NCBI GenBank assembly: GCA_938021675.1
Contig: CALIFY010000023.1
Location: forward strand, 1-64,000
Origin: an uncultured Acidimicrobiales bacterium
GTDB taxonomy: Bacteria > Actinomycetota > Acidimicrobiia > Acidimicrobiales > SZUA-35
Direction of reading: 5' to 3'
DNA length: 64,000 nt
The notes under the pieces were generated by a model. That model was given only the letters and a program-made list of their open reading frames with translations, was not told the DNA's origin and searched no databases. The position numbers and the translations under genes were made by a program. Below, piece by piece: positions 1-64,000 of this stretch. Within the stretch, counting starts at the first letter, position 1, and each line of letters starts with the position of its first letter.

Positions 1-26
1 CCGGGAGGCGGTCCGAGATCGTCAAA

Positions 27-728
27 GTGGGCGTGAAGAAAACAACTGTGGCAATACTCGTCCTCGTAACCCTGGTCGGTTTCGCTTGTGCCAGCGATGA
101 CGAGACCACCGTTACCGCTCAAGAAGAAGAGACCACGACCGCGATGTCGGACACCGACGACGTAGAAGAATCGGCAGACGGAGACGAAGAGCAACAAGCC
201 GAAGATACAGAAGACGTCGATGGAGATGTAGGGGAAGGCGACGTATCCGACGGCGATGTATCCGAGGAAGACGTATCCGACGACGACGAATCCCAAGATC
301 CCGAGCCGGCGGTCCTGCCGGAACTCAAGGGAGACGATCCGGTGTTCGTGTGGTCCGAAACCGGGGGTTGCGCCCAGATGGGCCCGAACTGTGCCCGTTA
401 CGTTGTCACCGCCGATGGCACGGTCACCACGTTTCGTGAAGGATCCGATGAGGTGGCGGCGACCGGAGTCGTCGACGCCGCCCTACTCGACACCTGGCTG
501 GTAGCCGTCCAGGAAACGGACCTCGCTGATCTCGCCGGTCGAGCCGGGCCAGGTGAGATGACCGCAGCTTTTGACGGTGTCGACTTTGCGGTTGAAGCAC
601 CGCACGTTGGGTCAAGCTTGTCGAGTATTGAAATGGAATTCTCGCCAGGCGAAGACTACTTTGCCGCAGCGTTCGCCCTGGCTCAGGCGGCGGCCACACA
701 GGCTCCGCTTACCATCGAGAGTCGTTGA
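27..728 (+). CDS. acidic secreted lipoprotein, function unknown
   Basis: A 233-residue protein starting at GTG; a second GTG two codons later is also possible. Residues 1-21 form a lipoprotein signal (KK, a hydrophobic stretch, then the lipobox GFAC with Cys21). Residues 25-95 are an Asp/Glu-rich low-complexity linker containing a short repeat of the form DVSDG-DVSEE-DVSDD. Residues 100-233 look like a small globular domain (FVWSETGGCAQMGPNCARYVV) that I cannot assign to a family; its two close cysteines could form a disulfide. It should be anchored outside the cytoplasmic membrane. The next gene converges on it from the minus strand. Confidence 0.75.
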   Translation: MGVKKTTVAILVLVTLVGFACASDDETTVTAQEEETTTAMSDTDDVEESADGDEEQQAEDTEDVDGDVGEGDVSDGDVSEEDVSDDDESQDPEPAVLPELKGDDPVFVWSETGGCAQMGPNCARYVVTADGTVTTFREGSDEVAATGVVDAALLDTWLVAVQETDLADLAGRAGPGEMTAAFDGVDFAVEAPHVGSSLSSIEMEFSPGEDYFAAAFALAQAAATQAPLTIESR

Positions 729-764
729 GCCGTCCGGCGAGGGAGCGTGGCCGTTACACACCCG

Positions 765-1457
765 CTAACAGTCGCCAGGTACCGCTTCTGGCGTCGGGGT
801 TTGAAGCGAATCGATCGCCGATGACAGCTCCGAAACAGCGACCGCCCATCCGACGTTCTGGCTGCGAGCGGTGGCGAATACCATGCCGACCAGCTGACCG
901 TCGATCAACACCGCAGCGCCCGAGTCTCCGGGCTCGATCTCGGCCTCCAGTTTGATAGCCGAGCGGCGACCCTCACCGTCGAGCGTGGCGACGACGATGT
1001 CGCTGATAGCGCCTGATTTGGTCGCCGGTCCGTCGTTATCGGCATAGGTTGCGATGGTGACCGCCATTCCGACCTCGGCTTCATCCTCGGCGAACCCAAC
1101 GGCCTCGACGGCCGGCCCACCACCCTCCGGCCCGGACAGGTGGAGGATGGCCACATCTTTGCCCGGGTCGAGGTAGACGATGTCGGCATCAACCGACGTA
1201 CCATCGGGCTTCTGGAGCGTGACCGTCTTCGCGTCTTCGAGGGAGTGAGCCACGGTTGCCGCCAGGTCGGGGCCCACAGCGATAGCGGTCGCTCGTTGGT
1301 TATCTGCACCCCCGCACTGTTCGACCGCAACCCGATAGACGGCCGATCGGGCGTTTTCGTCGACGGTTGTCGAGGGCCAGATCGGGGTTCCGCACCCGCT
1401 GATCGGCAACAGTGCGGCCAGGAATAGCGCTGCGGCCGACAACCGAAAAGGACTCAC
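765..1457 (-). CDS. secreted trypsin-like serine protease, lipoprotein
   Basis: A chymotrypsin/trypsin-fold protease. The triad is readable: His in TVAHS, Asp in GKDVAIL and Ser in PGDSGAAV. The frame is open upstream to 1571, but the GTG at 1457 is chosen because a GGAG lies about 6 bases before it and because it places a clean lipoprotein signal (FRLSAAALFLAALLPISGC) at the N terminus. This start also avoids overlap with the divergent gene at 1492. About 230 residues remain, so there is a protease domain and no PDZ domain. Substrate unknown; likely anchored on the outer face of the membrane. Confidence 0.8.
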   Translation of the reverse strand: MSPFRLSAAALFLAALLPISGCGTPIWPSTTVDENARSAVYRVAVEQCGGADNQRATAIAVGPDLAATVAHSLEDAKTVTLQKPDGTSVDADIVYLDPGKDVAILHLSGPEGGGPAVEAVGFAEDEAEVGMAVTIATYADNDGPATKSGAISDIVVATLDGEGRRSAIKLEAEIEPGDSGAAVLIDGQLVGMVFATARSQNVGWAVAVSELSSAIDSLQTPTPEAVPGDC

Positions 1458-1491
1458 CGCTCCAGGGTAGGTTGCAAAGACCCGAGCAACG

Positions 1492-2220
1492 GTGGCAGCC
1501 TCAGGGCCAGTGACAGATTCACCGATTTCACCGGCAAAGACTCCAGCGTCGTTGGCGGCGAAGCCTGACAATCGAACCGTTGGTGAGCTGCGCCGAACCG
1601 ATCCACAGGGTCAACCCTTTGAGGCCCGGGTCGGCCCCGGATTGGTGCGGGTCGTCGGACTAGCGGCCAGCGAACTTGTTGGGGCGGAACTGATCCCACC
1701 CAACCGGACGAAGGACCGTGCGGGAGCTGGCGACGACGCCCCGCTATTTCACCGCGCAGGCCTGCCAAATACTGGCGCACACGTGCCGTTGATCGTCCAT
1801 GAGCCGACGATGGTTGCCCGGACGGTTGACGCCGCCGACCGAGCAGCGGAAATCATCGCCGACCTCGGAGGAAGCGTGCTCTTCGTGGCGCCCTTCGTCG
1901 GTCAGGATGCGGTCGCAGGTCAGCCGGTGAGCCTACGGCAGTGGAATCACGCAGTGGCAATGATTGAACGGCTAGAAGAACTCTGCCTCCGGCACCAGAT
2001 CGTGCCGGCGATCCGCGACCTGATCGGCGGCCGTTCGGCTCGCTGGGAAGGAGTGACAGACTCCGAACCGGTCCGCTACGTTCTCGACACCGGGAACTTC
2101 CTATCCGATGGATATGTGCCAGCACCGCTCATAAGCCCCGTCCGATTCGAGAACGATGGGGTCGACACGCTGCCGGATCGACCGACGCACCCGTACCGCT
2201 CGGGGAAAGGAACGTCATGA
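1492..2220 (+). CDS. sugar phosphate isomerase/epimerase-like TIM-barrel protein, divergent
   Basis: 242 residues from GTG. The stretches DAADRAAEIIADLGG, FVAPFVG, an alpha helix with LEELCLRHQIVPAI, and VRYVLDTGNF follow the pattern of xylose-isomerase-like (AP endonuclease 2 type) TIM-barrel proteins such as inosose dehydratase-like enzymes. The match is partial: the usual His-rich metal site after the fourth strand is not obvious and the chain ends soon after LDTGNF, so part of the barrel seems missing. It overlaps the following dehydrogenase by 4 bases (ATGA), implying translational coupling and a shared pathway for a hydroxy acid or polyol. Start position is uncertain. Confidence 0.6.
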   Translation: MAASGPVTDSPISPAKTPASLAAKPDNRTVGELRRTDPQGQPFEARVGPGLVRVVGLAASELVGAELIPPNRTKDRAGAGDDAPLFHRAGLPNTGAHVPLIVHEPTMVARTVDAADRAAEIIADLGGSVLFVAPFVGQDAVAGQPVSLRQWNHAVAMIERLEELCLRHQIVPAIRDLIGGRSARWEGVTDSEPVRYVLDTGNFLSDGYVPAPLISPVRFENDGVDTLPDRPTHPYRSGKGTS

Positions 2221-3191
2221 CCGAACCAATCATGCACGTCGATCGCTCTCTCGAAGGTCGGGTCGACGAAGTAACGGCCTGGACCGGCGGCCGGGTCACC
2301 ATCGTCGGTCCGACCGACGATCGGCTCGCCGAGGCGTCGGCCGCCATCGGTGGGGGCATCGCATGGGACGCCACTCGTTTCGATTTGGCCCCTCGGCTTC
2401 ACGTGCTGGCCCGAACAGGCATCGGAGTTGATGCCATCGACCTCGAAGAGGCAACCAAACGAGGCGTCCTGGTGACGAACACCCCGGACGGGCCGACCGT
2501 GTCGACCGCCGAGCACACCGTCGCCCTACTGTTCACGGTGGCCAAAACGATTGGAGTCCACCAGGAGCGGTTGCGGCGCGCCGCCGGAAACTACTATCCA
2601 TCGAGCACCGCGGTTGAACTCGATGGTTTGGTCATCGGTCTCTTGGGGTACGGCCGGATCTCTCGACGAGTGGCGCGGGTAGCCGCATCGGTCGGTATGA
2701 CGGTGCTGGCCCACGATCCGTTCCTAACCGACACCGATTCAGGGGATCCGGCGACCCCGCAGCTGGTCGAGTTCGACGAGTTGCTCCGCCGCTCCGATGT
2801 GCTCTCGCTCCACGCCCCGCTAACCGACGCGACGTCGAAACTGTTCGACGAGACCACCTTCGCCAAGTGCAAACCGGGCGTGATCTTCCTCAACGCCGCT
2901 CGGGGTGGCCTCGTCGATCACTCGGCGCTGCTGGCAGCCCTGGATTCCGGCCTGGTCGGCGCGGCCGGGCTCGACGTGACCGAGCCGGAACCCCTTGACC
3001 CCGACCATCCGCTACTGCACCGCGACAATGTGGTGGTGACCCCGCATGTCGCATCAGCTACCGGCGTCGGTCGAGATCGGATGTTGTCGATGGCGATCGC
3101 TCAAGTCATGCAGGTTCTCGATGGCGGGCGGCCGACCAACCTCGTCAATCCAGCCGCCTGGACCGCCAACGCCGAGCCGCCGGGTCGGTAG
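2217..3191 (+). CDS. D-isomer-specific 2-hydroxyacid dehydrogenase
   Basis: 324 residues. This NAD-dependent family includes phosphoglycerate and hydroxypyruvate dehydrogenases. The nucleotide-binding loop reads GLLGYGRISRRVA near residue 140, followed by the acidic/hydroxyl turn HDPF. The catalytic elements are LHAPLT, the Arg in NAARGGLVD, the Glu in TEPEPLD and the His in VVTPHVAS. Length is normal for a dehydrogenase without a C-terminal ACT domain, so this is not a regulated SerA. Substrate cannot be read from sequence. It is coupled to the TIM-barrel protein upstream. Confidence 0.88.
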   Translation: MTEPIMHVDRSLEGRVDEVTAWTGGRVTIVGPTDDRLAEASAAIGGGIAWDATRFDLAPRLHVLARTGIGVDAIDLEEATKRGVLVTNTPDGPTVSTAEHTVALLFTVAKTIGVHQERLRRAAGNYYPSSTAVELDGLVIGLLGYGRISRRVARVAASVGMTVLAHDPFLTDTDSGDPATPQLVEFDELLRRSDVLSLHAPLTDATSKLFDETTFAKCKPGVIFLNAARGGLVDHSALLAALDSGLVGAAGLDVTEPEPLDPDHPLLHRDNVVVTPHVASATGVGRDRMLSMAIAQVMQVLDGGRPTNLVNPAAWTANAEPPGR

Positions 3192-3195
3192 ACCG

Positions 3196-4143
3196 CTATC
3201 GGTCATTGCGAGAGAAATGTTGGTAGTCCTTTAACGAATTCCACCGGCCACCCCATCCCCAGCCGATGTCGTCAAAGGCCGAGACGGCCACGCTGTTCTC
3301 GGTCACGATGCCGGCCCGATCGTCGGACCGTTCAAGGTAACTGGTTGCCAGTTCGGGCAGGACGATCTCGCCCTTCTGGTACGGGTTGTGGAACGGATTG
3401 AGGTCGATGGCCAGCCCGAACGCATGTTCGGAGAACCGGGAGCCGCCGGTAACCGGACGGCAAACGAACGCCGTCGTGTTATTTCCGTCCCCGGTCGGCG
3501 GCGCGCCGAGTTCGGCCATCGTCACCACCCGCATTTCCTCGATTGGGAACCGGGCCGCAAACAACCGCTCGAACACCGCGATGACATCGTCGCCGACATC
3601 GGCATGAACGATCATCTCTCCGGTGTGGGCACGATCATCAAAGCCCCAAAATGTCATCGTCAGGTAGGCGAGCTCGTCCGGCTCGACCGGGCAGGACTCG
3701 TTCCATGTCGACCGGGCCAGCACCGTGTCCGGTACCGGGCCGTTCGTCGCCGCGAACTCCTCGGTGGTCGGCGCCCCCAAGGTGTCGGTGGAGATGATTC
3801 GCCGGTCGCGAAGCTCTTCCGGTGTGGTTTGGGGTGGAACTCTGCCATCTGGTGTCGTCGGCAGCACCCGCTGGCCGAGCCACGGTGGAGGCTCCGCAGC
3901 AGCCGTTGGTGCCGACGACGATTCACCCGGTGGTACGACCCGAAGCGCCGTCGTCGACGGGTCGCCGACCGATGGTTCGCGTTTCAACGTGGAGATCGTC
4001 GCCTGTTCGAACGAGCTGGTCGCGGCCAACGGTGGCGGGTCGCCGTCGGTCGCCTGGCTGCAGGAGGCCGTGACCACCACTGCCATGATCATCACGAGCG
4101 ACGATTTGGCGGTAGGTGGGAGTCCAACGCGGCGAATCGACAT
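3196..4143 (-). CDS. M15-family D-alanyl-D-alanine carboxypeptidase-like lipoprotein
   Basis: About 315 residues from the ATG at 4143; the frame is open further upstream, but this start gives an N-terminal hydrophobic segment and a lipobox-like TASC. A Pro/Thr-rich linker follows. The C-terminal half carries the zinc-peptidase signature SEHAFGLAIDLNP (His and Asp ligands) and the late His in DYQHFS, as in VanY/M15 peptidases. It probably trims peptidoglycan stem peptides or endolysin-like bonds outside the membrane. It is divergent from the DUF2237 gene at 4199. Confidence 0.85.
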   Translation of the reverse strand: MSIRRVGLPPTAKSSLVMIMAVVVTASCSQATDGDPPPLAATSSFEQATISTLKREPSVGDPSTTALRVVPPGESSSAPTAAAEPPPWLGQRVLPTTPDGRVPPQTTPEELRDRRIISTDTLGAPTTEEFAATNGPVPDTVLARSTWNESCPVEPDELAYLTMTFWGFDDRAHTGEMIVHADVGDDVIAVFERLFAARFPIEEMRVVTMAELGAPPTGDGNNTTAFVCRPVTGGSRFSEHAFGLAIDLNPFHNPYQKGEIVLPELATSYLERSDDRAGIVTENSVAVSAFDDIGWGWGGRWNSLKDYQHFSRNDR

Positions 4144-4198
4144 CCCCAATGAGGATAGCGAGAGCAGAACCGACGGCTGGACTCGGCACAATGGAGCG

Positions 4199-4642
4199 AT
4201 GGCTCTCAATGTGCTCGGCACCGTCCTCGAACCGTGCTCGATCGACCCGATGACCGGATTTTACCGTGACGGGTGCTGCAACACCGGAGGAGGCGACGTC
4301 GGCGTCCACGTGGTATGCGCCGCGGTAACCGATGAGTTTCTGGCCTTTAGCGCCGCAGCCGGAAACGATTTGTCCACGCCGATACCAGCGTACGGATTTC
4401 CTGGGCTGAAGGCCGGCGACCGGTGGTGTTTGTGTGCCTCCCGTTGGGCTGAAGCGTTGGAAGCCGGGGTTGCGCCTCAGGTCGTGCTGGCCTCGACCCA
4501 TGCCGCGGCCGTAGAGTACGCCACCCTCGACGACCTAAAGGCCCACGCCGTAGACGCTGGTGAAGACTCCGATGCCGGTGACGGCGAGGCCGGTGAGGAA
4601 TCGGTCGACGGCGGAGATGATGCCGACGAGAAAGGTCGATGA
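4199..4642 (+). CDS. DUF2237 family protein
   Basis: 147 residues. Residues 1-110 carry the family pattern: NVLGTVLEPCS, TGFYRDGCC, a VVCAAVTDEFLAFS strand, YGFPGLKAGDRWCLC and the final LDDLKAHAVD. The conserved cysteines suggest metal or redox chemistry, but no function is established. The last 35 residues are an acidic tail (EDSDAGDGEAGEES) not typical of the family. The ATG at 4199 fits the start of the family; the frame is open far upstream. It overlaps the thioesterase gene by 4 bases (ATGA), so it is probably the first gene of the tesB-cobUTS run. Confidence 0.85.
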   Translation: MALNVLGTVLEPCSIDPMTGFYRDGCCNTGGGDVGVHVVCAAVTDEFLAFSAAAGNDLSTPIPAYGFPGLKAGDRWCLCASRWAEALEAGVAPQVVLASTHAAAVEYATLDDLKAHAVDAGEDSDAGDGEAGEESVDGGDDADEKGR

Positions 4643-5670
4643 ACGCTCCGGCTGAGCCGATATCGATTGGCGACGTCAGCTTCGGTGAACTGATGAGCCT
4701 CGAACGGCATGGGGCCGACACGTTCATCGGGTTGGCCCCCCGATACCCCTGGGGTCGGCTCTTCGGGGGCCAGGTCGTGGCCCAAGCGTTGCAAGCAGCT
4801 CAGCAAACCGTGGCCGACGACTACGCCGTCCACTCACTTCACGCCTATTTCATCAGAGGCGGAACCCATCGAGAGCCCGTTCGGTACGAGGTCGACCGGA
4901 TCCGAAACGGCCGGTCGTTTACCACCCGTCGAGTGGTTGCCCGGCAGTCGTCCGGGGCCATCCTCAACCTGTCGGCCTCGTTCCAGGTGGCTGAGGAAGA
5001 GGCCGACGTCCAGTCGATGCAGGCCCCAGCCGACGTCCCGCCACCCGAGACTCTGAGCGAGGTCGGATGGGGTGGTTTGTTGTCGCGGCGAGCCGTGGTT
5101 CAGGAATTCGCCCACGCCATCAGCTGGGTCAAACTCGATGGCATCCCGTCCGGTGTCCCATCGCTCGATGCGGCTTCGTTGGCGTTCGCGTCGGACGCTG
5201 TGCCAACCGGCGCCGTCCGGGCGTCACACCCGATCCAGGTACCTCGGGACGAGATCCACCGTACCTTCATCGGTGCCAGCCTCGATCACGTAGTCTATTT
5301 TCATCGACCCGCTCACGCTCACCAATGGCTCCTGGCCGACGTCCGTTGCCACGGACTGGTTGGCGGTCGCGGGGTCTCCGTCGGTGACCTCTTCACCTCC
5401 GATGGTGTCCACGTGGTGACCGTCGTCCAAGAGGTTCTACTCCGCAAACGTCGACCCGAGGTCTCAGATGGCGACGCCTTGTCTGTCTCAGGCGGCGACG
5501 CCTTGTCTGTCTCAGATGGCGACGCCTTGTCTGTCTCAGGCGGCGACGCCTTGTCTGTCTCAGGCGGCGACGCCTTGTCTGTCTCAGGCGGCGACGCCTT
5601 GTCTGTCTCAGGCGGCGACGCCTTGTCTGTCTCAGATGGCGACGCCTTGGCCGGGGGTAAGGATGTCTAG
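4639..5670 (+). CDS. tesB: acyl-CoA thioesterase II (TesB-like) with repeat tail
   Basis: Double hotdog thioesterase that hydrolyses acyl-CoA to free acid and CoA. Visible are GRLFGGQVVAQAL, HSLHAYFIRGG, GRSFTTRRVVARQ in the first hotdog and SLDHVVYFHRP, HQWLLADV, GRGVSVGDLF with VQEVLLR in the second. A TesB normally stops near residue 275-290; this one continues with eight copies of an octapeptide of the form VS(G/D)GDALS (residues 275-338), encoded by a 24-bp tandem repeat. The tail is low-complexity and probably disordered. The stop codon overlaps the start of cobU. Confidence 0.85.
   Translation: MNAPAEPISIGDVSFGELMSLERHGADTFIGLAPRYPWGRLFGGQVVAQALQAAQQTVADDYAVHSLHAYFIRGGTHREPVRYEVDRIRNGRSFTTRRVVARQSSGAILNLSASFQVAEEEADVQSMQAPADVPPPETLSEVGWGGLLSRRAVVQEFAHAISWVKLDGIPSGVPSLDAASLAFASDAVPTGAVRASHPIQVPRDEIHRTFIGASLDHVVYFHRPAHAHQWLLADVRCHGLVGGRGVSVGDLFTSDGVHVVTVVQEVLLRKRRPEVSDGDALSVSGGDALSVSDGDALSVSGGDALSVSGGDALSVSGGDALSVSGGDALSVSDGDALAGGKDV
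5461..5652 (+). repeat. 24-bp tandem repeat, 8 copies, in the 3' end of tesB
   Basis: Unit gtctcaggcggcgacgcctt + gtct, starting at 5461 and every 24 bases to 5629; the eighth copy is degenerate at its end. The variable position is gat or ggc (Asp/Gly). Because 24 is a multiple of three, copy-number change keeps the frame, and all copies also stay open in the cobU frame and on the opposite strand. Confidence 0.95.
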
Positions 5671-6226
5671 CGAGGGAGTGGTTCGATCGACGGTGGTGCT
5701 TGGCGGGGCGCGGTCGGGCAAGTCGGCTTTGGCTCAACGGCTAGCGGTTGCGTCTGGTGGACCGGTCACCGCGCTGGTCACCGCCGAACCTATCGACGAA
5801 GAAATGGCGTCGAGGATCGACAACCACCGGCGGGATCGGCCGGCTGGGTGGCACACCGTCGAAGCGCCGTACGATCTCCCCGAGGCACTCTCGCGAGTAG
5901 ACGACGCCGAGATCGCGCTGGTCGACTGCGCCACCGTGTGGCTGAGTAATCTCTTGGTGCGGGGCGACGACGACTCCTCGGTCGATGCCGCAACCGAACG
6001 ACTCGTCGACGTCGTGATGGAAAGGCGAAACGCCCCGACCGTGGTCGTATCCAATGAGGTCGGATATGGTCTCGTTCCGCCGGACCCGCTGTCCCGCCGG
6101 TTCCGCGACGCACAGGGTCGAGCAAATCAACGGTTGACCGGAGCGGTCGATCGGGCCTTGTTTGTGGTGGCCGGCATGCTGGTCCCGCTCCAGGTGCCAG
6201 CCGATAGTGTTCCGGAGCTTCGATGA
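5663..6226 (+). CDS. cobU: bifunctional adenosylcobinamide kinase / adenosylcobinamide-phosphate guanylyltransferase
   Basis: 187 residues. It phosphorylates adenosylcobinamide and transfers GMP to give AdoCbi-GDP, in the nucleotide-loop assembly of B12. The P-loop is VLGGARSGKS at the N terminus; VDCATVWLSNLL and SNEVGYGLVP followed by DPLSRRFRDAQGRANQ are family hallmarks. The ATG at 5663 overlaps the tesB stop and has a GGGGGTAAGG upstream. The same frame is open back through the repeat, so a longer protein is conceivable but not supported by family length. Ends in a 4-base overlap with cobT. Confidence 0.93.
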   Translation: MSSEGVVRSTVVLGGARSGKSALAQRLAVASGGPVTALVTAEPIDEEMASRIDNHRRDRPAGWHTVEAPYDLPEALSRVDDAEIALVDCATVWLSNLLVRGDDDSSVDAATERLVDVVMERRNAPTVVVSNEVGYGLVPPDPLSRRFRDAQGRANQRLTGAVDRALFVVAGMLVPLQVPADSVPELR

Positions 6227-7275
6227 CCGAGCCAGACCCGATGGAGGACGCCGCCGAGGCAATCGCAGCGGCACAGGCAATCGAAGCTTCGTTAGATGAT
6301 CGAGCGGCCATCGCCGGCCGCGCCACCCGAGTACTGCGTCCGCCCCACGCGCTGCGCCGAATGGACGAGACCGCGACATGGCTCGCCGGCTGGCAGCGAA
6401 CGACCAAGCCGCGGGTCGAACGTCCGGCCGTGCTGATATTTGGTGCCGATCACGGGGTGGCGGCCCGAGGCGTCAGCGCGTATCCGACCGAAGTGACGGG
6501 CGCCATCGCCAAGGCCATCGAAGGCGGTATCGCAACCTGCTCGGCGCTCGCCGCTGCGGTGGGCGCCACCGTGGACCTTGTCGACGTCGGAATCGGGAAA
6601 CCAACCGGTGACCTGACCGATACCGACGCGCTCGATGTCGAACGCTTTGGCCAGGCATGGCGAGCCGGTGCATCGGCGGTCGCCGAAAAGGCGGCGATGT
6701 CAGATCTGCTCGTGGTCGGTGAGATCGGAATCGGAAACACCACCGCGGCCGCCGCGGTGTCGGCCGGAGTTGTCGGCGGCCCACTCGATGCCTGGGTCGG
6801 GCGGGGATCTGGCGTGGACGATGCCGGTCTGGAGAGAAAGCGACAATCGGTGGCCGCGGGCTTAGCCAGGCTGGAACGGGAGCGGGCACCTGATTCCGAT
6901 GGGCACGGGCCCCTCGATGTGCTTCGTCGATTGGGTGGGGCCGAACTCGTCGCCCTGGCTGGCGCAACCGTCGAGGCCAGGCGCCGCTCGATCCCGATGC
7001 TCCTCGATGGATTCATCGCCACGGCCGGGGTGACCCCGTTAGCCGCCCATAGCCCAGGCATGCTCGACCACTGCCTGGCCGGGCACTGCTCGGCGGAGCC
7101 CGGCCACCGACGGCTGCTCGACTACCTCGGCAAACACCCGTTGTTGGAACTCGATCTCCGGCTTGGTGAGGCGTCCGGCGCGCTCGTAGCGCTGCCTCTG
7201 CTTCGAGCGGCGGCCGCGGTCGTCGTCGATGTCGCAACCTTTGATGACCTCGGGTTGCCCGGCCCAACCGGTTAA
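6223..7275 (+). CDS. cobT: nicotinate-nucleotide--dimethylbenzimidazole phosphoribosyltransferase
   Basis: 350 residues, the usual CobT length. It makes alpha-ribazole phosphate from nicotinate mononucleotide and the lower-ligand base. Motifs are FGADHGVAARGVSAYP, GEIGIGNTTAAAAV, the central LDGFIATAG and the C-terminal LDLRLGEASGA, which contains the catalytic Glu. The first 60 residues resemble the usual N-terminal helices. It is translationally coupled to cobU and followed 7 bases later by cobS, so the three genes form one operon. Confidence 0.95.
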   Translation: MTEPDPMEDAAEAIAAAQAIEASLDDRAAIAGRATRVLRPPHALRRMDETATWLAGWQRTTKPRVERPAVLIFGADHGVAARGVSAYPTEVTGAIAKAIEGGIATCSALAAAVGATVDLVDVGIGKPTGDLTDTDALDVERFGQAWRAGASAVAEKAAMSDLLVVGEIGIGNTTAAAAVSAGVVGGPLDAWVGRGSGVDDAGLERKRQSVAAGLARLERERAPDSDGHGPLDVLRRLGGAELVALAGATVEARRRSIPMLLDGFIATAGVTPLAAHSPGMLDHCLAGHCSAEPGHRRLLDYLGKHPLLELDLRLGEASGALVALPLLRAAAAVVVDVATFDDLGLPGPTG

Positions 7276-7282
7276 CCGGTCG

Positions 7283-8020
7283 ATGAGGCAATTTCGGCTG
7301 GCTCTGGCCTTCTTGACCCGCCTGCCTGGTGGGCGGCACCCCAACGACTCGTCGGAGTTGACTGCGGCGGTGCCGTGGTTTCCTGTCGTCGGGATCGTGG
7401 TCGGGGCCATCGGGGCTGCGGTCTACGTCTCGATGGCTGAACTCGTCGCGCCCTTGCCGGCTGCCGCGGTGGCATTCGCCTGTACCGCACTGGTCACCGG
7501 GGGATTCCACGAAGATGGCCTGGCTGACACCGTCGACGCCCTCGCCGGCGGGACGACGATTGAACAGCGGCTTATCATTTTGAAAGACTCACGTCACGGC
7601 ACGTTCGGCGTGCTCGCCTTGGTCCTCATGTCGATCATCAAGATCGGTGCCCTGGCCGAGCTTGACGGCCGGGCCGCCGCTATCGGGTTGGTGGCAACAC
7701 ACGTTTCAGGCCGGGCCGCCGCCGTCGGGCTGATGGCGGTTGCTCCGACCGCCCGCCAGGATGGGCTTGGCGCCGACTACGCTCGGGCGCTGCCGGCCGT
7801 TGGGGCCACCGTTGGCGTCACCGTCGGCGTGGCCGCCCTCGTTGGTGCGTTCTGGCCGACGGGCTGGGCTGTCGCCGTCGCTGCTTTGGCTCTCGGGGTT
7901 GCCGCCGTGGGGTGGTGGGCAAGGGCCAAGATCGGTGGTGTGACCGGCGACATTCTGGGCGCCGCCGAACAGGTGGGTGAGGCGACGGTTCTCTTATCGC
8001 TGGCGGCATACGCGGGGTAA
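7283..8020 (+). CDS. cobS: adenosylcobinamide-GDP ribazoletransferase (cobalamin synthase)
   Basis: 245 residues, integral membrane. It joins AdoCbi-GDP with alpha-ribazole (phosphate) to give adenosylcobalamin (phosphate). The N terminus MRQFRLALAFLTRLP, the acidic cluster in EDGLADTVDALAGG and LKDSRHGTFGVLAL are diagnostic. Several hydrophobic segments follow. The ATG at 7283 is chosen because it gives the canonical N terminus; an upstream in-frame start would lie inside cobT. Last gene of the cobUTS set; corrin-ring genes are absent here, so the organism may salvage cobinamide or encode them elsewhere. Confidence 0.93.
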   Translation: MRQFRLALAFLTRLPGGRHPNDSSELTAAVPWFPVVGIVVGAIGAAVYVSMAELVAPLPAAAVAFACTALVTGGFHEDGLADTVDALAGGTTIEQRLIILKDSRHGTFGVLALVLMSIIKIGALAELDGRAAAIGLVATHVSGRAAAVGLMAVAPTARQDGLGADYARALPAVGATVGVTVGVAALVGAFWPTGWAVAVAALALGVAAVGWWARAKIGGVTGDILGAAEQVGEATVLLSLAAYAG

Positions 8021-8061
8021 GCGGACGTACCGGCTGGTTGAGCGACCGTGGCTCGGTCTTA

Positions 8062-8076
8062 CCCCCGACGTGGGGG
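8062..8076. terminator. hairpin between convergent cobS and dxs
   Basis: CCCCC-GACGT-GGGGG stem-loop in the 61-base gap between the convergent cobS and dxs stop codons. No long U tract follows, so it is only a candidate bidirectional terminator. Confidence 0.4.
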
Positions 8077-8081
8077 ACGTG

Positions 8082-9920
8082 TTAGGACGTGCGAGCCGCG
8101 ATGGCTTGGCGTACGGTGGCGGCGACGCCTGGGCCGTCGAGTCCGAAGCTGGCCAAAATGGCGTCAGCCTTCCCGTGCGGAAGGTACTCGGTGGGAACAC
8201 CGAGTACCCGAACCTCAGATTGACGTCCGGCCAAGGCGATGGCAACGTTCGAGCCGATACCGCCTTCGGCCAAACCGTCTTCGATGGTCACGACCAGCTG
8301 ATGGCCGGCGGCGTGGTCGAGCATGGCCTGGTTGAGCGGCTTGGCTACCCGGGGATCCCAAACCGAGGCCGAAATTCCGTCGACGGCAAGCAGTTCAGCC
8401 GCCTCCGTCGCCGCGGCGAACATCTTGCCGAAGCCGAGCAAGCACACGTCGGTTCCCTGCCGCGCTAGCCGGGCGTCGAGCCCCCGGCCAACCTCATCAT
8501 GGCCGACCGATGGCGCCGGCGTCTTCGGCCAGCGGATGGTGACCGGGCCAGAAGAGATGTCGTAGGCGTCGTGGAGCATCTGCTGAAGCTCCTGGTAGGA
8601 CGTCGGACAAAAGATGGTCATGTTCGGAATCTTGGACATCAAGACGAGATCGAGGATTCCGTGGTGGGAGGGTCCGTCATCCCCGGTGATGCCGGCCCGG
8701 TCAAGACAAAAGATCACCGGCTGGTCGTGGAGCCCGACGTCGAGGTTGGCCTGATCGATGGCCCGGGTGAGGAACGTCGAGTACAGGGCGACGACCGGCC
8801 GGAGCCCACCCATCGCCATACCGGCCGAGGCGGTGACCGCGTGCTGTTCGGCGATGCCGACATCGAGGACGCGATCGGGAAATCGGTCGTGGAACGGAAG
8901 TAGCCCGGTGGAGTCCGGCATCGCCGCGGTGATAGCGATGATGTCGTCGTGTTCTTCGCCCAATTTGATAAGCGACTCGGTGAACGCCGCGGTGTAACTT
9001 TCCGGCTTTACCGCCCCGATGTCGTGGAGATGTTTGATCGGGTCGTTCTCAGCCGGCGCATACCCCCGGCCCTTCTGAGTTTGTATGTGGAGCACGACTG
9101 GGCCGGTGAACTGGCCGGCGTTGTAGAGCGCTTTTTCCACCTCGGCAATTTCGTGTCCGTCGAACGGACCCATGTACCGCACACCCAGCTGTTCGAAAAA
9201 GGCTTGGGGTTCGAACGCTTCTCGAATGGCCGCTTTGGATGCCCGAATACCGGTGTGGGACAGTTTCCCCACGATCGGGAGCTTCTCGGCGAACCGCTCC
9301 AAACGACGTTGCCGCTTCATGTAGACAGGGTTTGAACGGATCTTGACCAGGCTCTCCGACAGGAGCGAGACGGTAGGGGCGTAAGACCGCCCGTTGTCGT
9401 TGAGGATGACCGTGACGTCGGCCCGGGCATGTCCGAGGTTGTTCAGCCCTTCGAATGCCATTCCTCCGGTCATCGATCCGTCGCCGAGAATGGCAACGAT
9501 TCGTCGGTCTTCTACCCCGTTAACTTTGAACGCGGTGGCCAACCCATGGGCGTACCCCAGCACGGTCGATGCGTGACTGTTCTCGATCCAATCATGAACC
9601 GATTCTTCTCGGCTCGGGTACCCCGACATACCCCCGGCCTCTCTGAGCGAGTCGAAACCACCCATGCGACCGGTCAGAATCTTGTGGACATAGGCCTGGT
9701 GACCGGTGTCGAAGAGGAGCACATCTTTCGGTGATTCGAGCGCCCGGTGAAGGGCAACCGTCATCTCGACGATGCCTAGGTTTGAGCCAAGGTGGCCGCC
9801 CGAACGGCTGTGGTTTACCTTGTCGACGATGAACTCTCGGATCTCCTCGCACAGCTCATCGAGCTGCTGGCGTGTGAGATCGCGAAGATCTCCGGGACAG
9901 GTGATGTCGTCGAGGGTCAT
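8082..9920 (-). CDS. dxs: 1-deoxy-D-xylulose-5-phosphate synthase
   Basis: 612 residues, close to the family norm. It condenses pyruvate and glyceraldehyde 3-phosphate with thiamine diphosphate, the entry step of the MEP isoprenoid pathway. Visible are SGGHLGSNLG near residue 40, DTGHQAYVHKILTGR, the ThDP/Mg motif GDGSMTGGMAFEGLNN with NDNGRSYAP, and in the second half the catalytic Glu in VGIAEQHAVT, followed by the C-terminal transketolase-like domain. Monocistronic; ATG start. Confidence 0.96.
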   Translation of the reverse strand: MTLDDITCPGDLRDLTRQQLDELCEEIREFIVDKVNHSRSGGHLGSNLGIVEMTVALHRALESPKDVLLFDTGHQAYVHKILTGRMGGFDSLREAGGMSGYPSREESVHDWIENSHASTVLGYAHGLATAFKVNGVEDRRIVAILGDGSMTGGMAFEGLNNLGHARADVTVILNDNGRSYAPTVSLLSESLVKIRSNPVYMKRQRRLERFAEKLPIVGKLSHTGIRASKAAIREAFEPQAFFEQLGVRYMGPFDGHEIAEVEKALYNAGQFTGPVVLHIQTQKGRGYAPAENDPIKHLHDIGAVKPESYTAAFTESLIKLGEEHDDIIAITAAMPDSTGLLPFHDRFPDRVLDVGIAEQHAVTASAGMAMGGLRPVVALYSTFLTRAIDQANLDVGLHDQPVIFCLDRAGITGDDGPSHHGILDLVLMSKIPNMTIFCPTSYQELQQMLHDAYDISSGPVTIRWPKTPAPSVGHDEVGRGLDARLARQGTDVCLLGFGKMFAAATEAAELLAVDGISASVWDPRVAKPLNQAMLDHAAGHQLVVTIEDGLAEGGIGSNVAIALAGRQSEVRVLGVPTEYLPHGKADAILASFGLDGPGVAATVRQAIAARTS

Positions 9921-10035
9921 GAGCTGCCTTTCTTGACTCCATCACCGTAGCGGTCAGCAACTGGTCGAACCGATTCGCGATGACTCGACTTGACCGGTTT
10001 ACAGGCTGGTCAATACATCTCGCTATCCTTGCCAG

Positions 10036-11475
10036 GTGACCCAAGCCGGAAAAAATGCTGACGATCCCAACAAGCCCGCCGATCTCGTCGATCGTGAGTT
10101 GGTCGAGCATGTCCTCTCCGCCGCCACTGTGAGAGGCGCAGACTTTGCCGAAGTCTTCGTGGAGGACGTCGATAGGGGGTCGGTGAACCTCGATGATGGC
10201 CGGATCGAAAGTTTGTCGTCGGGCCGAGATCGGGGCGCCGGGATTCGGGTGGTAGCCGGTAAATCGACCGGTTTCGCCCACACCGCCGATCTGTCGACCC
10301 GAGGGCTGATGGCTGCCGCTGAGGCTGCGGCCGATGCGGCCAAGGTCAGCGGTGATGCCGAGGTTCGCCAGATCAGCCTCGATCGTCGCAGCGACGTGCC
10401 CGGGCCCGTCGCCGTCCGCCCGGCCGATATCGAGAAATCGACCAAGGTGGAGTTGCTTCGCCGGGCCGATGAGATCGCCCGCGGTCGGGGCGACGCCATC
10501 AGCCAGGTGGCGGCTCGCTACGGGGAGAGTCGGCGCCGAATCTTGGTCGCAAACTCCGATGGTGTCCTATCGGGAGACGATCAAACGAGGACGATGTTTT
10601 CGGTTAGCTGTGTGGCGTCGGGTGATGCCGGGCTCCAAACCGGGTCAGAAACGGTCGGCCTTTCTATCGGTTGGGAACTGTTCGATCGATACGACGTGGA
10701 ACAGTTGGCATCGAATGCCGCCGATCGTGCGCTAACGAAGTTGGCGGCCAGGCCAGCGCCGTCCGGTACGTTGCCGGTGGTCATTGGCCCCGGATCGGGT
10801 GGCGTGCTGTTTCATGAGGCATGCGGGCACGGCCTGGAAGCCGACCTGGTTCGCAAAGGGGCGTCGGCGTTCGCCGGTCGGCTCGGCGACGAGGTTGCCT
10901 CCCCGCTGGTCACCTTGATCGATGACGGCACGATGGGCGATGAGTGGGGGCGATACGCCATCGACGATGAGGGACATCCGGCGGGACGGAACGTGTTGAT
11001 CGAGGACGGCGTACTCGTCGACTACTTGTGGGATGGGTTGCGGGCCCGTGAGGAGGGTCGGAACAGTACCGGAAACGGGCGGCGACAGAGCTACCGCCAC
11101 CTGCCGATGGTGCGGATGACCAATACCTACCTGGCCGGTGGGAGCACCGAGCCGGCCGACATCATCGCCTCGGTCGACGAGGGCGTCTACGTCGCCCGGC
11201 TGGGCGGCGGTCAGGTGAACACCGCATCGGGAGACTTTGTGTTCGGGATGGTCGAGGCCTACCTGATCGAGAACGGTCAACTGACCGCACCGCTCCGCGA
11301 GGGGCAGCTGATCGGCAACGGGCCGAAGGTCCTGACTCAAATCGAAGCGGTCGGCAACGATTTTGAGATGGGTCCACCGGGAACTTGTGGCAAGGACGGC
11401 CAAGGGGTCCCCGTCGGCGACGGTGTCCCGACGCTGAAAGTAGCGGAGCTGACGATCGGTGGTACGGCGTCATGA
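10036..11475 (+). CDS. tldD: TldD metalloprotease subunit
   Basis: 479 residues from GTG. TldD/TldE form a heterodimeric zinc protease that degrades unfolded peptides and matures some peptides such as microcins. The zinc motif HEACGHGLE sits in GVLFHEACGHG near residue 260, which marks this as the catalytic D subunit. N-terminal FAEVFVEDVDRGSVNLDDGRIE and C-terminal NTASGDFVFGMVEAYLIENG are also typical. It overlaps tldE by 4 bases. A TTGACC at 9990 may be part of a promoter, but the -10 box is not convincing. Confidence 0.92.
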   Translation: MTQAGKNADDPNKPADLVDRELVEHVLSAATVRGADFAEVFVEDVDRGSVNLDDGRIESLSSGRDRGAGIRVVAGKSTGFAHTADLSTRGLMAAAEAAADAAKVSGDAEVRQISLDRRSDVPGPVAVRPADIEKSTKVELLRRADEIARGRGDAISQVAARYGESRRRILVANSDGVLSGDDQTRTMFSVSCVASGDAGLQTGSETVGLSIGWELFDRYDVEQLASNAADRALTKLAARPAPSGTLPVVIGPGSGGVLFHEACGHGLEADLVRKGASAFAGRLGDEVASPLVTLIDDGTMGDEWGRYAIDDEGHPAGRNVLIEDGVLVDYLWDGLRAREEGRNSTGNGRRQSYRHLPMVRMTNTYLAGGSTEPADIIASVDEGVYVARLGGGQVNTASGDFVFGMVEAYLIENGQLTAPLREGQLIGNGPKVLTQIEAVGNDFEMGPPGTCGKDGQGVPVGDGVPTLKVAELTIGGTAS

Positions 11476-12821
11476 CCCCTGAGGAGCTCCTAACGGTGGC
11501 CAGTCGGGTCGTCGAAAAGGCGGGGAACGACGAACAAATTGAGGTTGCCTGCTCCCACGGGCGATCCACGTCGATCCGAGCCTATGAAGGCGAAGTCGAA
11601 TCGATGACGACCGCCGAGAGCCACGCAATTGGCGTCCGGGTACTCGTCGAAGGGCGGGAAGGGTTCGCGTCGGCTGGCTCGCTCGACGATGATGTCGTCG
11701 GCGAGATGTTAGCCGAGGCGAGGGATAACGCTCGTTTCGCTGAAGCCGATCCACACGTTGGCATCGCCAAGCCAGATGGGGTTGACGCGGTCGACATCGA
11801 CCTATGGCGAGACTCGGTGGCCGAGATGCCGAGTGCAGACAAGATCGATCTGGCCCTCAACTTGGAACGACGGGTCCGTGACGCCGATGAGCGGATCACC
11901 GGCGTTCGGGCGGTCTCCTATGGCGACAGCATGGGCTCGTTCGCTCTGGCGAGCACAGCGGGAATCACCGCCGCCACCCGGGCGACGTCGGCCAGCCTGT
12001 CGGTTCAGGCACTGGCGCTCGACGGTGACCGAACCCAGACCGGATTTGCCTACGATGGCGCCCGGGAACCGGCCGACCTCGACGCCGACCGGGTCGTCGA
12101 TCGAGCGGTAAGTCACACCGTCGATCTTCTCGGTTCGACCAAGCCGAAGACAACCACCGTCGATCTCGTGCTCGACCCGCACCTGGCGGCAACCGTTCTC
12201 GGCCTCGTCGCCGGGACCCTAACCGGTGATCGCGTCCTCAAGGGTCGATCGCCGTTCGTCGATCGTGTCGATGAGGTGATAGCGGCCGAGACGCTGACCC
12301 TGATCGACGACCCGACCGACCCGGATTCGCTCGGGGCAGACTCCCACGACGGAGAGGGGTTGGCGTGCCGCCGTATTCCTCTCGTCGAACAGGGGGTACT
12401 TCGCGGCTACCTTCACGACTCCTACACCGGCCGCCGGTCCGGGGCTGGGTCGACCGGTTCGGCGGTTCGGTCCACACGCGGTCTCCCGTCGCCTGGCCTG
12501 CAGGCTCTCTCGGTGGCCCCGGGGGAGGGGAGTCTTGAGTCGTTAATCGGTGGGGTGACCGAAGGTCTTCTGGTGTTCAACCTGGCCGGTCTGCACTCTG
12601 GTGTTAACCCGGTATCCGGCGACTTCTCGGTCGGCGTTTCCGGCCGGATGATCCGGGATGGGCAGTTGGCCGAGCCGGTCAACGAATGCACGATCGCATC
12701 GACCCTGCAGCGGCTCCTACTCGACATTTCCGCTGTCGGCGGCGAGGTCATCCGTTTGCCGAACGGCGTGTCGACGCCGCCGATCGTGATCGGTGGCGTC
12801 GCGTTGTCCGGGGCCGCTTGA
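11472..12821 (+). CDS. tldE: TldE/PmbA non-catalytic protease partner
   Basis: 449 residues from the ATG overlapping the tldD stop (ATGA). It has the PmbA/TldE fold: N-terminal IEVACSHGRSTSIRAYEGEVES, GVRVLVEGREGFASAG, and C-terminal GVNPVSGDFSVGVSGRMI. The position of the TldD zinc motif carries no HExxxH, as expected for the structural partner that completes the active-site chamber. The 4-base overlap suits equimolar synthesis with TldD. Confidence 0.9.
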   Translation: MTPEELLTVASRVVEKAGNDEQIEVACSHGRSTSIRAYEGEVESMTTAESHAIGVRVLVEGREGFASAGSLDDDVVGEMLAEARDNARFAEADPHVGIAKPDGVDAVDIDLWRDSVAEMPSADKIDLALNLERRVRDADERITGVRAVSYGDSMGSFALASTAGITAATRATSASLSVQALALDGDRTQTGFAYDGAREPADLDADRVVDRAVSHTVDLLGSTKPKTTTVDLVLDPHLAATVLGLVAGTLTGDRVLKGRSPFVDRVDEVIAAETLTLIDDPTDPDSLGADSHDGEGLACRRIPLVEQGVLRGYLHDSYTGRRSGAGSTGSAVRSTRGLPSPGLQALSVAPGEGSLESLIGGVTEGLLVFNLAGLHSGVNPVSGDFSVGVSGRMIRDGQLAEPVNECTIASTLQRLLLDISAVGGEVIRLPNGVSTPPIVIGGVALSGAA

Positions 12822-13531
12822 CCATCGGGCCATCTCCGGCCGCCATCGGGCGGCATCCGCATCTGGCCGATCCGCTTCCGGCCGGCTGGGTGCGGGTTGA
12901 TTGTCATAGCCACACCATGTGGTCGGGAGATTGTACGACAACTCCCGAGGAGCTTCGTCAGGCGGTTGAGGAGTCGGCCATCGATGTGCTGTGCATCACC
13001 GATCACAACGCGGTCGCCGGTGCCGAAAGATTGGCCGACGAGTTGCCGTGCCGGGTGGTGGTGGGAGAGGAGGTCCGGGTCGGGTCTGGCGAATTGATCG
13101 GCTTGTTCCTCACCGAGCGAATTCCTCAGGGGATCGCCCCGATCGAGGCGGCATCACTGATCCGTGATCAGGGCGGCATCGTGTACATCCCTCACCCGTT
13201 CGACCCGATGCGAAACTGCCTCCAATCCGACAAGATTGATGAACTCGTGGCGGCTGGGTTGGTCGATGGCGTCGAGGGTCGCAACGGCAAGACTCGCCTG
13301 GATTCGATGAACGACAAGGCCGTTGCCTACGGCCGCCGACACGACCTATTTGTTGGCGCCGGCAGCGATGCCCACGTGCCAGCGGCGATCGGCGCGGCAT
13401 ACGTAGAGATGCCCGACTTCGATGGTCCATCGGAATTTCTGGCTTCTATACGACGGGGTCGGATCGTCGGTCACCACTTCGACGCGCCGCGGCCGTGGAC
13501 GCCTCGGATAGTTCCATCGATAACTGACTGA
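12818..13531 (+). CDS. PHP-domain metal-dependent phosphoesterase
   Basis: About 237 residues if it starts at the TTG overlapping the tldE stop; a GTG at 12890, just before the first motif, is an alternative. Metal-binding motifs of the PHP family are present: DCHSHTMWSGD, ITDHNAVAG, the Glu in GEEVRV, IPHPFDP and the final GSDAH. Likely a phosphoesterase acting on a small phosphate ester or oligonucleotide; substrate unknown. It is probably cotranscribed with tldDE. A strong hairpin follows the stop. Confidence 0.85.
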   Translation: MTIGPSPAAIGRHPHLADPLPAGWVRVDCHSHTMWSGDCTTTPEELRQAVEESAIDVLCITDHNAVAGAERLADELPCRVVVGEEVRVGSGELIGLFLTERIPQGIAPIEAASLIRDQGGIVYIPHPFDPMRNCLQSDKIDELVAAGLVDGVEGRNGKTRLDSMNDKAVAYGRRHDLFVGAGSDAHVPAAIGAAYVEMPDFDGPSEFLASIRRGRIVGHHFDAPRPWTPRIVPSITD

Positions 13532-13548
13532 CAGGACCGACGGTCCTG
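13532..13548. terminator. perfect 7-bp hairpin between convergent genes
   Basis: CAGGACC-GAC-GGTCCTG directly after the PHP gene stop, in the gap before the convergent FmdB-like gene. Flanking CTGACT/GGTCAG can extend the stem. Candidate bidirectional terminator; no long U run. Confidence 0.6.
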
Positions 13549-13605
13549 ACATTGGTCGGTCAGTTCGACTCGACTCGCCTCGCCGGCAGCGCCCTCGGAG
13601 CTGTT

Positions 13606-14010
13606 TCAGGTGGATGCGGTGGTCTTGTTCGGGGTCGAACTCGGGCTCGGAGAGCTGCTTTTGGATGATGTCGACGAAGTTGAGGATGTCGATGAGTCGC
13701 TCGATGATGTCGACGAGTCGCTCGATGCGGTCTCCGACGATGAGCTCGAATCGCCTTCGGAGGATGAGGACGAACTAGATGACTCGCCATCCGACGATTT
13801 CGACGTCGCGGTCGAGCCCCGAGAGTCGTTTCGGTAGAATCCGTCGCCCTTGAATGAGATTCCAACGGCACTAAAGATCTTGCGGAGCTGGTGATCTCCG
13901 GAGGGGTCGACCTCACACCCGCTCATCGTGGTGAGCGCGTCGTCGGAAAACGATTGCTCAACGTCAAAATGTTCTTCGCACGTTCTGCACTTGTATTCGT
14001 ATGTCGGCAC
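13606..14010 (-). CDS. FmdB-family zinc-ribbon protein with Ser-rich tail
   Basis: 134 residues. The N-terminal MPTYEYKCRTCEEHFDV and the later KIFSAVGISFKGDGFYRND match the small regulatory FmdB family. The first CxxC knuckle is intact; the second, normally CPxCG, is replaced by SGCEVDPSGDH with only one Cys, so zinc binding may use the His or be lost. Residues 65-134 are a low-complexity run of Ser/Thr with Asp and Lys. Function of the family is unclear. Confidence 0.85.
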   Translation of the reverse strand: MPTYEYKCRTCEEHFDVEQSFSDDALTTMSGCEVDPSGDHQLRKIFSAVGISFKGDGFYRNDSRGSTATSKSSDGESSSSSSSSEGDSSSSSETASSDSSTSSSDSSTSSTSSTSSKSSSPSPSSTPNKTTAST

Positions 14011-14189
14011 CGATGGTCTCCGATCGGGAGAATTGCAACCGATTCAGAGTAGCGGTCTTGGGCCGCTGTCCCATGAGTCGAGGTGGAAGTGGCGGGTCTC
14101 CGTCGTGTTCCATGACGAATTCGTCGCGACGCAGCGCGTTGAGACGGTTGGGTCTCGGTTCCTGGTCGTCTCTGCTCTAGTTTTGGTGC

Positions 14190-15413
14190 ATGATCGCCCT
14201 GGAAGAAGCGCAAGCCAAGGTCAATCGAGACCTGGCTGTCCTGCCGCCCACCGAGATTCCGATCAACGAGGCCCTCGGCCTTGTGTTGGCCGAAACCGTC
14301 GCCGCCGACGAGGCGATCCCCCCGTTCGCGAACACGGCCATGGACGGGTTCGCCGTTCGGGCTGTCGACACGGTTGGGGCTCGGAAGGACAGCCCGGTCA
14401 CCTTGCCGGTGGTGGCCACGATCGCCGCCGGGTCTGTCGCCCCTCGACCACTGGAGCGAGGCGAGGTCATGCGAATCATGACCGGAGCGCCGCTACCGGA
14501 GGGAGCCGATGCGATCATCATGGTTGAGCTGACCAGGCCAGCCGGATTCGATGTTCACCTGCTGGCCGAGGTACCGGCCGGAAATCACGTGCGCCCGGCC
14601 GGCGACGACATTGAAAAAGGAACGGAGATCTTTCATCCCGGCACGGTGCTCGGGCCGGGACACCTGGGAGTGCTCGCCAGTATCGGCCGTCAAACGGTCA
14701 AGGGATACAGAAAACCCCGGGTGGGGGTCATGTCGACCGGCGATGAGCTGGTCGAGGGCCCCGAGCCGCTCCAGCCGGGCCAAATTCGTGATTCGAACCG
14801 GCTTACCTTGCTTACGATGTGTGCCGAGGCCGGGCTTGAACCAGTCGATCTCGGCCTGATCCGAGACAACGAACGGGCGATCGAACAGGCCCTTCGCCAT
14901 GGGGTCGCCAACTGCGATGCGGTCATCACCACCGGTGGGGTCAGCATGGGCGATTTCGACTTCGTCAAAGCGGTACTGACCAGGGTCGGAGACTTCTCCT
15001 GGATGCAGGTCGCCATCAAGCCGGCGAAGCCCCTCGTGTTCGGCCTCTTGGACGACGTGCCGGTGTTCGGTCTCCCCGGCAACCCGGTGTCGTCGATGGT
15101 CAGTTTCGAACTCTTCGCTCGATCTGGACTTCGGCGGATGATGGGTCGGCTTGACGCTGAGCGGCCCCGAATCACCGCAATCGCCGATGAGCCGATCAAA
15201 CGGCACCGAGACGGAAAAACCCACTTCACTCGGGTGTTCGTGAGTGAGAATCCTGCCGGCCAGTGGCGGGCCAAACTGTCCGGTGGACAAGGCTCACACC
15301 AGCTGATGGCGATGGCGTCTGCCAACGGGTTGGCCGTCCTCCCCAACGGCGACGGTGTCGATGCTGGCCAGAGCGTCGAAGTGATCCACCTCGACGCGTT
15401 GGCCATCAGATGA
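14190..15413 (+). CDS. moeA: molybdopterin molybdenumtransferase
   Basis: 407 residues. It inserts molybdate into adenylylated molybdopterin. Motifs are ANTAMDGFAVRA near residue 50, IMTGAPLPEGAD, MSTGDELVE, RDSNR, TTGGVSMGDFDFVK and FGLPGNPVSSMVSFELF, followed by the C-terminal domain IV. First gene of the moeA-moaA-moaC set; the partner target is probably the molybdoenzyme at 35.7-37.4 kb and others elsewhere. Divergent from the FmdB-like gene. Confidence 0.94.
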   Translation: MIALEEAQAKVNRDLAVLPPTEIPINEALGLVLAETVAADEAIPPFANTAMDGFAVRAVDTVGARKDSPVTLPVVATIAAGSVAPRPLERGEVMRIMTGAPLPEGADAIIMVELTRPAGFDVHLLAEVPAGNHVRPAGDDIEKGTEIFHPGTVLGPGHLGVLASIGRQTVKGYRKPRVGVMSTGDELVEGPEPLQPGQIRDSNRLTLLTMCAEAGLEPVDLGLIRDNERAIEQALRHGVANCDAVITTGGVSMGDFDFVKAVLTRVGDFSWMQVAIKPAKPLVFGLLDDVPVFGLPGNPVSSMVSFELFARSGLRRMMGRLDAERPRITAIADEPIKRHRDGKTHFTRVFVSENPAGQWRAKLSGGQGSHQLMAMASANGLAVLPNGDGVDAGQSVEVIHLDALAIR

Positions 15414-15484
15414 AGTTTCGTCGCTCGATGGTGCCCCCGGGGTCGACTTCGTCCGTCGCAACCATGTAGATGTAGCCTGGGCCG

Positions 15485-16483
15485 ATGGCAGACGAGTTGA
15501 TCGACCGGTTCGGCCGAGTCCACACCGACCTCCGAATCTCAGTGACGGATCGCTGTAACTTCCGGTGCCAATATTGCATGCCGGCCGAGGGAATGGAATG
15601 GCTCGATCGGGCTGATCTGCTGACCTTCGAAGAGATCGAACGGATTGCCCGGGTTTTGGTCGAACGCTACGAGGTCTCGTCTATTCGCCTGACCGGGGGT
15701 GAACCAACCGTCCGGGCCCGACTGCCCTTGCTGGTCTCGAAACTTGCCGCCCTCGACGTCGACCTGTCGATGACGACCAATGGCGCGACGTTGGCGATGT
15801 ATGCCGATGATCTTCGATCCGCTGGGCTGCAGCGACTCAACATCAGCCTCGACACTCTCGATCCGGCCCGTTTCCTCGAGCTGACGAGGCGGGACGGGTT
15901 GGCCGCGGTGCTCGAAGGGATCGACGCAGCTGTTGTCGCAGGTTTCGAGCCGGTCAAGGTCAACGCCGTACTCATGCGAGGGATAAATCACGACGAAGTG
16001 ATCTCGTTCCTTGAGCTTGGGCGGACGAAGGGGATTATCGTCCGGTTCATCGAGTTCATGCCGCTCGACGCTCAGGGGGAATGGTCGGCCGATCGGGTCA
16101 TTTCCAACCAGGAGATCCTCGACGAGGCTCGACAACACTTTGACTTTGAACCGGTGGATAGTGGTTCGAGTCCGGCCTCGCGTTTTGTCTACAACGACGA
16201 CGAGTTCGCGCCGGGCGGTGGCGAGTTCGGGATTATCGCCAGCGTAACCGAGCCGTTCTGCGAGAGCTGCGATCGGATTCGACTGACCGCAGATGGCCAA
16301 ATCCGGAACTGCCTGTTTGCCCTTGATCACGTCGACCTTCGCCCGCTGCTGCGTGGGGGTGCGTCCGACGGGGAGCTGGCCGCCGCGGTCGCTGGCGAAG
16401 TCGATCGGAAGTGGGCGGGCCACGCCATTGGCCAGGTTCATTTCCTCCGGCCATCGAAATCGATGAGTCAGCTTGGCGGCTGA
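15485..16483 (+). CDS. moaA: GTP 3',8-cyclase
   Basis: 332 residues. Radical SAM enzyme for the first step of molybdenum cofactor synthesis. The N-terminal cluster motif is DRCNFRCQYCMP, with LTGGEPTVR for SAM binding and LNISLDTLD. The C-terminal second cluster is visible in FCESCDRIRLTADGQIRNC. Ends in a Gly-Gly, as required for catalysis in the family. Sits 71 bases after moeA. Confidence 0.95.
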   Translation: MADELIDRFGRVHTDLRISVTDRCNFRCQYCMPAEGMEWLDRADLLTFEEIERIARVLVERYEVSSIRLTGGEPTVRARLPLLVSKLAALDVDLSMTTNGATLAMYADDLRSAGLQRLNISLDTLDPARFLELTRRDGLAAVLEGIDAAVVAGFEPVKVNAVLMRGINHDEVISFLELGRTKGIIVRFIEFMPLDAQGEWSADRVISNQEILDEARQHFDFEPVDSGSSPASRFVYNDDEFAPGGGEFGIIASVTEPFCESCDRIRLTADGQIRNCLFALDHVDLRPLLRGGASDGELAAAVAGEVDRKWAGHAIGQVHFLRPSKSMSQLGG

Positions 16484-16554
16484 GCGACCTGCTCAAACAG
16501 GGGCCTCAGCGGGGGGATCCACATTTTCACCTCGATTGCCACTAGTTTTGGCTT

Positions 16555-17070
16555 GTGGTTGACCGAGAACTGACTCATTTAGACCCGTTGGGTCGGGCCC
16601 GGATGGTCGATGTGACCCCGAAGGACCCGACATTTCGCCGAGCGGTAGCTCGCGGCCGTGTGTACATGGAGCCCGAGACAACCGCGCTCGTCGCTCGGGG
16701 AGCGATGATCAAGGGCGACGTGTTGGCGGTGGCGCGGGTGGCGGCGATCCAGGCCGCCAAGCGCACAGCAGACCTGTTGCCGCTGTGTCATTCGGTCTCG
16801 ATTGGCGCCATCGTCGTCAATTTCGACATTAAGGATGACTACATCGAGGTTGAAGCCTCTGTCGACACCGTTGATCGCACCGGTGTCGAGATGGAGGCCC
16901 TGACCGCATGCTCAATCGCCGCCCTGACCATATATGACATGTGTAAATCGGCGGACAAGACCATGGTGATTGGTGAAACGGCCTTGTGGGAGAAGACGGG
17001 CGGTAGATCCGGTCCGTACCGTCGTACTACCGATGCGACGACGAGCGGTGATCGGAGCAGCTCGATGTGA
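16555..17070 (+). CDS. moaC: cyclic pyranopterin monophosphate synthase
   Basis: 171 residues from GTG. It converts the MoaA product to cyclic pyranopterin monophosphate. Motifs are MVDVTPKDPTFRRAVARG, LLPLCHSVSI, DRTGVEMEALTACSIA and TIYDMCKSADK. The C-terminal 20 residues extend past the family core. It overlaps the next gene by 4 bases (GTGA). Confidence 0.94.
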   Translation: MVDRELTHLDPLGRARMVDVTPKDPTFRRAVARGRVYMEPETTALVARGAMIKGDVLAVARVAAIQAAKRTADLLPLCHSVSIGAIVVNFDIKDDYIEVEASVDTVDRTGVEMEALTACSIAALTIYDMCKSADKTMVIGETALWEKTGGRSGPYRRTTDATTSGDRSSSM

Positions 17071-17732
17071 GGCTTGGACTGTTTGACCGACGCCCGCGCC
17101 CGATCGAATCGTGGCGTGCTCAACCGATCGAACAGCGTCGTCTCCAAACGATGTTGGCGGTCGGTCTGGCGTTGGTGACCTCGATGCTGCTCGCCATTGC
17201 GCTTCGCGGCGAGTTCGTGACGTTGTTCTTGGTGATGATCGGTTGTTCGGCGATCTACCTTTCGGTCGCCGCGTACATCGGTAGCCAACAGCTGCATCAC
17301 CAGGAGGCCCAAAATCGTGCCCGGAGAGAGGCATCTCGGGCTATCGCATCTCGGGGTCGCCCAGCCGACCGAGCCCAGTCCTCTGGTAGGAGCGCAACCG
17401 AACAGGGCTACTCCGGTTCGCTCGGTGACGGACGGCTCTTCGACGATGCGTTTTTCGAACCGATACCTGAGCTGATCTTCGAGCCTCTCAACCTTGAGCA
17501 CGAGGCCGAGCTTGTGGACGAAGCGGTGGCTGGGGGCAGCGTCGACTCGGCGCTCGACACGGGCACGCCCGGGGTGGGCGGCGAAGACGATATCAACGTG
17601 TCGGTTCCGTTCAAGACCCCGCGGCGACAGCCAAGCTCCGGTCTCCGCTCAGGACAAAAAGCACCGCCGATCTACATCGAACCCGATGATGACGCCGACG
17701 ACGGTCGCGCTCCGGCAGTTAACGACCGCTAG
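17067..17732 (+). CDS. two-TM membrane protein, function unknown
   Basis: 221 residues from GTG, coupled to moaC. Two adjacent hydrophobic segments (about residues 28-45 and 50-70: MLAVGLALVTSMLLAIAL and VTLFLVMIGCSAIYLS) form a hairpin, followed by a basic cytoplasmic stretch and an acidic, disordered C terminus that ends near YIEPDDDADDG. I recognise no family. The overlap with moaC could be positional only. Confidence 0.7.
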   Translation: MRLGLFDRRPRPIESWRAQPIEQRRLQTMLAVGLALVTSMLLAIALRGEFVTLFLVMIGCSAIYLSVAAYIGSQQLHHQEAQNRARREASRAIASRGRPADRAQSSGRSATEQGYSGSLGDGRLFDDAFFEPIPELIFEPLNLEHEAELVDEAVAGGSVDSALDTGTPGVGGEDDINVSVPFKTPRRQPSSGLRSGQKAPPIYIEPDDDADDGRAPAVNDR

Positions 17733-17779
17733 GCAACGCCGACGGCAGACGTTCCGCGCTATCCTTGTGACTCCCATTC

Positions 17780-17854
<75 letters not shown>

Positions 17855-18018
17855 GTATCTCACTTCGTTCGGACCCGAGTTTGCTTGGCAAACGTCGCTG
17901 GCTGTGGGGCCGGCGAGGGTTCGGGGTTGTTGGGGTCGGGTGTTGGTATCTCACTTCGTTCGAACCCGAGTTTGCTTGGCAAACGTCGCTGGCTGTGGGG
18001 CCGGCGAGGGTTCGGGGT
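17855..18018. repeat. 73-bp direct repeat pair downstream of tRNA-Ala
   Basis: Two near-identical copies, one from 17855 and one from 17946 (offset 91), differing at one base (cggacc/cgaacc). Each contains a perfect hairpin GTTTGC-TTG-GCAAAC. They are separated by an 18-base spacer ttgttggggtcgggtgtt. The pair occupies most of the 270-base gap before the polysaccharide locus. It has the look of a dispersed palindromic element or of a recombined tRNA flank. Confidence 0.85.
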
Positions 18019-18123
18019 CGGGCGCCTTTTTCTTGTCGTGGCTTTCGGATCTTGACGGTCGACCGCGGCGTCGATTGCGGGCGAGGCCGCTACGTTGATC
18101 TTCGTGAGCAGGGATGATGTGGC

Positions 18124-20184
18124 GTGACGCTTGCGTGGTACTTCAAACGCTTGGCATCGATGCAGCCGACCGAGATCGTTGGCCGGGTCCAGGACCAGGT
18201 ACGGCAAAAAATTTGGCAGGTCCGACCGGTGGCCCCGCCGATACAGCGGCCGGTTGCTCAGCGACGATTGCCGACGGTCCCCGACGACCTCAGCGGCGCC
18301 GTCGATGAACAAGCGGCGAAAGGTTTGCTCGGCCAAGCCGAAGAGCTCCTGGCCGGCCGATGGACGATGTTTGGCCGGCCCCGGGTCGACGTCACCGCCG
18401 ACGTCGATTATTACCTCGATCCGGTAAACGATCGACGCGCTCCCGACTCGGCGTATAGCTTCGGCATCGATCATCGCAACGAAGCGGCGGTCGGAAATAT
18501 CAAGTTTGTATGGGAACTGGCCCGACACCAGCACCTGACCGTGCTGGCTGCCGCCTACTCGGTGTCTGGCGACGAACGATACGCCGAGCGGATCGACCGA
18601 GAACTCCGAAACTATTGGGCCGCCACACCGTTCTTGACCGGTATCCACTGGACGAGCGGCATCGAGTTGGGGTTGCGGCTTATCTCGTGGACTTGGATTC
18701 GGCGCCTATTGGACCGGTGGCCGGGAGCGCCGCTCCTGTTCGAAGACAATCCGGTATTCGTCGACCAGCTTGGCCGCCATCACCAATGGCTGACCGCCTT
18801 CGGTAGTCACGGCAGTTCGGCCAACAACCACCTCATCGCTGAGGCGGTGGGGCAGTATGTTGCAGCGTCGGCGTTTGGGCTGTTCGACGACAGCGACCGT
18901 TGGCGCGATGACGCGTCGTCCGTCTTGGTCCGGGAGTTGGATGCTCAAACCTTCGGCGATGGGCTCAACCGGGAGTTGGCCGCCGACTATCACGGTTTCG
19001 TCACCGAGATGGCACTCGCCGCCTGGGTCGAAGCGGTTCTTGTCGACGACCCGGTCGCTGGGCGGTTGGCCGAACCAATCGGCAGAGCCCTCGAATCGCT
19101 GCACGCCCTTGTCGATCGAGCGGGGCAACCACATCGTCAGGGCGATGCCGACGATGCTCACGGGCTGCTCGTCGACCCGATCGGGTACGACCGGTGGGCG
19201 TCGCTTCGACGAACGGCGTCGCTGTTGGTCGAGCCCGCCGCCTGGTGGCATGGTGCGTCGGGCATGGCATCGAGCGATATCCGCACCGCCCTATTCGAGC
19301 GATGCATGCCCGGAGCGAATCGGTCGACCAATTCCGTTTCGGAACGCAGCCGGCCCCGGCCGTCGCAGTTTGCCGACGCCGGTCTCACTATCCTGCGAGA
19401 TCTTGAACCGGGAAGAACCGATGAGATCTGGTGCATCATCGATCATGGACCACACGGGTTCCTGTCGACCGCGGCTCACGCCCACGCCGACGCGTTGGCG
19501 GTAGAGATCCGGCATTGTGGGTCGGCGCTGGTGGTTGATCCGGGGACGTACTGCTACCACGGTGAACGGACTTGGCGGGACTACTTCCGCTCGACGGTTG
19601 CCCATTCCACGGTCGAGGTCGGCGGCGAAAATCAGTCCGATATCGGCGGGCCGTTTCTTTGGACGAGAAAAGCTGAGACGAGCCTGCGTTCGAGTTCTGG
19701 CTTGACCGAAGGCCCGGTGGCCGAGGTGACCGCCGACCACGATGGGTATCGAGCGCACGGTCTACTCCACCGCCGGACGGTCCGGCTCGACCGCAGAGCC
19801 CGCACGGTGACGTTGATCGACATCATGGTCGACGATCCACTCGCTGAATCGGCGGTCGACAACTCCGCGGTTGGTTTGTCCTTGCCACTCGCACCCGACG
19901 TTGAGGTTTCGCTCGCCCCGGATGGTCATGAGGCCCAACTGAGTTGGGCGATTGCCGATGGGCCGTCAGGAAGCGGGCGGGCAACTGTTAACCTTGACCC
20001 ACAGCTTTCGTGGAGCATCGCCTGCGGACAGGTATCGCCGCCACTTGGCTGGTACTCGGCCCACTTTGGCTCGAAGCAGCCCGCTCCGGTCCTCATTGGT
20101 CGAACGGCGGAAGCGGAGCCAGGCGCGACCTACAAGACATGCTTTCAATTCCCTGTTCTACAGGCAGCGTCCCGTTCCACATGA
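18124..20184 (+). CDS. heparinase II/III-family protein (alginate-lyase-like fold)
   Basis: 686 residues from GTG. The N-terminal part carries the (alpha/alpha) barrel with WTSGIELGLRLISWTWI, SSANNHLIAEAVGQYV and LAADYHGFVTEMA; the C-terminal part is the beta-sandwich 'Hepar_II_III' domain with HGPHGFLSTAAHAHADAL, DPGTYCYHG and STVAHSTVEVGGENQS. His/Tyr/Asn residues in these segments are the usual catalytic set. Such proteins cleave or edit uronic-acid polymers and are frequent in capsule/EPS loci. There is no clear signal peptide, so it may act in the cytoplasm or be exported otherwise. First gene of the locus, 31 bases before the AlgD-like gene. Confidence 0.85.
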   Translation: MTLAWYFKRLASMQPTEIVGRVQDQVRQKIWQVRPVAPPIQRPVAQRRLPTVPDDLSGAVDEQAAKGLLGQAEELLAGRWTMFGRPRVDVTADVDYYLDPVNDRRAPDSAYSFGIDHRNEAAVGNIKFVWELARHQHLTVLAAAYSVSGDERYAERIDRELRNYWAATPFLTGIHWTSGIELGLRLISWTWIRRLLDRWPGAPLLFEDNPVFVDQLGRHHQWLTAFGSHGSSANNHLIAEAVGQYVAASAFGLFDDSDRWRDDASSVLVRELDAQTFGDGLNRELAADYHGFVTEMALAAWVEAVLVDDPVAGRLAEPIGRALESLHALVDRAGQPHRQGDADDAHGLLVDPIGYDRWASLRRTASLLVEPAAWWHGASGMASSDIRTALFERCMPGANRSTNSVSERSRPRPSQFADAGLTILRDLEPGRTDEIWCIIDHGPHGFLSTAAHAHADALAVEIRHCGSALVVDPGTYCYHGERTWRDYFRSTVAHSTVEVGGENQSDIGGPFLWTRKAETSLRSSSGLTEGPVAEVTADHDGYRAHGLLHRRTVRLDRRARTVTLIDIMVDDPLAESAVDNSAVGLSLPLAPDVEVSLAPDGHEAQLSWAIADGPSGSGRATVNLDPQLSWSIACGQVSPPLGWYSAHFGSKQPAPVLIGRTAEAEPGATYKTCFQFPVLQAASRST

Positions 20185-20215
20185 CAACAGATCAGAAACA
20201 CGAGGTTGAACGAAC

Positions 20216-21553
20216 GTGAAGATTTCTGTTTTGGGGCTCGGCTACGTTGGCTCTGTGTCGGCAGCTTGTCTCGCCCGAGACGGCCACACCGTGATCGGCG
20301 TTGATCCAAATCCGATCAAAGTCGATCTGATCAACGGTGGTAAGAGCCCGGTTGTCGAAACCGAGGTGGGTGAACTCGTCGCCCAACATGCGGCCGACGG
20401 CAGCCTGTCAGCGACCACCGATGCCGCCCAGGCCATCGAGCAGACCGACATCGCCCTGATCTGTGTCGGCACCCCTGGCCAGGACAACGGGGCGCTTGAT
20501 CTGACCTACCTTGAGCGGGCCGCCGGCGATGTCGGACGGGCGCTGGTGGGACTCGATCGCTACTACGCAGTTGTCGTACGCTCAACCGTCCTGCCAGGAA
20601 CCTGCCGAAATCTGGTGATCCCGACGATCGAGCAGGAATCCGGTCTTCGTCACGGCGTCGACTTTGGCGTCGTGATGAACCCCGAGTTCCTCCGGGAAGC
20701 CTCGGCCGTATACGACTTCTACAACCCGCCAAAGATTGTGGTTGGCAGCGATGTGGGTGACGAGACCGAAGACGCCGATGATCGGGCGGTCGACATGCTG
20801 CTTTCGCTGGCACCGCCGACCGATGCCCCCGTGGTTCGGGCGCCATTCGAAGTGGCCGAGATGGTCAAGTACGTCGACAACGCGTGGCACGCGTTAAAGG
20901 TTGGGTTTGGCAATGAGATCGGCCGGATTTGTCACCCGCTGGAAATCGACAGTCATGCGGTAATGGATATTTTCTGTCTTGATCAGAAGCTGAATATCTC
21001 GGCCAAGTACCTGAAGCCAGGGATGGCGTTCGGGGGGTCGTGCTTACCGAAAGACGTTCGAGCCATCAACTATCACGCTCGATCGCACGACGTGGATCTA
21101 CCGATCCTTGGGAACCTCACGGCTTCGAACGAAACTCATTTGGAGCGAGCCGTCAAGCTGATCCTCGATACCGGGGTGCGCGATGTCGCCATTCTCGGAT
21201 TGAGCTTTAAGGCCGGAACCGACGACCTGCGCGAGGCACCGATGGTCGAGGTTGCCGAGCGCCTGCTCGGCAAGGGGCTGAACCTCAAGATCTACGATCA
21301 AAACGTCAGCTTGGCTCGCCTTACCGGCGCCAACGCGAAGTTCATTCACGATCACCTGCCCCACATCGGCGAACTTCTCGTCGACGATATCGATCAAGCC
21401 ATCGATACCGCCCAAACGGTGGTCGTCGGTAACTCCGATCCGGCGTTTGTCGAGGTCGTTGACCAGGTGGCCGATGACGTCAACGTCGTAGATCTCGTTC
21501 GCATCATGACCGAACCGCCGGAGCGGGCGAACTACAAAGGTCTTGGCTGGTGA
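20216..21553 (+). CDS. algD: nucleotide-sugar 6-dehydrogenase, GDP-mannose dehydrogenase (AlgD) type
   Basis: 445 residues from GTG. NAD-binding GLGYVGSVSAACLA opens the protein; the catalytic Cys is residue 276 in FGGSCLPKDV, with the helix EFLREASAVYDF and a C-terminal LGLSFKAGTDDLREAP. Several stretches (GKSPVVETEVGEL, DFGVVMNPEFLRE, final KGLGW) recall GDP-mannose 6-dehydrogenase more than UDP-glucose dehydrogenase, so the product may be GDP-mannuronate. Substrate choice is inference. The stop overlaps the next glycosyltransferase start (GTGA). Confidence 0.85.
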   Translation: MKISVLGLGYVGSVSAACLARDGHTVIGVDPNPIKVDLINGGKSPVVETEVGELVAQHAADGSLSATTDAAQAIEQTDIALICVGTPGQDNGALDLTYLERAAGDVGRALVGLDRYYAVVVRSTVLPGTCRNLVIPTIEQESGLRHGVDFGVVMNPEFLREASAVYDFYNPPKIVVGSDVGDETEDADDRAVDMLLSLAPPTDAPVVRAPFEVAEMVKYVDNAWHALKVGFGNEIGRICHPLEIDSHAVMDIFCLDQKLNISAKYLKPGMAFGGSCLPKDVRAINYHARSHDVDLPILGNLTASNETHLERAVKLILDTGVRDVAILGLSFKAGTDDLREAPMVEVAERLLGKGLNLKIYDQNVSLARLTGANAKFIHDHLPHIGELLVDDIDQAIDTAQTVVVGNSDPAFVEVVDQVADDVNVVDLVRIMTEPPERANYKGLGW

Positions 21554-22899
21554 GCGGGGGAGTGCTCGGACGAATTCTCCGTCGGCGTGCCACGTCGCGA
21601 GAGGGCAAAAACGTCGTCATCGTGGTTCAAAACCTGCCCGTCCCGTTCGATCGACGGGTTTGGCTCGAGGCGACAACGCTCACCAAAGCTGGCTACTCGG
21701 TCACCTGTATTTGCCCGAAGGCCAAAGGCTTTGACGAGTCATACGAGGAACTGGAGGGAGTCCGCATCCACCGGTATTCGTTGCCGATAGACGCCACCGG
21801 TTCGTTAGGTTTCGTGGCAGAGTTCGTGTGGTGTTTTCTTCGAACGTCGATGAAGCTCGCTCGGGAGGTGACATCCCGTGGGATTGACGTACTCCACGTG
21901 TGCAATCCGCCGGAAACGTACTTCCCGCTGGCATGGTTACTGAAGCCGCTCGGAACGAAATTCTTGTTCGATCATCACGATCTATCCCCGGAGATGTTCG
22001 ACGCCAAATTCGGCTTAGTCGACGGACCGGGCGAAGCGACCAAGAATGCCGGAGCGGAGCCCTCGGGTGTAGCGACCAAGAATGCCGGAGCGGAGCCCTC
22101 GGGTGTAGCGACCAAGAATAGAGCGCCCAAAGTCCTTCGGCGGGGTCTGCTCTTCTTGGAACGCCGAACCTTCAAGGCTGCCGATCTTGTCATCACCACC
22201 AACGAGAGCCACAAGCGAATTGCCGTGCAACGAGGCGACAAGGCTCCTGACGACGTGATCGTGGTTCGCAGCGGCCCGAATCTCGAACGCCTACAAAAGG
22301 TTGAGCCCGTCGATCGGTGGCGGAACGGCAAAGACTTCCTGGTTGTCTATCTAGGGGAGATCTGCGAGCAGGACGGCGTTGATCACCTCGTGCGAGCCAT
22401 GATCGATGTTCGCGACCGCCATGGACGCGATGATGTTCACTGCGTACTGGTCGGTGGTGGCCCGCACCAACAAGCGGTCAAGGAATATGCCTCCTCGGTC
22501 GGCGCCGATGATGTGTGCCAGTTCACGGGACGGGTGTCCGACGAAGTGTTGTGCGAGGTGCTGTCCTCAGCCGATCTCGGTGTGGACCCTGATCCTCGAA
22601 CGCCATGGTCTGATCAAAGCACGATGAACAAGATCATGGAATACATGTACTTCGAACTGCCGATCGTGTCGTATGACTTAACCGAGGCCCGGGTCTCGGC
22701 GGGCGAAGCGGCCCTGTTCGCCCCTGACCACACCGAGGCCTCGCTTGCCGACTCGATCATCCAGCTGCTTGACGACCCCGAGTCTCGGTCTCGGATGGGC
22801 AAATTTGGCCGGCACCGGATCGAAACCCGGTTGTCCTGGGAGCATTCTGAGCCTCACTTGCTCGAAGCCTACGAACGGCTGGTCACAACGGCCCGCTAG
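21550..22899 (+). CDS. family 4 glycosyltransferase with internal repeat
   Basis: 449 residues from GTG. GT-B fold: NLPVPFDRRVWLEA at the N terminus, DHHDLSPEMF, LVITTNESHKRIA in the linker, and in the second half YLGEICEQDGVDHLV, GGGPHQQ and a nucleotide-sugar-binding region ending in MEYMYFELPIVSYDL with two acidic residues. Between residues 163 and 187 lies a tandem 12-residue repeat (ATKNAGAEPSGV twice, then ATKN) that replaces a loop in homologues. It should add a sugar to the lipid-linked repeat unit. Confidence 0.88.
   Translation: MSGGVLGRILRRRATSREGKNVVIVVQNLPVPFDRRVWLEATTLTKAGYSVTCICPKAKGFDESYEELEGVRIHRYSLPIDATGSLGFVAEFVWCFLRTSMKLAREVTSRGIDVLHVCNPPETYFPLAWLLKPLGTKFLFDHHDLSPEMFDAKFGLVDGPGEATKNAGAEPSGVATKNAGAEPSGVATKNRAPKVLRRGLLFLERRTFKAADLVITTNESHKRIAVQRGDKAPDDVIVVRSGPNLERLQKVEPVDRWRNGKDFLVVYLGEICEQDGVDHLVRAMIDVRDRHGRDDVHCVLVGGGPHQQAVKEYASSVGADDVCQFTGRVSDEVLCEVLSSADLGVDPDPRTPWSDQSTMNKIMEYMYFELPIVSYDLTEARVSAGEAALFAPDHTEASLADSIIQLLDDPESRSRMGKFGRHRIETRLSWEHSEPHLLEAYERLVTTAR
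22036..22123 (+). repeat. 36-bp tandem repeat inside the glycosyltransferase gene
   Basis: Two exact 36-base copies at 22036 and 22072 and a partial third from 22108. The unit begins gcgaccaagaatgccggagc and keeps the reading frame, adding 12 residues per copy. Confidence 0.93.
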
Positions 22900-22932
22900 G
22901 GTCACACCCTCGATGATCGGCGACGAGAACCG

Positions 22933-24261
22933 ATGACGGCACCCAGCGCCGAGACCGACGCAGAACCGGAGACGGTCAAAGAGTCTTTCGGGACCGGTGG
23001 TCTTCGATTGCTGCTCGACCGGACCGGCTGGGCGATGTTGGCCGAAGCCGTCAACCTCGTCGTCGTCGCCATCGTGTTCAAGGTTGTAGCTGAACAGCTG
23101 GGCAAGGCCCAGTTTGGGGCGTTCCAGGCCATCGTCGGGATCGCAGCGATCGTCGGGCCGGTCTCGACGTTTGGCGCCAACTGGCAACTGATTCGTCGAG
23201 GAGTGGTCTCGGATCGGCTACGAAACGAGCTTGGTCGATCGATGACCCGATCATTGATCGGGACGTCGATCGCATCGGCGCTCGTTGTCGCGGTGCTATC
23301 CGCTCTACCGGGGCTGTTGCCCGAATTGTCGAGAGTTACGTTGGCCGTTGGCCTTGGTGGCCAGGTCATCGCTTTTTGGCTACTGGAGCTGGCGGTCACC
23401 GCCGCCGTGGCCCGAGCCGATCTGCGTTTGACCGCGTTGTGTCGGATCGCTGCCTCGCTCATTCGGTTGGCAGCTCTCGCCGGTTTCGCGTTCGGTTCGG
23501 TCCAGACCGTCGATCGTTGGGTGTGGTGGCTGCTGGCCGGCAATCTCATCGCCGCTGCTGCCGTCCACCTCATGGTGGCTCGGTCGCTCGGGGGTCTCGC
23601 GCCACTGGTGGCGCCGACCGGTCGAGATTTTGTGGTCGGGTTTCCCTACGGGCTCGGCAACACGACCGAAAGTGTTCTAGCCGCCTCTGACCGGCCGTTG
23701 ATGACCCACTACCACTCGGGCGACGACGGCATTTACAGTGCCGGGTATCGCATCGTTACGCTCGGCCTAGTACCGACGATGGCGTTGTTTCGTGCCCAGG
23801 ACCGCCGCTTTTTCCGGCAGGGAACGCTCGGTTCGGCGGCGGCCCATCACGCTGGGTTTCGGATGTCGTTATTCTCCTTCCCAACCACCGTGTCAGCGGC
23901 GATCGCATTGTTTTTGGCCGCCCCGTACCTGGATCTAGTCATCGACAATTTCGAGGGGGCCGATTCGGTCATCCGATTGTTGGCGGTCGTCCCCATCATC
24001 AAGGGCGTCCAGTTCGCGTTCGGCAATTCCCTCACCGCGGCCGGGAATCAAAAGCCTCGGTTGTGGCTGACGGCCGTGGCCGCCGTCGGGAACCTGGTTG
24101 GCAACCTCATCTTTATCCCCGCGTACTCGTGGCGGGCTGCGGCAACGACCACCTTGGTGGCAGAGGTGTGGCTCGCCGTCGCTCTCTTCGTGGCATCTAC
24201 GACGTACGCCCGTCGCGAACGAGAACAACCTATGGCTGAGGATGATGAGCAAAAATCGTAA
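22933..24261 (+). CDS. Wzx-type polysaccharide flippase / MATE-like membrane protein
   Basis: 442 residues with about 12 hydrophobic segments spread over the chain and an N-terminal cytoplasmic stretch. The pattern LGKAQFGAFQAIVG and the polytopic layout fit the polysaccharide transporter (Wzx/RfbX) superfamily that flips lipid-linked repeat units. Family assignment rests on topology and context rather than a sharp motif. The next gene starts inside its last codons (overlap about 17 bases). Confidence 0.75.
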   Translation: MTAPSAETDAEPETVKESFGTGGLRLLLDRTGWAMLAEAVNLVVVAIVFKVVAEQLGKAQFGAFQAIVGIAAIVGPVSTFGANWQLIRRGVVSDRLRNELGRSMTRSLIGTSIASALVVAVLSALPGLLPELSRVTLAVGLGGQVIAFWLLELAVTAAVARADLRLTALCRIAASLIRLAALAGFAFGSVQTVDRWVWWLLAGNLIAAAAVHLMVARSLGGLAPLVAPTGRDFVVGFPYGLGNTTESVLAASDRPLMTHYHSGDDGIYSAGYRIVTLGLVPTMALFRAQDRRFFRQGTLGSAAAHHAGFRMSLFSFPTTVSAAIALFLAAPYLDLVIDNFEGADSVIRLLAVVPIIKGVQFAFGNSLTAAGNQKPRLWLTAVAAVGNLVGNLIFIPAYSWRAAATTTLVAEVWLAVALFVASTTYARREREQPMAEDDEQKS

Positions 24262-25387
24262 GCTGCGAGTTCACTTGGTTCATCAGAGCTTTGGTGACTA
24301 TGTTGCTGGGATGGTGACGGGGTTCGATGGGTCTCCGGCGGGGGATGAGGTCGACTTGAAAGTGACCACCATCTCAAGTGGTACGTCCACGCTCGGTCGA
24401 CTTGACGGCGTCGCCGGTGAGTATCGGCACGTTCAGTTGCCTCGGTTCCGGGACCCCCGGTCTGCTGTTCGGTCTTTCAGCGCCGTACGGCGGATTATGG
24501 CCAGCGAGTGCGATGTTGTGCATTGGCAGGCGGCCGGAAACCCGTGGGTCGATGCCGCCTTTTCGTTGCTGATGGGAAAGAGGCCGACGGTGGTCACCGT
24601 CCACGATATGCAGCCTCATCCAGGCGATCACAGTGTGTTGCCGGGCACGTTCGCGGCGATCGGCCGGCTCGTCAGGGCCGCCGACCAAGTGACGGTGCAT
24701 GCCCCCCACGTTGGCGACCAGGCCGTTGCCGCCGGGGCGGATCGGTCCCGGGTTTCGGTCGTCGCCCACGGAGAGCTGGCTACGCGTTATGTGCCGGCTA
24801 GTGATCTCCCGCTGCCGGTTGGCCATGAGCCCACGGTTCTCTTCTTCGGTCGTGCTCAGGGGTATAAGGGTCTCGACGTGTTGGTCGAGGCGATGGATAC
24901 CGTGCGGCAGCGGGTGCCGGAGGCGAGATTGATCGTCGCCGGGTCGGGGCCGACCCTCGATGAACTCTTCCCCGCCGGTGAGCCCGAACCGAAATGGTGC
25001 GAGCTGCACCGGGGCCACGTTCCACTCGCCGCGGTGCCTGAGCTTTTTGGGCGGTCGGCGGTCGTGGCCCTGCCCTATCGCGAAGCATCCCAGAGCGGTG
25101 TCGCGGCGTTGGCTGCGGGGTTCGGGAGACCGGTGGTCGCCAGTCGAGTGCCAGGTTTGGCCGACATTGTTATCGATGGGACGACCGGCATGCTGGTCGA
25201 TCCGAATAGTCCATCGGCCCTGGCCGACGGTTTGACGCTCGTGCTCAATGACCCTGAGCTTCGACGCAACTTGTCGACGGGAGCCCACCGAACCGCCGCT
25301 ACGACGCTGTCGTGGTCCACCATCGCCGAGGAGCTGACTTCCGTGTACCAGGCCGCCGCTGGCACCTTCGCCCAGGTCGGTGACTAA
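24245..25387 (+). CDS. family 4 glycosyltransferase
   Basis: 380 residues. The frame is open from 24098, but the first part overlaps the flippase, so the ATG at 24245 (GAGG 3 bases upstream, ATG also at 24242) is chosen. GT-B features: ECDVVHWQAAGNPW, TVHDMQPHPGDH, then FFGRAQGYKGLDVLVEA and the donor-site helix ending YREASQSGVAALAAGFGRPVV with GLADIVIDGTTGMLV. A retaining glycosyltransferase of the locus. Confidence 0.88.
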   Translation: MSKNRKLRVHLVHQSFGDYVAGMVTGFDGSPAGDEVDLKVTTISSGTSTLGRLDGVAGEYRHVQLPRFRDPRSAVRSFSAVRRIMASECDVVHWQAAGNPWVDAAFSLLMGKRPTVVTVHDMQPHPGDHSVLPGTFAAIGRLVRAADQVTVHAPHVGDQAVAAGADRSRVSVVAHGELATRYVPASDLPLPVGHEPTVLFFGRAQGYKGLDVLVEAMDTVRQRVPEARLIVAGSGPTLDELFPAGEPEPKWCELHRGHVPLAAVPELFGRSAVVALPYREASQSGVAALAAGFGRPVVASRVPGLADIVIDGTTGMLVDPNSPSALADGLTLVLNDPELRRNLSTGAHRTAATTLSWSTIAEELTSVYQAAAGTFAQVGD

Positions 25388-25462
25388 TCACAATGGAGTT
25401 TGGCGTCGACCGACCGACGTTTGGCTATCAGGTCAGGTCGGACATTCGAATGGTGGAGGTCG

Positions 25463-26905
25463 ATGGTTCAACCGATGAGTGAGGCCGACGCAGGGACACC
25501 CTACGACGCGAGCGCCGAGGACGCCCTAGGCGCTATCGAAACGCACGACGGACCAGTAATCGTCGACCTCGATGAGACGCTCTTTCTTCGCAACTCGACC
25601 GGTGAGTTCCTCGACTCGGCTCGGCCGTCGTTGCTAGCCTATTTGCTGATCAAGGTTGTCGATCTTGCCAAACCTTGGCGCTGGACCGGGAGCGGCTCCA
25701 CTCGAGACACGTGGCGGGTTCGAGCCGTCCTCATGTGTATGCCGTGGACGCTTCCCCTCTGGCGACGGCAGGCGATCAGCGCCGCGGCCAAGGACATCAA
25801 CCGACCGTTGGCGGAGTCCCTTCGGGCGCACTCGATGCGCTCCGATGCCGATCTCGTCGTGTCCACGCTTGGGTTTGTCCCGATCGTTGCGCCGCTCGTT
25901 AAGGGGTTCGGGTTGCCCGGTGTGAAAATCGTTGCCATGAACCCATGGAATGGCGATGATCAGCGCCGCGGTAAGTTGGCGCTGACCCAGCAAGCAATGG
26001 GCGCTGAGGCCGTCGCCGACGCAGCGGTCATCACCGACTCGACCGCCGACCTAGAACTCCTCGCCGCAGCCAAAGTTCCGTTGCGGGTGGTGTGGCCTGA
26101 GGCCCGCCCGACCTACATCTTCAACGGTATTTACGTGCCTGGACGCTACGTGTCGGTGGTCAAGCGCCCTGGGTCGTCTTACGTGCGTCGCAAGATCATC
26201 CAAGAAGACCTGGTGCTGTGGATCCTGGGTAGCGTGTGGGTGGCATCGAATCCGTTGGCCCACGTAGTCGGGCTTTGTCTGCTCGCCATGTCGTTTTGGG
26301 CGGCATACGAAATTGGCTACATCGACAACGACCGGATCGCCGATCGTTACGAGAAGGACCCGCAGCTCAGCGACGCCTTCCGGGAGCGCCTCGTCGATGT
26401 GCCACAGTGGAAGCCGGCCGTGTGGGCGCTGGGGACCGGGGTGTTGGGCTTGTGGATCATTCGCTGGCGTGAGGCTCCGGCGGTGACCGACTACCTGGCT
26501 TGGGCCACCGTACTAGCGGCGCTGTTGACGATATTCGCGCTCTACAACCGGCTGGACAAAAAGACCCGCATCTTTTTGTTTCCGTTGTTGCAGCTACTCA
26601 GGACAGCGGCCTTTGTTGCGGTTGTACCGATAACGTCGGTTGCCGCTGTCGCCTTTGTCGTTCACGTCCTGGTTCGGTGGGTCCCGTACTATTTGTATCG
26701 GGTCAACGACGGTCGTTGGGTAGCCACCGATCTTACGGTGGTTCGGCTCATCCTGTTCGTTTCCGGAGCGTTGCTACTCGCCTCCGATGGTGCCTGGTCT
26801 GATCTGGTCTCACCGGCGGTGCTCCTACTCTTTGCCTGGCATTTGGTGCTTGCCCGCCGCCAGCTCCGTGAAGTTGTCTCGGACGCTCGCCGCATCGACA
26901 GTTGA
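25463..26905 (+). CDS. HAD-like phosphatase domain fused to polytopic membrane domain
   Basis: About 480 residues. Residues 25-220 are a SerB-type HAD domain: motif I VDLDETL, a Lys in GKLALTQQA and motif IV TDSTADLELL. Residues 250-480 contain about seven hydrophobic segments with a UbiA-like acidic stretch (YIDNDRIADRYEKDP). UbiA enzymes carry NDxxDxxxD, so the resemblance is close but not exact. Inference: a prenyl-phosphate-linked reaction, such as priming or recycling of the lipid carrier. The ATG at 25463 has GGAGGT two bases upstream; 25475 is an alternative. Confidence 0.7.
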   Translation: MVQPMSEADAGTPYDASAEDALGAIETHDGPVIVDLDETLFLRNSTGEFLDSARPSLLAYLLIKVVDLAKPWRWTGSGSTRDTWRVRAVLMCMPWTLPLWRRQAISAAAKDINRPLAESLRAHSMRSDADLVVSTLGFVPIVAPLVKGFGLPGVKIVAMNPWNGDDQRRGKLALTQQAMGAEAVADAAVITDSTADLELLAAAKVPLRVVWPEARPTYIFNGIYVPGRYVSVVKRPGSSYVRRKIIQEDLVLWILGSVWVASNPLAHVVGLCLLAMSFWAAYEIGYIDNDRIADRYEKDPQLSDAFRERLVDVPQWKPAVWALGTGVLGLWIIRWREAPAVTDYLAWATVLAALLTIFALYNRLDKKTRIFLFPLLQLLRTAAFVAVVPITSVAAVAFVVHVLVRWVPYYLYRVNDGRWVATDLTVVRLILFVSGALLLASDGAWSDLVSPAVLLLFAWHLVLARRQLREVVSDARRIDS

Positions 26906-26923
26906 TGGCCGCCGGGGGCGACC

Positions 26924-28033
26924 TCAAACAAACTTGTCAGCTCGGAGCGCCAACGCGTCGATTCTGTCTTGGAGCTCGTCTGGGACCGGCAACGCCATTG
27001 TCTGAAACATTTGGCGCCAACGGTGGGCCCAATCATGACCGGTCAGAGCCAACCGAACCTGCTCGTTGATGTCCGATTGGCTACGGGTGATCAGTTGGTC
27101 TTCGGCGAAGCGTGGCAGCGCTCTCAGGTCGTCGGGAACCTGGGCCACGACGCTCTTCCCGAACAACTCGATCTGAGATCTCGTCGATGGGGCATCGCCG
27201 ATCAACGCTGCACCGGCCGCCAAACCCTCCCACAGGCGCCCCGGCATGCAGCGAAGCTCTCCGATCAGGTTGGTGTTGTCGTGTTGAGCGTAGTTGCAGG
27301 TCGCAAGCTTCGACTGGCTATACCATCGTCCGATGGCGTCGCGATGACTGTCGGGGTCGAGTGGGCGGCCGATGGCGGTGGTGTCGTGAAGGTAGAGCCG
27401 GTCGTGTTCGTTGGCCCAGTCAAGAAACGTCTCGTGTTGGTCCGCTCGGCGGCGGCCGAGCCCGATCAAGTCAATAGCTCGCCGTGTCCCCGGCCTGGCT
27501 GGCCCGAAGCGCAGCGTGTCGGTGGCCAGCGGGAGGTAGTCGACGCGCCGCCCCAGCACCTTGGACAATGGCGTGACCGCAGCGTCGAGGCCGACGAAGA
27601 TTCGGTCGACGGTATGGAACGGTTCTTGGGTCACCCGACGGTCTCGATACGTCGATGGCCAGGTCTCGATGAACCACACCGCCACGGTGTCGGCGTGGTC
27701 ACGTACGCGGCCGAGCCGTTCGAGGAGCGGTAGATCCCATATCGAGTAGGCCATGAAGATAACGAGGTCGTACTGGCCGGTGAGGGAGCGGAGCGGTTTG
27801 GCCGACCGTCCGATCGGTGGCATCGCTCGATCGGTCCCGAACATCGTCCGCATGAGGCGACCGGTGTGACGTCTGGCTCGTACCGATGCCGTCTCGATCG
27901 GTTCATACAACCGAACCAAGTCAACGTCGACGGTGTCGCGCAACACATCCTCGGCCTCTGTCCACGCGTCGTATGCCGGGTACTTACCGGTGCCCTCTCG
28001 GGTATCTCTCCTGGTTACTATGGCGATACGCAC
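26924..28033 (-). CDS. glycosyltransferase, CgeB/YkvP-like GT-B fold
   Basis: 369 residues, minus strand inside an otherwise plus-strand locus. An N-terminal Rossmann-like half (MRIAIVTRRD, YDLVIFMAYSIWDLPLLERLG, VAVWFIETWPS, DRIFVGLDAAVTPL) and a C-terminal half with DLIGLGRRRADQ and the late GRLWEGLAAGAALIGDAP fit the CgeB-type glycosyltransferases. It converges on the HAD gene (18-base gap) and is divergent from the kinase gene. Confidence 0.75.
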   Translation of the reverse strand: MRIAIVTRRDTREGTGKYPAYDAWTEAEDVLRDTVDVDLVRLYEPIETASVRARRHTGRLMRTMFGTDRAMPPIGRSAKPLRSLTGQYDLVIFMAYSIWDLPLLERLGRVRDHADTVAVWFIETWPSTYRDRRVTQEPFHTVDRIFVGLDAAVTPLSKVLGRRVDYLPLATDTLRFGPARPGTRRAIDLIGLGRRRADQHETFLDWANEHDRLYLHDTTAIGRPLDPDSHRDAIGRWYSQSKLATCNYAQHDNTNLIGELRCMPGRLWEGLAAGAALIGDAPSTRSQIELFGKSVVAQVPDDLRALPRFAEDQLITRSQSDINEQVRLALTGHDWAHRWRQMFQTMALPVPDELQDRIDALALRADKFV

Positions 28034-28241
28034 GAGCCCACTCCTCGATAGTGCCGCCGTTAGTTATTTCGTCAGGTTGCTTACTACCTGTGGGGCGGTC
28101 CTGCCCTCGATCAGACCTGTATTCTGTGCCCCTCAGCGTCGCCCAGTGCTTACCTTAGTGGGTCATGTGCCTGCTAAAGTCGACCTAGCGTCTCGGCGGG
28201 CTTCTGATGCAATACCATGACAACAGAGGTCGAGAATTGTA

Positions 28242-29906
28242 ATGATGTATCAAACCGAGACAAGTCGAACCACCGAGGTGGCACGACTAGAGGACTACCT
28301 ACGGGCGTTCAGCCAGCGCAAGGCGTTGGTTGTGACGTTTCTCGTGTTTGGGTTTGTTTTGGCGTACCTCTACACGCAGCTAGCGGCGACCACATACACC
28401 GCGACGACCGAAGTCCGATTGCGGCCGACACCGGTAGGTTCGGTTAATGAGAACCCGAAGGCGCCAATCTTGGCCGAGGAGAAGCTGGTTCTCGCCTCCG
28501 ATGCGGTGGCTACCGAGGTGGCCCAGACCTTCCCCTCCACGAACGTCAGACAACTCGACGTCGTATTCGAGCCGGATTCCAACATTCTCGTCGTTAGCTA
28601 CTCCGCCAGCAGTTCTCAAGAAGCGGCGGAGATCGCCAATGCGTTCTCATCGATCTACAGCGCTCAGCGGACGGCCGAGGCTCAGCAGTACTATTCCGAT
28701 CGGATCGCCGCCAATGAACAGGCGATCGAGTCGAACGACGCCAGTCTCCAAGGTCTCCAGGAGCAGCGCCAGGACTTGGCCAACGATCGCGCCGACCTGT
28801 TCGACGCGGCCGCTTCGGAGAGTCGAGCGGCGCGGTTAGACGAGGTCAATGCGGCGTTAGCCGATCTGGACAGCGAAATCTCGGTCGTGAACCGGAACAC
28901 ATCGCAGCTTCGGGCAGCCGCTCTGGCAGACCAGACAGAACTGGCGACTCTCAGTAGCGCTCCGCCGGCTGAAGTGCTGACAGCGGCGACGTTTCCCACA
29001 TCGCCAGATGGGATACCCCGTTCCCTCTTGCTCGTCGTTGGGCTTATCCTCGGTTTGATTCTCGGCATGGTGGCGGCGTTCTTCTTGGAGCGCCTCGACA
29101 CCACCGCCCGTGATGAAGGTGATGTCGCTCTGGCCTTGGGCACGACCGTGATGGGGGCTATTCCAACCCTCGGCGTCGGCAATCGGGGTGGAGCCAGCTC
29201 GCTGATCATGTTGTCGGCTGGTGGCTCAGCCAGAATCGCCGCCGCTCGTGAAGCGTTCCGGCGCCTTCGTAGCTCGCTGCTCTTCCTCAACACCTCTTCG
29301 GGGGTGAGTTCGATCGTGGTGACGAGTTCGGCTCCGGCCGAGGGCAAGAGCATGACCGCATCCAATCTCGCGATCGCGTTGGCTCAGAACAATTCCAGAA
29401 CCGTCCTTGTCTCGGCCGATCTGCGCCGTCCCACGCTGGAAAACCTCTTCGGCATGGAGGCACCGCGTCCCGGGCTGGCCGAATATTTGGCCCAGACGGC
29501 CGAGTTGAATGCCGAGAAGGTCCCTGGCATAGAGAATCTTTGGCTCATCCGGGCAGGGCGTCCGCCTACCAATCCCGGTGAACTGCTCAACTCGGATCGC
29601 TTCGAGCAAATGATCAAAGAACTCGAGCGCGAAAGCGTCGAGTACATCGTTGTCGATACACCACCGGTGCTCAGCACCGCTGACGCGTTGGCTGCCGCCC
29701 GATACGTCGACGGTGTATTGGTGGTCATCGACGGTGAGCGGACCAATACCTCCGATCTGCTCCAGGTTCGCGCCGATCTTGAACGAAGCGGCGCGACGCT
29801 GCTCGGAGCGGTGATTAACCGGCGGAAGTTTGAACGGGCAGGGCTCTTCAAACGAGACAAGTACGCGTACTACAAGGCTGAATCCCGGCGGTTGGCCGAA
29901 GGGTAG
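28242..29906 (+). CDS. polysaccharide chain-length regulator / BY-kinase (Wzc-like)
   Basis: 554 residues (a second ATG is next codon). A Wzz domain with two TM segments (about residues 28-48 and 258-285) encloses an extracytoplasmic coiled-coil part. The cytoplasmic kinase has Walker A SSAPAEGKSMTA, Walker A' VLVSADLRRPT and Walker B YIVVDTPPVL. The C terminus holds a short Tyr cluster (KYAYYKAESRR), the likely autophosphorylation site. It controls polymer length and export. Confidence 0.88.
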   Translation: MMYQTETSRTTEVARLEDYLRAFSQRKALVVTFLVFGFVLAYLYTQLAATTYTATTEVRLRPTPVGSVNENPKAPILAEEKLVLASDAVATEVAQTFPSTNVRQLDVVFEPDSNILVVSYSASSSQEAAEIANAFSSIYSAQRTAEAQQYYSDRIAANEQAIESNDASLQGLQEQRQDLANDRADLFDAAASESRAARLDEVNAALADLDSEISVVNRNTSQLRAAALADQTELATLSSAPPAEVLTAATFPTSPDGIPRSLLLVVGLILGLILGMVAAFFLERLDTTARDEGDVALALGTTVMGAIPTLGVGNRGGASSLIMLSAGGSARIAAAREAFRRLRSSLLFLNTSSGVSSIVVTSSAPAEGKSMTASNLAIALAQNNSRTVLVSADLRRPTLENLFGMEAPRPGLAEYLAQTAELNAEKVPGIENLWLIRAGRPPTNPGELLNSDRFEQMIKELERESVEYIVVDTPPVLSTADALAAARYVDGVLVVIDGERTNTSDLLQVRADLERSGATLLGAVINRRKFERAGLFKRDKYAYYKAESRRLAEG

Positions 29907-30273
29907 CAACGGCTCGACGAGCCGCACAGGCTCTGTTGGAGCAACCGGAACTCGATAGGAACCCGAGCTTGGAAAACGCCCGAGTCCGAGCAGGATGTTG
30001 ACAGCTCGGACCGGTTGTCGGCCGCCGCGGGTTGGCTTGTTCGACATCGGTGACAGGTAGCTCACCGGGTTGGTCGTGCGGCTGATGGGCGGAATCGGCC
30101 TTTTGACCGTCACACCGGCCGACATCCGGACACCAATAGAGAGAAGGCTGATCTCAGTTCCGCATGCGCTGCCTCGGGCGACGCAGGATGCGGAGGGATC
30201 GGTATCGGGCGGACGAGCGTTTCTCCCGCGTTGCGAGTAGGTCTACGTCAAGGATTAGTGCATCTTGAATCTC
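29907..30273. other. intergenic region with a strong hairpin
   Basis: 367 bases without a supported gene. At 30160-30193 CCGCAT pairs with ATGCGG and an inner CTGC with GCAG around a CTCGGGCGAC loop; it lies about 80 bases before the next start and could be a leader structure or the terminator of the kinase gene. I tested it by eye for a c-di-GMP riboswitch core and could not match one. Confidence 0.35.
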
Positions 30274-31917
30274 ATGGGCAGGTTTTTTGTTGGCCGTTCG
30301 ATCTCACGGACCACCGGGTTACTGGTGGCCGCTGTCGCGCTCGTGCTGGTCGGTGTCGGCACCGCCGTGGCTGGACCACGCATGACCGAATCCGGTGCGT
30401 GCCAAGCGTCGGGTTCAACGCTTCGAGAAGCCCGCGCTGCATACAGTTCACAATGCCAGGCCCCTCGAGCAGACTGTGACCCGGTAGGCGACGGTTGGAC
30501 GTGCTCAAGTGAACGAATCGGAGACAGCGAACCAGGTGGGGCACCGCCAACCGAACCCGAGCCTGAACCGGAGGTCGACTGTTCCGAGGTGGCTATCAGC
30601 CCAGTCGCCGCTGAGGACGATGGTTCCAACGACGGACATACGCCCGACGGTGCCATCGATGGCAACCTCGACCCGGAATCCCGCTGGTCGTCACAGGGCT
30701 CGAGCAAGTCGCTCATCCTCGACCTCGGTTCTAACGTCGATGTCCAGACCCTGTCGATTGCATGGTTCCGTAGCGACACCCGTAAGGCCTACTTCACCGC
30801 CGAGACATCAGTCGATGGCTCCAACTGGGGATCCGTGCTTGACGATGCCGTATCCAGTGGGTCGACAGCTGGATTCGAACGCTACGACGTCGAAGACTCG
30901 ACCGCCCGTTTCGTGCGGGTTACCGCTTCGGGCAACAGCGCCGGAAACGGTTGGAATAGCATCGTCGAGGTGACGGCGGGGACATGCACCACGGACCCGA
31001 GCCCGACGACATCGAGCGTTCCCACGACGCCTACAACGACGGCGCCGACCACCTCGTCAACCTCAACGACCGAAGCGCCACCAACAACCGGGGCGACGAC
31101 TACAACCACCGAAGCGCCAACGACTACAACGACCGAAGCGACGACTACGACGACCGAGGCGCCGGCGACGACGACCACACAGAACCCGGGAACATCCGAC
31201 GGCGAGATTATCGGTCACGACTTCAACGACGGCGACCTCGGCCCCTTCTATCCCTGCACCGTGAAGAACCCCAACTATTCGGCCGTCGAGGACGGTCGGG
31301 TCAAGACGTATTGGATCGAAGATGGGTGGGACGGTAGCCGAACATCCAAGGGCGCGGAGTTCTGCGATGCCGAACGCGGCGTTGATCGAGCGAAGGAAAT
31401 GCGGACCACCAATAGAGGTTGGATGGGGTTCACCATCAACGTCGATCGGGGCCACAGCCGGACCTCTAGCTCCGCCTTGGCTCAGGTCTTCGGGTTCGAC
31501 AACGCACGAGACATCTTCACTTGGGAAGGACTGCTGCAGTTGGAGAACGGTGACCTAGAGGTCGTGCATCGCACAGGTGGCGGCGAAAAGAAGACCTACG
31601 GTACCGTTATCGGAAATTTCGAGTACGGCGTCGATCACGACATCGTCGTTGGTTTCGACGTATCAAACCAAGGTGACGGCTTCTTCAAGGTCTGGGTCGA
31701 CGGGAAACTCGAATACGATGCGGTCGGCATCGATTTCGGTCTTGGCGAATTCGACAGTAAAGACGAGCAGACCAATCAATCGTTCACCACATTCAAGTTA
31801 GGAATGTACAACCACAGCGACGAAGACTATACGCCCGGAGAAGAGCGGGTCGTCTACTACGACGATGTTACTTGGTACACCGGAAGTGACGGGTACGCCA
31901 TCGTCGATCCCAGCTAA
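30274..31917 (+). CDS. secreted polysaccharide-lyase-like protein with discoidin-type module
   Basis: About 547 residues from the ATG at 30274 (a TTG 9 bases upstream is less likely). A signal/TM segment (LLVAAVALVLVGVGTAVAG) is followed by an F5/8C-like (CBM32 type) module at roughly 105-235, with SPVAAEDDGSNDGH, DGAIDGNLDPESRW and ARFVRVTASG. A Thr/Pro linker covers about 240-305. The C-terminal 240 residues look like a jelly-roll lyase: GWMGFTINVD, FKVWVDGKLEYDA and FKLGMYNHSDED. A polyuronate lyase is the best inference, given the AlgD-like gene. Family is not certain. Confidence 0.7.
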   Translation: MGRFFVGRSISRTTGLLVAAVALVLVGVGTAVAGPRMTESGACQASGSTLREARAAYSSQCQAPRADCDPVGDGWTCSSERIGDSEPGGAPPTEPEPEPEVDCSEVAISPVAAEDDGSNDGHTPDGAIDGNLDPESRWSSQGSSKSLILDLGSNVDVQTLSIAWFRSDTRKAYFTAETSVDGSNWGSVLDDAVSSGSTAGFERYDVEDSTARFVRVTASGNSAGNGWNSIVEVTAGTCTTDPSPTTSSVPTTPTTTAPTTSSTSTTEAPPTTGATTTTTEAPTTTTTEATTTTTEAPATTTTQNPGTSDGEIIGHDFNDGDLGPFYPCTVKNPNYSAVEDGRVKTYWIEDGWDGSRTSKGAEFCDAERGVDRAKEMRTTNRGWMGFTINVDRGHSRTSSSALAQVFGFDNARDIFTWEGLLQLENGDLEVVHRTGGGEKKTYGTVIGNFEYGVDHDIVVGFDVSNQGDGFFKVWVDGKLEYDAVGIDFGLGEFDSKDEQTNQSFTTFKLGMYNHSDEDYTPGEERVVYYDDVTWYTGSDGYAIVDPS

Positions 31918-31933
31918 GGTCCGCTTCGGACTT
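31917..31933 (+). terminator. hairpin after lyase-like gene
   Basis: AGGTCCG-CTT-CGGACTT immediately after the stop codon, before the convergent gene at 31966. No U tract, so confidence is moderate. Confidence 0.45.
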
Positions 31934-31965
31934 GCCGGGGCGTCACAACCCACGAACTGTGGTGC

Positions 31966-33489
31966 TTAGCCCAGCTGGGTCTGTCGTTCTGGCGCGCTGC
32001 TTATATAGAGCCGTTGCGGGGTTGGTGCGTATGCTCGTTCGTCGAACAGCTCAACTGGGCCGAGGTCGAGTTCATCGTTTGGTCCCTCTGGCGAGCCGCC
32101 GGCTAGTAGCAGTTTTCGGAGTTCATTCGATGTGAACGCTACATACACCATTGTTCGCACGTCGCGATCCGATATCGGACCGTCGGTCGAGAGCATTCCC
32201 TGCTCTATTAGCGTGGCAATAACTTCGACCTCGCCAGCTTTGATGGCCACGTCGACGCTTCCCGCCGCTGGATAGGCGTGGACTTCGCGCAGATCGATGA
32301 TCGGTGCCAATGGCGCGTCGGCATAATCGGCGGCTTGCAGTTCACCACCGGGAATGGAAGCGAGGACCGGTAGCCCTTTGGTTTCCCGGGCTTGGCTGTT
32401 CGCCGGCAGGTGATCGCCGGTGTGGTTTCGTTCCAACGTCGGCTGGTCGACTATGGCTCGAGCCAGCAGCTCCTCGTCGAGCAGAGGAACTCCGTCAGTG
32501 GATGAATCCGCCGTCTCATCGTGATCGGTGGCCTCGATAGGTTCGCCTTGTCCGGCGGCATCCGCCGGTTGCCCGTCGCCGGTCGGGTCGGGACTATCCG
32601 CACCCTCCGCATCCGCCGGCTCCTCCGTGACGTCTCCGGTCATGGCCGAGGAGGTGTCCGGAGCGGGGCTGTCGATGTCGGTCAACGACGAATTCGATGG
32701 GTCGTTGATGGTTCGCTGTTGTTCGTTGACGGCGGAATCAACCGGATTGTCCGAAGCTGTTCTACCGTCGGCTTCTTTGCTCGGCCATTGGTGATCGGTG
32801 AGTTCGAGTTCGTCAAGGTAGGCGGGGGAGCCAAGGCGAGTGTCGGTGCCGGAATGGTCGTCTGCTAGCTCGTCGATCGTTGGTAGATCTGTCGTCGACT
32901 CGTTTTCGGGAATTGCCGACCATGCTTCGGCTAGCTCAGTGTCGTCATCGACGGTGGATTCCAAAGCTGATGCAGCGACAACCGGGTACTCTTTGTTGTC
33001 GTCCATGCCGTCGCCATTGCTGGAGCCGATGTGTTCAGTCTCGTCCGATTGGTCGGAGTGTGTGACCTCTGGCGGTGTAGGCGTCAGCTGCTCTGCCCCG
33101 TCGTATAGGTCTTCAAGGCCGTCGATGTCGTCGAGGACCGAGGGGGCTGGCGAGGTGATGGTCGCCGTTTGTTCACCGTGGTTTGCCTCGGCGGGAGGGC
33201 CGGTAGGCACCACGGCCTGATGCTTTTTTGTCACCGTCGCCATAAAGGCTGCGGTGCTGTTCGGTGGTGCTTCGGCTGGGTCGGCTCGTCTCGGCCGTGT
33301 GGCGCGCCCGGCGCCATCGGCTTGAAGGCGGAGATCGCTGATCACATAGAGCCCGAGCGCAGCGACTATCACCGCGGTCAAGAACCGGACGATCAGTTGC
33401 TCGCCGCTGCTGAGAGCGCCGGCCAGGATGACGCCGAGGGCACCTAGGGCTGTAAGGATGAATATGCCGGACACGATGCGTTTCGTCAT
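31966..33489 (-). CDS. acidic membrane-anchored protein, function unknown
   Basis: About 507 residues. The frame is open upstream to 33687, but the ATG at 33489 has GGAGG 8 bases before it and starts directly at MTKRIVSGIFILTALG. Two hydrophobic segments (residues 5-25 and 30-50) are followed by a long Asp/Glu/Ser-rich, probably disordered region to about residue 390. The C-terminal 110 residues look folded (VDVAIKAGEVEVIATLIEQG, RTMVYVAFTSNELRKLLLAGG). No family recognised. It sits 85 bases after a phosphoribosyltransferase on the same strand and may be cotranscribed. Confidence 0.7.
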   Translation of the reverse strand: MTKRIVSGIFILTALGALGVILAGALSSGEQLIVRFLTAVIVAALGLYVISDLRLQADGAGRATRPRRADPAEAPPNSTAAFMATVTKKHQAVVPTGPPAEANHGEQTATITSPAPSVLDDIDGLEDLYDGAEQLTPTPPEVTHSDQSDETEHIGSSNGDGMDDNKEYPVVAASALESTVDDDTELAEAWSAIPENESTTDLPTIDELADDHSGTDTRLGSPAYLDELELTDHQWPSKEADGRTASDNPVDSAVNEQQRTINDPSNSSLTDIDSPAPDTSSAMTGDVTEEPADAEGADSPDPTGDGQPADAAGQGEPIEATDHDETADSSTDGVPLLDEELLARAIVDQPTLERNHTGDHLPANSQARETKGLPVLASIPGGELQAADYADAPLAPIIDLREVHAYPAAGSVDVAIKAGEVEVIATLIEQGMLSTDGPISDRDVRTMVYVAFTSNELRKLLLAGGSPEGPNDELDLGPVELFDERAYAPTPQRLYISSAPERQTQLG

Positions 33490-33574
33490 AGCGTTGGCCT
33501 CCATGGATCCATAATAGTTCGAATAGCCAACGAGTGCATCACTGATTTTAGGTATATGTCTGGCGACATTCCTG

Positions 33575-34087
33575 TCAAGCATCCAACACGGTTGTTGCTC
33601 CTTGTCCAGTAAGAATGGGCGGCTCTGTCGACCATGGAAAATTGATCCATAGCGGCGTCTTTTTCCAGATGAAATCGCACTTGACAAGGGAGTGGGGCTT
33701 CTCGTAGAGCACCGCGGTGCGACTCTCAGCTACAACCTCCTGGCAGAATTCATAGACCGCCTTCAACGTGTGCCCAGTATCAGCGACATCGTCAACGACG
33801 AGTATTCGTGCATCGGTGAGGTCGAATTTGTCGAGGTATGGCGGCAGCATTACCGGAACTTCGAGTCGCTCTTCGACGCCGGAATAGAACTCTAAGTTCA
33901 TCACATATAGATTCTTGACCGATAGCGCGTAGCCCAGCGACCCGGCCGGGAAGAGACCACCTCTTGCAATCGCAAGTATGAGGTCAGGTCGAAACCCGCT
34001 ATCGGCCACCTGCGTTGCGAGCTCTCGCACGGCGAGTCCGTATGCTGCCCAGTCCAATACTTCCCGTTCTTCGGTCGGATCTGCCAC
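33575..34087 (-). CDS. purine-type phosphoribosyltransferase
   Basis: 170 residues from the GTG at 34087, chosen because GAGGAG lies 8 bases before it; the frame continues to 34141. The PRPP loop is VVDDVADTGHTLKAV, preceded by LILAIARGGLFPAGSLGYAL and the YSGV flap region. This is a type I PRTase resembling xanthine-guanine or hypoxanthine phosphoribosyltransferase; the base preference cannot be read. C-terminal WINFPWST fits the Gpt-like group. Divergent from the M23 gene. Confidence 0.85.
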   Translation of the reverse strand: MADPTEEREVLDWAAYGLAVRELATQVADSGFRPDLILAIARGGLFPAGSLGYALSVKNLYVMNLEFYSGVEERLEVPVMLPPYLDKFDLTDARILVVDDVADTGHTLKAVYEFCQEVVAESRTAVLYEKPHSLVKCDFIWKKTPLWINFPWSTEPPILTGQGATTVLDA

Positions 34088-34338
34088 CGCTGAGTCTCCT
34101 CGATCTCCTGGGATTGGTGCCCAGATTGTCTTCGGTGGCACAACCTACTGGTCCAACGGGTCGAGGGTGGCACTCAAAGCCAGTCGCGAGATTTTCCAAG
34201 TTCCCCGCCCAAAGGTGTCTGATCGCCATCGAATGGTAATATCGTGCTGACATAGATCGTTGTTGGCGGAGGTGGTCGTACGGGGGTATTCCTCGTGCCG
34301 GTTATCGATGCCCAGGTGGACCCAACGAGACCCTCTTG

Positions 34339-35661
34339 ATGGCAGACTACGACAGCCAATCGGCCCAACGCTCGACGTTCTCGGTCGCTGACCGCCGTTC
34401 CGACCAGTCCGTTAAGGGCTTCTCAGCGTCGCCTCTACGGGCGCTCGTGTTCGTGTCTATTGCCGTAGCGCTTGGCCTCTCGCCCTTCGCCGCCTCCGGC
34501 GACACCGCGACGACTGAGGCCCCAGCAACCACCGTCGCCCCGGAATCCGCCGATACGACCGCTCCGCCGACAACCGCTGCACCGGACTCCACCGAGGAGG
34601 CCACCTCGACCACGCTCAGCGCGGAACAGCAGGAGGAGAAGGACCGGGCGGTCGCCAACCTGAACGTGGCGAAGGCGGCCGACGTAGAGATAGCGGCTCA
34701 GCTCAAAGCCATCAACGCTGAAGCGAACGCAACGGTAGAAAAGATCGAGGCGGCGAAGAAACGGATTGAAGAGGCGGCCGTCGTTGCCGAGCAGTCCCGG
34801 AATGCGCTGTCCACCTCAGACGTTCGTCAGCGCGAGATCGAGGACTCGCTACGAGTGAAGGCCGTCGAAGGTTTCAAAACCAACGCAATAGGTGGCGCCA
34901 GTACACTCTTCAGCGAGGGTTCGATCAATGAGATGCTTCGGCAAAACGAGCTGTTAGATCAAGCGAGTTCGTCGACCACCGAACTTCTTGAAGAACTCCG
35001 GGGTCTACTGGCCGATCGACGGTTGGCGAACTCCGAAGCGGTTCGGGCGTCAACGGAAGCGAAACGGGCTGAGGCCGTTCTCCAGGCCGAGCTTACGACG
35101 CTCAAGGACCAACAATCGAGCCAACTAGACCTCAAATCCGAAGCGGAACGCAGAATCGATCAGTGGGCCGGTGAGCTCACCGCCTACGCCAAGGAAGACG
35201 CGGCTATTCAGGACCTCATCGGTGAGACCGCAACACCGGTCGACACCGCCATCAATACTCCGACGACCCCGTCCGAACTCGGTTTCCAATGGCCGATCGA
35301 GGGGAGAGTCTCAAGCGAGTATGGGTATCGGGTCCACCCGATATACGGCACGCGCCGACTACACGCCGGTCTCGACGTCGCTGCACCAGCAGGAACCCCG
35401 ATCGCCTCATCGGCCGACGGGGTGGTCATTTTCTCCGGTACCCAGGGGGGCTACGGGCAGACGGTCATCGTGGACCACGGCGGAGGCATTACAACGCTCT
35501 ACGCACACATGTCTCGATTGGGCTCGAGTAACGGTCAGCAGGTTTCCCGTGGCGAGGTCATCGGCTATGTCGGCACAACCGGCTCGTCTACCGGGAACCA
35601 CTTGCACTTCGAAGTTCGGGTGAACGGCGGACCGGCCGACCCTCGGGGCTACCTTCCCTAA
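34339..35661 (+). CDS. M23 peptidoglycan endopeptidase with coiled-coil
   Basis: 440 residues from the ATG at 34339. An N-terminal membrane segment (ALVFVSIAVALGLSPFAA) is followed by a Thr/Ala linker and long coiled-coil (about 95-285). The lytic M23 domain occupies about 315-440. Zinc ligands are visible as H and D in HAGLDVAAP, with HMS and HLHFEVRVN late. The layout matches EnvC/NlpD-like cell-separation proteins, which activate or perform septal peptidoglycan cleavage. All three key motifs are intact, so it may be active itself. Confidence 0.88.
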   Translation: MADYDSQSAQRSTFSVADRRSDQSVKGFSASPLRALVFVSIAVALGLSPFAASGDTATTEAPATTVAPESADTTAPPTTAAPDSTEEATSTTLSAEQQEEKDRAVANLNVAKAADVEIAAQLKAINAEANATVEKIEAAKKRIEEAAVVAEQSRNALSTSDVRQREIEDSLRVKAVEGFKTNAIGGASTLFSEGSINEMLRQNELLDQASSSTTELLEELRGLLADRRLANSEAVRASTEAKRAEAVLQAELTTLKDQQSSQLDLKSEAERRIDQWAGELTAYAKEDAAIQDLIGETATPVDTAINTPTTPSELGFQWPIEGRVSSEYGYRVHPIYGTRRLHAGLDVAAPAGTPIASSADGVVIFSGTQGGYGQTVIVDHGGGITTLYAHMSRLGSSNGQQVSRGEVIGYVGTTGSSTGNHLHFEVRVNGGPADPRGYLP

Positions 35662-35687
35662 CGATTCGAGCCGGAAGGCGAAGTCTG

Positions 35688-37385
35688 TTAAACGCCCATG
35701 ACCCTGATCCGGTGCCAGCCACTGGCTCCGTCTGGTGCCGGTGGCGCAAAATCAGGGGTTTGAGTTTCGCCGCTCTCGTCGGTGGCTCGTACCTCGACGA
35801 TGTGCTGTCCTTCGGTAGCTTCCCACCCGACGACCCACTGACGCCAAGCGTCTGGACCGAGTGACTCTCCAAGGTCGGCCTCCATCCAATCGTTCTCGTC
35901 GATTCGAACTTCGACCTTGGCAATTCCGGTACTCGGAGCCCAGGCGACACCGGCGATGGCCAGCTCCGAACCGGCCTCAATCTGCTGACCGTTTCCTGGC
36001 GTGTCGATCCTGGACTGCGTCTTGACCGGACCGAGTTTCGACCAACCTCGGGGGATCCAGTAGCCGTCGAAGTCGTCCAAGGTAGTCAGCTCGATCTCGG
36101 CCAACCATTTCGTTGCCGACACGTATCCGTACAGGCCAGACACCACGAGTCGGGCCGGAAATCCGTGCTTTAGGGGCAACGGTTCGTCGTTCATGCCTAC
36201 CGCAACCAACGCCGTCCGCCCGTCAAAGGCCGCCTCGGTCGGGAACCCACAACTCCATCCGTCGACTGACCGACTGGCGATCTGGGTCGCCTCGGGCTTC
36301 ACGCCGGCCTCTTCTAGAAGGTCGACGAGCGGGACACCCCGCCAGATGGCATTACCGACGAGGTCGCCACCGACCTCATTGGAGACACAGGACAACGTGA
36401 CGGGGGCGATGGTGTCGGAGCGGTCGAGTAGTTCGTCGTAGGTGTACGTCGTCTCGTTGTCGACCAGTCCGCGGATGGTTAGCGACCAGTTGTTCGGATC
36501 GACCTGGGGAGTGGTGAGGGCCGTATCGATTAGATAGAAATCGTTGCTAGGAACGACGAGCGGAGTGATGCCCGGGGTCGATCCCACCGGTCCGGAAGCG
36601 GCTCGGCTGACAACGGTCTCGATTTCGGTCGATGCAGAATCAGCCGTCGTGGCGGTGAAGTCGATGGCGTCCCTGGCTTGAGCGGCCGATGAGCGAGACC
36701 GGATTTGTCGCGATCCGACGGCGGCGACGGCGACGGTGGCGCCGACGACGCCGGCCCAATTGAGGAACGAACGGCGGGACACCGGCGGGTCGGCAGGGGA
36801 CGGCACCGTCGAGGTGGAGTTCGTTGGTGGCCGCAAGCCGCTCTGTACCGTGGCTTCGCCGACATTGGCTGCAATGAGGAGGCGTAACGCCCCGATACCG
36901 GCCGCCACTGCGACGGTGGAGACGACGATGGCGGCGATCCAACTGCCCTGAGCGTCGGTGCCGATAGCGATGAGCCCGACCAAGCCAAAGGCAGCGATCC
37001 CGCCCATGCCGATCGCTGCTCGGCGACGAGATGCCACACCGAGCGCCGTGCCGAACACCAGCGACACGATGATGGTGCCGAGCACCAAGGCCGGCTTGTC
37101 GGCAAGACCGAACACCGATTTTCCGAACTCGACGAACCACTGAGGGGCGAGATCGATAACCCGATTTGCCACGCCTATGACTGGGCCGGGAACTGGAGCG
37201 GCCAACGATCCTGCTAGTTCGCCGGCAGCCAGCGCAGAACCGGCAGCGAGCAACCCGGCGACCGCGCTCTGACCCAATCCGGGTCGATCGGTGGCCGATG
37301 CCGCGCCGCTGTTCGGCTCGCCGTTTTCTGGCGCGTTTTCTGGTGAATCGTTGGGTGCGTCGTTGGGTGGTTGTGTCGTCGTCAT
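35688..37385 (-). CDS. membrane-anchored sulfite-oxidase-family molybdoenzyme
   Basis: 565 residues. Residues 50-175 contain about five hydrophobic segments; a Tat-like SRRSFLNW lies inside the chain at about 205. The catalytic part (about 275-460) has the Mo-ligand Cys in TLSCVSNEVGG, RGVPLVDLLEEAGV and GFPARLVV followed by GYVSATKWLAEIEL. The last 100 residues are an Ig-like dimerisation domain. It should sit with the catalytic part outside the membrane. It needs Mo cofactor from genes such as moeA/moaA/moaC upstream. The substrate is unknown. Confidence 0.88.
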   Translation of the reverse strand: MTTTQPPNDAPNDSPENAPENGEPNSGAASATDRPGLGQSAVAGLLAAGSALAAGELAGSLAAPVPGPVIGVANRVIDLAPQWFVEFGKSVFGLADKPALVLGTIIVSLVFGTALGVASRRRAAIGMGGIAAFGLVGLIAIGTDAQGSWIAAIVVSTVAVAAGIGALRLLIAANVGEATVQSGLRPPTNSTSTVPSPADPPVSRRSFLNWAGVVGATVAVAAVGSRQIRSRSSAAQARDAIDFTATTADSASTEIETVVSRAASGPVGSTPGITPLVVPSNDFYLIDTALTTPQVDPNNWSLTIRGLVDNETTYTYDELLDRSDTIAPVTLSCVSNEVGGDLVGNAIWRGVPLVDLLEEAGVKPEATQIASRSVDGWSCGFPTEAAFDGRTALVAVGMNDEPLPLKHGFPARLVVSGLYGYVSATKWLAEIELTTLDDFDGYWIPRGWSKLGPVKTQSRIDTPGNGQQIEAGSELAIAGVAWAPSTGIAKVEVRIDENDWMEADLGESLGPDAWRQWVVGWEATEGQHIVEVRATDESGETQTPDFAPPAPDGASGWHRIRVMGV

Positions 37386-37570
37386 ATGCAGCTCCGTGAA
37401 CCTAGGGCTAGCAGCCCGTGTTCCCGAGGACGAAGCCGTTCACCGGATATTCACAACGGTCACCACGTGCCGAAGAATTACGGTTGGACTCGAAGTATCG
37501 ATGATTTTAGGCCGAATGATTCATCGCCGCAGCGGAATCATCCTTGGCTGGATGTGGTTACCTTCGACCT

Positions 37571-38218
37571 ATGCGTGAATCCCCTCCAACGTCGCGCCGC
37601 CCTAGAGGCGCTCCCAAACTACCGGCCGTACTCGTCGCCAGTTCGCTTCTGGCCGCCGCTTGCGGCGCCGCCTCGGACACAGCTGCTGGTGATATCGACG
37701 AGGCCGCTCAGACCTCCGAAACCGAGGTGACCGAAGCAGCCGGGCCGGCGCCGCCGGAATCAGCTGAGGCCGCACCGGACTCAACCGCTGAGGCAGCTGT
37801 CGAAGAGCACCTCTTTCCCGATCTTGACACGGTGAAGGTCAGCGATGGCTCCACCCTCAACCTGGCGACGGAGTTGGCTGGCGGCGACAAACCAGTTCTG
37901 TTTTGGTTTTACGCTCCGCATTGACCGGTTTGCCACGCCGAAGCACCGGTGGTTGAGCAGTTTGCTCAAATGTACAAAGACGATGTTCGAGTCGTCGGCA
38001 TGGGGACTCAAGATGATCTTGGCCTGGCCGAGGACTTCCTGGATCGGCATAATCCAGATTCGGTCCTGATGACCTGGGACGAATCCTTCGCAACATGGGA
38101 CTATTACGAGGTCCGGGGTCAACCGACCACCATCTTGGTCGATCCATCCGGCCGCCCGCTTGGACAGTGGGTTGGCCTCGACAACGAGATCGTTTCGATT
38201 CTCGACTCTCAGTTCTGA
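37571..38218 (+). CDS. TlpA/thioredoxin-fold lipoprotein with in-frame UGA at the catalytic Cys: probable selenoprotein
   Basis: 215 residues reading the UGA at 37922-37924 as selenocysteine (residue 118). Signal and lipobox: PAVLVASSLLAAAC. After an acidic Ala/Glu linker the redoxin domain starts near residue 80. The active site reads WFYAPH-U-PVCHAEAP; homologues have Cys at the U position (WCPVC). The same frame stays open after it for 98 codons with family hallmarks: VVGMGTQDD, and the cis-Pro site GQPTTILVDP. An ordinary stop mutation or error is the alternative. It is divergent from the molybdoenzyme. The UGA is at the first, nucleophilic position, where Sec would raise reactivity. I cannot see the Sec machinery in this window. 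Confidence 0.8.
37924..37950 (+). promoter_or_regulatory. candidate bacterial SECIS hairpin
   Basis: Directly 3' of the UGA, ACCGGT (37924-37929) pairs with ACCGGT (37945-37950), with an inner GC/GC pair and a two-U bulge on the 5' side. The apical loop is about 9 bases. Position and bulge suit a bacterial SECIS; the loop lacks a G at the first two positions, unlike the E. coli type, and ACCGGT is a common palindrome. Confidence 0.4.
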
Positions 38219-38344
38219 GAGGCGGTGTAGCTCGGCTCGGCGACGACTAGTTGAGGACAGCGTTCTTCGGCTAGCGTCGCGACCGAGCGTACCGGAGGCC
38301 GACACGGCGGTGAGGGCCAGCATCGAATGAATCGGAGGAGCAGT

Positions 38345-38542
38345 ATGAAGATAGTTGTGGACTTCGACTTGTGTGAAAGCAATGCGGTGTGCATGGCCAT
38401 CGCTCCGACCGTTTTCGAGGTGCGTGACGACGACTTCCTGTACGTGCTCGACGAACACCCCGGTCCCGAGCTGCATGAGCGGGTGAGACAGGCGGCTGAA
38501 CGCTGCCCGAAGCAGGCCATCGCGCTACAAGTCGAGGAGTGA
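38345..38542 (+). CDS. small [3Fe-4S]-type ferredoxin
   Basis: 65 residues; ATG at 38345 has GGAGG about 6 bases upstream. MKIVVDFDLCESNAVCMAIAP, with Cys-x5-Cys, then TVFEVRDDDF, and the late RCPKQAI give three Cys of a [3Fe-4S] ferredoxin, as used with cytochromes P450 in actinobacteria. No P450 is in this window. Electron donor role is inferred. Confidence 0.88.
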   Translation: MKIVVDFDLCESNAVCMAIAPTVFEVRDDDFLYVLDEHPGPELHERVRQAAERCPKQAIALQVEE

Positions 38543-38674
38543 GCTCGGCCGGTCGACGGGCATCGAGCCGCTGGCCCCGGTGTCGTGGTTCTGGAGCGAT
38601 CAAGTCGATCGCAAGCTGGCAAGTCGCTGGATTGGCTGAGGGGCAGCCGGAGATCGTTCAAGGAGGGCACGACG

Positions 38675-39265
38675 ATGAGCGCCTGGTTCACTGCCCAGGG
38701 TCCAGTGGGTGAACCGGTCGATGGTGATCTGGTCGAGGTAGTCGATGAGACCGGGGTCGTGGTCGACGTGGTGGCCCGCCAGGAAATGAGAGCCGAGAAC
38801 CTGCGGCACCGATGCACCTACGTTGCGGTGATAGTCGTGGACGGTGTTGCGCAGACTCTCGATTCGCTGCCCCGCCATGCCGAGCTGGTCGTACACCTCA
38901 GAGCCGAATGGAAGGACGTCTTCGCGTCCCATTGGGATCTAGCGTTTGGTGGGGTCTGCGGTGTTGGCGAATCGTGGCCGGTGGCCGCAGTCCGCGAGCT
39001 CGCCGAAGAGGCAGGACTGACCGACGTCGTTCTCCACGAATTGGGCATCGCCAACTACGATGGCGATGCCACCTCGCTGGTTGGCATGGTGTATGCCGCC
39101 GTCGTTTCAACCGAGGTAGCCGACCGACTCGAATCCGTCGACGGCGAGGTAGAAGCGTTTGAACGGATTGCGCTCGGCGACATTGACCGCTGGGTGACCG
39201 GCCGGCCGGTCTGCCCCGATGGGGTCGCCATCGTCGCGCCGAAGTTGTTGGAACTGATCAATTAG
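38675..39265 (+). CDS. Nudix hydrolase
   Basis: 196 residues; the ATG at 38675 has GGAGG about 9 bases before it, and the frame is open 30 codons further upstream. The Nudix box GVGESWPVAAVRELAEEAG is intact (residues 92-114, G, E, REL and EEAG in place). N-terminal DLVEVVDETGVVVDVVAR and HRCTYVAVIV resemble YfcD-like Nudix hydrolases. Substrate unknown. Confidence 0.88.
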   Translation: MSAWFTAQGPVGEPVDGDLVEVVDETGVVVDVVARQEMRAENLRHRCTYVAVIVVDGVAQTLDSLPRHAELVVHLRAEWKDVFASHWDLAFGGVCGVGESWPVAAVRELAEEAGLTDVVLHELGIANYDGDATSLVGMVYAAVVSTEVADRLESVDGEVEAFERIALGDIDRWVTGRPVCPDGVAIVAPKLLELIN

Positions 39266-39391
39266 TACATCTGACCTAGGACGACGAAACCGACAGACCT
39301 GAAGCGGTTCGCGAACCGGCCAAAATATGAACGAACCATGAACTTGCGCCACTGTTGAGCTGGATCGGGCCACTGGAAGGTTTCGAAAGCT

Positions 39392-40129
39392 ATGACAAAC
39401 GATGTACGAGGCACCGAGGTTGGTACTGAGGTAACCCGCGTGGGCCAGGGCGCACCGAACGTTCTCGTCGTCGATGATGAGCCCCAGGTTCGCACTATCG
39501 TCGCCACGTACCTTGAACGAGAAGGATTTCTCGTCCGGACTGCAGAAGATGGTGAGGAGGCCTTGGCGGCCATAAAGGCACGACGGCCCGACGCCCTCGT
39601 GCTCGATCTGATGCTGCCCAAGCTCAATGGTCTCTCGGTGCTTCAGCGGTTACGAGATGATGGAGACGATGTGCCCGTCATCGTGCTCAGCGCCCGTGGT
39701 AAGGAGCACGAGCGGGTCAACGGACTCGAACTGGGTGCCGACGACTATCTGCCGAAACCGGCATCGCCCCGCGAAATTGCGGCTCGGGTTCGCGCTGTGC
39801 TCCGCCGCTCCCGCCCGGTTGGCCCAGGAACGATCGACTTCGGTCCGTTCCATATCGATCGGGCCGCGAGGACCCTAACCCGAGACGGAAAATCGATCGA
39901 TCTGCGACCGAAAGAGTTTGATCTTCTCGTCCATCTTGCAACCCGTCCCGGTGAAGTGATGAGCCGGGGCGATTTACTCCGCGACGTGTGGGGTTCGCAT
40001 CCCGACTGGCAGGATCCTGGCACGGTGACCGTTCACGTGCGTCGCCTCCGTCGGATCATCGAGAACGACCCAGCGACGCCCGACCACATCATCACCGCCT
40101 ATGGTGTTGGATACCGCTTCGAACCGTAG
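39392..40129 (+). CDS. OmpR-type response regulator
   Basis: 245 residues. Receiver domain (about 25-140): VLVVDDEPQ, the phospho-Asp in LVLDLMLPK, the Thr/Ser switch in IVLSARG and Lys in DYLPKPAS. A winged-helix domain (150-245) carries LRPKEFDLLVHLA, RGDLLRDVWG and YGVGYRFEP. Forms a two-component pair with the kinase that follows 9 bases later. Target unknown. Confidence 0.93.
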   Translation: MTNDVRGTEVGTEVTRVGQGAPNVLVVDDEPQVRTIVATYLEREGFLVRTAEDGEEALAAIKARRPDALVLDLMLPKLNGLSVLQRLRDDGDDVPVIVLSARGKEHERVNGLELGADDYLPKPASPREIAARVRAVLRRSRPVGPGTIDFGPFHIDRAARTLTRDGKSIDLRPKEFDLLVHLATRPGEVMSRGDLLRDVWGSHPDWQDPGTVTVHVRRLRRIIENDPATPDHIITAYGVGYRFEP

Positions 40130-40138
40130 ATAGAGGTC

Positions 40139-41368
40139 GTGAGCGTCATGTTCAATTGGTTCCTGCGTAGTACGTCCAGCGTTCCGGCACCGGATCAGCC
40201 GGCCGGGGACCAAGTCAAGCGCGGTATGGACATGATGGAGGACGGGCCGTCGTTACTGCTCTTTGCCGGCTTGCTTTTATTGCTTTCGGTCCTCGTCGTC
40301 TTGATCGTTCCGCCATTGCTGCGACGGCTGGAGCTTCGACGGGCGGTTCCGGCCCTGGCCCTTATCGGTCCGGTGTTGGGTTTGGCCGGCGGCATTATCG
40401 CTAGCGGCACGATGACCCTATCGGGCCGGGATTTTTGGTACGCCTTGATCGTCGCAGTGTCGATCAGTTTGGCTGGTACGGCCGTCGGCTGGAAGTTGGC
40501 GCGACCCATCGCCAGCGATCTGGCCAGGATCGGGGCCACGGTCGAGTCGGTCGGGAAGGGCGACCGGATGGTCCGAACCGACATCGACCGCGACGATGAG
40601 ATCGGTCGCTTGGCCAACGCCGTCGACGACCTCAGCCGATCGCTGGCCAGAGCGGAGCAGGAACGAGCCGTTGCCGACGAGGAGCGGAACGCCGTGGTTA
40701 GCGCCGTCAGCCACGACCTTCGTACCCCGCTGGCATCCCTGTTGGTCAGCGTCGACGCAATCGAGGACAACATCGGCGACTCGACAGCCCACCTGCGGAC
40801 GATGCGCCGGAACATTCTCGCGTTGGAGCGGCTGGTCGAAGACCTCTTTCTGTTGGCCCGGGCCGACTCGGGCCGTCTCGCATTGTCGCTGGAACCGCTC
40901 GATCTATCAGAGCTGATAGATGAAGCCGTCGACGTCATCCGTCCGGTGGCCGGGCGGCGCAAGATTCACGTCGAGGCCACCCAGTGCGCGCCGGCGGTCG
41001 TTCACGGCGACCACAATGCCCTCGGCCGGGTGTTGAGAAACCTTTTGGACAACGCGGTTCGCCACTCGCCGCCTGGAGGGGTCGTTTCGGTGCATTTGGA
41101 ACGACGGACGACTTCGGTCGAGCTGACGATCGTCGACCAAGGCAAGGGTTTCGACCCAGACTTCGTTCGGATTGCGCTGCAACGGTTCACCCAAGCCGAC
41201 GATTCTCGAAGCAGACCCGGGGCATCGGGTCTCGGCCTGGCCATCGCCAGTACTCTCGTGCAGGCTCACGGAGGTCGCGTCGACATCCAGCCCGGCCCAG
41301 GGGCTCGGGTCACCGTGGCTCTCCCCGCCGTTCCTAGCCGCCGCCCTGCCCTGGTCGGAAGCTACTAA
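40139..41368 (+). CDS. membrane sensor histidine kinase
   Basis: 409 residues from GTG (ATG at 40148 is an alternative). Two or three TM segments in residues 38-115, then a HAMP linker (GDRMVRTDIDRDDEIGRLANAV). The phosphoacceptor His is in SAVSHDLRTPLASLL; the catalytic domain has N in RNLLDNAVRHSP, DQGKGFDP and GLGLAIASTLV. The short extracytoplasmic part suggests membrane or intracellular sensing. Cotranscribed with the response regulator. Confidence 0.92.
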   Translation: MSVMFNWFLRSTSSVPAPDQPAGDQVKRGMDMMEDGPSLLLFAGLLLLLSVLVVLIVPPLLRRLELRRAVPALALIGPVLGLAGGIIASGTMTLSGRDFWYALIVAVSISLAGTAVGWKLARPIASDLARIGATVESVGKGDRMVRTDIDRDDEIGRLANAVDDLSRSLARAEQERAVADEERNAVVSAVSHDLRTPLASLLVSVDAIEDNIGDSTAHLRTMRRNILALERLVEDLFLLARADSGRLALSLEPLDLSELIDEAVDVIRPVAGRRKIHVEATQCAPAVVHGDHNALGRVLRNLLDNAVRHSPPGGVVSVHLERRTTSVELTIVDQGKGFDPDFVRIALQRFTQADDSRSRPGASGLGLAIASTLVQAHGGRVDIQPGPGARVTVALPAVPSRRPALVGSY

Positions 41369-41475
41369 CGGTCTCAAGGTTCGCCAACCGAGCCCATCCA
41401 CGACCGCTCGTCCACTGCGAAGTACGCTCGTCGGCGGCGGACGTTAGAAGACCCTTGGAAGGACCACCCGCTCAT

Positions 41476-42102
41476 ATGGCGACGCACACTCACTCGCGCG
41501 CTTCAGCCGGCACCGCCGCCGATGCACCCACCACAGCCGACCGACCCGATGAGCCGATCGGCCGATCGGCCGATCCCGATACCGATCGTGGGCACGTCGT
41601 TCAGGCCCGTCATCAATGGTTTGGCCTCGCCGCTTTCGGTGGCGCCTGCTGTCTCGCGGCGTTGATCTTTTCTCGTTGGAACCCGTCCCAGGCCGATGGG
41701 CGGTGGTTCTGGGTGGTGTTGGGCCCGATCATCGGTGCCGTTGCGATGTTCCGATCCCAGTCGGTGTTCGGGGGCGAGGGCGCCGACCGGGACGCCGGTC
41801 CGTATCTCGGTGTGCTCGTCGGCACCACACTTGGGGCCATCATGGTCGGGTGGCTCGGTCTGGCCGGGTGGGTCTTGCCAGGAGTCTTCTTCGTGGTCGC
41901 GGCCTTCCTGGCCTTTATGGCTTGGCTGGAACAGAGCGCCATTGGTATGACGACCGCACTTACGATGATCGTCCTGGCCGCCTGTACCGCGGTAGTCGAC
42001 ATACCAGGAGCCGCCGCGCTGCTCTCGTTTTGTCTTGGGCTTATGTTTCTTTCCGGAGCGGTCGCACTCGCTCTTGGCGGCGGTCGAACAACTGCCGGTT
42101 GA
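41476..42102 (+). CDS. polytopic membrane protein, function unknown
   Basis: 208 residues from the ATG at 41476. A hydrophilic N terminus of about 45 residues precedes six or so hydrophobic segments (WFGLAAFGGACCLAALIF, FWVVLGPIIGAVAM, LVGTTLGAIMVGWLG, WVLPGVFFVVAAFLAF, TTALTMIVLAACTAVV, LLSFCLGLMFLSG). I recognise no family. A hairpin including the stop codon follows. Confidence 0.65.
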   Translation: MATHTHSRASAGTAADAPTTADRPDEPIGRSADPDTDRGHVVQARHQWFGLAAFGGACCLAALIFSRWNPSQADGRWFWVVLGPIIGAVAMFRSQSVFGGEGADRDAGPYLGVLVGTTLGAIMVGWLGLAGWVLPGVFFVVAAFLAFMAWLEQSAIGMTTALTMIVLAACTAVVDIPGAAALLSFCLGLMFLSGAVALALGGGRTTAG

Positions 42103-42119
42103 GACGGGGCACGGTCTCA
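42100..42119. terminator. hairpin spanning convergent stop codons
   Basis: TGAGAC-GGGGCACG-GTCTCA: the plus-strand stop TGA starts the left arm and the minus-strand gene's stop (TCA on this strand) ends the right arm. Candidate bidirectional terminator. Confidence 0.5.
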
Positions 42120-42872
42120 GGTGTCACGGAACGGACGGATCCAGGCCACATAGAACGACGAGGCCATAATGGCGAACGACATCGCCGCTATCAGCCCACC
42201 CCAAAACCAGTAGGGGAGCAGCAGTACGTCGGCGATCTCCTCAGTGTCTGAATTGAGGATCTGTCCGTCGCGCTCGAAGTTCTTTGTAAACATGTAGTCG
42301 AGGGTGCCCCAGCTGGCGAGACAGAACTGGATACCGATCAGCTGAGCGACGAAAATCCGAACCAGTTCGGGAGCATAGAAAGCCACCGGCGCAAGCACCG
42401 CAGCGATCAGGCCGAGCGCCACCCACCCGAATGCGTTGCGAACAAAGAGCAGGAGCGAAACGATCAGCAGCACGGACAGTCCGGCGAGAACCCACCTCGC
42501 GGTGTGCTCCCGTGACCCGAGAACAATAATGATGCCTCCGGCGATCGCTGGTCCGAGCAAGCCGCCGGCGGCCACGAATGCTCGGCCGAGGCCGCCGACG
42601 CCGCTCGAGAACGCCGTTCCGCCAAGATTCGAAAAGATCACGAGTCGGTTGAACGATCCGCCGGCCAGGAGGGCAAACAAACCGTGGCCCATCTCATGAA
42701 TCCAGGTCGAGAGCAGGGCGAACGGGTACAACACGTTTCGTCCGTAGGGAATCCGAGGAAGCACGAAGCTGACCACCACCGCTACCCAGAAGAAGATCAT
42801 GAGACGGTTGCCGCCCGGCGCTGTGAGCTCTGTCCCGAGCCGGCCGCCGAGATCATCGGGAAGTTGCACCAT
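42117..42872 (-). CDS. M50-type membrane metalloprotease-like protein
   Basis: 251 residues. The zinc motif HEMGH is in STWIHEMGHGLFALL (near residue 60), followed by GGSFNRLVIFSNLGGTAF, as in M50B-like proteins. About seven hydrophobic segments follow. A second metal ligand is not obvious, so activity is uncertain. Converges on the membrane gene upstream. Confidence 0.82.
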   Translation of the reverse strand: MVQLPDDLGGRLGTELTAPGGNRLMIFFWVAVVVSFVLPRIPYGRNVLYPFALLSTWIHEMGHGLFALLAGGSFNRLVIFSNLGGTAFSSGVGGLGRAFVAAGGLLGPAIAGGIIIVLGSREHTARWVLAGLSVLLIVSLLLFVRNAFGWVALGLIAAVLAPVAFYAPELVRIFVAQLIGIQFCLASWGTLDYMFTKNFERDGQILNSDTEEIADVLLLPYWFWGGLIAAMSFAIMASSFYVAWIRPFRDT

Positions 42873-43122
42873 GGGTATCTAGCGTACCTGCCGGCCCGTC
42901 ACCGTTGGGTCCGGCGGGCGGGACCGATAACCAGCTACCCATCTCCGTGATGGCTGCTTGTCGTCGCAACCGACAGATAATTCGAATGGCCACTGGCCCC
43001 GAGCGGCTTGATCGTCCACAATAGACCGGTACAGCGACGACGGTGTTGCGCCCACCAAGCGTGTCACCGACTCGAGAACCACTTTTGACGTCGTCAGCTC
43101 TCGGCGACAGGAAGGGGATTTC

Positions 43123-43443
43123 ATGTCCGTACGTACCCGTCAGAATCGTCGGAGTAAACCGGGGGTTGCATCGGTCAACCGGCCTGGCCGAACCGATCGC
43201 AAGAAGGAGCACCGGCGATTGCGCCGGGCCGCCCAGCTTGAGTTGGCGATGATGGCGGAGCCGGAAGACCACGCGCTTCCGAGACCGGTCCACACCTCGA
43301 TAAAGGCCGATCCGGCCGACAAACCGTCTCCGAGCGTTGGATCTCGACGGTTCAAGGTGTGGAAGACCAAGGGCTGGAAGCGTCGTTCGGCGCTACGGGC
43401 GGAGCGGGCGGCAAGCTATCAGGCGCTGCTAAAGAGCGACTGA
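43123..43443 (+). CDS. small basic protein, function unknown
   Basis: 106 residues, very rich in Arg/Lys (TRQNRRSKPGV, RKKEHRRLRRAAQLEL, FKVWKTKGWKRRSALRAERA). GGAAGGGG lies about 8 bases before the ATG. It could bind nucleic acid or be a ribosome-associated protein, but no family is recognised. Confidence 0.6.
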   Translation: MSVRTRQNRRSKPGVASVNRPGRTDRKKEHRRLRRAAQLELAMMAEPEDHALPRPVHTSIKADPADKPSPSVGSRRFKVWKTKGWKRRSALRAERAASYQALLKSD

Positions 43444-43482
43444 ACGGGTCGCCGAGCGGCCCGAAACCCCTCAGATCATTGA

Positions 43483-43512
43483 AGAAGCCATTCGCGGCGA
43501 CTGTCGGCTTCT
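43483..43512 (+). terminator. 7-bp inverted repeat before the 43524 gene
   Basis: AGAAGCC (43483-43489) pairs with GGCTTCT (43506-43512) across a 16-base spacer. It lies 40 bases past the basic-protein stop and ends 11 bases before the next ATG, so it could be terminator or operator. Confidence 0.35.
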
Positions 43513-43523
43513 AGGATTCGGCA

Positions 43524-44297
43524 ATGGAGCAGATCTGTACCGACCTGGAAGCCGAACAGTCGGCGTTGGATGCCGTGGTCAGCGATCTGTCTGAGGAGCG
43601 GTGGCGGGCCGCTACTCCAGCTGACGGGTGGAGCATCACAGACACGATCGTCCATCTCGTCACGGCCGATGTGGCGGCTCGGTTGGCCGCGGACAACGCC
43701 GACGAGTTTGCCGTAGCCAAGGCCGCCATCCTTGCCGGGGGTCTGGATGCCTTTTTTGGCATCGAGGATGGCCGGTCTGGCGCCGAGGTTCTGGCGTGGT
43801 GGCGAGACGAGCGTTCGCACATGGTGGCCGCTTTCCGCCGATGCCAGCCGAAAGATCGGATTCCGTGGTTTGGGCCGGACATGAGCGCCTTGTCGTTCGG
43901 CACCGCTCGATTGATGGAGACGTGGTCTCATGGCCAAGACATCGCCGACACGGTCGGCGTCACGCTCCCGCCCACCGATCGGATTCGTCACGTGGCCCAT
44001 CTCGGTGTGTCAACCCGGCGCTGGAGCTACCTCAACCGTGGATTGGAACCACCGGACGTGCCGATCTATGTTGAGCTGACCGCACCTTCCGGAAAGGTGT
44101 GGAGGTGGGGTAGCGATGCAGCATCGGATCGTGTGAGCGGACCGGCCGAAGCGTTCTGCTTGGTTGTCACCCAGCGGCGCCATCGAGCGGCTACCGCGCT
44201 GGTCGTCGAAGGCCGGCACGCGGTGGAGTGGATCGATCTCGCTCAAGCGTTTGCCGGTCCGCCGACCACAACCTCACCCGCCCGTAGTGGTCCGTGA
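43524..44297 (+). CDS. TIGR03084-like protein (mycothiol-dependent maleylpyruvate isomerase / DinB fold)
   Basis: 257 residues. The N-terminal four-helix bundle shows SALDAVVSDLSEERWRAATP, GWSITDTIVHLVTAD with the metal-site His, and TARLMETWSHGQDIAD with the second His in HGQD. The C-terminal domain has GPAEAFCLVVTQRRH. This family is found in actinobacteria with mycothiol; precise reaction unknown. A ring-opening or conjugate isomerase is possible. Confidence 0.82.
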   Translation: MEQICTDLEAEQSALDAVVSDLSEERWRAATPADGWSITDTIVHLVTADVAARLAADNADEFAVAKAAILAGGLDAFFGIEDGRSGAEVLAWWRDERSHMVAAFRRCQPKDRIPWFGPDMSALSFGTARLMETWSHGQDIADTVGVTLPPTDRIRHVAHLGVSTRRWSYLNRGLEPPDVPIYVELTAPSGKVWRWGSDAASDRVSGPAEAFCLVVTQRRHRAATALVVEGRHAVEWIDLAQAFAGPPTTTSPARSGP

Positions 44298-44439
44298 TGC
44301 GAAGACAACCTCCGGCCGGGCGACACAACCCAGCCCCGTCGGACGGACGTAGCCGACTCGTGCTTGGTTCACGACACCGCCCGGTTGCTCGCGTATCCTG
44401 GGTGCTGCTGCACCGGGCAGGTATGCCGAGGACGATCAG

Positions 44440-46185
44440 ATGACCGAGCACGATTGGCTGACCGAACGCGAGTACAAGGCAGATCTGCCCGTGTGGACCC
44501 GCGCCATCGTAAGCGAAATGTTGCCAGACGTGGTCAGTCCGTTGGGTTGGAGCATGGTGTGGGAAGGCTGCGCGGTGCTCGGGTGGCGAGACGCCATGGT
44601 TCGCCGGATGGGGTTCGACGAGGATGAGTTCAGCGAGTCGTCGCCGGAGACGATCGGTCTTATCGGTGGATACGGCTATTTGAACGCCAGCCATCTCCGG
44701 GTGTGGGCTGACCGCTCACCCGATCTGTCCGTGGATCACATCGACCGTATTTTGGTCAACAACGGGTCGCCGTTACCGAACCACAGCCGAGCTTCGTGGC
44801 ACAATCCCGATGCCGTCGCGGCCGGGATGCTTGGCCAGTGGTACCGCTGGGTTATGGAGAGCCGAAATCAGTCGGAGCTAGACGCAGCAACCAGCGACTC
44901 GATAGCCGCCCGCGATAGCCGCCCGGATTTCAGTCAACTTTCCGATGTCGAGCTTGTCGAGAGAGCGTGGAGTTTGCAGCCGTTGTGTCGCAGGCTGTTC
45001 GAGCAGCACGCCAATCAAACCCTCGCCGCCACCATTGGCCCCTGGGTTGTCACCGAAATTTGCACCGAGATCGGTCAGCCGGCTCATGCGTTGCGGGTGC
45101 TGAGTGGGCTGGGGCTCGTGGATTCAGTGTCGCCAACCCACGCACTTTGGGATTTGTCTCGGCTCGTCCGGTCATCGGGTGGGTTGACGAAGCTGTTCGA
45201 TGATGGGATGGATGGCTTAGACAGAGTGCTTCGGCTGTCGAATCAGTCGGATTCCATCGGGTTGGTCGCCGGAATGGACGCCCTCATGCTTCAGGTCGGT
45301 TATCGCGGCCAGAACGAGTGGGATCTTGCGTCGCCGACGTGGGACGAGGCACCCGAGATCATCGTGGCGCTCATCGATTGTCTTCGACACTGCGATGACG
45401 ACCGGGGTCCGTGGCAGCGTCGAGTCCATCTTGAAGCGGACCGCCAGCGGTTGGTCGGCGAGATCTCTTCGGCCTTGGACGGCGAACAACACGACCGGTT
45501 CCTGGCAGGAATCGGCGCCGCGACGTCCTTCCTTCGAGGTCGGGAGCTATCCCGAACAAGCGTTGTTCGCGTTATCCATGAAATGCGGCTCGCGTTACGT
45601 GAGCTTGGCCACCGGGCCGTACAGCGTCGAGATCTGGCTCATGTCGACAACGTTTGGATGTTGACCGCAGATGAAGCCGAGTACTACGCCGACGGTGGTC
45701 TGGCAGACGTAGCGGAGATCAGCAGCAACCGACGACAGCAGTACGAGCGGCTCCGATCGAAGCCTCCGCCTGACAGCGTGCTCGGTTCGGACGATGGGTG
45801 GATCCCGGCACCGGCCGAAGATTTTGGGGCCGCCTTCCAGGATGCAAAACTAGAGCCCGGAGATGTGATGCTTGGGGCGCCAGGCAGCCCCGGGATGGCC
45901 CGAGGTCGTGCGCGCGTCATCGAGTCGGATGCCGATGTCACCACGGTCGACCCTGGCGACATCGTCGTGCTTGCCCGTCCAGACCTGGCGGCCAGCCCTC
46001 TGTTCGTATTGGCCGGAGCGGTCGTCACCGATATCGGTGGCACGTTCACCCACGCGGTGGTCGTGGCCCGTGAGTTGGGGACACCGATGGTGGTCGGGGC
46101 TCCCCGGGCCAGTGAGCGGATCGTCACCGGTTCCATGATCAACGTCGACGGACTAACCGGTGTTGTCTCGGTCGAGGCCGACTAG
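44440..46185 (+). CDS. PEP-utilising-enzyme mobile-domain protein without ATP-grasp
   Basis: 581 residues. The C terminus is the swivelling phosphohistidine domain: GSPGMARGRARVIES, GDIVVLARPDLAASP, and GGTFTHAVVVARELGTPMVVGAP, with His in FTHAVV. The N terminus (VWTRAIVSEMLPDVVSPLGW) resembles the middle part of PEP-synthase/rifampin-phosphotransferase proteins. The ATP-grasp domain that normally charges the His is missing from this chain, so it needs a partner or has changed function. Follows the TIGR03084-like gene by 142 bases. Confidence 0.78.
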   Translation: MTEHDWLTEREYKADLPVWTRAIVSEMLPDVVSPLGWSMVWEGCAVLGWRDAMVRRMGFDEDEFSESSPETIGLIGGYGYLNASHLRVWADRSPDLSVDHIDRILVNNGSPLPNHSRASWHNPDAVAAGMLGQWYRWVMESRNQSELDAATSDSIAARDSRPDFSQLSDVELVERAWSLQPLCRRLFEQHANQTLAATIGPWVVTEICTEIGQPAHALRVLSGLGLVDSVSPTHALWDLSRLVRSSGGLTKLFDDGMDGLDRVLRLSNQSDSIGLVAGMDALMLQVGYRGQNEWDLASPTWDEAPEIIVALIDCLRHCDDDRGPWQRRVHLEADRQRLVGEISSALDGEQHDRFLAGIGAATSFLRGRELSRTSVVRVIHEMRLALRELGHRAVQRRDLAHVDNVWMLTADEAEYYADGGLADVAEISSNRRQQYERLRSKPPPDSVLGSDDGWIPAPAEDFGAAFQDAKLEPGDVMLGAPGSPGMARGRARVIESDADVTTVDPGDIVVLARPDLAASPLFVLAGAVVTDIGGTFTHAVVVARELGTPMVVGAPRASERIVTGSMINVDGLTGVVSVEAD

Positions 46186-46247
46186 CTGACACCGTGGTGT
46201 AGCCCGGTATCAGCTCGACTCGGTGCGCTGATTGCCGGGTATGTCGC

Positions 46248-47438
46248 TCAGGCTGGTTTCTGTGCCGGTTGGTTGTCGCTGGAGGGAGTCAGCGACGTTC
46301 GGTCCGATACAGGAACGGAGAGGCAACGTTGTGTCATCGGCCCTGGAGCCCAACGGGCCCAAAGACCGATGAGCGCACCGCCGCTGTACTCGGTCCAGGC
46401 GATGGCGTCTTTGGCCGCCACCCGCCGCACGACCTGCATGATGCAGTCTTCGTGGACTCGATATCCGGCCCAAACCCCAGGCCAATCCTTGGTCGACGCC
46501 ACTTCGGTGGTCAGCACGCCACCGAACTGACGGCTCCGGTTGCGGTGGGTGTGGCCGGAACTAAGGATCGTTGGTACGGCTAGGCGATCGAGTTCGTCCA
46601 GAAAATCGAGAGATGACGGAGCGGTAACCCCGACCGGCCAATGCCGGGGGATCCGCCCCGGTTGTAGCTGGTGGTGGAGACCGATGAAGACCGGCCCGGG
46701 AGCGGACGACACCGCATCGATCAGATCGGTCCGTATTCTGTCGAGCGAGCCGTACCCAGAGCCGGGCACGGTGGTGTCGGCCGCGATCACCCGTACCCCT
46801 GGTAGGTCGATCCAATCCACTCCGGTCGTGTAGGCCAAGCCTCGGTTTCCGACCGAGGTGGGGAGGTCACCGCCCTTGTCGACATCGTGGTTGCCTGGCA
46901 CCAACAGCATGGGGAGATCGGAGGCCGAGTCGACCAATCGGCCGAGCTCGGCGAAGTCCTCCGGCGTCTCGTGCTGCACCGCGTCTCCCTTGATGACCAG
47001 GAGTTCAGCACCCCACCGCTGCGCTTCGCTGATGGCCGCGTGGGCGCATCGGTAGGCGAATGGTTCGTCGCTTCCGATGGCGTACGGGGCCTTCGCTTCC
47101 GTCATGGTCTTTAGTGCCCCCCATCGGCGCGAGCCGAGGTGGAGGTCGCTGACCGTAGCGAAGCGGGTCAAGGGTTCACCAGTTGGTGATGGGAGGGTTG
47201 TTACGTCAAGCGTTGTGGTCCCCCCAAGCCACTTAAGACCTATGGTGCTCGATCGGCCGGGGTCGAGTCCTTCGACTTCGATGGCCCCAGGCCCGCCGTG
47301 ATGCTCAACGGTGACGGCGCCGCCGTCGGAGAGGGCGGTAACCGAACCGGCCGGAAGATTCCCCCACGTCACCTGGGCCGTGGTGTCCTCGACGGCCCAG
47401 ACCTGCGGCGCCGATGGTGATCGATCGAAGCCGATCAT
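46248..47438 (-). CDS. calcineurin-like metallophosphoesterase
   Basis: 396 residues. The two-metal signature is complete: SDLHLGSR, VIKGDAVQH, VPGNHDVD, LHHQLQ and GHTHRNRS. An N-terminal region of about 90 residues is a beta-sandwich-like domain (TAQVTWGNLPAG), as in purple-phosphatase-like proteins. Start overlaps the end of the aminopeptidase gene (ATGA). No signal peptide seen; substrate unknown. Confidence 0.87.
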   Translation of the reverse strand: MIGFDRSPSAPQVWAVEDTTAQVTWGNLPAGSVTALSDGGAVTVEHHGGPGAIEVEGLDPGRSSTIGLKWLGGTTTLDVTTLPSPTGEPLTRFATVSDLHLGSRRWGALKTMTEAKAPYAIGSDEPFAYRCAHAAISEAQRWGAELLVIKGDAVQHETPEDFAELGRLVDSASDLPMLLVPGNHDVDKGGDLPTSVGNRGLAYTTGVDWIDLPGVRVIAADTTVPGSGYGSLDRIRTDLIDAVSSAPGPVFIGLHHQLQPGRIPRHWPVGVTAPSSLDFLDELDRLAVPTILSSGHTHRNRSRQFGGVLTTEVASTKDWPGVWAGYRVHEDCIMQVVRRVAAKDAIAWTEYSGGALIGLWARWAPGPMTQRCLSVPVSDRTSLTPSSDNQPAQKPA

Positions 47439-50068
47439 GCGAGGATGAACGCGCCGAGGCGGTCGGCCTCTCGAGCTCGAAGCTCGACCATGACCCGTTG
47501 CTTTTCAAGTATCTGTTCCAGGGTCTGCCCGCCGGTGGGTACCTGGTTCTCGGAAAAGAATTTGCGAGCCGATGCCTCATCGGACGGCATGTCGAGACTG
47601 GTTAGGCCTTCGAGCATCCGGACGACGAGGTTTGACGCGAATAGTTCGTTCAACCGATCCCAGTGTTCGGTGATGAACACCCACGTATGACGTCCGCAGT
47701 CCCGATTGAACAAGCTACGCCTCAGCAATGTCGGGGCATTCTGGCTCCGGACATCTCCGTCGAGGATCAGCTGGTGGAGACGGCTGGCCAACATCGGGTC
47801 TGGAAAGTCGCTGAGCGCACCGAGGTAACGAAGTTCTTCTTGGGGTGTTCCCGCTTCGTGCCACGAGGTGATGAAATCATCGAAATCCGTGTTGTCGCCG
47901 TTTGCCGCCACCACATCGACCGCTGCAGCCATCAAAGACGTTTCGACCAATTCGGGGTTCCGGCGACCGGTCGCCACCGTTCGCTTCGACTCTTCCTGAA
48001 TCTCGGGATCGTTGGCGATCGTGCCGAGTGCTCTGACCAGATCGCCCCGAAGTTGTCTCTGCCGGTCATCTTCATCGGGGACGGGGGCCAAACCCAGGTT
48101 TGCTAACGCCGGGGCCAACGCGTCGTGAGCTATCTCTTCCAGACGGTCGGCGGCTTCGCCATCGAGTAGACGTTTCAGTTGGGATAGCCCGGCGATGATC
48201 CGTTGCCACACCGACCGGTTCGTCTCGATGGTGAGAGCCTCCAACAGGTTCAAGTATGACGGGGTCGACGTGCGCCCGGCGAGAACCGATGCCCAGGTGT
48301 CGTCGATCAGACCGAATCTTTCTACCGAGCTAAGGCTGTCACCGGCCACGTCGGCCAGGGCATCGAGAAGTTCGGGCGGGTATGAGACCCGAAGGAAGCT
48401 CGATCCCTCGGCGTTGGCGATGATCCATTCCGGTCGGTCGGCCAGAGAGAGTTCGGTAGCATCGCCGTCGAGCAGTACTCGACCGATCTCTGGCTCCTCG
48501 GCCCCAGCCGGCTTCCATCGGTACCGGATCGGAATGGCCCATGTCTGGTCGGCGGATTCCCCGGCACCGGCATACCGCATCCGTTCTTGAGACAGCACCA
48601 TCTGAGCGGGACGGTGTCCGTTCTGGTCCGTCGTGTTTTCGGGCGTATCGGGGACCGCGCCAACCGAGAGCAGGGGATACCCGCCTTGGAAGATCCAGCT
48701 CTCCATGATCCGGCGAACGGGCTCACCAGTTTCGGCCTCGATAGCGTCCCAGAGATCTGATGTTTCGGCGTTTCCGAACTGATGCTCGGTCATGTACCGG
48801 CGGATCCCGTCCCGGAATCGTTCCTCGCCGAGGTACTGTTCCAACATCCGGACGACGGCGGCCCCCTTTTCGTAGGTAAGCACGTCGAACATGCCCTCGG
48901 CATCCTCGGGGCTGATCACCTTGTACTCGATCGGCCGGGTGGTGGCCAGCGAGTCGGTGTCTAGCGCCGTTGATCGAGACAAGCCGAAGTCGGTCCAACG
49001 TTGCCAATCTGGGCGGAACGCGTCGGTGCACCGCATCTCCATGAACGTGGCGAAGGCCTCGTTCAGCCAGAGGCCGTTCCACCACTTCATGGTGACCAGG
49101 TCGCCGAACCACATGTGGGCAATTTCGTGGTTGATGACGTCGGCCGCCCGTTGCAGTTCGGTTTGTGTCGCCTGTTGCGGATCTATGAGAAGGAGGACCT
49201 CCCGGAAGGTGACGCAGCCGACGTTTTCCATGGCCCCGAACGCGAAGTCGGGGATTGCGACTAGGTCGAGTTTCTGGTCGGGGTACGGAAGGCCGAAATA
49301 CTCTGAGAAGTAGCGGAGGGCGAAGGCCCCAGCTTCCAGGGCGAATGGCGTGAGGTCTCCCTTGCCTGGGATGTGCACCACCCGAAGCGGTACGCCATCG
49401 ACGTCGACCGGGTCGGTGATCTCAAGCGGGCCGGCAACGAGCGCGACGAGGTAGGTGCTCATCACCATGGTTGGCTCGAATTCGATTCGGACCTTGCCGC
49501 TTCCGTCTTCCAGTGGAGTACGTGACCGCTCTGGGCCGTTGGTAACGGCGGTCAAGCCCTCGTCGAGGATGAGGGTGAGAGCGAAGCGGGCTTTGAAGTC
49601 CGGCTCGTCCCAACAGGGAAAACATTTGCGGGCGTGCGTCGCCTCGAATTGCGTAGTCGCCAGTTTTTGTTCGACACCGTTTGCGTCGGTGAACCGGCTC
49701 AGGTAGAGCCCGACCAGTTGCTCATCGAAGCGACCGTCGAACTCGATGTTGATGGTGATAGGGCCGGGATCAATCGCCGTAGACGGCGTGAGGGTCAACC
49801 GTTCGAGTTCTTCATCGACGAGCGGATCGCAGCGGAGCGGGTCGGCCTCTTCGGTGGCTCCACGAGTGATTGTGGCCGAAGTGATCGATAGCCCATCACT
49901 GTTCAACGTCACCGAATCGATGGGGGATTCGCTGTGTTCTTCTGGCTCGACGACGGCCTCGATCGTCACCGAGCCGGTGAACGTCTCAGCTTCGAAGTCG
50001 GGTTGGATGGTGATTCGATACTCGTTGGGTCGAACCGCTCTCGGGAGCCGATATGGATCGATGGTCAC
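47435..50068 (-). CDS. pepN: aminopeptidase N family (M1) metallopeptidase
   Basis: 877 residues. It removes N-terminal residues from peptides. GAMENVGCVTFRE is the exopeptidase motif; zinc ligands are in HEIAHMWFGDLV with the third, Glu, in WLNEAFATF about 18 residues later. The C-terminal ERAP1-like helical domain covers about 560-870. Its stop overlaps the phosphoesterase start, so the two form an operon with pepN first. Confidence 0.95.
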   Translation of the reverse strand: MTIDPYRLPRAVRPNEYRITIQPDFEAETFTGSVTIEAVVEPEEHSESPIDSVTLNSDGLSITSATITRGATEEADPLRCDPLVDEELERLTLTPSTAIDPGPITINIEFDGRFDEQLVGLYLSRFTDANGVEQKLATTQFEATHARKCFPCWDEPDFKARFALTLILDEGLTAVTNGPERSRTPLEDGSGKVRIEFEPTMVMSTYLVALVAGPLEITDPVDVDGVPLRVVHIPGKGDLTPFALEAGAFALRYFSEYFGLPYPDQKLDLVAIPDFAFGAMENVGCVTFREVLLLIDPQQATQTELQRAADVINHEIAHMWFGDLVTMKWWNGLWLNEAFATFMEMRCTDAFRPDWQRWTDFGLSRSTALDTDSLATTRPIEYKVISPEDAEGMFDVLTYEKGAAVVRMLEQYLGEERFRDGIRRYMTEHQFGNAETSDLWDAIEAETGEPVRRIMESWIFQGGYPLLSVGAVPDTPENTTDQNGHRPAQMVLSQERMRYAGAGESADQTWAIPIRYRWKPAGAEEPEIGRVLLDGDATELSLADRPEWIIANAEGSSFLRVSYPPELLDALADVAGDSLSSVERFGLIDDTWASVLAGRTSTPSYLNLLEALTIETNRSVWQRIIAGLSQLKRLLDGEAADRLEEIAHDALAPALANLGLAPVPDEDDRQRQLRGDLVRALGTIANDPEIQEESKRTVATGRRNPELVETSLMAAAVDVVAANGDNTDFDDFITSWHEAGTPQEELRYLGALSDFPDPMLASRLHQLILDGDVRSQNAPTLLRRSLFNRDCGRHTWVFITEHWDRLNELFASNLVVRMLEGLTSLDMPSDEASARKFFSENQVPTGGQTLEQILEKQRVMVELRAREADRLGAFILA

Positions 50069-50487
50069 CGCCCGATCGTATCGCTAGCCGCCCCTGGCCC
50101 GTTGCCAAAGAGCGGTTCGTGTATGCCTCGGCCGGGCGAGTGGATGATCGCCGATTCGCCGCTAGGGGATCGGCGCCCCGGGGCATCCGCCGCGACGCTC
50201 CAGGGCACCAAGATCCACCCGTGGAACGGTGCGTGCGGATAGCACAAGCGACTCGTTCCAAGTTGGAACATCGCGTACCACTCGCAATGTGTCAAGGTCC
50301 TTGCGCGAGAATAAACAGGGTCGCAACATGACGATTGAGGGGACCGGTCACCATTGGCCGTTGCCCGAGCTCGACATAGCGTCGGGATTGACCGTTACGT
50401 GCGGTCCATCGGCGGTGTGGTCGGCGGGACCACACCGCTCGGAGAAGCGACTCGGCAACGATGCTTGCCGATCGGGAGGCGATACTT
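50069..50487. other. intergenic region with 15-bp palindrome
   Basis: 419 bases between the divergent pepN and the 50488 gene. GTTCCAA-G-TTGGAAC at 50255-50269 is a perfect palindrome of operator type. A frame from ATG 50328 runs to 50606 (92 residues with one hydrophobic segment) but overlaps the next gene out of phase and has no supporting motif, so I left it uncalled. A promoter is expected here; none is clear. Confidence 0.45.
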
Positions 50488-51237
50488 ATGTTGCTTGGCC
50501 TGTGGTCTGGGTCTCGATCGCTCTGCGTGTCCTCGTGGGGTTTGGTGTTGGGTTGTATGTTACGAAGCGGTCGGAGACGGGTCTTCGTCGAGGCCGATGG
50601 GTGTGATGGCCTTGCGATGCCGCTCATCGAACCCGTACCGATCGGGCCGATCGGGCTCGTACAGCGTGGCCGGCCCTTAGGGGCGGACTCCGCTGTCGCC
50701 AACGTGATCTCCAGACCTGGGATGACTCCGGCCGAGTTGCACCGCAGCATCGGAGCCTGCCTGGCAGATGACGGAGGGCTTTGGCTTGTGGGCGCTGGCC
50801 GGCCGGGTCGGTCTCACCACTGCAGTGTGTTGACAGAGCGCGCCGCGGGGCATCTCCTTTTTGTCGATGGGCGAGAACGGCTGTCGGCGGCCACGGCGCG
50901 GACCATGTCCGATCTCACCCTCCGAGCGCCGGTCGCGGCCGTCGTCGCCGTGTCTCGTCGTGGGTTGCGTCAACCTCAGATCGATCTCGACCGGCTGGAT
51001 CGGGTGTGGCTTGCCCCTCGTCTGCATCGAGTTGCCGGCCTCGCAGACCGCGCTGTTCGGTCTCCGTTCGCTCGCAGGTCCTTGATCTGGCGTTCTGGTC
51101 TCGCGTTGGCGACCGAGATTGACGAATGGCTGCCGCCGCCTCGCCGGGTTCCACCATCTCCTCCACCGTGGGCGTTTCGCTCCGGGCGTGGAGTCGTTTC
51201 CTCCGAGGTGACCGAACCGTCTGTGGTGAACGCATGA
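50488..51237 (+). CDS. unknown protein coupled to the BTAD regulator gene
   Basis: 249 residues; the ATG at 50488 has GGGAGG 8 bases upstream (an ATG at 50461 is in frame with no such site). N-terminal 30 residues are weakly hydrophobic; the rest has EPVPIGPIGLVQRG, DGGLWLVGAGRPGRS and LTLRAPVAAVVAVSRRG. The C-terminal tail is Pro/Arg-rich. No family recognised. The stop overlaps the BTAD gene start (ATGA), so the pair should function together. Confidence 0.55.
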   Translation: MLLGLWSGSRSLCVSSWGLVLGCMLRSGRRRVFVEADGCDGLAMPLIEPVPIGPIGLVQRGRPLGADSAVANVISRPGMTPAELHRSIGACLADDGGLWLVGAGRPGRSHHCSVLTERAAGHLLFVDGRERLSAATARTMSDLTLRAPVAAVVAVSRRGLRQPQIDLDRLDRVWLAPRLHRVAGLADRAVRSPFARRSLIWRSGLALATEIDEWLPPPRRVPPSPPPWAFRSGRGVVSSEVTEPSVVNA

Positions 51238-53585
51238 CTGGTCGACCGGAGCGGCGATGGGTTGCCAGGCTGATCGGCCCAAAGACCGAGGTGGCGACGG
51301 CTGTGTTGTTGCTGACCGGGGTTCCGGCGGTGTTGTACGGTGCCGCCGGACTGCCGTTGCCACGAATGCTCTTCACCCCCGACCGGTGGTTTACCATCGA
51401 TTCTGCGGTCGTTGGTGCGTGGCTGATCTGGGTGCAGGTCCCGTGGGCGGTGGGATGGGAAGTGACCGTTGCTGGTCGAAGCGCTTCGGCTGGGCGGCTA
51501 CCTGGTCGGGCACCGCTGGTTCTTCCCGCTGTCGCCGATCTCGTCGGTCGGGCCGTGGCCAGCGTTGTATATCCGAACTGTGCCTCGACCCGCCATTTTT
51601 TCCGACGTGTCCTCGGCTATCGATCGAGCGATAGCCGGCCGGCACAACCTCCCGATCAGCGAACGGATAGCTCGGAGAGTATGTTGCTGGCCCGATCTTC
51701 CGGCGGCGGGCGACGACCGCTCGACGGGCGTCCGCCGCCTACCGGCCGTCGAATAGGATTCGGAACCGTCCTGGCGACCGGCCTAATGGAGGCACGGCGC
51801 CGGAGGCGTGTCGAGGCCGAGGCCGACCCGATGGCAGGCTCCGGCTGTCCTCGGGATATCGATCGGGCGATTCTGGCCGAGGCTGATCCGATGTTGTCAT
51901 CGTGGCTGTTGCGAGGGTGCCGGTCGGCAACGGTTAGCGGTCGGCAAGTACCGACAAGCGTCGCACTGGCCAAAGGTGACACTCCCGTGCCGTTGGTGTT
52001 CCGGCTCGACGATCGCAGAATGCGGCTGACAACCGATCGACCAAACCCGCTTGGACCGTTGTCTCCGTGGATCGAGGAACGCCTCCCCGGCGACTCTTCG
52101 GGGCGGTCTGGATGGTGCCTCTCTCGTTCGATCCCGCCGGCTGCCTTAGGGCGGCACGGCGACTGGGCCAGTCCGCTTCCGGCACTGGTCATGGTGTCAG
52201 AGGACACCATCGTGAATTTGGAAGGCGTCGGCGTCTTGGGGGTTGATGGTGATCCGACGATGGTCGATGGACTGATCCGGGCGCTGGTGGCGCAACTTCG
52301 TTGGTCAGCATTGGTCGGTGATGTCGAGGTGCACGTCACCGACCGTTTGGCAGCTCGGGTTGGTGCTATCGCCGGCGATTCCCGACCTGTCGAGACGATA
52401 GCGATCGAGCTGATGACCCGACTCCGTCGGTGGGCTGATTCTGGTCCGAATGGCTCGATGTACCGGTTCCGCCTGGACCAACCAGCCCAAGCCATTCCTC
52501 CCATCGTGGTGCTGGCGTCGAAAGCCGACGCCTCGGCCCTCGACGCTGTGGTCGATTGGGCTCGTTCCGGTGTCGCTCCCGTGGCCATCGTCTTTACCGA
52601 GGGTCTACCTGACGGCGGTGGTGTGTGGAACCTGTTGGTGGAGGGTCGCCGGGCGGTTCTGGAACCGCTCGGTCTGCTAAAGAACCCGCTAACCATCGAT
52701 CGATCGACGGCTGAGACGCTCTGGGGACTGTTCGGGCCGGAAATGACGGAGTGTTCGAGCATTCCGGCCGCTGCCGACCGGAGGTTGCTGACGGTCGGTG
52801 ATGAGGTCGACGACGGTGCAGACCTCGATAGGGTGCCCCGAGCTGATCGCCGGTCCCGCCCAATGGTGTGCATTCTCGGCCCGGTTCGAATCGACGGCAT
52901 GGACGTCGAGCTGACGTCTCAACAACTGTCGCTCGTCGTCTTTCTCTCCTGCGTGGGTCCCGTCGGTCGAACCACCCTCATCGATGCACTGTGGGATGGT
53001 CGTGAGGTGTCGCCGAGCCGATTCGGCAACCTGCTGGCAGAGGTTCGGGCAAAGATCGGACGCTGTCATCTTCCCGAGGCGAAGGGTGGCCTCTATGCGC
53101 TGACCGGTATGGACCTCGACCTTGAACAGCTTGCCGGCGCGGTCGAAGAGTTGGGCGAAGACAACGGTGCCGATCTCCGGCCGCTGGGTGAGGCGTTCGG
53201 ACTGGTCCGAGGTATTCCGCTCGCCGCTCCGGCCGATCGCCACTGGTCATGGATCGGGCAACACGAACACCTTGTGGCCCGTGCCGAGGTACTCGTAGGG
53301 TCGGCCTGTCGAGAGTTGGTGGTTCGCCGTCGAAACAGGGGCGACTTCGAAGCCGCCGTCCAAGCATGCGAACAGGGGCTGGCCGCTTCGCCGCTCGATG
53401 AGTCGTTGACCATCGAGCTCGTCGGATTGTACGTGACGATGGGGCGTACAGGAGCGGCCCGACGATTGGTGTGTCGCTGGGAGGACGGGGTTCGGCGGCT
53501 CGGGTGTGGGCCACCGTCAGGTGGGCCGCGACGTCGGCTAGCCAATCGTTCGGCGGTCGGGGTCGATGAGGTGGCTACGCGGTGA
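51234..53585 (+). CDS. membrane-anchored SARP/BTAD-domain regulator
   Basis: 783 residues from the ATG overlapping the previous stop; the frame is open upstream. N-terminal TM segments (VATAVLLLTGVPAVLYGA, AVVGAWLIWVQVPWAVGW) precede a long middle region. The C terminus (about 540-770) has a winged-helix-like start (CILGPVRIDGMDVELTSQQ, LIDALWDGREVSPSRFGNLL) and a bacterial transcriptional activator (BTAD) TPR domain (ACEQGLAASPLDESLTIELV). Similar membrane proteins accompany pilus or export clusters in actinobacteria. The last 11 bases overlap the convergent sortase gene. Confidence 0.75.
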   Translation: MTGRPERRWVARLIGPKTEVATAVLLLTGVPAVLYGAAGLPLPRMLFTPDRWFTIDSAVVGAWLIWVQVPWAVGWEVTVAGRSASAGRLPGRAPLVLPAVADLVGRAVASVVYPNCASTRHFFRRVLGYRSSDSRPAQPPDQRTDSSESMLLARSSGGGRRPLDGRPPPTGRRIGFGTVLATGLMEARRRRRVEAEADPMAGSGCPRDIDRAILAEADPMLSSWLLRGCRSATVSGRQVPTSVALAKGDTPVPLVFRLDDRRMRLTTDRPNPLGPLSPWIEERLPGDSSGRSGWCLSRSIPPAALGRHGDWASPLPALVMVSEDTIVNLEGVGVLGVDGDPTMVDGLIRALVAQLRWSALVGDVEVHVTDRLAARVGAIAGDSRPVETIAIELMTRLRRWADSGPNGSMYRFRLDQPAQAIPPIVVLASKADASALDAVVDWARSGVAPVAIVFTEGLPDGGGVWNLLVEGRRAVLEPLGLLKNPLTIDRSTAETLWGLFGPEMTECSSIPAAADRRLLTVGDEVDDGADLDRVPRADRRSRPMVCILGPVRIDGMDVELTSQQLSLVVFLSCVGPVGRTTLIDALWDGREVSPSRFGNLLAEVRAKIGRCHLPEAKGGLYALTGMDLDLEQLAGAVEELGEDNGADLRPLGEAFGLVRGIPLAAPADRHWSWIGQHEHLVARAEVLVGSACRELVVRRRNRGDFEAAVQACEQGLAASPLDESLTIELVGLYVTMGRTGAARRLVCRWEDGVRRLGCGPPSGGPRRRLANRSAVGVDEVATR

Positions 53586-54225
53586 CCGGAACGGCGGTAA
53601 CGACCACGTTGTCGGAGTACGACCGTCGGTTTTCGTCAAAGGTTCCGCCACAGGTGATGAGCTGCAGAACCGAGTCCCCGTCCTTTTTGAACAGGTCGTC
53701 GGCCGGCAGACCGTCCTTTTCGTAGCTCACGTTGTCGGTGACCAGATAGCGGGCGGTTGAATCGTTGGCCATCGTCACCTCGATTGTTTCACCTATTTCG
53801 AGGTCGGCGAGGTTGAAGAACGCTCCGGGGCGTCCGCCGTAGTCGACGTGAGCGGCCAACACCGTCGATCCGTCGCCGCCAGGGGTGGAACTGTATTTGT
53901 ACCAACCAACCGAATTGGCCGATGGGACGTCAAAGAGGTTGTCGGCGTCGACCCCGACCGACAGAATGTCGGCGTCGAGACCGATATCGGGTATGCGAAC
54001 GGCGACAGGAAAGACCGACTGATCGACTCCGGCCGCTTGATCCTCGAAGAGCGCTGACCGGAGTGGCACCTGGGCAGCTGCGACCTCGGCGGTTGCTCTG
54101 GCGACCTCGGAGCGGAGTTGAGGCTGTCCGCCGTTGTCGGGAATTTCGTGGGCTGTGGTGGCGGCACCAACAACGGCCAGCGAGGCGGCGAGAGCCACAG
54201 CACCGGAACGCAGGCGCCCATTCAC
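53575..54225 (-). CDS. class F sortase
   Basis: 216 residues from GTG. An N-terminal signal/anchor (LRSGAVALAASLAVVGAA) precedes the sortase barrel (about 75-215). Catalytic residues: His in VLAAHVDYGG, Cys in LQLITCGGTF, Arg in ENRRSYSDN. It cleaves sorting signals and forms an amide bond on the cell surface. Its start overlaps the stop of the pseudokinase-DUF4397 gene (GTGA), so that protein is the natural candidate substrate or partner. Confidence 0.88.
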   Translation of the reverse strand: MNGRLRSGAVALAASLAVVGAATTAHEIPDNGGQPQLRSEVARATAEVAAAQVPLRSALFEDQAAGVDQSVFPVAVRIPDIGLDADILSVGVDADNLFDVPSANSVGWYKYSSTPGGDGSTVLAAHVDYGGRPGAFFNLADLEIGETIEVTMANDSTARYLVTDNVSYEKDGLPADDLFKKDGDSVLQLITCGGTFDENRRSYSDNVVVTAVPVTA

Positions 54226-56993
54226 AACAGGCGACGGCTCCGCCTGAGCATGAGGAGCCCACCGGCGAGCGCCATCAGCACACTGAGAGCGCCTACCAGG
54301 TAGAGCCCGGTCGGGTCGTCCCCTGCAGCCAACAGGTTGCTGTCGCCCGCAGGTATCCCGCTGTCATCAACCGGTGCGGTTGCAAGCCCAGAGAATCGCT
54401 GCACGACCGCCTCAACGGTGTTGTCGTCGGCGACGCCGATGAGGGAGATGCTGGCCAACTCACCGTCGGCAACCGTCAACGTCGCTGATGCAACCGTGGC
54501 GCCATCTGCGGCGAATGTCTCGAACTGATGCTCTCCAGCGTCGAGGACGAGGGTGGTCGATTCACCGGGGTTGAGTATGCCACCACTGTCTTCACCATCG
54601 ATCGATGCCGTCACTCCGTCAGCGGCAGCGAGGTGCCGGACTTCGACCCGGCCGGTGCCAGGGTCGACGTTTTCGAGCGGTTCGACGAACGACGCCAGGG
54701 CTGGTTCGCCATCGCCATCGAGGTGGGCCACAAGTGTCGACGGTTCTGACCCGATAGTCATCACTTGGGTGAGAAGCGGCTCGTCCGTCCGCTCGTTCTC
54801 GGCTTCTGGTGCCGAGCCGGTCGAGGCGTAGATGGCGACCTCATATGAACCCGGAGGCAGGTCGGCGGGGCCGGCGATCGTCCCGGCGGTGAAACCGGGG
54901 GCGAGCGCCTCACCATCGACGTACACATCGGCGGTTACGCCCGGTATGCCGTGAAGGAGTTGCACCCCGGCCTCGGAGGCGGAGATTGGCCCATCGACCG
55001 TGGCCGCTGGAGCTGCCGGCTCGACGGCGGTCGCCGTCTCAGCCGAATCGTCGTCGGTTGCGGTGTCGTCGTTGGTGTTGCTGTCGGTGTTGTCGGTTGC
55101 GGTGTTGTCGGTGTTGTCGGTTGCGGTGTTGTCGGTTGCGGTGTCGTCGTTGGTGTTGCTGTCGGTGTTGTCGGTTGCAGTGTCGTCGCTGGTGTTGCTG
55201 TCGTCGCTGGGGTCGTCGGTTGCGGTGTCGTCGCCGGTCGCCGTGCTGTCACCGGCGGTGGAGTTATCGGCCGCAGCCTCTTCATCGGCGGTACTTTCGC
55301 TCGCCGCCCCATCGTCGGCGGCGGATGCAGATGCCGCGTCGCCATCAGCAGCATCGGAGGCGCTGTCGGCAGCATCGGTAGAGCTATCAACATCGTCGGT
55401 GGATTCTGTTTGATCTGATGCCGCTTCGGTCGGTTCACCGTCGTCGGACTGAGCCAAGGCAAACAGAACGAGGCCCAAGCCGAGCGCCAAAAGAACGCCG
55501 ATCATGATGCTGGCGGCAGCGCCTCGTCCCTGTGGCTGAAGCTCTTTCTCCAGGTCGTCCGTCTGCCGTGCCGCTGGAACGTCGAACTCATCATTGTCTT
55601 TGGCCGCGTCGCTGGCGCTCGAAGAGGCGAACGAGGCTGCGGTCTCCTCGACGTCGGAAGTGTCGACCGCAGCTTCACCGACTGCTGTCAGATCGTCGTC
55701 TGCATGGTCGGGTGACTCGTCGTCGTTCGTGTCATCGGCGACGTCGAGTGGAATCTCATTGGTTTGAACCGCGTCGTTTTTTACCGTTTCGTCGACAGCA
55801 TCGTCGCCGAGGTCGACTTCGGCCTCGCTCGACTCACCGGCGACATCATCGAGCTCGGCGATGTCAACGACATCGGTCGCATCGTGGGCGGAGTCGCCCA
55901 CTTCGACCTCGGCGCTCGCACCGCCGCCTTTTGAACTGGCTCCGGAGCTGGCCATATCGCCTGCGTCGGCTTCGACGATGGCCGGGTCGTCAGATCCGGT
56001 GGTGTCTTGGCCTGAGCCAGTGGAGGACTCACCATCGACGACGTCAAACCCGTCTCCGTCTCCGTTCCCGTTTCCGCCGACCGACGACATTGCAGCTGCT
56101 GCCGCTGTTCCTGCTGCGGCAGCACCGACTGCGGTTGCAGTTCCCGTTGGGGTCGAACCCATTGCTGAGGCCCCGCCCGCTGTTGCCGCACCGATGGCGG
56201 TTCCATCGGCTCGTACCGACGGGTCGAAGGCCGCGACGGCCGCAGACGCCGTCGAAGCAAGATCGGTGGCCTCTACCGTCGGGATGAACGCAGGGTTGAA
56301 CGTGGGCCGATCCTCGCCAAGGGCTTCGGCCAGAATGCTGGCGAACTCTAACGCAGACGGTGGACGAGCCTCCGGGGTATCGGAACTCGACCACATGATC
56401 AACCGGCGGATCGACCGTGGCACATTCTCCATGGATCCGCCGAGTGAAGCTTCAAGGATCTTGCCAAGCGAAAAAACGTCGGACCGCTCGGTGGCATCGT
56501 TTCCTTCAAGGACCTCAGGAGCTACCCACGCCGCGTATTCACCGCCGAAGTTGCCGCCGAGGCCGAGACCGATACCGCTGACGGCAACGTCGTCGTCGGT
56601 CACATGGATTTGGTCTGGCGAGAAAGAACCGTGGAAGAGGCCACGGATGTGTGCCTCATGCGCGGCTCGGGCCGCCGATTCGGTAATCGATGCGCAAACC
56701 ATCCACTCCGAACCCGTGGGTGGGATCCTGTCGGCCAGAGTCGCTGCACCATCGAGCGCCGGGACGACGACGAACGGCTTCTCGTCGCTTGCAAAGTCGC
56801 TGTCGATAACGGGTACAAGGCCGGGGAGATCGGCTGATTGACGAAGGCGACGGAGGTGGGCTCGATCCCAACGGTCGATTGAACCGATGGTGACGATGAC
56901 CGTATTCGTATCGTCGGTTAGGCGAAGCTGATCGAAACCGCTCCACCGTGAAACCGAGACCGAATTTCCCGCACGTTCGTCCTCACTACTCAC
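54222..56993 (-). CDS. pseudokinase - TM - DUF4397 - C-terminal TM fusion protein
   Basis: 923 residues from the GTG at 56993, which has GGAGG 7 bases upstream; the frame is open to 57116. Residues 15-245 look like a protein kinase: the HRDLKPEN position reads HGSFSPDQI (121-129), the APE region is VAPEVLEG and a C-lobe pattern SDVFSLGKILEA follows. The catalytic Asp, the DFG motif and the Gly loop are missing, so it is a pseudokinase. A low-complexity region is followed by a TM (near 488-510), an Asp/Thr repeat, then DUF4397 (about 678-800: VQLLHGIPGVTADVYVDG). The C terminus is a TM plus LRRSRRLL tail, like a sorting signal without a clear LPxTG. Confidence 0.8.
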   Translation of the reverse strand: MSSEDERAGNSVSVSRWSGFDQLRLTDDTNTVIVTIGSIDRWDRAHLRRLRQSADLPGLVPVIDSDFASDEKPFVVVPALDGAATLADRIPPTGSEWMVCASITESAARAAHEAHIRGLFHGSFSPDQIHVTDDDVAVSGIGLGLGGNFGGEYAAWVAPEVLEGNDATERSDVFSLGKILEASLGGSMENVPRSIRRLIMWSSSDTPEARPPSALEFASILAEALGEDRPTFNPAFIPTVEATDLASTASAAVAAFDPSVRADGTAIGAATAGGASAMGSTPTGTATAVGAAAAGTAAAAAMSSVGGNGNGDGDGFDVVDGESSTGSGQDTTGSDDPAIVEADAGDMASSGASSKGGGASAEVEVGDSAHDATDVVDIAELDDVAGESSEAEVDLGDDAVDETVKNDAVQTNEIPLDVADDTNDDESPDHADDDLTAVGEAAVDTSDVEETAASFASSSASDAAKDNDEFDVPAARQTDDLEKELQPQGRGAAASIMIGVLLALGLGLVLFALAQSDDGEPTEAASDQTESTDDVDSSTDAADSASDAADGDAASASAADDGAASESTADEEAAADNSTAGDSTATGDDTATDDPSDDSNTSDDTATDNTDSNTNDDTATDNTATDNTDNTATDNTDSNTNDDTATDDDSAETATAVEPAAPAATVDGPISASEAGVQLLHGIPGVTADVYVDGEALAPGFTAGTIAGPADLPPGSYEVAIYASTGSAPEAENERTDEPLLTQVMTIGSEPSTLVAHLDGDGEPALASFVEPLENVDPGTGRVEVRHLAAADGVTASIDGEDSGGILNPGESTTLVLDAGEHQFETFAADGATVASATLTVADGELASISLIGVADDNTVEAVVQRFSGLATAPVDDSGIPAGDSNLLAAGDDPTGLYLVGALSVLMALAGGLLMLRRSRRLL
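55050..55260 (-). repeat. low-complexity Asp/Thr/Asn repeat in the pseudokinase gene
   Basis: Imperfect repeats encode runs such as DTATDNTDSNTNDD. A roughly 40-bp block (cggtgtcgtcgttggtgttg...) occurs twice, near 55060 and 55140. Highly likely to vary in length between strains. Confidence 0.85.
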
Positions 56994-57380
56994 TATCAAA
57001 CCTCCGCCAGCCGCTAGCGACGTTCGCGATCGCCGCAAGCTAGCAGCTCGATCTACTCTTCGCAGCCGTACAAATTGGAAACTAGTTGTGTTCAGAACCC
57101 GCCTCGCTGCACCCACCGGCGTAGCTAGCCGCGCCCCCTGCGCGCAGTATGGCGCCCGAAGGAGCGTAGCAAAGGCGGCATCCTATGGCGAGGCTATCGA
57201 GCGACAAACGTGTCGGCCCTTCTGCCCGGCCTGAAACGCCAAATACCATTTGGCGATGGTGGTCACCGGCGTTTCGATGCCGGAACGTCCAAACTGGACG
57301 CTAATGGCACGTATAACGGCCGCTGACTTTAGGTCGTATCACCGTAGCATCGCCTCGCGGGTCGATGGGGCTCTACCTCG
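56994..57380. other. structured intergenic region upstream of the pseudokinase gene
   Basis: 387 bases between the DUF8091-like stop and the pseudokinase start. Inverted repeats: GCTAGC (57013-57018 / 57039-57044); CGCCAAAT-ACC-ATTTGGCG (57237-57255, perfect 8-bp arms); CCGGC/GCCGG (57266-57283); CGTCCA-AAC-TGGACG (57286-57300). Three stems lie within 64 bases. No gene is supported; a leader RNA, terminator cluster or dispersed element is possible. Confidence 0.5.
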
Positions 57381-58025
57381 TCACCGGGGCGACGCATCGC
57401 TTCCCAGGCGATACACGAAACCAGCTTTGGTCCGGTCGACAAGCTCGATCTGTTCCAGCGCCCGTAGGCAGTACGCCAGCTTCTGGGCCGCCGCCCTTGG
57501 CATGGCGCCCGCCGTTGCCATGTCAGCGGTCGTGAAGCTATCCGGCAAGTCCGGCGGGAGGAGTTCGACCAGCGCACCGGCATCGGGGAACTGCTGACGG
57601 TCGACCACCCGGCGGAGCCGCCGGTCGACCGTTCGCCAACCGCCTCGACCCCGGCGGGCTTTGGGGTCCGATGCCTGCACCTTGTCGACTTCGACCAGGA
57701 GCACTTCGAGGGTGAAGTTTGGATGGTCTAACAGGCTCGGAATGCTCACGAGTTCGTCGAGGAATGACCACCGGTCTCCCCGTTTTGGTGAACGGCGAGG
57801 TTTGGCCCCCGGTCGATGGAGTCGGGTGTCGATTGCGACAGGGTGGACGAGCTGGATTCGGTGGTTGGCAAGAAGCCGATCGAGCTTGCGGCCCATAGCG
57901 CCGAAGGCCTGTGTTTGGACTTCGATCAAGAGGTCGTCACGACGAATGTCGATAACGAAGCCCTCAAGTTCGACCTCGAATTCGTCACCGGGCTCGGCCA
58001 GGAGATCCTTGAGTTGAGCGTGCAA
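57381..58025 (-). CDS. DUF8091-like conserved protein
   Basis: 214 residues if it starts at TTG 58025. LHAQLKDLLAEPGDEFEVELEGFVIDI, LIEVQTQAFGAMGRKLDRLL, HRIQLVHPVAIDT, SPKRGDRW and FTTADMATAGAMPRAAAQKLAYCLRALEQI match a conserved bacterial family I recall as DUF8091; function unknown. It looks like a small nuclease-like N domain with a C-terminal helix-turn-helix-type tail (inference). The frame is open 11 codons upstream of the TTG, to a TGA, with family-like residues TLNESS, so an ATT start at 58049 is possible. Confidence 0.7.
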   Translation of the reverse strand: MHAQLKDLLAEPGDEFEVELEGFVIDIRRDDLLIEVQTQAFGAMGRKLDRLLANHRIQLVHPVAIDTRLHRPGAKPRRSPKRGDRWSFLDELVSIPSLLDHPNFTLEVLLVEVDKVQASDPKARRGRGGWRTVDRRLRRVVDRQQFPDAGALVELLPPDLPDSFTTADMATAGAMPRAAAQKLAYCLRALEQIELVDRTKAGFVYRLGSDASPR

Positions 58026-58099
58026 GGAGGATTCGTTGAGGGTGCCAATGTCGGGGATGGGTCAAGGGTATTGCATCGGACCCACCCACCGTGGGAGGT

Positions 58100-58502
58100 T
58101 ACGGTCGCCACGTTCGAACCCATGATCTCCGTGCCGGTCCACTTGCTGGATACGCCGGGGAGGTGGTATCTCTTCGATGAACGACAACGCGTGTTCACGT
58201 CGTCGCGTCGAGACCGAGAAGAGGTCGGGGTCGACGTGACAGACATCCGGCACTTCGGTTCGCAACCGTGGCCCTTTCCCCACTCGCTGATGTTTGGATG
58301 TACCGCAACGTGTGCCGGAGGTGAGTTGACGGTTCAAGACGATGAGATAGTAGAGGCCGGTTGGTTCCGGCACGACGCACTACCGCCGGTCCCCACAGGT
58401 GGGATGTCGATCGCCGGGTGGCTCTTCGATGACTGGGTTGCTCGGCGCGCCGGCCGAGAGCTGCCTGGCGCTATTCCTTCGTCGCCACCGCGTTCGGGGT
58501 GA
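58100..58502 (+). pseudogene. nudC: decayed NADH pyrophosphatase (nudC) remnant
   Basis: The last 85 residues are plainly the NudC C-terminal part: RHFGSQPWPFPHSLMFG, DEIVEAGWFRHDALPPVP and SIAGWLFDDWVARRAG. The signature SQPWPFP is intact. Upstream, the zinc ribbon and Nudix box are lost: only RREEVGV-like RRDREEVGVDV remains, and a box-like LAGYAGEVVSLR is in another frame. The coding frame overlaps the zinc-ribbon gene tail on the other strand (58471-58502). No start codon is convincing. Probably non-functional. Confidence 0.65.
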
Positions 58503-58722
58503 CGTTCATTTTCGGTTCGTACTCCGGCGCTTCGACGTCCCTGGCCTCGGCTCGGTAGCTGTCGCGCAGCTGCGCGACGCAGCGCTGGCATGGGCCGTAG
58601 AACCGCACGTGGGAAGAGTTGCCGCAACGAGGACAGTCGATCACGAGATCGCCTTCGGCGTCACCTTCGAGGTCACCTTGGGCGTTGTTGTCTTCGGACG
58701 TTCCGTTCTCCTCGTTCGCCAT
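58471..58722 (-). CDS. small zinc-ribbon protein
   Basis: 83 residues from the ATG at 58722. An acidic N terminus is followed by DCPRCGNSSHVRFYGPCQRC, a CxxC-x11-CxxC zinc ribbon, then AQLRDSYRAEARDVE and a conserved-looking C terminus YEPKMNVTPNAVATKE. I recall similar short proteins in Acidimicrobiia, function unknown. Confidence 0.75.
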   Translation of the reverse strand: MANEENGTSEDNNAQGDLEGDAEGDLVIDCPRCGNSSHVRFYGPCQRCVAQLRDSYRAEARDVEAPEYEPKMNVTPNAVATKE

Positions 58723-58731
58723 GCTCGCAGT

Positions 58732-58968
58732 ATGACATGGGAGTCGCCGGAGGCCATGGAGTTGTTCGACGACACGAAGCGACCGTCGTTGGGACAACCG
58801 GAAAAGGGGGCTCGTAAGGTCACGCCAGAATGGAGATCCTTTGCAACTCGTAACCGTTCTGACACGCAGCTGACGTGGAAGAAGGGGCGTGACGTCGACG
58901 AAGGAGAAGGCGCCAAGTTAGTCATGCTGTTTCTGTCGACAGAGGGACGATTCGCGCTATGTTCTTAG
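58732..58968 (+). CDS. possible small protein, doubtful
   Basis: 78 residues from the ATG at 58732, divergent from the zinc-ribbon gene. Reads MTWESPEAMELFDDTKRP, then GQPEKGARKV and a hydrophobic LVMLFLSTEG end. No family or repeat supports it, and the frame is also open upstream. Listed because the 342-base gap would otherwise be empty. Confidence 0.3.
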   Translation: MTWESPEAMELFDDTKRPSLGQPEKGARKVTPEWRSFATRNRSDTQLTWKKGRDVDEGEGAKLVMLFLSTEGRFALCS

Positions 58969-59063
58969 CGAATTTGGAAGCTCAGAACATTCGGTCGTTC
59001 GACATGCCTTGCGACACGGCAGCGGGGCATGAGGCCGCATATCTTGTAGCGCATCTCTAGGGA

Positions 59064-59639
59064 ATGGTGGTGATCGTAATGCTCGTCGGGGCGATCTTCG
59101 GCTTTGTTGTCGCGGCTCTTCTCCTGGGCATGGTGCAGATCGCGGTAGCGCGCCGGCTGGCGGCGCGCTACGAAGGACGCCTGCGCCGCTACGACGAATC
59201 GATTCTCGATCTCCGTCAGGAGCGAACCGAAGACAAAGAGACCAACAGGAAACTTCGACGGGATCTGATCGCCAACAGACCGGAACGCCTGATCGAGTCG
59301 GTAACGATGGCTGAGCGTGAACGGGACAGCGCCATTAGTGAGCGTGATCAGGCCATCGAACAGCTCGACTTGGTACAGCGCGACCTCAGCCTTGCCGATG
59401 GGCAGATCAAAGACCGCGAGACCAAGCTCCGCGAATACCACCGGGCGTTGCACGAGATTCGGGTATCGCTTGAGTCTCAGGATTCGGTTCTCGGCGTCGT
59501 CACCGCCGACGTTTCGGCCGATGCCGTCGGCCGCTCCCACCCCCGAGATCTCAGCGCCATGCCCGATGGTCCCGCACCGTCGGACGTGAGCGATGCGGTG
59601 TCCGCCCCAGAGCGGGCCGACGCTAGCGCTCTTGAGTAG
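59064..59639 (+). CDS. membrane-anchored coiled-coil protein, unknown
   Basis: 191 residues from ATG (another ATG at 59079). One TM segment (VGAIFGFVVAALLLGMVQIA) at residues 7-28, then a charged coiled coil (about 35-155: ERTEDKETNRKLRRDLIANR, RERDSAISERDQAIEQLDL) and a short Pro/Asp tail. Single-pass, coiled coil inside. No family recognised. Confidence 0.65.
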   Translation: MVVIVMLVGAIFGFVVAALLLGMVQIAVARRLAARYEGRLRRYDESILDLRQERTEDKETNRKLRRDLIANRPERLIESVTMAERERDSAISERDQAIEQLDLVQRDLSLADGQIKDRETKLREYHRALHEIRVSLESQDSVLGVVTADVSADAVGRSHPRDLSAMPDGPAPSDVSDAVSAPERADASALE

Positions 59640-59654
59640 TCGGCCCGATCGTCC

Positions 59655-59906
59655 ATGGGCCCAGTTTCGTTCGATCGTCTCGGCGACGGCCTGAGCCGCC
59701 AGCAGCTTCTCGCCGTAGCTGGCAAGCTGGCCACGGCCGGCATCCGAGTCCAACTGATCGACCACGACCGTGCCATGCTGATCCGCGGTGATGACATGCC
59801 ACGGGCGAGGGCGATCTTGGCCGAGCTCAAACCGGAATCGCAGGACGACGACCCAGCCGAGAAATCGTCCAACGAGACCAAAACGGCTCCAGACGCGACC
59901 GAGTGA
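59655..59906 (+). CDS. small protein, unknown
   Basis: 83 residues. LSRQQLLAVAGKLATAGIRVQLIDHDRAML forms a helix-strand unit, then an acidic/Lys tail. No motif recognised. Lies between the coiled-coil gene and aroA on the same strand (25 bases to aroA). Confidence 0.5.
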   Translation: MGPVSFDRLGDGLSRQQLLAVAGKLATAGIRVQLIDHDRAMLIRGDDMPRARAILAELKPESQDDDPAEKSSNETKTAPDATE

Positions 59907-59931
59907 GCCCAAGTCATGGCACGATGAGTTC

Positions 59932-61236
59932 GTGACAGAGACAGTCCGAGCAGTCGAGCCTCTCCAAGAACCGCCAGACATCGAACTCGAGGTGCCGGGT
60001 TCGAAGAGCCAGACCAACCGTGCAATCCTCTGCGCCGCTCTGGCTACGGGTCGGTCGGAACTGAACGGTGCACTGTTCGCCGACGATACCGAGGCCATGA
60101 TGTCGGCCGTCGAGGGAATCGGGGCTCACGTCGAGCGTTTCCCCGAGCGCTCGCTCGTTATCGTCGACGGCAACGTTGAGTCGAGTGGGTACGACACCGC
60201 CATCGGCCGACCGCCGACCAAACTCGACGTGGCTCAGTCGGGTACCAGCGGGAGGTTTTTGCTCCCCGTGTTGGCCACCGTGCCCGGTCGGTTCGTGTTG
60301 GACGGCGATCAACAACTTCGATCGCGACCGTTCGGCCCCCAACTCGATGCCCTCCGCAGCCTCGGCGCCTCGATCGACGGATCGGGACTCCCGCTGTCTA
60401 TCACCGGCGGTGCGCTCCGCGGGGGCGAGCTGAGCATCGATGGCGGAGTCTCGAGCCAATTCCTCTCCGGTCTCCTGCTGGCTGCCCCGCGCTTGACCGA
60501 GTCGATTCTCTTGCGGGTGGCCGACGCGTTGGTCTCGACTCCGTACGTGGCGTTGACTATCGAAACCATGGCGGCATTCGGCGTGACCGTCGAGCGGCCC
60601 GGTTCACAATCGGAAGACATCGGGCCCGAATTCGTTATCCGCCCTACGCCGTACCGGCCGGCGTCGATCCGCCTTGAACCCGATGCGTCCGCGGCATCGT
60701 ATTTCTTCGCCGCGGCGGCCGTGACCGGGGGGCGGATCAGGGTCGCCGGACTTGGTTTGAAAACGATCCAAGGAGATCTGGCATTCGTACGGTTGCTGGA
60801 GAAGATGGGGGCCGAGGTGCACCTTGGTCCGGACTGGACAGAGGTCCGAGGCCCCGAGCAGCTCACCGGAATTACCGCCGACATGGCCGAGCTATCAGAC
60901 ACGGCGCAAACGTTGGCTGTCGTGGCGACGTTCGCCGACTCGCCGACTGAGATCACCGGAATCGGGTTTATCCGCAATAAGGAAACCGATCGCATCGCCG
61001 CGGTAGAGACCGAGTTGAAACGACGGGGGATCCGGGTCGAGTCGACCGGTGACGGATGGATCGTTCACCCTGGCACGCCCAATCCTGGTCGGATCTCCAC
61101 ATACGACGATCATCGGATGGCGATGAGTTTCGCCGTTCTCGGTCTCGTCCATCCGGGCATCGAAATTGAGAATCCGGGCTGTGTCTCGAAGACCTTTCCC
61201 CGCTTCTTCGATGAGTTCGATCGGCTCCGATCATGA
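59932..61236 (+). CDS. aroA: 3-phosphoshikimate 1-carboxyvinyltransferase (EPSP synthase)
   Basis: 434 residues from GTG. It transfers enolpyruvyl from PEP to shikimate 3-phosphate for aromatic amino acids. Motifs: VPGSKSQTNRAIL (Lys and Ser of the S3P site), AQSGTSGRFLLPVLA, SSQFLSGLLLAAP, and DHRMAMSFAVLGL near the end. Length is normal. The SGTSGRF stretch differs from the common NAGTAxR, as in other actinobacterial enzymes (from memory). Confidence 0.93.
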   Translation: MTETVRAVEPLQEPPDIELEVPGSKSQTNRAILCAALATGRSELNGALFADDTEAMMSAVEGIGAHVERFPERSLVIVDGNVESSGYDTAIGRPPTKLDVAQSGTSGRFLLPVLATVPGRFVLDGDQQLRSRPFGPQLDALRSLGASIDGSGLPLSITGGALRGGELSIDGGVSSQFLSGLLLAAPRLTESILLRVADALVSTPYVALTIETMAAFGVTVERPGSQSEDIGPEFVIRPTPYRPASIRLEPDASAASYFFAAAAVTGGRIRVAGLGLKTIQGDLAFVRLLEKMGAEVHLGPDWTEVRGPEQLTGITADMAELSDTAQTLAVVATFADSPTEITGIGFIRNKETDRIAAVETELKRRGIRVESTGDGWIVHPGTPNPGRISTYDDHRMAMSFAVLGLVHPGIEIENPGCVSKTFPRFFDEFDRLRS

Positions 61237-61255
61237 CCGAACGCAGGGGACCGCG

Positions 61256-62290
61256 GTGCGGGTAGCGGTTCTCTCCGAAGCCGGAGTCGTCGAGGTCATC
61301 CACCGAGCGGATCCGGAGGTCCTTCCCGGGTCGGTGATAGTCGACATCGACCGCTGCGGAATCGGGGGACCGGACATCGAAGCATGGCGCACCGGGCGAT
61401 TGCCGGCACCGGCTTGGTTTGGTCATGAGTGGGTTGGTCGAGTCTCGGCGATCGGGCCCGGATGCCGCGATCGGTTTGAGGGAGAGCGAGTGGTTGGAGC
61501 GGTGCCACCGTCGTGTGGTTCGTGTCGGCCATGTCGGGCCGGCCTCGGCCAGCATTGTTCGCTTGTGTTGGCCATGATCGTTGGGACCGACCCGATAGCC
61601 GGAGATCACGGCGCGTTCGCTCAGCGGATCCGTGTCGATGCTCGGCGGGTTCATCGCGTACCAGAAGGAATCGACGACGATGCGGCCGCCGTCGCCGAGC
61701 CTGCCGCGGTGGCCGCCCATGCCGTCACCCGCTCCGGTCAACGGCTTGGCGACCTGGTCATGGTGGTCGGTGCCGGCACGATTGGGATGTTGGTCGCCGA
61801 GTTGGCCCGTTTGGCCGGGGCCGCTCGGGTCGTCGCTGTCGACATCGAACCGAGTCGACGCGAACTGGCATGTGAACTCGGGGTCGACGCCGCCTTTCCA
61901 CCGGGACAAGAGGTTGTCCGGTGGGTCAACGGTCAGGGCCACGGGCTCGGAGTCGATGTGGTCTACGAGTGCGCTGGTCGGGCCGAAGCCGTCGAGTTGG
62001 CTATCGGCTCGGTTCGGCAAGGTGGCACCATCGTGGTCGTCGGCTCCTCCGATGAACCCTCGACCGTCTCGGCCGCAGATCTTCTGGCCCGAGAGGTAAC
62101 CGTGCGGGCGTCGCTTGGTTACACCGTCGCCGACGTCCACCGCGCGCTATCTCTCATGGCCGACGATCGATTCCGGATCTCGGCTGTCACCGATCGGATC
62201 ATTGGATTCGACGGGCTCGCCGACACGCTCGCCGAACTCTCTTCGGACGGCTCGGCTCGACGGAAAGTCCTCTTTTCGCCGAATTACTGA
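61256..62290 (+). CDS. zinc-containing alcohol/polyol dehydrogenase
   Basis: 344 residues from the GTG at 61256, with AGGGGA 6-8 bases before it. MDR family: FGHEWVGRVSAIGPG, a structural-zinc-like cysteine group CGSCRPCRAGLGQHC, and the NAD site VVGAGTIGMLVAEL with VDIEPSRRE. The catalytic Cys is in DRCGIGGPDIEAW. Alcohol, sorbitol or threonine dehydrogenase-like; substrate unknown. Confidence 0.85.
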   Translation: MRVAVLSEAGVVEVIHRADPEVLPGSVIVDIDRCGIGGPDIEAWRTGRLPAPAWFGHEWVGRVSAIGPGCRDRFEGERVVGAVPPSCGSCRPCRAGLGQHCSLVLAMIVGTDPIAGDHGAFAQRIRVDARRVHRVPEGIDDDAAAVAEPAAVAAHAVTRSGQRLGDLVMVVGAGTIGMLVAELARLAGAARVVAVDIEPSRRELACELGVDAAFPPGQEVVRWVNGQGHGLGVDVVYECAGRAEAVELAIGSVRQGGTIVVVGSSDEPSTVSAADLLAREVTVRASLGYTVADVHRALSLMADDRFRISAVTDRIIGFDGLADTLAELSSDGSARRKVLFSPNY

Positions 62291-62302
62291 CCGTCCGCAC
62301 GT

Positions 62303-63709
62303 TTAGTCGATGTCGCGCAGCTCCTGGATGAAGCTGGTAGCCCAAACGTCGACATTGTCGGTTGTAACCGATTTGCGAAGCCGGTGCATTCGATCGCGCT
62401 TGTCGCTCGGCGACATGTTGACCGCCTCGACGATGGCGTTCTTTACCCCGGCGATGTCGTATGGGTTGACCAAGAGAGCATCGGTCAACTGGTGGGCGGC
62501 GCCGGCGAACTGGGACAAGATCAGGACACCGGTCTCGTCGTAGCGGCTGGCGACGTATTCCTTGGCTACAAGGTTCATCCCATCGCTGAACGGGGTGACC
62601 AGCAACACGTTCGCCGCTCGATACAACGACATCAGGGCGTCGAAGTCCTGCGTCTGATGGATGTAGTGGACGACGGGGAAACCGACTCGACCGAAGTCGC
62701 CGTTGATTTCGCCAACCAACTGCTCGACCCGCGCCCGAAGGTCGATATAGGCATCGACTCGATCTCGACTTGGCTCGGCCACCTGGACCATGGTGACCTG
62801 CGATGGGTGGAGGCGATCCTCGGCCAATAGCTCTTTGAATGCCCGCAGCCGAACGTCAATTCCTTTTGTGTAATCCAATCGATCGGCGCCGAGAAGGACG
62901 GTGTGGGGTTGACCGAGTCGGGCTCGAAGATCCCGGCTTGATTCAGCAGTATCATGACTTTTCGCTGCTGACTCGTATCGTTCGGCATCGATTCCGATGG
63001 GGAACGCACCGATCTTGATCGTCCGCTCGCCGAAAATGAGCGCTGATTTGTCGCCGGTAACTGCGATGTTTAGTGCCTTGGCCATTCTGGCGAAATTCGC
63101 TGCGCCGTTTGGGGTCTGGAATCCGACGAGGTCGGAACCAAGAATCCCTTCGGCCAAAGCTTCGCGCCACGGAAGCTGAATAAACAACTCGCCTGGAGGG
63201 AATGGCGTGTGGAGAAAGAAACCGATCTTTAAATCGGGTCTGAGGCTGCGGAGCATGCCGGGAACCAATTGCAGCTGATAGTCCTGGACCCAGACCAACG
63301 CTCCCGGTTCAGCCGTGGCCGCCAGCGCCTCGGCGAATCGAGTGTTCACCTTGTGGTAGCCGTCATACCAGGTGCGATGGAATTCGACCGGCCCAGCTTT
63401 GTCGTGATAGAGCGGCCAGAGCGTGCCGTTGCACATGCCGTCATAGTGATTGGTCAGCTCGGTAGTGCTGATGGGCACCGGGACGAGGTCTATTCCGTCG
63501 GCGTGGAACGGATGTACCGAATCGTCGGCGTCGTTTCCGGCCCAGCCAACCCAGCACATTTTGGTCGATTGGGCCATGGCTGGTTTCAGCGCTGACACCA
63601 GGCCACCAGGGCTTGAAGCCCAACCGGTAGAGCCATCTTCGTTCTCGATCCGTCGGACCGGAAGTCGATTGGCAGCGACGACTAACTGGCGAACGTTCGT
63701 AGAATCCAC
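62303..63709 (-). CDS. otsA: trehalose-6-phosphate synthase
   Basis: 468 residues, GT20. It joins UDP-glucose and glucose 6-phosphate. Visible are NRLPVRR at the N terminus, WVGWAGND, WVQDYQLQLVPGMLR, FFLHTPFPPGELF, GADRLDYTKGID and a C-terminal LVAKEYVAS with Glu. No phosphatase domain is fused; an OtsB must be elsewhere. Trehalose suits desiccation or osmotic stress. Confidence 0.95.
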   Translation of the reverse strand: MDSTNVRQLVVAANRLPVRRIENEDGSTGWASSPGGLVSALKPAMAQSTKMCWVGWAGNDADDSVHPFHADGIDLVPVPISTTELTNHYDGMCNGTLWPLYHDKAGPVEFHRTWYDGYHKVNTRFAEALAATAEPGALVWVQDYQLQLVPGMLRSLRPDLKIGFFLHTPFPPGELFIQLPWREALAEGILGSDLVGFQTPNGAANFARMAKALNIAVTGDKSALIFGERTIKIGAFPIGIDAERYESAAKSHDTAESSRDLRARLGQPHTVLLGADRLDYTKGIDVRLRAFKELLAEDRLHPSQVTMVQVAEPSRDRVDAYIDLRARVEQLVGEINGDFGRVGFPVVHYIHQTQDFDALMSLYRAANVLLVTPFSDGMNLVAKEYVASRYDETGVLILSQFAGAAHQLTDALLVNPYDIAGVKNAIVEAVNMSPSDKRDRMHRLRKSVTTDNVDVWATSFIQELRDID

Positions 63710-63798
63710 ATCTTCACGATAGGACGTCGTCGACGCCGTTGTTGGGCTAACCGATTCGTCGTTCCTTTCCCGTCATGGTTTCGGCACCGGGGTGAAGC

Positions 63799-64000
63799 TC
63801 AATCGACGGTGGCTAACCCGGTGACGGCCAGCTCGGCCTTTGCGCCGACCGCTTCCGAGTCGAGAAGTCTGGCGATGCTGTCGTCGTCGACGACCCTGGC
63901 CCAGGTCCGAGCCCCGGCCGGGGTTTTTAGCGCACAAAGACCTTCGGTAGGTTCCGTTTTGTCGTGCATTACCGTGTATGCCTCGATGGTGGTCGTCCCG
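63799..64000 (-). CDS. acetyl-CoA acetyltransferase-like protein, 3' end only (cut by window edge)
   Basis: The last 66 codons are visible on the minus strand; the gene continues beyond 64000. They read VEAYTV-like IEAYTVMHDKTEPTEGLC, LKTPAGARTWARVV and ELAVTGLATVD before the stop at 63799. This resembles the C-terminal OB-fold-like domain of actinobacterial thiolase-family acetyltransferases. Function is inferred from memory of that domain. Confidence 0.65.
   Translation of the reverse strand, partial: GTTTIEAYTVMHDKTEPTEGLCALKTPAGARTWARVVDDDSIARLLDSEAVGAKAELAVTGLATVD

Follow-up and report, generated by a model that had tools for sequence, protein, structure and literature searches.

The gene at positions 37571 to 38218 of the window (the whole stretch of DNA analysed, 64,000 nucleotides) very probably encodes a TlpA-like protein in which an internal TGA codon is read as selenocysteine (Sec). 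The probability assigned to this reading is roughly 0.93, a figure that covers a TlpA-like Sec protein and excludes its role. We infer Sec insertion from comparative evidence that is about as strong as sequence permits.

An in-frame UGA at the first active-site position

When TGA was taken as a residue, translation of the frame 37571–38218 gave 216 positions with two TGAs, one at position 118 and one at the terminal position 216 (38216–38218). The initial annotation had placed a single in-frame TGA at the first cysteine of a thioredoxin-fold CxxC motif, and this was borne out by the read-through translation: the context is WFYAPH-U-PVCHAEAP, with Cys121 as the partner in a UxxC motif. The GQPT motif was found intact downstream of the UGA, as had been stated, and from family knowledge we take its Pro185 to be the cis-proline position. 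The frame also continues as proposed, for 97 sense codons and a stop; the 98 further codons originally counted include that stop. The predicted gene and protein are laid out as follows.

37571–38218, + strand: predicted selenoprotein gene, 215 residues with Sec118 and a TGA end (translation; homologues sharing the TGA)
37571–37663, + strand: putative lipoprotein signal up to Cys31 (LLAAAC), read by eye and recurring in homologues
37664–37825, + strand: low-complexity linker (Ala, Glu, Ser, Thr, Pro), with an AlphaFold pLDDT of 57–69 up to residue 80
37826–38215, + strand: TlpA/ResA/MPT53-like thioredoxin-fold domain, residues 86–215 (AlphaFold pLDDT, Foldseek, Pfam)
37922–37924, + strand: UGA codon predicted to be read as selenocysteine, first UxxC position (conservation; Cys in the 4 of 80 loci without UGA)
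37931–37933, + strand: second active-site cysteine, Cys121, invariant in the 30-row alignment A1
38123–38125, + strand: Pro185, presumed cis-proline position, nearly invariant in A1

The basis for the earlier designation as a lipoprotein is a signal-like N terminus that ends at Cys31, recurs in homologues and was recognised by eye. The encoded protein is probably exported and lipid-anchored.

The assignment as TlpA-like was backed by Pfam, by a sequence search of the PDB and by a fold search. In Pfam, the read-through protein scored 38.9 with Redoxin (cut-off 26.6), 34.9 with Thioredoxin_8 (27) and 33 with AhpC-TSA (26); Thioredoxin, Thioredoxin_2 and TraF were above cut-off as well. The nearest solved sequences are those of Mycobacterium tuberculosis DsbF and MPT53, whose Cys aligns with the UGA. 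An AlphaFold model, computed from 30 rows with Cys replacing Sec, had a pLDDT of 93–98 per ten residues over residues 86–215 and of 87 at the very end. Foldseek returned 1lu4, 3ios, ResA and CcmG at the top (E 5.6e-12 to 4.6e-10). No model of NCBIfam release 20.0 claims the protein, the scores for DsbE (TIGR00385; 37.2, cut-off 123.15) and ResA (NF002854; 32.8, cut-off 170) being below threshold.

TGA occupies the identical codon in the own locus and in all 29 relatives' loci fetched, which together form the 30-row alignment. A scan of public genomes with this alignment gave 148 confirmed loci, the best 80 of which were named; these derive mostly from Acidimicrobiia MAGs, plus Ilumatobacter nonamiensis, and many of their genomes overlap with the 148-genome search described next. 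Among these 80 loci, alignment at the position-118 codon, which the initial annotation had suggested inspecting for Cys, showed TGA in 76 and Cys (TGC) in the remaining four (L078, L091, L093 and L126). When the read-through protein was searched against 148 genomes (own included), 139 had a match with an E value no higher than 0.001. Matches 1 to 36 of that list, the own one being first, carried exactly one TGA each, and the 37th (G099) carried none. Among 296 genomes drawn across the phylum, 15 (own included) matched at E 1e-20 or better; in 13 of them a TGA lay within the listed match, its position being verified for part of them. A tree of 118 rows (17 of them Cys, some representing one gene fetched twice) required seven changes between Sec and Cys; it contains long outlier rows and gives no direction of change.

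If the TGA were a true stop, the locus would be a pseudogene or give a product of 117 residues. TGA does serve as a normal stop in the own genome, where it ends the selenoprotein gene itself and three of the eight neighbouring genes counted. Such a reading is very unlikely nevertheless, as TGA and a conserved downstream half occur together in the 76 loci and as Cys121, Glu124, Gly143 and Trp169, all located 3' of the UGA, are invariant across the 30 rows; the Sec machinery found in the genome (see below) also speaks against it. The original argument that a random stop would hardly hit this codon and leave the downstream half conserved is thereby sustained. An error of sequencing or assembly, with TGA written in place of a true Cys codon, might be considered for a draft genome in 99 contigs, but independent assemblies share the TGA codon, including that of Ilumatobacter nonamiensis YM16-303, which has it at the corresponding codon of two loci (L074 and L120) and whose record bears no metagenome-assembly mark. 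Strain YM16-303 is presumably a cultured isolate. Together with the hairpin that accompanies the TGA downstream, these assemblies reduce the probability of an error to a negligible level. Where the UGA is overlooked, such genes appear as two fragments or as a pseudogene, and ordinary annotation would shorten the protein.

A conserved RNA hairpin downstream of the UGA

Two short hairpins were predicted downstream of the UGA.

37936–37951, + strand: RNA hairpin I, CGCCG-AAGCAC-CGGUG (predicted fold)
37953–37969, + strand: RNA hairpin II, UUGAGC-AGUUU-GCUCAA, proposed SECIS core (covariation and synonymous-codon test)

Hairpin II, which starts 28 nt past the UGA and has a UGA-to-loop distance of 34 nt, is maintained by selection at the RNA level. 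Covariation was analysed in an alignment of 82 distinct UGA sequences, made without five identical duplicates and without the TGA-carrying locus L071. In total 97.0% of the cells were paired (93.1% in shuffles), four of the six pairs had changes on both sides, and there were 22 doubly changed cells; none of 500 shuffles was as high. Controls slid along the alignment were 18–44% paired. In one pair, the third position of a Val/Leu/Ile codon is matched with the second position of an Arg/Gln codon five codons later: C was found with Arg in 60 sequences and U with Gln in 18 or with Glu in one, while three were mixed (Fisher 2e-15 on 60, 2, 1 and 19, with related sequences treated as independent). 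On a quick tree, in which the Arg/Gln column was retained and the three mixed-pair rows were omitted, this CG/UA pair switched seven times, five of the switches being forced by supported branches; kinship alone therefore does not produce the pattern. Compensated variants were seen in L069 (GCAC..GTGC, where Glu and Ala are replaced by Ala and Val) and in L101 (CAGC..GCTG).

Codon choice pointed in the same direction. The Ala codon within the hairpin is GCT in 80 of the 82 sequences. Taken over six other genes of the window and both halves of the selenoprotein gene, eight coding stretches in all, GCT makes up 16% of the Ala codons. In a control applied to all 82 sequences, the protein was kept fixed and codons were drawn at window usage. 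Hairpin II equalled or exceeded the stability of 95% of these synonymous draws in 75 sequences, and none of 100 draws was as stable as the hairpin in the window. For hairpin I the same level was reached in 59 sequences, with the window at 7%, and a downstream control stretch passed in a single one. Across the 82 distinct sequences some amino acids seem to be dictated by the RNA signal that directs Sec insertion, in that the EQFA stretch and the choice between Arg and Gln appear to follow hairpin II.

At the six paired positions of hairpin II, all UGA rows had five (15 rows) or six (67 rows) pairs, and the nine Cys stretches scored (eight distinct) had one to three. Three of the latter (L165, L166 and L170) are more distant homologues; the Cys copies L161 (whose stretch is shared with L093), L163, L164 and L134 stood outside this scoring. 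RNAalifold detected hairpin II alone in 30 sequences, and the register of hairpin I was seen by eye to shift between homologues.

The model of bacterial SECIS elements (bSECIS) demands a G at loop position one or two, a loop of 3–9 nt, a stem of 4–16 bp, a spacing of 16–37 nt and a minimum free energy (MFE) of at most -7.5 kcal/mol (PMC13188914). Hairpin II lies within these limits for loop (AGUUU, with G second), stem (6–7 bp) and spacing (34–35 nt); if a predicted A-U pair is counted, the loop becomes GUU with G first. Its MFE was -7.4 kcal/mol when folded alone (25 nt; z -3.10 relative to dinucleotide shuffles), which narrowly misses the energy limit, and -14.4 kcal/mol together with hairpin I (37 nt; z -2.88). 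Longer folds were no better than dinucleotide shuffles, with z -0.85 for 51 nt and z -0.44 for 61 nt around the UGA, and a single structure across those 61 nt was dropped on the latter value in favour of the two short hairpins. Rfam gave no match to a SECIS family at the UGA region.

A search of the own genome with the hairpin model yielded 23 matches at E up to 10, with three TlpA-like loci on top and only weak matches below. When three of the next four matches (L174, L175 and L177) were read, open frames around a TGA were present in L175 only, and these encode no recognisable protein. The genome contains two further TlpA-like genes with one TGA each, C61:19024–19449 and C43:71710–72120 (L132 and L133; motifs APW-U-TSC and GAH-U-GIC), and one stop-free TlpA-like gene (C7:62808–63137). 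By eye, no common partner was recognised among the neighbours of the own genome's other two UGA genes (L157 and L158) and of five homologue loci (L072, L074, L092, L105 and L120).

Variations on this arrangement were observed in relatives. Six loci (L151–L156) carry two TGAs each in the motif WFWAPW-U-P[FHV]-U, so that both active-site positions are UGA; a diselenide is possible in the UxxU proteins predicted from them. In the five of these loci whose DNA was read, a different downstream hairpin with a GGUC loop was seen by eye. UxxU motifs have already been reported in Prx-like families (PMC2398784 and PMC13188914). Further, L079, L092, L105, L110 and L125 each have two UGA-bearing TlpA-like genes in tandem, the distance between the two UGAs being about 600 bases.

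Selenocysteine machinery and its co-occurrence with the TGA

The own genome is a draft of 4.45 Mb in 99 contigs and is 95% complete. A search for selA, selB, selC (tRNA-Sec) and selD, which had been named at the outset as a check and whose absence would have refuted the Sec reading, found all four. The tRNA-Sec scored 67.3 bits (cut-off 47) and has the anticodon TCA; a second match above cut-off in the same family search is a tRNA-Ser according to ARAGORN. On contig C28, selA (402.9; cut-off 267.9) adjoins selB (266; cut-off 242.25), the latter being a frame of 601 aa. The selD gene (L018, contig C65:22154–23071; 373.2, cut-off 125) has an in-frame TGA inside the catalytic GAG-U-GCK motif and probably encodes a selenoprotein itself.

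Co-occurrence was assessed in those 83 of the 148 genomes that have homologues among the matches listed. At least one TGA homologue is listed for 70 genomes, the own one among them, and every one of these possesses selA, as do five of the 13 whose listed homologues are all stop-free (Fisher p 3e-8, with related genomes treated as independent). Two of the eight genomes that lack selA (G031 and G099) are 55% and 77% complete. Since five selA-carrying genomes list only stop-free homologues, Sec is not obligatory. Two genomes of the window's own family, both without selA, carry Cys at the site (APHCPTC and APHCGTC).

These data also bear on the idea that the TGA is decoded without Sec, by a reassigned code or by near-cognate read-through. 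No support for such decoding was found; the non-TGA loci examined have Cys at the position, TGA terminates genes too, and the listed TGA homologues are confined to genomes with selA. We regard it as even less probable than a true stop. Insertion of Sec would proceed as follows: SelB carrying Sec-tRNA would bind hairpin II as the ribosome reaches the UGA and insert Sec118, and translation would then continue to the TGA at 38216.

Gene neighbourhood, possible role and related systems

Two neighbouring genes recur at orthologous loci.

35688–37385, - strand: sulfite-oxidase-family molybdoenzyme with Tat-like signal, divergent neighbour (PF00174, 140.7 bits)
38345–38542, + strand: single-cluster 4Fe-4S ferredoxin of 65 aa, downstream neighbour (PF13370, 46.3 bits; domain scan started at 38342)

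The N-terminal part of the molybdoenzyme is hydrophobic and matches TAT_signal at 20.2, below the cut-off of 22.7; its closest solved structures are sulfite dehydrogenases. The divergent molybdoenzyme gene adjoins the selenoprotein gene in 19 of 22 testable loci of close orthologues (L051–L073, a cut chosen once the neighbours were seen; L071 begins too near to be tested). At the loci of more distant homologues (L074–L130) this molybdoenzyme neighbour was not seen, and L085 alone has any such neighbours (ferredoxin, NUDIX). We know of no function for the arrangement of molybdoenzyme and selenoprotein genes. Of the 23 loci of close orthologues, 17 have the ferredoxin gene further downstream, in one case at just 44% identity; some contigs in this count stop before that point. 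A gene for a short-chain dehydrogenase (about 251 residues) lies directly 3' of the selenoprotein gene in eight of ten orthologue loci read; it is absent from the window (38219–38341), L051 and L064. Inspection of ten orthologue loci by eye revealed no CcdA/DsbD gene between the selenoprotein gene and the ferredoxin gene.

The gene product appears to be a TlpA/MPT53-like thioredoxin-fold oxidoreductase with a selenocysteine nucleophile (UxxC), and the fold family suggests catalysis by Sec118 and Cys121. After export the protein would act outside the membrane, where Sec118 and Cys121 would cycle between the selenol-thiol and the selenenylsulfide state, electrons being exchanged with a partner that is a disulfide or is oxidised in some other way. 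A role in reduction or repair is somewhat favoured. That the protein is instead an oxidase, a disulfide isomerase or a peroxidase seems doubtful, even though sequence and fold searches alike rank M. tuberculosis DsbF and MPT53 first among solved proteins, 1lu4 is titled a disulfide oxidoreductase in the PDB, and the Pfam matches include Redoxin and AhpC-TSA. With regard to electron routes, a donor of the DsbD/CcdA type (PF02683) had no match in the own draft genome while being found in 10 of 14 control genomes, which favours a non-reductase; a VKOR-type oxidant (PF07884) likewise had no match there (3 of 14 control genomes), which speaks against an oxidase. Both absences are soft because the genome is 95% complete. 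Against a peroxidase stands the motif UxxC, as opposed to the TxxU given for Sec-peroxiredoxins in PMC13188914.

The own genome also gave a COX1 match of 516.8 bits, so that oxygen respiration is likely, as judged from this one gene. The selenoprotein would place an exported selenol in probably oxygen-respiring bacteria. A far-reaching and rather improbable extension would be that the extracytoplasmic thiol-redox network of this lineage is largely selenium-based, operating without DsbD/CcdA or VKOR through several exported UxxC/UxxU TlpA-like lipoproteins per genome, at times encoded in tandem, with the selenoprotein working together with the neighbouring molybdoenzyme. If this were true, sulfite, S-sulfonates and oxidised thiols would be examples of what the two proteins might handle on the cell surface. 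According to a 2026 review, aerobic bacteria rarely keep selenoproteins (PMC13188914), and a 2016 survey classed 40.4% of Sec users as aerobic (PMC5029168). If its hosts are aerobic, the present family would fit the survey rather than the review. The homologues in Ilumatobacter nonamiensis YM16-303 make the claim of Sec insertion testable.

Selenoproteins of this kind have been catalogued before. PMC1088965 and PMC13188914 list TlpA-like, Prx-like and Redoxin selenoproteins with UxxC, mostly as predictions, and PMC1794560 counts Actinobacteria among the selenoprotein-rich phyla, with 12 families. Judged by title, searches of the open-licence literature gave no report of selenoproteins in Acidimicrobiia or Ilumatobacter. 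The spread of predicted UxxC TlpA-like selenoproteins in Acidimicrobiia was not found in print by these searches, while the kind of protein itself is already catalogued.

Among solved proteins, MPT53 (1lu4) and DsbF (3ios) share the fold and are closest by both sequence and structure, at about 26% identity over the domain, but have CxxC in place of UxxC. ResA, CcmG/DsbE and TlpA have a thioredoxin fold as well (TMt 0.6–0.8 to the AlphaFold model) and differ in the same way by their CxxC motif. The Rcas_1661 (seleno)lipoprotein family (NF041057) is by name also thioredoxin-like; the Sec protein is not a member, as it scored 13.8 bits and the cut-off is 190. The 'Prx-like thiol:disulfide oxidoreductase' (PF00578; UxxC and UxxU) and the 'Redoxin family protein' (PF08534; UxxC) listed in PMC13188914 have their Pfam families and UxxC in common with the Sec protein, as far as their descriptions go. 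Another counterpart by description is the 'thiol-disulfide isomerase-like protein' (cd02966, UxxC) from the Sargasso Sea (PMC1088965; table in PMC13188914), which is likewise a sequence-based prediction with a TlpA-like domain and Sec first in UxxC. That protein was represented by four marine shotgun sequences, whereas the predicted Sec protein described here is the product of one among many such genes in Acidimicrobiales and some other Actinomycetota, is apparently lipid-anchored and has a described hairpin.
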